Below, piece after piece: positions 1 to 29,714 of a DNA stretch of 29,714 nt. The stretch covers positions 1-29,714 of the IMG/VR virus record IMGVR_UViG_3300030107_004131. One strand, 5' to 3'. Numbering within the stretch: the first letter of the stretch is position 1; each line of letters starts with the position of its first letter. The notes below the pieces were generated by a model that saw only the letters and a program-made list of their open reading frames with translations, did no database searches and was not told where the DNA came from. Position numbers and translations under genes: made by a program. Origin of the DNA: a virus.

Positions 1-1266
1 GTTGCGGTACATACCAACGGGCAGGAAGGTGGTAGGCTCACTCTCTCTGTAGCATCGCACGACGGTGAGTCTCAACCCGGTCTGATTATTACTGATGGTA
101 ATGCAGAGGATGAAGTTGATGTTACTATCGGTAATGGAGATGGTTCTCTTACAACTATCTCAGGGGACCTTAAGTTAGCTCACGACAGTGCTAATATTCA
201 GTTTGGTGCTGACAGTGATGTGGTTATATCCCACACTCACAACACAGGGCTTACAGTATCGTTACCATCCAATACAACCGCCAAGCCAATATTCCACCTT
301 AAGAATACTGGCGACTTAGCTTCTGGACCGGGTCTACGATTTGTCGCAGATAATGGCGCAGGTGAAGGTGATGATGATATTTTAGGGTTTATCGACTTTA
401 AAGGTGATGACTCTGGAGACGCAGAAACTGTATACGCTAAAATGTCAGCTATTGCTTCTGATGTCACAGATGGTGATGAGGGTGGAAAGCTTAAATTTGA
501 AGTGTTTGCTGGAGGTATTGCAGGAACTGCAGCTTCAACAGAAGTGTTGAGTCTTGGTGGAGAAGACCAGGCAAACGGCACAAATTGCGAGGTTGTGGTC
601 AACGAGGGTGGTGCAGCCTTTGTTGATTTCCGTGTTGAGTCTGACAGTAACACGCACATGCTTTTCGTTGACGCGGGTAATAATCAGGTTGGGATTAACG
701 TATCTGACCCCGATGCGGCATTAGAAGTTCTGCAGGGAAGTGGGAATCAGTTAAAGTTGTCTTTTGACGGAACTGACAACACTACTTTTTCTACTGATAC
801 TAATGGATTCATGACGGTTACCCCGTCAGGTGGGCTTTTTGCGGTTGCAGGGCAACTTGGCCATAGACGGTACCTAAAAAGTACCATGTCAAATGGTAAC
901 ACTCTTGGTACCACTGAATCCGGTTGTCTTGTTTTACAGTCTACTGCGAGCGATACCCCAAGCGATGTAGTTTTAAATTTACCCGCAACTGCTTCCGGCT
1001 TGATGTACTCGTTTCAGTTTATCGGTAATCCGAGTCACGGTTTTCAAATTAGCCCAAATTCATCCGACAAAATCATGGGTAGTGTTGTAAACGCTGCTGG
1101 TGGAATAACCACAGCAAGCAACAATGGTGGCGGTACTGATGATAAAGATCTGATACTTGGCGCAGGTAATAACTCGACAATCGGGAATCGCGTTACTCTT
1201 ATTGGTGACGGAAGTGCTGGATGGCATATTCTTGATGGGTATGGTGACTGGACATTTGAATCATAG
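1..1266 (+). CDS. Tail fibre protein, 5' end cut by window edge
   Basis: The frame is open from base 1 to the TAG at 1264-1266, giving 421 residues with no start in view; an in-frame GTG at 220 is probably internal because the protein sequence upstream of it is clearly homologous to the next gene. The first ~50 residues match residues ~890-939 of the downstream S74 fibre at 36 of 39 positions over the best segment. Repeated beta-rich modules follow (LRFVADNG, then EGGKLKFEV), and a VGINVSDPDAALEV turn of the kind that recurs in phage fibre shafts. The C-terminal part (AGWHILDGYGDW) looks like a compact terminal domain, without an S74 chaperone. Likely a trimeric fibre or fibre-associated subunit outside the virion; host receptor binding is inferred. 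Fibre identity is well supported, the exact position in the tail is not. Confidence 0.75.
   Translation, partial: VAVHTNGQEGGRLTLSVASHDGESQPGLIITDGNAEDEVDVTIGNGDGSLTTISGDLKLAHDSANIQFGADSDVVISHTHNTGLTVSLPSNTTAKPIFHLKNTGDLASGPGLRFVADNGAGEGDDDILGFIDFKGDDSGDAETVYAKMSAIASDVTDGDEGGKLKFEVFAGGIAGTAASTEVLSLGGEDQANGTNCEVVVNEGGAAFVDFRVESDSNTHMLFVDAGNNQVGINVSDPDAALEVLQGSGNQLKLSFDGTDNTTFSTDTNGFMTVTPSGGLFAVAGQLGHRRYLKSTMSNGNTLGTTESGCLVLQSTASDTPSDVVLNLPATASGLMYSFQFIGNPSHGFQISPNSSDKIMGSVVNAAGGITTASNNGGGTDDKDLILGAGNNSTIGNRVTLIGDGSAGWHILDGYGDWTFES
283..570 (+). repeat. Fibre repeat family B, copy in upstream fibre gene
   Basis: Module from PIFHLKNTGD through GLRFVADNG, GFIDFKGDD and EGGKLKFEV to EVLSLGGED. 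It matches the layout of the two copies in the S74 fibre. A further, cut copy occupies bases 1 to about 150. Confidence 0.65.
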
Positions 1267-1305
1267 ATTCTGGTGCATGGATAGGATAATCTTAATTGGC
1301 GAGTT

Positions 1306-1321
1306 AGAAAGTAAACTTTCT
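1306..1321 (+). other. Small hairpin between the two fibre genes
   Basis: AGAAAG and CTTTCT form a 6-bp stem around a TAAA loop in the 75-base gap between the fibre genes. No run of T follows, so it is a poor intrinsic terminator. It may be an mRNA processing or stability element, or chance. The next gene starts 20 bases downstream, behind an AGGG ribosome site at 1332-1335. Confidence 0.3.
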
Positions 1322-1341
1322 TAATATGAATAGGGTATAAA

Positions 1342-4300
1342 ATGGCTTTTCAAACTTTTAAAAGAAGAACCGCTGCTAACAGTTTGGAGGCTATTGGTGC
1401 TCCAGATGGCGTAATTAACGTTAGAGACGGAGAAGGTCTCGTAATAGATACTAATGTATTGGCTGTTGATGCAGTTAATAACCGAGTGGGTATCAACGTA
1501 GGTAGTCCGTCAAAGGCGCTTGAGATTGATGGAGACATCCAATTAACTCCAACAGCAATTTCTACTGCTCATGTTACGACTACTGGGTCGTTAAGACTTC
1601 GATGCACAAATGCATTATGGATTGGGGATAACGATGCAGATGCTGTCAGAATAGGTAGAACTAACACTGCTTTAGCACCTATCTATCTTCGATCTGGTGG
1701 GGAACACGACCTTGTTGTGTCGGGCAGTAAGGTAGGTATCGGCGTTGAGAGTCCGTCAGTATCGCTAGAGATAGACGGAGACATTAAACTTAGTCCTACC
1801 GCTATAAGCACCGCACACGTTACATCTTCTGGCTCGTTAACGGTCAGAGCCGACTCCAATATAATTATTGGTGATTCTACCGTTGACAGTATTAAGGTTG
1901 GTAGAACTAACACTGCCGTAGTTCCTATCCACTTTCGATCTGGCGGGGATAATGACCTTGTAGTTAAAGGTAGTAAGGTTGGTATCGGAACCGACAGCCC
2001 AGATGAAATTCTCCACCTAAAGAGTTCGACACAATATAAACCAGAACTACTTATTGAGAACACGAACGATGATGAATTCTCAGGGGTTTTAAGATTCTAT
2101 AAGAGCACAACTGACGAAGCAGCAAGTGATCAGACTGGTCTTATTATCTTTACTGCTAAGGATGCTGCGGGGGCCGACGCAAACACGGCTTGGATTGTTG
2201 GTAAGATGGCGTCTCCTGATGCTGGAGCAGAGGAAGGCTCTTTACATCTTGGCGTTGCTTCTGCTGGATCTGCGTCTTATTCAACACTGTCTTTAGTCGG
2301 TTCTGGTACTGAACATCAAAGTTACTTCTTGATTGGAGACCCACCACAAGCAGCATCGAGCACAAAAACTGGTATTAACACTAGTGTCCCGGCAAAGTTG
2401 TTAGACATTAATGCTAAAGGCTCTGCTGATGGTATCCAACTAACTTGGGACGATGCTGACGGAAGTGCAACAGACTATGCTACCATTACAATTGAAGACA
2501 CTAACGGTAAGTTAAAGTTAGCTACTGTAGATAGTGATGGTGCAGCAGGCCATATTGTTATTATACCAGACGGTAACGTAGGTATTAACGACAGTTCTCC
2601 CTCGCACACTCTTGATGTTGATGGCGATATCAATCTTACAGGCGGCCTTAGTTTTGACGACGGCACCGCTGTTACTTCTATCGACACAGATATAAGCTCT
2701 GTATCTGGTAGTGATGATACGTTGGCTTCAGCTAAAGCTATCAAGTCATATGTAGATACTGTCGTTACTGCTCAAGACTTAGACTTTCAAGGTGACTCTG
2801 GCGGGGCTTTGTCTATCGATTTAGATAGCGAGACTTTGACCATTGCAGGTACTGCGAATGAGATCGAGACTTCTGGCTCTGGTAACACGCTAACAATTGG
2901 TCTTCCAAACGACGTTACTATCGCCGGTAACCTTACAGTAAATGGTACGACAACAACTGTTGCTACGGATAACACCGTTATTGAGGATAAACTAATAGAG
3001 CTTGCTAATGGCACCACGGGTTCACCATCTGGGGACGCTGGTATTGTTGTAGAGCGCGGTTCTTCTGACAATGCAGCTTTTGTTTGGGATGAGAGCGAAG
3101 ACCGATGGGTTGCTGGTACAACGTCTGCTACTGGTGCGAGCAGTGGTAATCTTACTATCACCCCAACCGACCTTAACGTTAGTGACCTGGCGTTCACGCC
3201 AGACGGCATCACAACTTCGCATATTACCACTGCTGGATCTTTGAGGATTCGGGCAGACAACAATATATACGTCGGTGATGATGGGGCTGATTCGGTACAC
3301 ATTGGTCGAACTAATACTTCTGTCGTAAAAGTTCACCTTCGATCAGGTGCGAGCGAAGACCTTGTTGTATCCGGGTCTAAAGTCGGTATTGGTACTGACT
3401 CGCCAGGAACTCAACTTCAAGTTGATGGATCTGCACCTTACATTACTTTGAGAAACTCTACTGCTGAGAACTCAGAGGGTGGGGCAGAGTCACGAATCAT
3501 ATTTGAAGATCATGCAGATGTTACGCTAGGACAGCTTGAAGTAAGTCATAGTGGTACGGCAGACGATACCAAGGGTAAGATGATTTTATCTACCCACAAT
3601 GGGACATCATTAACTACTGCCGTGACAATAGATGATGCTCAAAATACTACATTTGCTGCTGACATTATTACGGCTTCTACAAGAGATGCTGCAGATGCTA
3701 GTGGTGCCAACGCTGCATTAAGTGTGCCTGGTGGTGCTAGTGTTGCAAAAGCATTGTATGTTGGAACTACCCTTAGTGTTGCAAACGATACTCAGTTCCT
3801 TGGTGACACGAATACATTTTCGTCTGCAAACTCCACTGATCCGCTCCTCATCATCAAAAACACTACTAGTGACGCCAATGGTGCGCGTTTAAGGTTTGTG
3901 AAAGATAAGGGTGCTGCTGGGGCTGCTAGTGATGTTGCAGGACTTATAGAATTTTATGCAGATGATGCTAATCAAGACCAAGTGTTGTTCTCTGAGATTA
4001 AGTCTCAGATTAGAGTAGCAACTGACGGTCAGGAGGGGGGTAAGTTAACTCTCTCGGTTGCATCGCATGATGGAGAATCTCAACCTGGTTTAATCATTGT
4101 AGATGGTGATGCAGAGGATGAGGTTGATGTCACTATCGGTAATGGGGCAGCGTCGTTAGTTACTGTACCAGGTGATATCGATGTAGACGGTACTGCAAAT
4201 CTAGATGTAGTTGATATCGATGGTTATGTGGATATTAATCCTGGCGCTTCTGCAGGGTCACCCGCTCTTAGGGTAGTTAGTTCAGATGTTGATCAAGTAG

Positions 4301-5217
4301 GGTTCAAAGTAGAGTCTACTAACACAACTGCCCACGCCGTATCCATCAACTGTGACGATAGTTTAACCACAGGTAATGCATTACATATCGACCATAACGA
4401 CGCAGCTACAAGTGCTGTGAACCCAAAAACAGTTCATATCGACTTTGACAAAGATGGAGTTACTGGGGACGGAGTAACGTCAGGGTACACTTTGATGGAC
4501 CTTGATATGAATGATGGTGCTACTAACCACGCTAATGCCACTGTTCAAATGATAGGGCTGGATTTAGACATTACTTCTGCCAATGCTCAAGGTACATGTA
4601 ATAACTACGGGCTAGTTGTTGATGTATCTGGTGGTGATGTTAACATGGCCGCACAACTCACCGGAAACTCTGCTAGTATGCCAGCGGTTTCCATTATTAA
4701 CTCCGGTGACAATGCAAATCGCTGGGGTTTAGTTATCCAAGCTGGAACAAATTCTATATCTGGAACCCCTGGCTCTAACGTATACGCAATTTTAAAGTCT
4801 GGAAACGGCAGTGCAACAAACGGAATTATTGTAAACTCTGGGGCCAGTGACGGTAATGTAGCTTTTGCAGCTTCTTCTGATGAGCGACTGAAGCAAGATA
4901 TCGCACCTACTAAAGTTGTCGGTCTTGATGTTCTTAACAAGATCGAAATGTCTGAATTTAGGTGGAAGAAAGACGGACCAGAAGGGCCATTAACTAAACT
5001 AGGTTTCGTAGCTCAGAATTGTGAGGAAGCTTACCCTGAAATGGTTGCGGAGACTGATGCAGATCTCTGGTCTCAACATGGGGAACTTGACCATGACGTT
5101 AAAACGGTTTCTCCTTCTGAACTAATACCTGTTATGGTAAAGGCAATCCAAGAGTTAAGCGATAATAATAAAGCTTTGCTAAACAGAATTGAAGAGTTAG
5201 AAGGTAAACTATCCTAA
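1342..5217 (+). CDS. Tail fibre with C-terminal S74 intramolecular chaperone
   Basis: 1291 residues; ATG with AGGG six bases upstream. The shaft is modular: three copies of an ~82-residue repeat (about residues 63-144, 145-223 and 614-696; core GRTNT, RSG, DLVV, GSKVGIG) and two copies of a longer module shared with the preceding gene (about 234-325 and 834-942). A segment from residue 530 (NLTVNGTTTT, IELANGTTG) resembles fibre modules of marine phages. The C-terminus is a Peptidase_S74/endosialidase-type chaperone: SDERLKQDI places the expected Ser-Lys dyad at S1179 and K1184, followed by GFVAQNCEEAYPEMV and a terminal coiled coil (about 1260-1290). By family knowledge, this domain trimerises and folds the shaft, then cuts itself off just before the serine, releasing about 113 residues. 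The mature fibre would be 1178 residues. Confidence 0.9.
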   Translation: MAFQTFKRRTAANSLEAIGAPDGVINVRDGEGLVIDTNVLAVDAVNNRVGINVGSPSKALEIDGDIQLTPTAISTAHVTTTGSLRLRCTNALWIGDNDADAVRIGRTNTALAPIYLRSGGEHDLVVSGSKVGIGVESPSVSLEIDGDIKLSPTAISTAHVTSSGSLTVRADSNIIIGDSTVDSIKVGRTNTAVVPIHFRSGGDNDLVVKGSKVGIGTDSPDEILHLKSSTQYKPELLIENTNDDEFSGVLRFYKSTTDEAASDQTGLIIFTAKDAAGADANTAWIVGKMASPDAGAEEGSLHLGVASAGSASYSTLSLVGSGTEHQSYFLIGDPPQAASSTKTGINTSVPAKLLDINAKGSADGIQLTWDDADGSATDYATITIEDTNGKLKLATVDSDGAAGHIVIIPDGNVGINDSSPSHTLDVDGDINLTGGLSFDDGTAVTSIDTDISSVSGSDDTLASAKAIKSYVDTVVTAQDLDFQGDSGGALSIDLDSETLTIAGTANEIETSGSGNTLTIGLPNDVTIAGNLTVNGTTTTVATDNTVIEDKLIELANGTTGSPSGDAGIVVERGSSDNAAFVWDESEDRWVAGTTSATGASSGNLTITPTDLNVSDLAFTPDGITTSHITTAGSLRIRADNNIYVGDDGADSVHIGRTNTSVVKVHLRSGASEDLVVSGSKVGIGTDSPGTQLQVDGSAPYITLRNSTAENSEGGAESRIIFEDHADVTLGQLEVSHSGTADDTKGKMILSTHNGTSLTTAVTIDDAQNTTFAADIITASTRDAADASGANAALSVPGGASVAKALYVGTTLSVANDTQFLGDTNTFSSANSTDPLLIIKNTTSDANGARLRFVKDKGAAGAASDVAGLIEFYADDANQDQVLFSEIKSQIRVATDGQEGGKLTLSVASHDGESQPGLIIVDGDAEDEVDVTIGNGAASLVTVPGDIDVDGTANLDVVDIDGYVDINPGASAGSPALRVVSSDVDQVGFKVESTNTTAHAVSINCDDSLTTGNALHIDHNDAATSAVNPKTVHIDFDKDGVTGDGVTSGYTLMDLDMNDGATNHANATVQMIGLDLDITSANAQGTCNNYGLVVDVSGGDVNMAAQLTGNSASMPAVSIINSGDNANRWGLVIQAGTNSISGTPGSNVYAILKSGNGSATNGIIVNSGASDGNVAFAASSDERLKQDIAPTKVVGLDVLNKIEMSEFRWKKDGPEGPLTKLGFVAQNCEEAYPEMVAETDADLWSQHGELDHDVKTVSPSELIPVMVKAIQELSDNNKALLNRIEELEGKLS
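1528..1773 (+). repeat. Fibre repeat family A, copy 1
   Basis: An 82-codon unit beginning at the DGDI turn. It is directly followed by copy 2 at exactly 246 bases, so the pair is a true tandem repeat. Conserved core: TAISTAHVT, GRTNT, RSGG, GSKVGIG. Confidence 0.85.
1774..2010 (+). repeat. Fibre repeat family A, copy 2
   Basis: Tandem with copy 1. The two still share near-identical DNA around the GRTNT codons (about 1650-1700 and 1900-1950), which points to fairly recent duplication or gene conversion. Confidence 0.85.
2041..2316 (+). repeat. Fibre repeat family B, copy in first half of S74 fibre
   Basis: Module of about 92 residues starting ELLIENTNDDE and passing through GVLRFYKS, GLIIFTAKD, EEGSLHLGVAS and STLSLVG. 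It lines up with 283-570 in the upstream gene and 3841-4167 in this gene. It is the most diverged of the copies. Confidence 0.65.
3181..3429 (+). repeat. Fibre repeat family A, copy 3 (displaced)
   Basis: Third copy of the 82-residue unit (ITTSHITTAGSL, GRTNT, HLRSG, GSKVGIGTDSP), about 1.2 kb from the tandem pair, with a family B module and the NLTVNGTTTT segment in between. This arrangement suggests block shuffling in the shaft. Confidence 0.8.
3841..4167 (+). repeat. Fibre repeat family B, copy in second half of S74 fibre
   Basis: Module from PLLIIKNTTSD through GARLRFVKD and EGGKLTLSVASHDGE to DVTIGNG. Its last ~50 residues are almost identical in protein sequence to the first ~50 residues visible in the upstream fibre (bases 1-150). 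Confidence 0.85.
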
Positions 5218-5228
5218 GGGGGCCTTTA

Positions 5229-5570
5229 ATGGAGGGTGGTACTTTGGACGCGATTAAAAAACATTGGTATCTAGTACTAGGGATCGCTAGTTTCTTGCTT
5301 TGGTTTACCAGTCAAGTTGTTGCGGCGTCTGGGACGTTGTCTGATTTGCATGAGTCGATAAACAACAATGAAAAAGAAATATTAGACTTGAAAGAAGATG
5401 TTGAAAAGCATGAGACAAGTGTTGGGCATCCTCAGTTAAGTGATCGACTAATTAGAGTCGAAACAGAACTAGTGCATATAAATAAGTCGCAGTCTGAGAG
5501 TTTTCAGGATATAAAATTACAATTAAATATATTACAGCAAGATATAAAAGAAATTAGCAAAAACCCGTGA
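5229..5570 (+). CDS. Small membrane-anchored coiled-coil protein
   Basis: 113 residues. One hydrophobic segment at about residues 13-33 (WYLVLGIASFLLWF and following), preceded by lysines, then a long charged helix to the end with heptad-like spacing (IRVETELVHINKSQ), probably a coiled coil. The ATG has AAGGGGG upstream; a TTG at 5244 with GGAGGG seven bases before it is a competing start that would trim five residues. A single N-terminal membrane segment plus an extracytoplasmic coiled coil is the layout of inner-membrane spanins, and small proteins of this general kind also occur among holins and XhlA-like proteins. No partner lysis gene is visible, so the lysis role is only a guess. It sits between the fibre and neck genes and follows the fibre stop by 11 bases. 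Confidence 0.75.
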   Translation: MEGGTLDAIKKHWYLVLGIASFLLWFTSQVVAASGTLSDLHESINNNEKEILDLKEDVEKHETSVGHPQLSDRLIRVETELVHINKSQSESFQDIKLQLNILQQDIKEISKNP

Positions 5571-5592
5571 TAGTAAGTAATGGAGATGCATT

Positions 5593-6450
5593 GTGGCGAT
5601 AACTGTTCATGGCACTACGAATCAAGTGGAGAAAGGACGCTTTGCTTTTCTTCCTGTTGTTCTCGGATCTGAGAGTGTAGATAACAGTGGTGTCACACCA
5701 CCCAGCACTATTGTAGTTAAGTATAGAAAGAACAATAGTCTTTCGTTTACCACTAAAACGTTAAACAATGTTTCTGCGTTACTGGATACTACTGTCGCTG
5801 CCAGCGCAACCAGTATAAAATTAAGAGACTCTAGTTCGTTTCCACCGTTTGGTAAGGCTTACGTAGAGAATGAACTTGTAGAGTACACAGCTAATAACGT
5901 ATCTACCGGTACACTTACGTTATCCGCTGGACTATCTGGAGGCCATAGCGCAGGCGTAACAGTAACTCGAATTGATTGGATGAATTTAAGTAGTGGCATC
6001 GCTAGTGCTGGATCAACAGAGGGATACTATCTTATTCTTTTTAGTAACACTGAGTTAAATACCCTTGGGGATTTTACTTATTCGGTGGTGTTTGACACAG
6101 GCACTGACGAGATTGTCGTAAAAACGGTAGAAGTAGTTGCTGCTACAGGTGTTGATACTGAGGCAGTCCCATCTTTAGACACTTGTATTTTGAAAGACCA
6201 TGTTCTGAATCTAGACGGGACTGCAGCGCAAAACGTGGCTATATACGCTAGATTGTTGGCTTTGCCTACGTTTACTGCAAGTGCTGGTATAATTGACCAG
6301 GTGGTGTCTGCAAAAACAGACGCAAACGGTTTTTTCCAACTTTCTGTTCCGCAGGGAGCTACGTTGGATGTTACTATCCCTGCAACTGGATATCGTCGAA
6401 CCATATTGGTTCCATCTGCAACCCTTCAAAACTTGTTTGAGATTGCTTAA
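5593..6450 (+). CDS. Virion structural protein with CarboxypepD_reg-like domain
   Basis: 285 residues from a GTG, chosen because GGAG lies seven bases upstream and the frame has no better ATG. Residues ~62-127 form a compact beta module (TSIKLRDSSSFPPFGKAY, then VEYTA, then HSAGVTV) of a type common in phage neck and baseplate proteins; a related one is in the J-like protein at 25983-26207. Residues ~199-270 (KDHVLNLDGT, AKTDANGFFQLSVP, GYRRTILVP) fit a carboxypeptidase-regulatory or Cna-B-like beta sandwich, generally an adhesion or decoration fold. The stop overlaps the next start (TAATG). Location at the head of the neck cluster suggests a connector accessory or decoration; the exact role is unknown. 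Confidence 0.75.
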   Translation: MAITVHGTTNQVEKGRFAFLPVVLGSESVDNSGVTPPSTIVVKYRKNNSLSFTTKTLNNVSALLDTTVAASATSIKLRDSSSFPPFGKAYVENELVEYTANNVSTGTLTLSAGLSGGHSAGVTVTRIDWMNLSSGIASAGSTEGYYLILFSNTELNTLGDFTYSVVFDTGTDEIVVKTVEVVAATGVDTEAVPSLDTCILKDHVLNLDGTAAQNVAIYARLLALPTFTASAGIIDQVVSAKTDANGFFQLSVPQGATLDVTIPATGYRRTILVPSATLQNLFEIA

Positions 6451-7937
6451 TGGCTATTACCGCTGTCACATCTGTTTCTGTAGATCAGGACGAATATAGT
6501 AAGTTCGAAGAGGACCGAGCTATAATCGAAGCGGAGATTCTTGTTTCAGGCACCGTAGAGGTTACTGATGGTACTACAAGTACTAACAGTAAACTTACTG
6601 TAGAGATCGTAAAAGGTAGACGGGCGAGGGATGTAGTTGTACTTACCAAAACAATTGATGTGGCTACTTATTTTAGTCTTAGTAATGGTGGGACGATATC
6701 TAGCACAACTCCAATCTATGTGAACTTAGATACTCGTGATGCTGTTGGCTCAACTGATGCTATCAATCTAATTCGTAGAGGTAAGTACTTTGTACGTGCG
6801 TACCAAACTGCAGACGCTAAAGCTACGGCCACATTACTGAGTGAGTCAGATGACTTTAACATTAGTATCATCACCGTAAACCGGATGCGTCGAGACTGGT
6901 TGTTCGGATTAGATCTCCAAGCCTCTGATATGAGGACTTTTAAATATAATCCTAGGTCTATTACAGGCGTGAAACTGCTTGAGGTTAGTAGAAATCACAA
7001 GCTCGCCATGTTTCCGTTAAAGTATACAGTTGACGCCAATGATAATAAGTTCTTGTCTTGGGATAATGGTAGGTTGGTCCCAATTAGCACGAACCATAAA
7101 GAGTACATGCTCCCGGCTTCTGGACCGTCATCAGAGTACATTACTGTAAAGATTGACCACAAAAGACTACCTACTACAAGTTTAGCAGAAGAATTGTTTA
7201 TTGAAGAAGATCGACTGGATGATACTTCTATTCGTAGGTACATAAACGACTCAATCGACCATGTTGAAAACACCTTAGTTCAAGTTTTTCTAGAACCTAC
7301 ACAGATTGTTACTGACATTGACGCTTCTAAACTCACCTACACTGGTGATGACGGAACTATCGTTATTAACGAGGATTACGACTTTATCAAAAGTCCGGTA
7401 AGCTTTTACCCAAGAGTTCCTGGGGAATGGATATCTATTCAGTTTCCGTTTCCAAGTCTGTTAAAAGTAGACCAGTTATATGGCGCTGTCGCCAATACAA
7501 GAGTTGTTCATATTAATTACGAGTGGATTGAGATATCAGAGCCTAGTGGCTTTACTCAGTTAGTTCCCTTTAACACCGAGTTGGCCTTCGACTATGTAGG
7601 TTTGATTTGGGTTGAATCTCTTAGAAGTGCTACTCCGATCCCAAACTTTTGGCATTATAACCTTGTAGCTGGATTGCGTGAATGTCCCGGCGATATAATT
7701 GAATTGATTGGTCGTCACGCAGCCATCCCGATATTGGCTGCTGCAGGTGCTGCTTTTAGAGGTGGATACAGTTCTCAGTCAATCTCTAGGGATGGTATAT
7801 CTGAAAGCGTGTCTTATACCTCTTCAGCTATTTACGGTATCTATAGTGCTAGTATCGAGGATTATAGAAACTGGATACGAGAAAACTTGCCTGCGATTAA
7901 GAGTCGCTATCGTGGGCCACAGCCAATAATAATGTGA
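6450..7937 (+). CDS. Putative neck / head-tail connector protein
   Basis: 495 residues. It begins within the stop codon of the previous gene, so translation is probably coupled. The N-terminal ~150 residues are beta-rich (TSVSVDQDEYSKFEEDRAI). The middle holds a repeated beta pattern with aromatic residues, and the C-terminal ~100 residues (FWHYNLVAGLRECP, IPILAAAGAAFRGG, SQSISRDGISESVSYTSSA, YRNWIRENLPAIKSRYRG) match a C-terminal arrangement I associate with structural neck or adaptor proteins of large environmental phages. That region mixes hydrophobic helices and a Ser-rich loop. Assignment rests on position between the fibre module and the tail terminator as well as on this C-terminus; a portal-proximal adaptor is also possible. 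Confidence 0.6.
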   Translation: MAITAVTSVSVDQDEYSKFEEDRAIIEAEILVSGTVEVTDGTTSTNSKLTVEIVKGRRARDVVVLTKTIDVATYFSLSNGGTISSTTPIYVNLDTRDAVGSTDAINLIRRGKYFVRAYQTADAKATATLLSESDDFNISIITVNRMRRDWLFGLDLQASDMRTFKYNPRSITGVKLLEVSRNHKLAMFPLKYTVDANDNKFLSWDNGRLVPISTNHKEYMLPASGPSSEYITVKIDHKRLPTTSLAEELFIEEDRLDDTSIRRYINDSIDHVENTLVQVFLEPTQIVTDIDASKLTYTGDDGTIVINEDYDFIKSPVSFYPRVPGEWISIQFPFPSLLKVDQLYGAVANTRVVHINYEWIEISEPSGFTQLVPFNTELAFDYVGLIWVESLRSATPIPNFWHYNLVAGLRECPGDIIELIGRHAAIPILAAAGAAFRGGYSSQSISRDGISESVSYTSSAIYGIYSASIEDYRNWIRENLPAIKSRYRGPQPIIM

Positions 7938-7938
7938 T

Positions 7939-8721
7939 ATGTCAGATAAACCATTTTCCAGACGCACGAATGCCCAAACAGGTCTTGGAATAGATTTCTC
8001 TGACAATCATAAGTTCCAAGACGGGCTTATATCTAATCGTGGTCAGGTTGTAATCCATGAAATGGGTGTGGCTTGTACTTGTAGATCTGGAGACAGATCT
8101 GAACCTGTTGTTGGTGGTAGTGGCAATCTTAATTGTAATAAATGCGAAAATGGTATTATGTACCGGAACCCAAGACAGATAATGGGTTTGATAACTGGTA
8201 TTGGGTATCAACGACAATTGTTGGAGTCTGGATTCGCAAACCCTGGCGATTGCGTAATGTCAGTTTCTCCTAACTTGGATTTCCCACCCGCAGACTTTGA
8301 CAAAATAACGTTTACGTGGCCTGAGAATGTAAACGACGGGCAAGTGATAATCCGTGGCGCTGAATCTGATGCTGACACTTCTACGTTAGACGCGCATGAG
8401 GATAGACTTCATTACAAAGGGGCTAAGTCTCTTCACGTAGAGGACGAAGACGGTAAAATTTATTATCAAGACACAGACTTCTACTTTGAAGGTAGGAAAG
8501 TTGTTTGGTTAAATGCTCCTGATAAAAATACGAGATACTCGATAAAGTATATGGCTTATCTTGAGTGGATTGTCTTTTCTTCACCCATGTCCCGTAGAGA
8601 TAAAGACGGGTCACTTGGGTATCGTGCCGTTCTGCGTAAGAAACATGCAGTTAATTTGAGAGACCCAGTAAATGAAGAACTGCTAGAAAAAGCGTCCTTC
8701 CAATCAAGGATTAGGGCGTAA
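7939..8721 (+). CDS. Putative neck protein with four-cysteine zinc-ribbon-like motif
   Basis: 260 residues. C46 and C48 (CTC) and C66 and C69 (CNKC) make a CxC-x17-CxxC arrangement that could bind one zinc ion; the linker between is Gly/Ser-rich. The rest is mostly beta (DFDKITFTWPENV, GQVIIRG, YYQDTDFYFEGRKVVWLNAP, TRYSIKYMAYLEWIVF), with a basic end (RRDKDGSLGYRAVLRKKHAV). There is no obvious ribosome site; the start lies one base after the upstream stop, consistent with coupled translation. Placement between the connector-like and gp10-like genes suggests a head-completion or neck part. I know no named family with certainty. Confidence 0.6.
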   Translation: MSDKPFSRRTNAQTGLGIDFSDNHKFQDGLISNRGQVVIHEMGVACTCRSGDRSEPVVGGSGNLNCNKCENGIMYRNPRQIMGLITGIGYQRQLLESGFANPGDCVMSVSPNLDFPPADFDKITFTWPENVNDGQVIIRGAESDADTSTLDAHEDRLHYKGAKSLHVEDEDGKIYYQDTDFYFEGRKVVWLNAPDKNTRYSIKYMAYLEWIVFSSPMSRRDKDGSLGYRAVLRKKHAVNLRDPVNEELLEKASFQSRIRA

Positions 8722-8723
8722 AC

Positions 8724-9437
8724 ATGGCACACAGAGTAGAATTTTTAAATAAACAACTTGCATCAAAGTATGTGGTTCTAGACAGAAAGAAGTTTGAGGA
8801 GAAGGCTCAAGCCTTGGCTTTGGGGCTATCTGCCATGGCTTTGCAGTATTGGGCCGATACAGCTAGGGCTAAATTCAGCAGCACCACCGCTGCAAAGTAC
8901 GTAGACAGCATTTATTGGGATCCATCAAACCTAAATAGCATTAAGATATCTGTAGTTCAGAATACATTAGCTAGTTTACTTGAAGGTGGTCAATCTGGAC
9001 CAATTGACCTTAGAAAGTCTTTTCTAAAGAAAGCTAAGATAGGTAAGTCAGGTATACGATACAGAAGAGTGCCAATTGTTCCCTCTGAAGAGGATAAGTA
9101 CGTAGGTAAACAGAACACAGCTTTTGAAATTAGCACTGAGTCTATTATGTCCTCAGTAGATAACAATGGTGGTGCTAGAACAAGTGCGATTATCAAGTCA
9201 AGATTGAATCCATTTGAAATAGCTAACGTACCTGCTAAGTCTTTTCAAGACACCTCGTCTGCTGTTGCTAGTATGGTAGGTGCTAATTTTAGAACAGTGA
9301 GTGATAATACCGAGATAAAGAGTCCAAAAGACACTTGGATGCATCCAGGGGTTCAAGCAGCACTAATTGCTGGTCAAGCTGCTGATTATATGCGTAGTAA
9401 TAGAGACAGATTTTTGCAAAAGTTGTTTGAGAAATAA
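8724..9437 (+). CDS. Neck / tail-completion protein, HK97 gp10-like
   Basis: 237 residues. The N-terminal half has a long helix (FEEKAQALALGLSAMALQYW) and a TAAKYVDSIY segment. The C-terminus TWMHPGVQAALIAGQAADYM is the W-x-HPG plus helix end often seen in gp10-like head-tail joining proteins of tailed phages. A basic stretch (LRKSFLKKAKIGKSGIRYRR) lies in the middle. The last base of its TAA is the first base of the next ATG. Together with the following terminator-like protein it probably closes the tail end that meets the capsid. The specific family name is an inference from motif and order. Confidence 0.6.
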   Translation: MAHRVEFLNKQLASKYVVLDRKKFEEKAQALALGLSAMALQYWADTARAKFSSTTAAKYVDSIYWDPSNLNSIKISVVQNTLASLLEGGQSGPIDLRKSFLKKAKIGKSGIRYRRVPIVPSEEDKYVGKQNTAFEISTESIMSSVDNNGGARTSAIIKSRLNPFEIANVPAKSFQDTSSAVASMVGANFRTVSDNTEIKSPKDTWMHPGVQAALIAGQAADYMRSNRDRFLQKLFEK

Positions 9438-10789
9438 TGAGTTTAATACCTGAGATAATACTCCAGAGAGTTCTGGTAAATGGGATTAGAGACCTGCGAA
9501 ATAATTCGTGGAGGTCTGATCAACTATTTAGGAATGTTCCTCAGAACTTTGCTTCTCAATTTAACGATTTATTAAATAGTACATCTGTTGATGTGACTAT
9601 CAATTACCCTCGTGAAGACAGTCAGTTTCCTTGTATAGCCATTTTACTGCGTAATGAGGAGGAGAGTCAGATTCTTCTTGGGGATGTCCTAGGTGGCGGT
9701 TTTACCGAGGACAATGCTTTATTCCAAAATTCAAGCCAGTTTTTCTACACGCCAAACGCATCTACTTCATCCGAGGCATTAACTGAAGATGATTTAATAG
9801 GTGAGCCTAGAAGGATATTTGACTCCACGGCAAGAGAGTATAAGGAACGAAGAGGATCTGGGTTTACAAGTAGCTACATGCTTCAGATAATGACAGACAA
9901 CCAGGACTTCACTCTGTTTCTGTACCATGCTGTCAGATATATAATTTTGTCAAATATCAAAATACTGGAGCGAAATGGTATATTTGAGTTGCGTATGAGT
10001 GGTACGGACTTCTTACCGCAACCCGCGCAACAACCTACTTTCATCTACATGAGAGGGTTGTCTTTAAGTTTCATGTATTTCTCAGAGTACTTTGCGAAGT
10101 ACGGAGAAGATGGAGAGCCGGATATAGCCAATTCCTTTGTTATTGATATGGAATTGAGTGATCAACTTGGCACAGATCCCGCCAAGGGCATAATTGCAGC
10201 TTGGCAGTCTCCACACATTACGAGTATAGCTCTTTCCTCTGGAACAGACGGAAGATCGATATCAGGGTCTGCCGGGAGCACGATTACTAGTAGTGTTTTG
10301 AAAGGCATAAATTTACACACAGGATTTTCATTATCTATATTTGATCCAATTACTTTATCAGGATCTGATATAACTATCTCAAATGTAAAATTACTTGATA
10401 GTTTAGAGACAAGTGTATTCTTCTCAGATAGTTCTGGACAGTCAAACTCTACTAACTTAAAATACGTATCGACAGCAACAGATACTGTGCCTTCGGACTT
10501 GTTGGAGGGAATGGTTTTGCGAGTAGCAAGCCCTAAAACCCATGAATCATTTAACGAGCACCGAAGAATTGTTAGCTTTACATCTGGTGCTTCAGGGACT
10601 ATTACAGTAGCTAATGAATTTTCTTCCAGTTTATCTGGAGCTTTTGTAGAAGTTATTAAACGAGAGGCAAGTATTTCTTTTGATGCCGCAATCGCCTCTG
10701 ACGCCGTCGCCGGTTCTAGAAATATAAAAATTACTAATTCGGATTCTAAGTCAGATACTCTTGTCGGTGGATTTGTTGTATCTTCGTAA
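9437..10789 (+). CDS. Tail terminator-like protein with IPT/TIG-like C-terminal domain
   Basis: 450 residues. Residues 1-240 look like a tail-terminator or neck core: MSLIPEIILQRVLVNGIRDL, VDVTINYPREDSQFPCIAIL, then SYMLQIMTDNQDFTLFLYHA and ending FVIDMELSDQLG. This alpha/beta pattern and the position just before the sheath support it. Residues ~265-330 and ~411-450 (ASISFDAAIASDAVAGSRNI, KITNSDSKSDTLVGGFVVSS) look like the two halves of an IPT/TIG beta sandwich. They are split by a ~54-residue module (356-409) that also occurs twice in the sheath. The core role, capping tail-tube growth, is family knowledge; the extra domains are probably surface decoration. Confidence 0.6.
   Translation: MSLIPEIILQRVLVNGIRDLRNNSWRSDQLFRNVPQNFASQFNDLLNSTSVDVTINYPREDSQFPCIAILLRNEEESQILLGDVLGGGFTEDNALFQNSSQFFYTPNASTSSEALTEDDLIGEPRRIFDSTAREYKERRGSGFTSSYMLQIMTDNQDFTLFLYHAVRYIILSNIKILERNGIFELRMSGTDFLPQPAQQPTFIYMRGLSLSFMYFSEYFAKYGEDGEPDIANSFVIDMELSDQLGTDPAKGIIAAWQSPHITSIALSSGTDGRSISGSAGSTITSSVLKGINLHTGFSLSIFDPITLSGSDITISNVKLLDSLETSVFFSDSSGQSNSTNLKYVSTATDTVPSDLLEGMVLRVASPKTHESFNEHRRIVSFTSGASGTITVANEFSSSLSGAFVEVIKREASISFDAAIASDAVAGSRNIKITNSDSKSDTLVGGFVVSS
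10502..10663 (+). repeat. Beta module shared with the sheath (terminator copy)
   Basis: Codes EGMVLRVASPKTHESFNE, then HRRIVSFTSGASGTITVANE, then GAFVEVIKR. It lines up with sheath residues 210-270, which read GQWVRIKSG, GQIRRIINV, RITVQPAF and CVFEVIR. In the terminator it interrupts a TIG-like fold. Confidence 0.65.
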
Positions 10790-10815
10790 TTTATAACTAA
10801 AGTGAAGTGTTTCAA

Positions 10816-11043
10816 ATGGCTAAAAAAACCACTAAAGCGAAAGTAGTTCAAAAAAAAGAAGAAAAACCTAAAATAATTAATAAGATTTTTGCTAAACCTG
10901 TGGTACTTATGAGAGCGGAAGATTATTTACTTAGTGTCGGTACTCGACCTAGTAGAATTGCTCCACGAGTTACATGGGCCAAAGGTCAAGGTTTTACAGT
11001 CTTAACTGCTGCTGAGTGGGAAAATCTGTTTTTGAAATACTAG
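10816..11043 (+). CDS. Small basic protein of unknown function before the sheath
   Basis: 75 residues from the ATG at 10816 (MAKKTTKAKVVQKK). A GTG three codons earlier (10807) is also in frame. I prefer the ATG because the lysine-rich start looks natural, although neither start has a strong ribosome site. Residues 1-30 are basic and probably disordered. The rest (AEDYLLSVGTRPSRIAPRVT, WAKGQGFTVLTAAEWENLFL) looks like a small folded alpha/beta unit of a type often seen as short phage orphan genes. The stop is followed 11 bases later by the sheath start. Function not recognised. Confidence 0.65.
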   Translation: MAKKTTKAKVVQKKEEKPKIINKIFAKPVVLMRAEDYLLSVGTRPSRIAPRVTWAKGQGFTVLTAAEWENLFLKY

Positions 11044-11054
11044 GGAGATGTTAA

Positions 11055-13766
11055 GTGGCTAAATTCATCACATTCAACGGTGTAACTCTATACCATCCGG
11101 GTGGACTTACAAAGATTGACGCTGCTGCGATGGCTCAAGTTGGTGCTGGTCTTTCTGGCATTGTGGGTTTGGTTGGTGAAGCGGATGCTGGGCAACCTTG
11201 TACCGCTGCAGACCCAAAGGTTTATGAGTTCACAGACCCTGCTGCGGCAATGGAAGTATTTCAGTCTGGAGATTTGGCTGATGCCATTGATTTTGTCTTT
11301 AATCCTTCAAATGATGTTCGTATTCCTGGGGGCGCTCAAAAATTAATTTGTGTTAAAACGAATGCAAGTACTCAAAGTAGTGTAAACTTAACTCTTGCAA
11401 GTGATAACTCAAAGAATGCCATTACAGTTCAGTCTGTTGATTACGGTGTACACACTGCAGGAATTCAGGTAAAAGTAAGTCAGAACGCTACAGATGACGA
11501 CAAGTTTGATGCTACGGTTAACGATACTGTTAACGGAGTAGTTGAATCGTTTACCTCTCTTGGTGGTAAAGCGTTAATGAACGTTAAGTACCAAGGACCA
11601 TCCGATCCTGTTGTAGTAGAAACATTAACCTCCACAGCTACTGATAATAACCTTCTTACGGCAGGTGCGGGAATTGGTAATGCTAAGGCTGGTCAATGGG
11701 TTAGGATTAAGTCCGGTGCCCAATCTTTCATGAATGGTCAGATTCGAAGAATCATTAATGTAGATGCTGGTGAAAATAGAATTACTGTTCAGCCTGCCTT
11801 TTGTAACGCTAGTGGTACTAATACAGGTCCTACAAACGGTTGTGTATTTGAGGTAATTCGAACAGTCATTGGTCCATTTTATGTAGAAGAAGGGACAAGT
11901 GTTAGTAGCTTTAAACTTGAATCTTTACCTAGTGCTGCGGCTCATGACTCCGCATGGGCTGAAGGTGATCCAATTATAGCCATTGACACTACTGCTGCAG
12001 CCCTTTATGGGGCAATCGGTGGTACACAGGGTCCTGATTATGTAAAGGTTGTTAGTGGTACTGGGGCAGGTCAAATAAGAAGAATTTCAAGCGTTAATGG
12101 GAGCTTTGGTGATGACATAGTGAATAATCCAGTTGTTAATGTCACACCAGCTTTCGACACGCAGTTAGATACGACATCACGCATTAGCTTTATTAATGCC
12201 GTACATGATCCAACCAGTGTTGCGTCTGGTCACGGAGCCTTTGGAGTTATTGAAGGGGCAAATGGAGCTGCTAGTAAGTTAATACTAAGTTTTAGACCGG
12301 GTATTGGTGAAGATAACGGTTCGGGAACTGCTGTTGCTCCTAATGAGGCTGGTGCAGCTTATACAGTTTACGAATTCTCTCTTGGAAGCGCCGCTACAGT
12401 AAGCTCTGTAGTGAATAGTATCAATTCAAGTAATGGTAATAGTAACTCTCTAAACGCTACTGCAGCCACTGCACATAGTGCAGGAGCTTGGTCTGCACAG
12501 GTTGGTCCTGGTAGATCTGGGTCTCTCACTACAGATCGCTTCGACTTTATGCTTAATGGTGGTACAGAATTAACTACAGACCTGACGAATGGTGGTGTAG
12601 CTGCAGACCATTCAGACAAAGTTGATTTACTTTGTGACTTTAATCAACAGTTCTCCGGTACGTTTGGCACTAGTAGTGGATCATCCGTAAAGAAGCATCG
12701 ATTCTTGGATAACTTGGCGCAGTTAGAAGATGCTCTAGACAATCAAAGTATTCTTGTTAACGCAACTAGAGTTGTTACTAATCCTGGGGACGGCGCTGGT
12801 ATGCCAAAGTTCAACCCAACGTTCGCAGTGAGCCTTACAGGTGGGGTAAAAGGGGCAAGTTCTGCTTCCACAGTCGAGTTGGCGTTTGAACAGTTGATTA
12901 AGAAGCGTCACAACACTGCAGTAGCACTGTTTAGTAGTGACTACAGTAGTGGTGGAAACACGTTTACTATTGACTTTGTCCATAGTCAGTTGAAGAGTCA
13001 CGCTAACAATGGCGCTGGGGCACACCGAAACGAAGTGGATTGCATCGCAGCATTTGATGCTTCTGTAGCTGCATCTACAGCGTTGACCGATACGATTGAT
13101 AAGGCTAACGGGCTTAACAATAGAAACGTCGGTCTTGTGTATCAAAAGATTCAACGACCTGCAATAGATGGAACCAACAAGGTGTTTGGTCCAGAGATGC
13201 TTGCATGTGCAATTGCTGGTATGCAGGCTGCTGCGGTCGTCGGTGAACCTCTCACATTCAAGTTTATTAACGCTTTGGATATCGTTAGTCCTGTGAATGC
13301 AGATCCACAAGACAAAAACGACTCTGACCAATTGCTTCAGAACTCGGTATTGTTCTGTGAGAAAGTTCAGGGTAAAGGTTTCCGAATTGTTAGAAACTAC
13401 AGCACATATGCTCAGGACGACAATCTTGCATACACAGAACGTCATGTGAATGCAGAGTTGAACTATATGGCATACGACCTTCGATCTTTCATTGAGGATA
13501 GATTCACTGGATTGAGGGCAACACCAGCTACTGTTGCAAATATCAAGAGTGCGGTAATTTCCAAGTTGGAGATCTACAAGCGTGACCTTGAGATTATTGT
13601 GGACAGTACTGACGCAGTTACTGGGAAGCCTATAAATGCGTATAGGAATCTCAAGGTTACCATTTCGGGCGATATCGCTACAATTCGCTTTGAGATATTC
13701 CCGACAATTGGTATTAATTATTTCAAATTTGATATTGTTGCCCAACTACCAACAATTAGCGCGTAA
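11055..13766 (+). CDS. Contractile tail sheath protein, large variant
   Basis: 903 residues; GTG start chosen for AGGGAG seven bases upstream. The N-terminus (LYHPGGLTKIDA, LSGIVGLVGEADAGQP) matches the beta-rich sheath start that carries the GxxGxVGxA-type turn. The C-terminus (ERHVNAELNYMAYDLRSFIE, ISKLEIYKRDL, NLKVTISGDIATIRFEIFP, INYFKFDIVAQLP) is the typical sheath closing domain used in handshake contacts between subunits. Common sheath proteins are about 350-700 residues, so this one carries insertions: two beta modules at about 210-270 and 325-384, and a Gly/Ser/Asn-rich stretch at about 400-500. On contraction the sheath drives the tube into the host envelope. Identification is strong from both ends plus order. 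Confidence 0.88.
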   Translation: MAKFITFNGVTLYHPGGLTKIDAAAMAQVGAGLSGIVGLVGEADAGQPCTAADPKVYEFTDPAAAMEVFQSGDLADAIDFVFNPSNDVRIPGGAQKLICVKTNASTQSSVNLTLASDNSKNAITVQSVDYGVHTAGIQVKVSQNATDDDKFDATVNDTVNGVVESFTSLGGKALMNVKYQGPSDPVVVETLTSTATDNNLLTAGAGIGNAKAGQWVRIKSGAQSFMNGQIRRIINVDAGENRITVQPAFCNASGTNTGPTNGCVFEVIRTVIGPFYVEEGTSVSSFKLESLPSAAAHDSAWAEGDPIIAIDTTAAALYGAIGGTQGPDYVKVVSGTGAGQIRRISSVNGSFGDDIVNNPVVNVTPAFDTQLDTTSRISFINAVHDPTSVASGHGAFGVIEGANGAASKLILSFRPGIGEDNGSGTAVAPNEAGAAYTVYEFSLGSAATVSSVVNSINSSNGNSNSLNATAATAHSAGAWSAQVGPGRSGSLTTDRFDFMLNGGTELTTDLTNGGVAADHSDKVDLLCDFNQQFSGTFGTSSGSSVKKHRFLDNLAQLEDALDNQSILVNATRVVTNPGDGAGMPKFNPTFAVSLTGGVKGASSASTVELAFEQLIKKRHNTAVALFSSDYSSGGNTFTIDFVHSQLKSHANNGAGAHRNEVDCIAAFDASVAASTALTDTIDKANGLNNRNVGLVYQKIQRPAIDGTNKVFGPEMLACAIAGMQAAAVVGEPLTFKFINALDIVSPVNADPQDKNDSDQLLQNSVLFCEKVQGKGFRIVRNYSTYAQDDNLAYTERHVNAELNYMAYDLRSFIEDRFTGLRATPATVANIKSAVISKLEIYKRDLEIIVDSTDAVTGKPINAYRNLKVTISGDIATIRFEIFPTIGINYFKFDIVAQLPTISA
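11682..11864 (+). repeat. Beta module in sheath, copy 1
   Basis: Codes residues ~210-270: GQWVRIKSG, GQIRRIINVDAG, RITVQPAF, GCVFEVIR. Matches the module in the tail terminator (10502-10663) and copy 2 in this gene. Confidence 0.65.
12027..12206 (+). repeat. Beta module in sheath, copy 2
   Basis: Codes residues ~325-384: GPDYVKVVSGTGAGQIRRIS, then NPVVNVTPAFD and SRISFINAV. The SG-x-GQIRRI core and the V-x-PAF strand are shared with copy 1; this copy is more diverged. Confidence 0.6.
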
Positions 13767-13777
13767 GGAGAATAGCG

Positions 13778-15301
13778 ATGGCAGTTACATTAAGTTCAGG
13801 GGCCGGGTCATTTGAAGAACTGTATCTGAAGCTTCGACATAAATACAGTAGTGGTGCGGGAGAAACTGTTCACGGTGTGGACGGTATTCTTCGAGTCACA
13901 AATGAATCTGACTTTACCGATGAAGATGTTGCAGTCAGTGCCCGTGGAGTGGTCCAATCTGCAGTTGCTTCTGGGACTGTGAGGGCTGAGCTTCTTCTGG
14001 ATTCCGCGTCTGAAGCTGCTCAATTTCAACCTGGAGATAATGTTCAAGTTTTTGCATGGGATACTGGGGGTTCTATATCTACCGATACAGTTTTTGCTGT
14101 TAAAGGTGAAAAACTTCTTTTAAGCACTGCCCCTGATGCAGCCATTGATCCTGGTGATATTGTTGTTCGATTTGAGACAGGCGCTCGTGACGGTTACCCA
14201 GATTCCGCTGTAGATAAGTCTGCTGGAGTACCCTACGTTGGTATGGGCGACATGGCTGCGTTTTTAAACTCTCTTCAAAAAGAGATGAGTCCTGCGGTTA
14301 GTGTTGACATTACGCTTGGTGTAGCAGCCGATGACACAGTTAGTCCTTACAGCACGATTGCTACGGATTTGGATAGTGTTGCCAGCGATGATCACATTGG
14401 CGATGTACTTGTATTTACTGAAGCTGGAGATCCCATTGACGGGTGTAGTGCTAGGATTTTTTCTCACGGAACAGGAGCTGCAGTAACTTTCACTGTTTTT
14501 GATATTAGAGATAGTGATGGAAACTTCTTAGGTAACAAATTTCCAGTAACAATTGGCAATGACAGTGCCGTGACTACTTCTGCTTCTACTACTGCAGAGC
14601 TTCGAACAGGTCTTTTGGACAAGTACATCACTGCCATGATGGGAGAGGACTTCCCAACTTCTGGGGCTGGTAAAGCAAAAGTTGCCGGGGGTTGTGCTTT
14701 TGGTATGCAAGAAAATTCAAATGCGCCAGATGCAACTAATCTATTTGCAAGTGCCATATTTGACTTTTTGCACCGATATGATCCTGCATCAGCCACCGTT
14801 ACAGACATGCCAAATTACAAGCATGAGCTTTCTTCTCTTGGGCATGTATTTTTGGATAGAACCACTCAAGGTGTTCAACTCCGATTAGCCGCTAACGCTG
14901 CTGCTGGTGATACGACTCTTACTGTGGAAATGGATAATGCTGTAGGTGATATTCCGTTTCCACTGTCCGGCACAGTTCGTATTTGGAGAAATAGTGGTAT
15001 TAACCAAACAACCGTTGGTGGTGGAATATTCTTCAGCACAGACATTGCGTACACTAGAACAAAAAAGAGTAACGTTTTAACTCTTGCTAGTGGAACTGTC
15101 GGGGACACCGATGCTGCTCCGGTTGCTGCAAGTTTTGCTGCTGGTTACGAGATGGGAGAAATTGTTGAGCTTATCCCGACTGGCGGTGGTGCTAAGATGC
15201 CAGGACGCGCTGCTGATATCGACGCTAAAACAATGCTTGCATTGATGGAAGCCGCTCGATTGGTTGCTGTACAGCATACAGTTCCTGCGATAGTTCCTTA
15301 A
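13778..15301 (+). CDS. Structural protein of unknown function between sheath and tube
   Basis: 507 residues with a strong AAGGAG that overlaps the sheath stop, implying high expression. I do not recognise the family. N-terminal residues (SGAGSFEELYLKLRHKYSSG) are mixed. Two PGD-type beta strands recur (PGDNVQVFAWDTG and PGDIVVRFETGARDGYP). The middle has FLNSLQKEMSPAVSVDITLG and IRDSDGNFLGNKFPVTIGND; the later part has a beta stretch (AGDTTLTVEMDNAVG, GTVRIWRNSG) and ends in a hydrophobic helix (KTMLALMEAARLVAVQHTV). Contractile-tail phages usually place the tube gene immediately after the sheath. An extra protein of this size here could be a second tail-surface component, a sheath cofactor or a large tail-tube-associated protein. 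Function open. Confidence 0.7.
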   Translation: MAVTLSSGAGSFEELYLKLRHKYSSGAGETVHGVDGILRVTNESDFTDEDVAVSARGVVQSAVASGTVRAELLLDSASEAAQFQPGDNVQVFAWDTGGSISTDTVFAVKGEKLLLSTAPDAAIDPGDIVVRFETGARDGYPDSAVDKSAGVPYVGMGDMAAFLNSLQKEMSPAVSVDITLGVAADDTVSPYSTIATDLDSVASDDHIGDVLVFTEAGDPIDGCSARIFSHGTGAAVTFTVFDIRDSDGNFLGNKFPVTIGNDSAVTTSASTTAELRTGLLDKYITAMMGEDFPTSGAGKAKVAGGCAFGMQENSNAPDATNLFASAIFDFLHRYDPASATVTDMPNYKHELSSLGHVFLDRTTQGVQLRLAANAAAGDTTLTVEMDNAVGDIPFPLSGTVRIWRNSGINQTTVGGGIFFSTDIAYTRTKKSNVLTLASGTVGDTDAAPVAASFAAGYEMGEIVELIPTGGGAKMPGRAADIDAKTMLALMEAARLVAVQHTVPAIVP

Positions 15302-15311
15302 TTTAACTAAA

Positions 15312-15392
15312 GGTCGAGGGTTATTTTCCTCCTAGAGTGCCCTGTAGCAAATTCAGTTCTCACGAATCTACTTCAGGCACTCAACCTTGACC
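15312..15392 (+). promoter_or_regulatory. Structured leader hairpin upstream of the tube gene
   Basis: Two nested stems. The outer stem pairs 15312-15322 (GGTCGAGGGTT) with 15383-15392 (AACCTTGACC), with one G-U pair and one bulged G. The inner stem pairs GAGTGC (15335-15340), CTG (15342-15344) and TAG (15345-15347) with CTA (15368-15370), CAG (15374-15376) and GCACTC (15377-15382), with a one-base and a three-base bulge. The 5' internal strand contains CTCCTA (15329-15334), the exact complement of TAGGAG at the tube ribosome site (15436-15441). No T-run follows, so it does not look like an intrinsic terminator. It may be an mRNA stability, processing or translational control element. Confidence 0.5.
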
Positions 15393-15415
15393 ATTTACCT
15401 TTCTAATGACAAAAT
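15387..15415 (+). promoter_or_regulatory. Possible sigma70-type promoter for the tube gene
   Basis: TTGACC (15387-15392, five of six bases as TTGACA), a 17-base spacer, then CAAAAT (15410-15415, four of six as TATAAT). The predicted start would lie near 15422, leaving a short leader with AGGAG at 15437-15441 before the GTG at 15448. The -35 element overlaps the 3' arm of the hairpin. Matches this good occur by chance in AT-rich DNA, so this is only a candidate. Confidence 0.3.
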
Positions 15416-15447
15416 TAATTTACTTTTTACCTCTATAGGAGTGTGCC

Positions 15448-15909
15448 GTGGCTAAAGAAATTTTTACTGGGGCGAGAGCCAAATTTTTTATTGATGGTGT
15501 TCCAATCGGATACTGTGCTGGAGTGAATGGCGAAGAAGCTATTGACTATGAGCCAGTACAGACTTTGGACTTCCTTCAAGTTCGTGAACATGTACCTGTT
15601 TCTTATCGTGCTTCGATGAGTGCAGCTTTCTTCCGTCTTATCGGTTCTTCATTGAAAGAGTACGCCGGTAAAGAAGAAGATGCGGGTAACCTTGAAATAT
15701 TCCCGAAGTTTAATAATATTCTGACATCGGGTGCCATGACTGCTGCTATTGTAGAGAACAAGAGTGCAGATGGTCCAAGAGTTATCGCTCAGTTTCAGGA
15801 CGTAAGAGCAGCGAGTAAGACATTCGACGTTTCGTCTCGTGGTATCGTGACTGAAAACTGTTCGTTTGTTGCGATCAACATGTTTGATGAGTCTGAGATC
15901 GATATTTAA
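15448..15909 (+). CDS. Tail tube protein (major)
   Basis: 153 residues from a GTG with AGGAG six bases upstream. Size and pattern fit the inner tube subunit of a contractile tail: GARAKFFIDGVPIGYCAGVN, then IDYEPVQTLDFLQVREHVPV, then RASMSAAFFRLIG, with a later long strand (RVIAQFQDVRAASKTFDVSS, GIVTENCSFVAINMFDE). Tube subunits polymerise as hexameric rings on the baseplate and are needed in many copies, which fits the separate leader and possible promoter in front of it. Assignment comes from length, beta pattern and position between the sheath region and the chaperone plus tape-measure genes. An alternative such as a decoration protein is less likely. Confidence 0.75.
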   Translation: MAKEIFTGARAKFFIDGVPIGYCAGVNGEEAIDYEPVQTLDFLQVREHVPVSYRASMSAAFFRLIGSSLKEYAGKEEDAGNLEIFPKFNNILTSGAMTAAIVENKSADGPRVIAQFQDVRAASKTFDVSSRGIVTENCSFVAINMFDESEIDI

Positions 15910-15938
15910 AAATAGTTTATATTTGGGAGTTATATATT

Positions 15939-16412
15939 ATGAATGCGCTTACAAAAACCTTTTATATCGACGTGACATCAGAAATGGATGAGCGTCGTTA
16001 TAGCGGAACATTTACCACCAAAAAGCTTACAATGGGCGATCTCTCTATGATGGGGATGCGTAAGGCTCAAATGTCAGCAGGATTTAGTCACAACCCCGCT
16101 AGTGGAAGTGGTGTTGATATGGCTACGAACCTGATTAATGAGATGATTGTTCATTGTGAGGTTGCTTTGGTTCAGAGTCCAGATTGGTTTGATCCAAGAA
16201 ATCTTATCGATATGGACGTGCTTCGGTCTGTTTACGAGGAGGTAGCTTCGTTTGAGGCTACGTTTCTCGATAGAAAACGATCTGCTCAAGGGCAAGCCGT
16301 TAATAGAGGCAGCGCAGATCCAAGCAGCGATGAACCTCAAGGGCAAGGGGGAGCCTCTGGCTCCAATCAGGATTTGGTGGACAAAAAAGTACCAAAAGTC
16401 TCCCAACTCTGA
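15939..16412 (+). CDS. Tail assembly chaperone, short frame (gpG-like)
   Basis: 157 residues; ATG with GGGAG upstream. The folded part runs to about residue 112 (TKTFYIDVTSEMDERRYSGT, KKLTMGDLSMMGMRKAQMSA, LINEMIVHCEVALVQSPDWF, LRSVYEEVASFEATFL). The remaining tail is low-complexity (DPSSDEPQGQGGASGSNQ). It lies right before the tape measure, as lambda gpG and its relatives do. Those proteins bind the tape measure and guide tube assembly, and a fraction of ribosomes shift frame to make a longer G-T fusion. Here the next frame (16246-16740) continues without a credible start of its own, which supports the same arrangement. Confidence 0.7.
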   Translation: MNALTKTFYIDVTSEMDERRYSGTFTTKKLTMGDLSMMGMRKAQMSAGFSHNPASGSGVDMATNLINEMIVHCEVALVQSPDWFDPRNLIDMDVLRSVYEEVASFEATFLDRKRSAQGQAVNRGSADPSSDEPQGQGGASGSNQDLVDKKVPKVSQL

Positions 16413-16740
16413 TGAGTTTAGACGATATACGCTTTTTGAACTCATGACCGAGTTCTATGAAGACGTATACACTCATCGGCCAGACGATATGCCTTACCTT
16501 GACTTGCCAGAGACTGTTGCTGGCGATGATATGGTTAACAAGTGGGAGCGTGAGATCTCCGAAGGTGTTGACCCGGATATTCTTGAAGATCTGCCACCAG
16601 AGGTAGGGGAGAAACTCAAGAAGTGGAGTACTCGAATACACGAGTTAAAACAGGGGTCTGGTAGCTTTGTAGATGATCAAGATTTGAAGGATTTGTTAGA
16701 AGCATCTGATGATGCAGGTGGTTATAAGGAGACGTTCTGA
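16246..16740 (+). CDS. Tail assembly chaperone, frameshift extension (gpT-like)
   Basis: Open from 16246, just after a TAG, to the TGA at 16738-16740. The only upstream start-like codon is a TTG at 16252 with no ribosome site, and the internal ATGs at 16333 and 16444 also lack one. It overlaps the short chaperone frame by about 160 bases and lies one base forward in phase, so a fusion needs a +1 or -2 shift. The later part reads as ordinary protein (RRYTLFELMTEFYEDVYTHR, PDDMPYLDLPETVAGDDM, acidic C-terminus). With a -2 shift the fusion would be 267 residues. By analogy with gpGT, the extension would recruit tube subunits to the tape measure. Its TGA overlaps the tape-measure ATG. Confidence 0.65.
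   Translation, partial: LRLRLRFSIENDLLKGKPLIEAAQIQAAMNLKGKGEPLAPIRIWWTKKYQKSPNSDEFRRYTLFELMTEFYEDVYTHRPDDMPYLDLPETVAGDDMVNKWEREISEGVDPDILEDLPPEVGEKLKKWSTRIHELKQGSGSFVDDQDLKDLLEASDDAGGYKETF
16347..16352 (+). other. Candidate frameshift site GGGGGA
   Basis: In the short frame this is read GGG GGA. A P-site glycine tRNA on GGA can move back two bases onto GGG, after which decoding resumes at GAG (16351) in the extension frame. A second candidate is the six-A run at 16383-16388 (AAA AAA), which would also give -2. Up to 16352 the short frame has A or T in 21 of 30 third positions, against 8 of 29 in the other frame, so it is the translated one to that point. The true site therefore lies between about 16350 and the stop at 16410. 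Confidence 0.45.
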
Positions 16741-18545
16741 TGGCAGATCAAACAATGAGTGATCAAATCACGGAACTCACCTCGAACTTTGACGCTCTTG
16801 TAGATAAGACAGGATCCGCGCAGAAGGTTGTAGATAACCTAAAACAATCCATATCTGGACTGGGAGTAACAGGGCCTGCAAGTGTCGATAGAATTACGGC
16901 ATCCTTCGACAGACTTCTAAACAAGGTTGACCAATACCACAGAGCTTTAGGTCGTGTAACAAGCGCCTCAACCCTAAACAACGCTGCTAACATTAGCATG
17001 TCACACTCTATCCTCACTGGCGGTGGAGGTGGTGGCGGTGCTGGAGTGTTTTTCCCACCAGGTGGTGGTGGAGGTGGGGGTGGAGGTGTGCCGGGTGGAG
17101 GTGCTCCAGACTTAACTCCATTGCCGTACCCTAAAGGCTTACTTAATACAATAACTGGTTTTACTGGTGGCAGACCTACTGCTGCAGGGATGGCAGGAGC
17201 ATTTGGTTCTATAGCTAGTTATGCTGGAAGAGCAGCTTTTGGTTTTGGTAAAGGGTATGTACAACAAGCACTTGGAAGCAGACCTTCGTTTGAGGCACAG
17301 ACAAGGTTCTTAGAGGCTGAAAGTCTTAAAGGTGGTATAGGAACCCTTGGACAAGGCACTATACACGGGTATGACGCCATGCAAACAGCCGCCCAAAGGT
17401 TGGCTGTGGCTCAGGCTGTCGGCGGACAATCAGAGAACCCTGGAGGGATTGGTATAGAGCAATCCTTCCAAGCTATGGGAAATGTGCTTAGGCAAGACCC
17501 AGGAAGGTTAATATCCGCTGCAGGAACGTTTAGGGCTGGTGGTCTTAATCAAGATCAAAGCATCCAGACACTGCAACGCATACACAATACGCTGACTCAA
17601 ATTGAGGGTTTGAACCAAGGTTCACCTTCATATATGCGTCGGTCTGCATTATTACTCAACAATCTTGTGTCTCTGTCTCAACAGCAGCTTGCGGTCAGCG
17701 GTAGAATTACGCAAGAACAAGTTCAAGGAATGAGTGCCGCATTAGGTGCGGTTGAGTCTGCTGGCTTTGACCCTGCTGTGTCTGGTCAGTTTGTTGGTAA
17801 CATTACTAATGCGATGCGAGGCAATGCAGGTGGTGGCCCTGCTGGGGAAGCATTTATACAAAGAGTTTTAGGTCTTCATGGCAGCAGTTTAGAGGCTATG
17901 CAAGATGAGGCTCGTCGCAGAGGCATTAACCCTGAACTGTTTAAAGAACGTAGTGTTTTTGAAATGCAGCAGTTTAGAGAGACCGCTAGTGAAGCAACCC
18001 TTCAACAAATGATGATGGTCGGCTCTGCGGTTGAGCTTGGTGGTGGTGGTAAACAGTTTGAATCGTACATGTTGCAAGAACTGACAAGAAATCCCATGAC
18101 TGTCAATAAAGCTTTAATTGACCTTTATAACCAGGGTGGATTTAGCGATGCTGCAATGGCAGCTAGAGGAGGGGCTGGAGTAGCGGGGGCAGAGGGTTTA
18201 TCTGCAGCCGTTGGCAGAGGAGCTACAGCCTCAGGATTCACTGCAACTGGAATGGAGATGGTCCAAGATAACATTAGATTTTCGAATCAAATGTTAGAGT
18301 TTGGCGGTAGTGATGCGATGGTGACCATCAACAAAACTTTAAGAACCTTTCAAACCGAGATGGGAAAACTCACTAGTGACGCTGTTATACCAAGCATTCG
18401 TGAAATGAAAAAGTTTGCAGAATTTGCGGGTAAAGCCTCTGATTCACTCGCTGACGTTATCACCAAAGCAGATGAACTGGTAAGTAAGTTTTTTCTTACA
18501 AATGGTAATGGTTCACCTTCACCCCCAGCGGAGCCTGTAGAATAG
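16740..18545 (+). CDS. Tape measure protein
   Basis: 601 residues; the ATG shares its A with the TGA of the chaperone extension. Position after the chaperone pair and before the hub, together with long helical stretches (SDQITELTSNFDALVDKT, VDRITASFDRLLNKVDQYH, many Ala/Gln-rich helices), supports tape measure. Using the usual 0.15 nm per residue for an extended helix, the tail would be about 90 nm. Residues ~94-121 are a poly-glycine linker (runs of 7 and 9 glycines around AGVFFPP), which separates a short N-terminal helical part from the main body. Ala/Gly-rich segments follow (AGMAGAFGSIASYAGRAAFG). No clear membrane segment or lytic domain is seen. In its class this protein fixes tail length and is ejected at infection. 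Confidence 0.75.
   Translation: MADQTMSDQITELTSNFDALVDKTGSAQKVVDNLKQSISGLGVTGPASVDRITASFDRLLNKVDQYHRALGRVTSASTLNNAANISMSHSILTGGGGGGGAGVFFPPGGGGGGGGGVPGGGAPDLTPLPYPKGLLNTITGFTGGRPTAAGMAGAFGSIASYAGRAAFGFGKGYVQQALGSRPSFEAQTRFLEAESLKGGIGTLGQGTIHGYDAMQTAAQRLAVAQAVGGQSENPGGIGIEQSFQAMGNVLRQDPGRLISAAGTFRAGGLNQDQSIQTLQRIHNTLTQIEGLNQGSPSYMRRSALLLNNLVSLSQQQLAVSGRITQEQVQGMSAALGAVESAGFDPAVSGQFVGNITNAMRGNAGGGPAGEAFIQRVLGLHGSSLEAMQDEARRRGINPELFKERSVFEMQQFRETASEATLQQMMMVGSAVELGGGGKQFESYMLQELTRNPMTVNKALIDLYNQGGFSDAAMAARGGAGVAGAEGLSAAVGRGATASGFTATGMEMVQDNIRFSNQMLEFGGSDAMVTINKTLRTFQTEMGKLTSDAVIPSIREMKKFAEFAGKASDSLADVITKADELVSKFFLTNGNGSPSPPAEPVE
17021..17103 (+). repeat. Glycine-codon low-complexity tract
   Basis: GGT/GGA/GGC codons dominate in two runs around TTTTTCCCACCAGG inside the tape-measure gene. 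This is a slippage-prone sequence and may vary in length between relatives. Confidence 0.8.
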
Positions 18546-21500
18546 ATGCCAGCTAATTCCGCCAGTAATAGGGCCAAAGAGGCCAGCAGAACCACTGCTA
18601 CTGTCCTTGTCGATACACACGATAGAGGTCAGAAATACGGTGGTCAGCGGCTTAATATATCTGAGTACGTAACGCAGGTATCAATTGATTCTCATGTATT
18701 AGGTGGAGGCGCTGCTAACGTTGTTCTCCCGGCAGTAGATCACTTCGAAGACATCATAGCCGCTGGCGATCTGATAAACATCTATCTGGACACCCACCGA
18801 GAAAACGAAAACATATACAATCGCGGTAATGTCAGAGTGTTTTTTGGTTATGTAGATAGTGTGTCAAAGAACACCACAGTATCGGGCAATGGCGCTAAGG
18901 TGACGATGTACACCATCATGTGCCAGGATTTTGGTAAAGCAGCGCGACAGACTGAAATATACAATAACCATCATCTTACAAGTCAAAATACTGGTGGTAA
19001 ACCTGATGTCATCCGTGAAGAACTTAAGCACAATATCGCAGGCTTAACACTTCACTCAAAAGGTATTGCTTATGGCGGTAGCCCTTTGAAGGTTGTCTTG
19101 CGTAACTTAATGAGAGCTTTAGGGATGGGTGGTCAATGGATTTTGCCGCTGAACTACCATGAGGGATTGCCGGGGTCTACACATCATGTAGCTCTTATAC
19201 CTGACGCTAAAGAAAACACTTTATTTGATAGGTTAAAAGAGTTTTTTAATACCACCGAATTTGATTTTAGTGATGCTCAAAGCATTTCTGACTCCTTAGC
19301 AGATTTTTTAATCGCAGATTCAATTGATAAAGGTGCAGAAGTATCTCCAAATCAAGTTTTGGACGCAAACGCTGTCGCTATTTTAGAAGAGTTAGTACAA
19401 AGCGGTAATGAGTTCACTCCAGATGAGTTCTTTAAGTCTTTAGAAATTTTAAAAGAACAATCAGGTATCGATGGTCTTAACTCAGAGATTAAATTTAAAG
19501 CAAGAATCAATGAGATAAACTCAAATGCGATTAGCCCATCCCATAGACCGTATGTCAGCAATACATTTTTTAAAATAGGCCCTGCTATTGGTGACGATAC
19601 CGCTCTTGATTCTCGTAAGTTTGGCAGTATAAACACCGGTATAAGGTCTGTTCTTGAAGAGATTCTTGGGGAAGTTGCTACAGAATCAACCAGCGTCACG
19701 GGTAAATTTTCTTTGTATCCAGATGTTAGCCATTACGCAGATCCTGTCAGCGACTTTAACAATCGAGATGCTGTCAGAAAAGCAAGTACCATATTCAACA
19801 TTTTGTCTTTGGATTATCTTGAACAAGTAGACGGTAATTGGAACAACTGGGCATGGTTGAATTATCAAGGAAATCTTTATGGCGCTTTATACGACGGTGC
19901 TAATCATTTAATTAACGAGTTAATATTTGACTTAAGACCCGTTGCTACGTTTGATAATTCCTTTAAAAAAGACGGTCTTGGGGTTAAATTAAACGGTGCT
20001 CTTGCAATGGTTCCTGCGATTACTCTTCGTGAAAAACCATTTACGAATTACCCACCTCCAACAAAAGTCATCTTAAATGAAAAAGAGACTGGGTCAGTTC
20101 AGGTTGGTGCTTTGCAGGTAAGTAAAAATAATAATCTGCTTTCTCAAAACGACACACCTGTACAACCTATACTAAAGAACACAAGTAGTATCTTTGGTAG
20201 TAATCCCATTAAGTCTCAATTAGAAGATCAACTTTATGTAGCTTCTTTAGCAGGAAGTGGTGGAGAGGTATCTATTGATGAGAGCTTTATAGATACAACA
20301 GAAAAAGTTCTATTAAGTGACAAGAAAGTAAGCAGCCTCATAGGAAACTTAGAGAAATTAGAAGTGCCTGTTGGTGGGTTCTATAAGCCCGGATTGCATG
20401 AGAAAGCTAAACAAATAGCAAGTATTGACTCAGACGGGGAATTAGACCTTACAACTTATTTTGGTATCGATGAAGACGACTCTAAATCAAACTCCATAGA
20501 ACAACTAAATCAATCGCTAGATAACGATAAACTTAAGAACCTAGATCCTGACAAAAAGAAAGCCCTTGAAGACATAGCAGCCATTTTGGATGGACTAACT
20601 TCAGAAGAGAAATCATACCTTTTTGCCATATTAGGAAACAGCGGTTCGGTAAAAGATACGCTATACAGCGAAAAACTTGGTGGCGAAATAACTGCTAAAA
20701 AGTTTAACACTATTTTATCTCTACCAAGACCTGTGTTTCGCTCTCCAGATGGAACTAGAATAACTAGAGAGCGTAGAATAGCAGCATCTCAATACGTTTT
20801 AGGAGTTAGAACACCAACACCTGGTGGGGGCTTTTCGTTTACGTCTTTTTCTACTAACAGTGATGAAAACTCAGTTAATACGTCGGCGTTCTCTTCGTCA
20901 TACGGAGAAAAGTTAAAGCAAGACAAAGCTAAATTTTCTCTAGCTGCTCCCGGCTCTGACACAGCAAGCGTTCGATCTGACTTACGTAAGAACAATGCGA
21001 GTAGGTGGCACTGCCTTGATTTTATGTCTGTGTACCCCACTGACGTGTTCCAAGAAACGCATTACAGAGGGGATAGCGGAGTTGTAAACATATTAGAGCT
21101 TACAGCAAGTTTAGGTGTCCGTGGTCAAGAGGCCGTAAGATTTGCTTTGAGAGATGTAATTCCAATCATAACACCAGTGAATATCCATAGATTTGGTGTG
21201 CGAGTACAAGCAGTTCAGACAAAGTTCTTACAACTTCTGAATCTTACTGGCGGTGCCTCAGGTGATAGAAGCGGTAAGCAATATGACTGGGATGTTGGTC
21301 TTTTGATGCGATGGAACATCCTTGTAGATATGTGGAATCAGCATAATCACGAGTACATATCAGCGAATATGGCTATGCGAGGCATGCCTGGTTTGCGACC
21401 TGGATATAGGATAGACAGACCAGATCTAAACTTATCTTTTTATGTAGAGCAGGTATCGCATTCTTGGACGTACCCAGGATACATGACCACTAGCGTAGCT

Positions 21501-21821
21501 GTTACAAGAGGACAACCTACAAAAGGGTATAAAGTTGAAGGTAACGACTGGGGTCTTCCAGAAGTTTTTGCGTCTGACGTTAAGAAAACACCAAGAATAT
21601 TACCTTATTACCCACCAGAGCCAAGTGTAAACTCAAATTCACAACAACGGCAAAAACTGGGGCAGGTGTTTCAAGTGGGTGAAACTGAAAAAGGGAAGGT
21701 AAGACCTTCACCAGGTACATATACAGGACAATATCTTAGAACAAAGGTAAAGGGTCGAGATGCTATTAAAAAGTGGCTTGAGAAGTCTTTTCCTGACTTC
21801 AAAGACTTAAAGAAGTTTTAG
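18546..21821 (+). CDS. Baseplate hub protein, large (gp27/gpD-like)
   Basis: 1091 residues; ATG one base after the tape-measure stop. The N-terminal ~130 residues fit the first barrel of hub proteins: LNISEYVTQVSIDSHVL, AAGDLINIYLDT, VRVFFGYVDSVSKN, KVTMYTIMCQDFGKAARQTE. The C-terminal part (about 925-1000) gives the matching second barrel: WNQHNHEYISANMAMRGMPG, LRPGYRID, LSFYVEQVSHSWTYPG, TTSVAVTRGQ. In T4 and P2 relatives this protein is a trimer joining the tube to the spike. The central ~650 residues are far larger than usual and include an acidic helical stretch (about 640-700). The LRPGYRID...SFYVEQVSHSW signature is the strongest evidence. The following gene is the spike, which fits the order. 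Confidence 0.75.
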   Translation: MPANSASNRAKEASRTTATVLVDTHDRGQKYGGQRLNISEYVTQVSIDSHVLGGGAANVVLPAVDHFEDIIAAGDLINIYLDTHRENENIYNRGNVRVFFGYVDSVSKNTTVSGNGAKVTMYTIMCQDFGKAARQTEIYNNHHLTSQNTGGKPDVIREELKHNIAGLTLHSKGIAYGGSPLKVVLRNLMRALGMGGQWILPLNYHEGLPGSTHHVALIPDAKENTLFDRLKEFFNTTEFDFSDAQSISDSLADFLIADSIDKGAEVSPNQVLDANAVAILEELVQSGNEFTPDEFFKSLEILKEQSGIDGLNSEIKFKARINEINSNAISPSHRPYVSNTFFKIGPAIGDDTALDSRKFGSINTGIRSVLEEILGEVATESTSVTGKFSLYPDVSHYADPVSDFNNRDAVRKASTIFNILSLDYLEQVDGNWNNWAWLNYQGNLYGALYDGANHLINELIFDLRPVATFDNSFKKDGLGVKLNGALAMVPAITLREKPFTNYPPPTKVILNEKETGSVQVGALQVSKNNNLLSQNDTPVQPILKNTSSIFGSNPIKSQLEDQLYVASLAGSGGEVSIDESFIDTTEKVLLSDKKVSSLIGNLEKLEVPVGGFYKPGLHEKAKQIASIDSDGELDLTTYFGIDEDDSKSNSIEQLNQSLDNDKLKNLDPDKKKALEDIAAILDGLTSEEKSYLFAILGNSGSVKDTLYSEKLGGEITAKKFNTILSLPRPVFRSPDGTRITRERRIAASQYVLGVRTPTPGGGFSFTSFSTNSDENSVNTSAFSSSYGEKLKQDKAKFSLAAPGSDTASVRSDLRKNNASRWHCLDFMSVYPTDVFQETHYRGDSGVVNILELTASLGVRGQEAVRFALRDVIPIITPVNIHRFGVRVQAVQTKFLQLLNLTGGASGDRSGKQYDWDVGLLMRWNILVDMWNQHNHEYISANMAMRGMPGLRPGYRIDRPDLNLSFYVEQVSHSWTYPGYMTTSVAVTRGQPTKGYKVEGNDWGLPEVFASDVKKTPRILPYYPPEPSVNSNSQQRQKLGQVFQVGETEKGKVRPSPGTYTGQYLRTKVKGRDAIKKWLEKSFPDFKDLKKF

Positions 21822-21829
21822 AGGATACC

Positions 21830-23596
21830 ATGGTTAAATACTATAACCCAAAAGGGTTTGTAAAACGCGGAACAAGAGAGCCTCTGAGCTATTCGGACAA
21901 GAATGTCGATCTTCCGGTAGCAGAAAAAAACCACAACATAAATTGGCCTGTTCTAGGTATTATCGTAGACGTTAAATTTGCAGACTCTGAGAGAAACAGA
22001 TCAAGACAAGCTCTTGCTAGTCGTGATGAGGAACTCAACAGAACCTTATCTGCTGAAGGTTTGATTAAGAGTCTATCAAGTGGTTCTAGGACAAAAGGTA
22101 CACAAATTGAGTGCGACGTTAGGGTCGTAGACGGCTTATCAAGAGGTAATGCTGACCAACCTATCTTGCTTGGGGTTCCTATCTGCAACACGTTTGGCGG
22201 TGTTGAAGATTATGGAATGGTTATCCCAAGAGCCAGAAGAAATACTACGAATACAGGTGAGACAGGTAAAGGTGATGGGGATTACTGTTTGGTGCAGTTT
22301 ATTGGTGGTAGATATGGGTCACCTATCATTACGCACATATTTCCCCATCCACTAAATAGTCACGATCCGCAACGTGTAATTGACGGAAAGTCTGCGTATT
22401 TTAAGTATAACGGCGTTCAGCTTTTTATCGATAGCAAAGGTAATCTTACTTTAGACGCTCGTGATGCTAACCAAGCTGTTTCTGTGGACCCCAATTCAGG
22501 TGTTGTTAACAGGAGAGCCACACTCGGCACAGAAGGCAAGATTACTGTAGCTACGAAAAATGATGTTATGATAGCTGCAGGAACACCAGGTATGCCTGGA
22601 CAAGAAGCTGCACTACCTAATGGCAAAGCCACGGTCACTGCTTCAAAGTCAGTAAATATTCACTCCACTAAAGACAATGTAAATGTCCAAGAGACATATG
22701 GAAACATGAGAAGGGCTGCTAGGCAGTACGACTCTGTTGTAGTAGACGGTGGTGAGTTGTTTGAGCATCTTTTGGCATTAAGAACAACTCATTTGTTTCT
22801 GTATAAGAATCTACAAACAGTAGCAGATAACTTTGAAGCAGCTACTTCGGGCATAGACGACTTACTTAGTGCTGTTGGGAGTATTACTGAGGCAGTTGAA
22901 AAGGTTACTGACGCAGTTGATAAGTTAGCCCCTGATGGATTTAGCGTTCCATCTATCCCTTCTGTACCAGCACCAGATCCTACGGCTAGAGGAAAGTGCT
23001 CAATGGCCCTATCTATGATGGCTGCTGTATTAGAGCAATTTCACACACGAGAGGTTCCATCATCTGGAACAGGTAGAATAACTGGCGGTAGTGGAGTTTG
23101 TTTTATAGGTAATGGTAAAAAGACATTTCCTTTTGATGACGTAGATAATTTGGCAGAGTTGCAAGCTGAGTGTTTAGCAGAAGCTGCTGCAAACGCTGCT
23201 GCTAACATAGTTGCAACTAACGCTAACTTTGCAGTCGCTCAGTCTTTAATAGATTACAGAGACAAATTTGAAGACTTAATATTAACGCAAGACCCAGTCA
23301 CTCAATCTCAGCTTAGATTTGCGTATAACACTCTAGTTGGTTTAACTGCTCAAGGCGCAGAATACGCAGATCTTGCTACTGGTGTTTTATCTGGAGACAT
23401 GGGTTCTATACTTGAGTTAGCAGACTTGGTTGGGGTAACTGATGCGGTATCTTCTGCGTCTTCAGATGTGGCAGATTTTGTATCAAAAGTAGCAGGTCTA
23501 TCGGACTCAGATGAAGCTGATGAAAAAGCTGGGTCTTTTGGTGATCTTTATTCTAAATATTTAGAGTGTCTTAATGATAAGGTGAACGAGGATTAA
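21830..23596 (+). CDS. Baseplate spike protein, OB-fold and beta-helix (gpV/gp5-like)
   Basis: 588 residues; ATG behind AGAGGA. Residues ~39-172 form the OB-fold of spike proteins (WPVLGIIVDVKFAD, IECDVRVVDG, ILLGVPICNTFGG, YCLVQFIGGRYGSPIITHIF). Residues ~192-287 are short repeated strands ending in Asp/Asn/Lys turns (NGVQLFIDSKGNLTLDARDA, GKITVATKNDVMIAAG, KATVTASKSVNIHST), the start of a triple-stranded beta helix. It binds the hub trimer below the tube and pierces the outer membrane. The last ~290 residues are unusual: helical, Ala/Asp-rich, with a Pro-rich linker (about 346-356) and four cysteines. No lysozyme domain is present. Identification of the spike core is good. Confidence 0.78.
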   Translation: MVKYYNPKGFVKRGTREPLSYSDKNVDLPVAEKNHNINWPVLGIIVDVKFADSERNRSRQALASRDEELNRTLSAEGLIKSLSSGSRTKGTQIECDVRVVDGLSRGNADQPILLGVPICNTFGGVEDYGMVIPRARRNTTNTGETGKGDGDYCLVQFIGGRYGSPIITHIFPHPLNSHDPQRVIDGKSAYFKYNGVQLFIDSKGNLTLDARDANQAVSVDPNSGVVNRRATLGTEGKITVATKNDVMIAAGTPGMPGQEAALPNGKATVTASKSVNIHSTKDNVNVQETYGNMRRAARQYDSVVVDGGELFEHLLALRTTHLFLYKNLQTVADNFEAATSGIDDLLSAVGSITEAVEKVTDAVDKLAPDGFSVPSIPSVPAPDPTARGKCSMALSMMAAVLEQFHTREVPSSGTGRITGGSGVCFIGNGKKTFPFDDVDNLAELQAECLAEAAANAAANIVATNANFAVAQSLIDYRDKFEDLILTQDPVTQSQLRFAYNTLVGLTAQGAEYADLATGVLSGDMGSILELADLVGVTDAVSSASSDVADFVSKVAGLSDSDEADEKAGSFGDLYSKYLECLNDKVNED

Positions 23597-23609
23597 TAGC
23601 AGGTAGGTC

Positions 23610-25655
23610 ATGGTAAGTACAAAGATTGGCGGTTTAATAGACGGCGTATCAGACTTCAACGATAACTTCGATATACCATTCGAGGGTCTTGGAGGCGCTA
23701 GTTTATGGAATCCTTTAGGGATTGAAGAGTCGTATCTGTACGAGCAGCGATCTGCTACCAGAATATTTGATGATCACCAAGACATAGCAGTAAAGAACGT
23801 TGGTGGCGCTGAACTACCGTCGTTTAACGAAAATGAAAACTTATACGGGTTTAGTATATTCCAATATAAAACAGGTTTTGGAACTGGTTGGAATGTTGCC
23901 AATCCTGACAGCCTTTTAGGGTTTGACTTAACCAATTCATTGACTGGGGGAGACCAAGTAGCCAACGTCAGTAGCTACTTCTTTAATCTTAACCCTAGCG
24001 CAATGAGTGTCTCTGAGCCTTTTGCCACTCAAATAGTTCCTACCCAAGGGTCAGGCGTGTACATGGAGTCCCAGGGTGTTGTACTTCGCTCTCTGTCCAT
24101 AAGTGGTACCACTGGGTACAGACCCTCTATTCAAAAAGTACGGAACGCCGACAGAGATCGAGTCATTCCTCACCTGACTAATGAAGCTACAGGATATCTA
24201 AACTTTCTAAAACTCAGAAACGTTTTTAGAAACTATAGTGATCTAAAGAAGAATCCGAGACAGGCGTACAAGTTCTACATGATCTGGTACAACGGAAAGG
24301 AACAAGAGGCTTGGTTCTTTGAACCTACAGACTTTTCTTTAAATAGGGATTCGTCGTCTCCGTTCACTTACAAGTACAATATTAGCGGTACTCTTGTACA
24401 AAAAGTGTATTTTTCATCCATAGTAGCCAGATTAGATAAAAGATTTGAAGGTATGCACTACTACCTAGACTCTCTTAGAAAAGCGGAGTCTGTACTTACC
24501 GGTGGGATACTTGGTTCTTTAACAGGTCAATTAGGTATTGGTAATTTAAATGACTGGAAAAATCTTATTAACGAATTTAATGAGACACTCAACAATGCCA
24601 TCAATCAAGTTCATGGGTATGTTGGTGCTGTATCGACTATAACAGCAATACCCGCTTTAATTCTTACGGGCATAATAAGTACATGCCAAACCTTTATGAG
24701 GACAGGTAAAAACGCTTTAGACGAGTATAAAGCTATAAAAACTGGAAATTTAAATGTTTTAAATACCCCTGAGTTTGATGAGTATTGGGAAGAAAAAGTA
24801 AATAACTTCGAAAACTTCATAGTTAATACTATGCAAGATAGTTTAGAAGCTTTGAATTTATTGAAAGAACAAGCTGGAGACTTGAACACTTCAGCTAATT
24901 ACTCAAAGAAAAACAGTGCTCTTAGACCAAGTTCATTTACAGGTAACATGTCTGCTAGTGGGGCTTTGCCTAACGATATGAACTGGTCTCAAATTCGCAT
25001 CCCTTCAGATGTATTAAATTTAGACTTTTATGAATTTTTAAGCTCCAATGCAGTACCAATTGCTTTAGCAGATGTTGTTGCTGAGTTTAACGGATTAACA
25101 TACCCGTACATATCAAATCAGCCAACAAGTAAACAAAGTCTTTCCAGCGTAAAAGTACCGGGTGATTTTATATTCTTGCCTATTGAGGCAAAACCATTTC
25201 CTCCAAATCTAAATACAAAACTCCCGTATGATCTTCAGCCTGGAGCAGATTTACATCAAGAAACTCTTGGTAGAGACATCAAACTTATTAAGACAACTCC
25301 TGCATCAGGAGCGCCCCAATTCAATATAGGCATAAGTCCAAGTGGAGATTTAGACTTAGTTTCTGGCTCAAAAAACATGGAACAAGCGATTGACTTAAAG
25401 ATGAATACTCATCGGGGGGAGTTACCGTTACATAAAGGTTATGGTTTTGTTCCAATGGTAGGCGTAAAGGGTACCAGAAATTTGAATTTTAATTTATATT
25501 TATCTTTGAATGATACTATGTTAAGCGATGCTAGAATCGAAGATCTTAGTAACGTAAGAATATCTACCAAAGGCGACGAAACTGCAGTATCGTTTAGAGC
25601 AAATATCATAGGCCAGGTACCTTATGTGCCTGTGACGTTTACCACGAAAGGTTGA
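23610..25655 (+). CDS. Baseplate protein with LysM-like and gp25-like C-terminal domains
   Basis: 681 residues. Residues ~120-275 resemble distal-tail or hub-initiator proteins (FFNLNPSAMSVSEPFATQIV, SLSISGTTGYRPSI, RQAYKFYMIWYNGKEQEAWF, YKYNISGTLVQKV). Residues ~280-430 are helical with one hydrophobic stretch (about 336-358). Residues ~474-530 follow a LysM-like pattern (IALADVVAEFNGLTYPYISN, then VPGDFIFLP). Residues ~578-675 are a GPW/gp25-like wedge domain (DLVSGSKNMEQAIDLKMNT, HRGELPLHKGYGF, then VPYVPVTFT). In T4 and P2, gp25/gpW is a separate small wedge protein that helps start the sheath. Here it is joined to a hub-type protein, directly upstream of the J-like gene that normally neighbours it. 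The modular reading is an inference from motifs. Confidence 0.65.
   Translation: MVSTKIGGLIDGVSDFNDNFDIPFEGLGGASLWNPLGIEESYLYEQRSATRIFDDHQDIAVKNVGGAELPSFNENENLYGFSIFQYKTGFGTGWNVANPDSLLGFDLTNSLTGGDQVANVSSYFFNLNPSAMSVSEPFATQIVPTQGSGVYMESQGVVLRSLSISGTTGYRPSIQKVRNADRDRVIPHLTNEATGYLNFLKLRNVFRNYSDLKKNPRQAYKFYMIWYNGKEQEAWFFEPTDFSLNRDSSSPFTYKYNISGTLVQKVYFSSIVARLDKRFEGMHYYLDSLRKAESVLTGGILGSLTGQLGIGNLNDWKNLINEFNETLNNAINQVHGYVGAVSTITAIPALILTGIISTCQTFMRTGKNALDEYKAIKTGNLNVLNTPEFDEYWEEKVNNFENFIVNTMQDSLEALNLLKEQAGDLNTSANYSKKNSALRPSSFTGNMSASGALPNDMNWSQIRIPSDVLNLDFYEFLSSNAVPIALADVVAEFNGLTYPYISNQPTSKQSLSSVKVPGDFIFLPIEAKPFPPNLNTKLPYDLQPGADLHQETLGRDIKLIKTTPASGAPQFNIGISPSGDLDLVSGSKNMEQAIDLKMNTHRGELPLHKGYGFVPMVGVKGTRNLNFNLYLSLNDTMLSDARIEDLSNVRISTKGDETAVSFRANIIGQVPYVPVTFTTKG
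25341..25634 (+). other. GPW/gp25-like domain inside the 681-aa protein
   Basis: The HRGELPLHKGYG segment fits the gp25-family pattern in which a threonine/glycine/glutamate turn precedes a proline or histidine and a conserved glycine, followed by strands and a helix (NDTMLSDARIEDLSNVRIST). Confidence 0.65.
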
Positions 25656-25658
25656 TAA

Positions 25659-27629
25659 ATGGCGTTATTTAAATCCAGAACAATTCAAGAAATTTTAAAT
25701 GATGCTGTCAACTATGTTCACTACAACACCCAGTTGACGGACTTTAACGTTGGTAGTGTTATTCGAACACTTCTTGAAGCAATGTCCATTGAGGATTCTG
25801 AGCAATACACTCAGATGGAAAACATCCTACGCTCTTTCTTTTTAGATGGCACCTCAGGGTCTCTTCTTGACGACCGCGCTGCACAATTTGATGTTGCGAG
25901 AAAAAGTGCTCAGCCTTCAACAGGTTTTGTTAGATTCTTAGATACTGAGCTACGCAGAACATTTCTTCTTAATAGTACAGAAGTTGGAGATACAACGATT
26001 CATGTCCAAGATGCATCGGTGTTTCCTACCTCAAACTTCACAGTTCGACTTGGAGAAGGTACAGCAAGCGTAGAAACGGTCAATATTGCCTCTGTAAACA
26101 CTAATACTAATGTTTTGACTCTTGGTACCGCAGTAATTGACGGGAACACTGTTCAAGATACTGTTAAGAAAGAACATACTGCAGCAGGAGTGGCGGTTGA
26201 TGAAATTGATAATCTGGGCAGTCTTGTATCTCTTGTTACTGGGGAGTCTGATAGGGTCATACCTGCTGGTATCCTTCTTAGATCTAAGCCTACTAACAGT
26301 ATCGCGGGTGTTGAAGCTCTAACCAAAGGTGTAGGGACCCATACAAACGGTAATTTCGCTAGTTCTTTGGTACCTATAGTAACTACTACCTTAGGGACTA
26401 AGAGTGTTCTTTCGGTAAAAGCTTTGAACTCTATTATCGGATCGCCTCCTTTTAATGGAGCAGAGGTCGTAAACCTAGATATTATCGGTGGTGGTTCTGA
26501 TCTTGAAAGTGACGGGGAATTCAGACAACGAATTAGAGATCATATCTCTAGTCTTGGTAAGGGCACTGTTGTTGCTCTTACATCAGCCTTACTCCAAGTT
26601 AGAAACACATCTACGTCACAAGCCGTTCAAAGAGCAGCCATTATAGAGGACTTTGAAAGCATAGACTTTGATGCAGATCAGACACAAGACTTCAAAGACG
26701 CTACTGTTCTTGCTTTCATAAATGATGGTAGTTCTAACTTTTTTGGTGATGAGTTAAATTTTGCTGGGGACACCTTAAAAGTTTCTACCGCTGATTCTGG
26801 AAGTGATAACCTAAAGTTATTTGATGTTGGAGGGTTTCCTGCAGCGTCTAAGTCGTCTCGGCAGTTTATTGTCGTGTACACAGCAGATGCTGATGCTTTT
26901 ATTACTAGCTATAGTAATGTTGATTCTGCAGATCAGTCTTTACAGGACTTGGAGCCAGTATTAACACAGACCTACCCAATAAATACTATCGTATACAACT
27001 TAGAGGCGATTACAGAAAATAGCATTAAGAATAGAAAGTATTACACTCTAAGCAAAACGCCTCTTACAGAGGATGCTCTTGATCTATACACAGCGCCAGG
27101 TATCGCTCTAAACAAAACATTCCCGACTCTTGGTAATGCTAAATTGCTTGTAGAAAACACTGACTACCTATTGAATAAGGGAACAGGTCAAATTGAGTTT
27201 TTGCAGGGTAAAATTCCAGAGGAAGGCACTGCGATATTTGCAAGGTACACAGTATTCACTGGCTTGGTAAAGACCGCACAATCTACCCTAGACGGAAACC
27301 TGGATGACGTAGCTAATTTCCCAGGCGTTAGATCTGCAGGGGTAAAGGTTTTGGTTCGACCGGCACTTAACGCCGACATAAGCGTTTCGATGGATTTATC
27401 TATTGACTCGGAAATAACTAATTTTGAAACAGCGTCCTTCCTTGTAGGTCAGTTCGTTACGTCCTACATTAATAACTTAGGCATCGGGCAGGCAGTAATC
27501 TTAGCAGAGATTATTGAACGTGCCATGAGCGTAGAAGGCGTTACGAACGTTAAAATATTATCACCGGAAGGTGATATACCGATTAACTACAATCAGGTAC
27601 CTGTAGTTAATCAGTTGTCATTTATATAG
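25659..27629 (+). CDS. Baseplate wedge protein, J-like (gp6/gpJ family)
   Basis: 656 residues. The N-terminus has the family pattern: TIQEILNDAVNYVHYNTQLT, DFNVGSVIRTLLEAMSIEDS, then GTSGSLLDDRAAQF. The central signature VVNLDIIGGGSDLESDGEFR, QRIRDHISSLGKGT is the typical baseplate-J GGxDxESDxExRxR element. A C-terminal trimer-type region (VLVRPALNADISVSMDLSID, QAVILAEIIERAMSVEGVTN) closes it. Residues ~109-183 hold an inserted beta module (GDTTIHVQDASVFPTSNFT, VETVNIASVN, HTAAGVAV) related to the one in the 285-aa protein. J-like subunits form the wedge ring around the hub and change shape to trigger contraction. Very confident on family. Confidence 0.88.
   Translation: MALFKSRTIQEILNDAVNYVHYNTQLTDFNVGSVIRTLLEAMSIEDSEQYTQMENILRSFFLDGTSGSLLDDRAAQFDVARKSAQPSTGFVRFLDTELRRTFLLNSTEVGDTTIHVQDASVFPTSNFTVRLGEGTASVETVNIASVNTNTNVLTLGTAVIDGNTVQDTVKKEHTAAGVAVDEIDNLGSLVSLVTGESDRVIPAGILLRSKPTNSIAGVEALTKGVGTHTNGNFASSLVPIVTTTLGTKSVLSVKALNSIIGSPPFNGAEVVNLDIIGGGSDLESDGEFRQRIRDHISSLGKGTVVALTSALLQVRNTSTSQAVQRAAIIEDFESIDFDADQTQDFKDATVLAFINDGSSNFFGDELNFAGDTLKVSTADSGSDNLKLFDVGGFPAASKSSRQFIVVYTADADAFITSYSNVDSADQSLQDLEPVLTQTYPINTIVYNLEAITENSIKNRKYYTLSKTPLTEDALDLYTAPGIALNKTFPTLGNAKLLVENTDYLLNKGTGQIEFLQGKIPEEGTAIFARYTVFTGLVKTAQSTLDGNLDDVANFPGVRSAGVKVLVRPALNADISVSMDLSIDSEITNFETASFLVGQFVTSYINNLGIGQAVILAEIIERAMSVEGVTNVKILSPEGDIPINYNQVPVVNQLSFI
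25983..26207 (+). repeat. Beta module in J-like protein, related to 5776-5973
   Basis: The coded GDTTIHVQDASVFP element and the HTAAGVAV strand parallel TSIKLRDSSSFPPFG and HSAGVTV at 5776-5973 in the 285-aa protein. The order, spacing and FP turn agree; sequence identity is low. Confidence 0.5.
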
Positions 27630-27637
27630 AGGAAACG

Positions 27638-29714
27638 ATGACCATTTTTATTGCTATATCATCGGGTGGTTCTTACCCTGCTTCAACAGGAAGTAATGTT
27701 AATATTGAGTTTGACGGTAGTACTCCTATTGTTCTATCCGCTCACACACAAGAGTCTAACCCTGGTGACGGGAACCTAGTTGATGCTGCAAACTGTACGT
27801 GGACTGTTTTAGACGTTCCTGAGGGTAGTACTTTTAATTCTGCTTGGTTTGATGGCGCTGGTGGAGATCTAGTTGATGTAAATAAATTACCATCAAGCGG
27901 TACTTTTATACCTGATAAAGAAGGTACTTGGTTTTTTAGATGTACAAATGACTCTGCTTCCACTGTAGATGAAGTGGTTGTCGGTGTACGACACCAAAGA
28001 ACTCACATTCGTGTACCTGCTGCGGGTGAAACAACAGAAGCTAATGACACTCGTGGTTGGGCAGAAGATCGAAACAATGACCTAGACTTGTTTGACGACC
28101 TGACTACCAGTGGAGGTATTCAGCTTTGTCGGTTTGAACATACATCATCGGTATCCGCAGGTACTTTGGTTGAGTTTATGGGGTCTGCTCATGACATCAA
28201 CCCAACCTCTGGTAGCACTGAGTTTGTTCCCACAGTTCGACCTGCGTCTAATACAAACCCAGGTGTTGGTAAATTCTTAGGTGTTATCAAAGGAAAGAAA
28301 GACGGAACCACTACAAGCATCGCAAATGGTTCATTAGTGTGGGTTTCTCGATCTGGTATGGTTGAAGGTGCCTCTGGAGCCTTAGACTTGTCTGCGGCAA
28401 GTGGTTGGGCACCCGGAGACAATATCTATGTCGGCGCTACTGCTGGAGCGCCAGCTAAATCTACTGAAGTAGATACAGCTACGGCCACGCTTGCTGGTTT
28501 TGTTATTAGGGCTGAAAACCCTGGGGCGATGGTTGTATCCCCAGCACACTTCAATAACATCATTACTCAAAAGTCGAACAGTACAGACAGAGATCAACAG
28601 TTTGTTGAGGTAGAATTATTTGAAGCCCCTGTGTCTGCACATAATGCGTTTAATGTAGCTACTGACAGTAGTAGTGCTAATTTTGGATTTGTTCCTTTTG
28701 GGGGATCTTCAAACGCGCCTTTAGACTTTCCGGGCTTCCGTTTTAGAAAAAGTGCAGACGCAACTGGAGATAAGTTATTAACTAGTTTTGCCTTAGATGA
28801 TAGATGTATTAGAGAGGGGACATCAGGAGGCACTGTTTCCAACTTTATGGAACAACCTCTTGTTGTAGAAGTTCACGGGTATTGTGAAGACAATCAAGCT
28901 TCTAGCACAACCACACCTACTTTTGATGGTACTTTAGTATTTAATTTTAAAGATTTAATAGCAATCTCAATTGATCCAGATAACGCTGATGCGTTCAAAT
29001 CAACAATTGAGTATAAATTTACAATAAACGATGCCAATACAAAGTTTGGCAATGTAAACGATGGAAAACGATCTTTTAAATTTAAAGATGGATTAACAGT
29101 AACGCCTAACGCTTATGGGCAAGCGCATATACCACAGCCTTTAGATACCGCAGCCGGTTTTGCCCTTAGTGAATACGGTTCCCCGTACACAGGTATTTTT
29201 AGTAATAACTCTGTAAACAGCCTACTTCTTGGAGGTGCGTATTCAACTGCTGATGCAACTTTCGAATCTCCTCCAGTTTCTGTGGATGTTAATTTAGATA
29301 GATCTGACACGCAGGCATACCATGTCATAGTAGAAAAAATTGTTCTAAAAGCATTGTACCCAGTAAAATCTAGAGCAAAAAGACTTTCGTTTTACGAAAA
29401 GCAAATACCTGCCGCTGCTTTAGTTGATACCTCTCGAACTTTCAATAGGGAGACGAATGATGGAGTGTTAGATTACTCCGCGTCTACATTAGCAGGACTG
29501 CATGTTGCAAATGTTTTAGTCTCAGATAACGCTGGTAATGACCTTGATGACTTAAATGCAGTAACTGTATCTGCAAATCTCCGAGGAGAAACTGCGGGTA
29601 CTTTTTGTGGATTTTTACCTTTTGATTCCCGAATAAGAAAACTTCTTACGGATTCGAATTACAGTAGTCAATCAAGAGACCTTAGATTTCGAGTTGTAAG
29701 TAAGTATAAGAGTA
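27638..29714 (+). CDS. Large Ig/fibre-type baseplate or tail protein, 3' end cut by window edge
   Basis: Open from the ATG at 27638 (GAGGA about seven bases upstream) to the window end, 692 codons, with no stop; the true length is unknown. Residues ~1-125 look like an Ig/PKD-type beta sandwich (GSYPASTGSNVNIEFDGSTP, NCTWTVLDVPEGSTF, SGTFIPDKEGTWFFRCTND). Residues ~165-310 show a phage-fibre pattern (GVIKGKKDGTTTSIANGSLV, WVSRSGMVEGASG, GDNIYVGATAGAP, AGFVIRAENPGAMVVSPAHF). Later parts are beta-rich, with positively charged patches (LKALYPVKSRAKRLSFYEK). Its place right after the J-like gene suggests a wedge arm or fibre attachment protein. No enzyme motif is seen. Confidence 0.65.
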   Translation, partial: MTIFIAISSGGSYPASTGSNVNIEFDGSTPIVLSAHTQESNPGDGNLVDAANCTWTVLDVPEGSTFNSAWFDGAGGDLVDVNKLPSSGTFIPDKEGTWFFRCTNDSASTVDEVVVGVRHQRTHIRVPAAGETTEANDTRGWAEDRNNDLDLFDDLTTSGGIQLCRFEHTSSVSAGTLVEFMGSAHDINPTSGSTEFVPTVRPASNTNPGVGKFLGVIKGKKDGTTTSIANGSLVWVSRSGMVEGASGALDLSAASGWAPGDNIYVGATAGAPAKSTEVDTATATLAGFVIRAENPGAMVVSPAHFNNIITQKSNSTDRDQQFVEVELFEAPVSAHNAFNVATDSSSANFGFVPFGGSSNAPLDFPGFRFRKSADATGDKLLTSFALDDRCIREGTSGGTVSNFMEQPLVVEVHGYCEDNQASSTTTPTFDGTLVFNFKDLIAISIDPDNADAFKSTIEYKFTINDANTKFGNVNDGKRSFKFKDGLTVTPNAYGQAHIPQPLDTAAGFALSEYGSPYTGIFSNNSVNSLLLGGAYSTADATFESPPVSVDVNLDRSDTQAYHVIVEKIVLKALYPVKSRAKRLSFYEKQIPAAALVDTSRTFNRETNDGVLDYSASTLAGLHVANVLVSDNAGNDLDDLNAVTVSANLRGETAGTFCGFLPFDSRIRKLLTDSNYSSQSRDLRFRVVSKYKS

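Follow-up and report, generated by a model that had tools for sequence, protein, structure and literature searches.

In SPO1 (Herelleviridae), the annotation has gp11.1 made solely by +1 slippage, as the C-terminal half of gp10.2-gp11.1; this annotation may itself be a prediction. By our present reading, the slip site of SPO1 is TCC_TTT_CGT. A +1 product is also annotated in Adastra, and the haloarchaeal virus HSTV-2 has TCC_TTT_CGC. The chaperone of Moonbeam has been reported as a +1 case (PMC4299906), and TTT-CGC has been proposed as the site in the HF1 haloviruses (PMC7230728). Bacterial ribosomes tend to shift +1 on UUU_Ynn (PMC5009743), and UCC_UUU_CGU was identified by mass spectrometry as the site of a +1, and not a -2, shift in influenza PA-X (PMC3498833). 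Frameshift predictors have so far been without a general +1 motif (PMC10274946).

The +1 type of chaperone is already known from SPO1, and the locus analyzed here is a further case with an unusual A-site codon, CUC. The window, meaning the whole stretch of DNA analyzed, is a 29.7-kb IMG/VR virus record. It has the features of the SPO1 type: an overlap between tube and tape measure genes (as placed by position), a second ORF in the +1 frame, homology to gp10.2, and UUU_C. We interpret the pair as a gpG/gpGT chaperone of the SPO1 type whose long form arises by +1 slippage at ACG_UUU_CUC, a reading to which we assign a probability of roughly 90%. The sequences show the reading frames and their conservation, where the site lies and what it is in relatives, and a predicted fold of the first domain; the shift itself, its +1 direction, its efficiency, the role of CUC and the part played in assembly are inferred.

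The tail module and the chaperone reading frames

A contractile-tail module with sheath, tube-like, chaperone-pair, tape-measure-like and baseplate genes is present in the window (Table 1). At 903 aa, the tail sheath ORF is longer than usual; its best phrog_279 stretch covers only residues 443-897, and ~440 extra N-terminal residues lie outside it. The tape-measure-like gene is short (601 aa), with glycine-rich runs and zero family matches, and its role is taken from its position alone. A search for tRNA genes in the window found none.

Table 1. Coordinates of the tail genes and of the elements proposed in the chaperone overlap
Feature	Position	Strand	Basis
Tail sheath	11055-13766		phrog_279 profile match
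Tail tube-like gene	15448-15909	+	Position; phrog_985 virion structural protein
ORF1, short tail assembly chaperone, gpG-like, 157 aa	15939-16412	+	phrog_25000, tblastn, predicted fold
Extension, T-like half, +1 frame, 157 aa plus stop	16267-16740	+	Alignments; frame similarity vs null
Predicted fusion, gpGT-like, 266 aa, TTTC read as one Phe	15939-16740	+	
Proposed +1 shift site TTT_C, ORF1-codon context ACG_TTT_CTC	16263-16266	+	Conservation; change point
GGAGG, Shine-Dalgarno-like, 20 nt 5' of shift site	16238-16242	+	17/20 relatives
TTG in extension frame, rival initiation codon, not conserved	16252-16254	+	9 nt past GGAGG
GGGGGA, -2 site of the preliminary description, unsupported	16347-16352	+	Change point; conservation
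Six A, second -2 site of the preliminary description, unsupported	16383-16388	+	Change point; encodes extension motif
Tape-measure-like gene, 601 aa	16740-18545	+	Position only; no family match

The extension ORF is open from 16246, has a TTG at 16252 and stops at 16740, and its frame is +1 (equivalently -2) relative to ORF1. The preliminary description had stated that the two overlapping frames before the tape measure cannot be joined by a -1 shift and need +1 or -2, and this was confirmed: a -1 shift at AAA AAA (16383-16388) runs into a TGA at 16445-16447, ~60 bases downstream, which rules out a lambda-type -1 chaperone. In all 34 surveyed loci, a long upstream ORF precedes the extension, whose frame is +1 relative to it; the loci include close kin and are not 34 independent cases.

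ORF1 gave a profile match to phrog_25000, a tail assembly chaperone family (E 4e-5) that itself best matches SPO1 gp10.2 and gp11.1, and tblastn against phages returned SPO1-like chaperones (E 2e-5). The conserved domain of ORF1 ends at F109, at the proposed shift site. Residues 1-109 were predicted to fold with a pLDDT of 88.8, and the predicted fold matches Herelleviridae chaperones, with query TM-scores of 0.76-0.79 for JL and LpeD; ORF1 up to the shift site is predicted to be a complete domain. By arithmetic on the alignment offsets, F109 falls at about position 118 of phrog_25000, the same as F123 of SPO1. The two halves of the fusion were folded separately. The extension had no match among the profile families or, by tblastn, in the phage database, and its model (pLDDT 77) matched nothing in Foldseek. 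The hhalign alignment of the extension with gp11.1, which sets WWTKKYQKSPNSDEFRRYT against WIQKEFGVLPSDPRFTSLT, is weak (E 0.049, probability 1 percent). A sequence search of the PDB gave no match, and the best hit of the PDB fold search, the HK97 tail chaperone, was not significant (E 0.16). The earlier proposal of a tail-chaperone pair with a programmed shift into this frame is supported.

Probable position of the frame switch and conservation of the proposed slip site

Relatives were collected by searches of viral contigs and comprise close ones, with 45-61% protein identity, and more distant loci; those cited as L002, L003 and so on are further loci of the survey. One relative came from a Myxococcales MAG, found in a search of genome contigs. 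For the analysis of substitutions, we used seven sequences whose DNA aligns gap-free around the overlap. Upstream of TTTC, the variability at ORF1 codon positions 1, 2 and 3 was 0.30, 0.18 and 0.52, the pattern of ORF1 codons; between TTTC and GGGGGA it was 0.48, 0.40 and 0.23, already the pattern of extension codons, as it was past the ORF1 stop (0.61, 0.31 and 0.25).

In the stretch from TTTC to GGGGGA, the extension-frame similarity was 2.85 BLOSUM units per residue, compared with -0.08 ± 0.14 for a null in which the ORF1 proteins were held fixed and the codons recoded, and which ignores shared ancestry. The third frame shares the same ancestry, and its similarity was only 0.81 with 19 stops. 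The overlap of ORF1 and extension is not due to chance, as both frames stay open in relatives and the extension lies far above the synonymous-recoding null. Conservation of the extension protein sets in with its first residues, at TTTC, ~27 residues upstream of GGGGGA, and the best change point of the substitution pattern is 16263-16266. The change-point curve is flat within ~15 nt of this place, so the exact base rests on the conservation of UUU_C.

TTTC is invariant among the close relatives, and where the chaperone domain ends, 30 of the 34 loci carry UUU in the zero frame with C as the next base. The codon in the A site is CGN in most loci (including L003, L009 and L011), CUC in eight (the window, L002, L004, L040, L041, L042, L045 and L060) and CAC in two (L005 and L007). 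UUU is retained despite a bias toward UUC: L065 has 2 TTT vs 28 TTC, and HSTV-2 has 15 vs 119. The stretch shared by the two frames is just 17 nt long in BM15 and Twort, with ACC_UUU_CGN as the sole P-site +1 re-pairing site; UUU_C is also the sole re-pairing site of the overlap in L041, L042, L045, L047, L060, LysYB1 and LpeD. The site classes cluster on a tree of 25 fusions and yet show 8 changes. Because the classes changed several times, the A-site codon drifts while UUU_C stays.

In the remaining four loci, AAA with AGY after it stands about one codon further on (L012 at 3997, L013 at 3970, L014 at 3973 and L034 at 1491). AAA_AGY is a possible second type of +1 site, with AGY in the A site. 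Together with L036, which has UUU_CGU, these four loci make up a single supported clade, which suggests that the AAA type replaced UUU_C locally.

The upstream GGAGG element and the probable direction of the shift

Of 20 environmental loci, 17 have GGAGG within the 36 nt that precede the site, compared with 5.2 expected from synonymous recoding with the codon usage of each locus; the 20 loci are not independent, and GGAGG also occurs in distant ones. Its spacing is exact, at 20 nt before UUU_C and 23 nt before AAA_A. The stimulator of the release factor 2 site has a spacing of 3 nt, and those of -1 sites lie ~10-14 nt away; the GGAGG distance fits neither, and no stimulator is known to have a spacing of 20 nt (or 23 nt). 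GGAGG is possibly a new kind of stimulator.

This element could instead be a ribosome site, GAGGAGGT (16236-16243), from which the extension would be translated from its own start at TTG 16252. The 9-nt spacing between GGAGG and TTG is good for initiation, GGAGG is enriched in relatives, and a TTG is present in 10 of the 21 loci examined. However, TTG is gone and GGAGG kept in L004, L040-L042, L045, L012, L013 and L034, and in L004 neither the stretch leading up to the conserved start nor this start itself has an ATG, GTG or TTG in the extension frame. The extension frame of BM15 and Twort is not open until 5 nt before UUU_C. Independent initiation also leaves the invariant UUU_C in GC-rich genomes unexplained, and we consider it improbable. 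An initiator belonging to the extension had been named in the preliminary description as evidence against a frameshift; looked at in the relatives, it is not conserved. A start at TTG 16252 could act in addition to the shift.

For +1 slippage at UUU_C, we infer the following course of events. Most ribosomes would make the short gpG-like product of ORF1, and a minority would slip +1 at ACG_UUU_CUC. The P-site tRNA-Phe (anticodon GAA) would leave a G-U wobble on UUU and re-pair as fully cognate with UUC. The A-site CUC, a rare Leu codon here (33 of 663 Leu codons in the main genes of the window), may be read slowly and so give time for the +1 movement. After the slip, reading would resume at UCG in the extension, giving the 266-aa fusion in which FEATF is followed directly by SIENDLL and further on by WWTKKY. 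By analogy with lambda G/GT (PMC5009743), the short form would coat the tape measure and the long form would recruit tube subunits. Against this reading, the A-site CUC of the window differs from the CGN of the best-known cases.

A single-sequence fold of 16270-16350 was average (z 0.02) with respect to downstream RNA structure. In the consensus fold of the seven relatives, the slip site is part of an upstream hairpin; double changes occurred in only 2 of 31 pairs, and this hairpin is not claimed. Neither fold supports a downstream structure.

A -2 shift at the same UUU_C would enter the same frame as +1, so conservation cannot separate the two, and phage Mu is a precedent for the -2 direction (PMC5009743). 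The -2 movement would place tRNA-Phe onto CGU in the window, or onto AUU in L002 and L003, which is a poor fit, and the alternative of the A-site tRNA on UUC is poor too. Several loci offer no +1 re-pairing site in the overlap other than UUU_C, and the same motif in PA-X shifted +1 and not -2 (PMC3498833). We regard -2 slippage at UUU_C as very unlikely, a judgment made only because no -2 re-pairing there looks acceptable.

A Mu-like -2 shift had been proposed at GGGGGA or at the six A, which lie where the preliminary description located them, and either site reaches the correct frame. The six A are kept in all close relatives; this run codes for the conserved WWTKKY residues of the extension itself. 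The late position had been argued from third-position A/T counts (21/30 in the short frame, 8/29 in the extension frame) that favor ORF1 up to 16352. We reproduced these counts exactly, but they mislead as to the place of the switch: third-base composition of one genome is a poor guide within an overlap, and the substitution pattern across relatives opposes them. As change points, GGGGGA and the six A are worse by 10.1 and 14.7 log units, and the GGGGG run is interrupted in L003, L005 and L007. The extension is already conserved ~27 residues before GGGGGA and ~39 before the six A, and a switch at either place would discard these conserved residues, including the first predicted helix. A fusion peptide covering SIENDLLKGKPLIEAAQIQAAM could come only from an early switch. 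The TTT-C site at 16263-16266 had been rejected on the A/T counts; this rejection is not supported, as TTT-C is invariant in close relatives, recurs in distant phages and lies at the best change point. Given the change point, the substitution pattern and the conservation, a -2 switch at a late homopolymer is extremely unlikely.

Comparison with known systems

For the window, the likely site moves 84-120 bases upstream and the direction changes from -2 to +1. The survey also suggests a +1 motif, as very distant phages carry UUU_C or AAA_AGY at one defined point of the tail chaperone. With some hesitation, and at a little under even odds, we propose that the UUU_C with which the chaperone domain ends is an ancient +1 recoding cassette of contractile-tailed bacterial and archaeal viruses, one that works independently of stop codons, tolerates CGN, CUC or CAC in the A site, can be replaced by AAA_AGY and, in the environmental clade, has a selected GGAGG 20 nt upstream. 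Among the loci, the A-site codon varies naturally, and this variation and the candidate upstream element lend themselves to the study of stop-independent +1 shifting in bacteria.

Such a motif would allow misannotated pairs to be joined, as several gp11.1-like halves carry an RNA polymerase label. In CampHawk, Twort and LpeD, the frameshifted half of the chaperone goes under the name RNA polymerase (beta subunit), and PHROG 1316 has the same label; the halves so labelled are at 1967-2239 in L026, 1892-2350 in L028 and 1892-2362 in L030. This label on Herelleviridae chaperone halves is probably a misannotation.

The window and SPO1 have the same gene order and +1 geometry, their first domains are homologous, and UUU_C stands at the equivalent residue in both. 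It differs from SPO1 in having CUC and not CGN in the A site, an overlap past the site of 150 nt vs 12-60 in the SPO1 type, an extension that could not be aligned confidently with gp11.1, and GGAGG 20 nt upstream. The HSTV-2/HF1 group also has a +1 chaperone pair before the tape measure, with UUU_CGC near the end of CDS1 (PMC7230728). That group has archaeal hosts, a short overlap and CGC in the A site. Influenza A PA-X (UCC_UUU_CGU) and the amalgaviruses (UUU_CGN) work in a like way, by +1 slippage of P-site UUU_C that needs no stop codon, a likeness of the site only, as the genes and hosts are unrelated and the E-site and A-site codons differ; the CGN of their motif is absent in the window, which has CUC. 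Mu (-2) and lambda (-1) use another shift direction and other slippery sites, and the window is like Mu and lambda G/GT in its organization, with a short chaperone ahead of the tape measure and a frameshifted fusion as the minor form, and in its presumed function.
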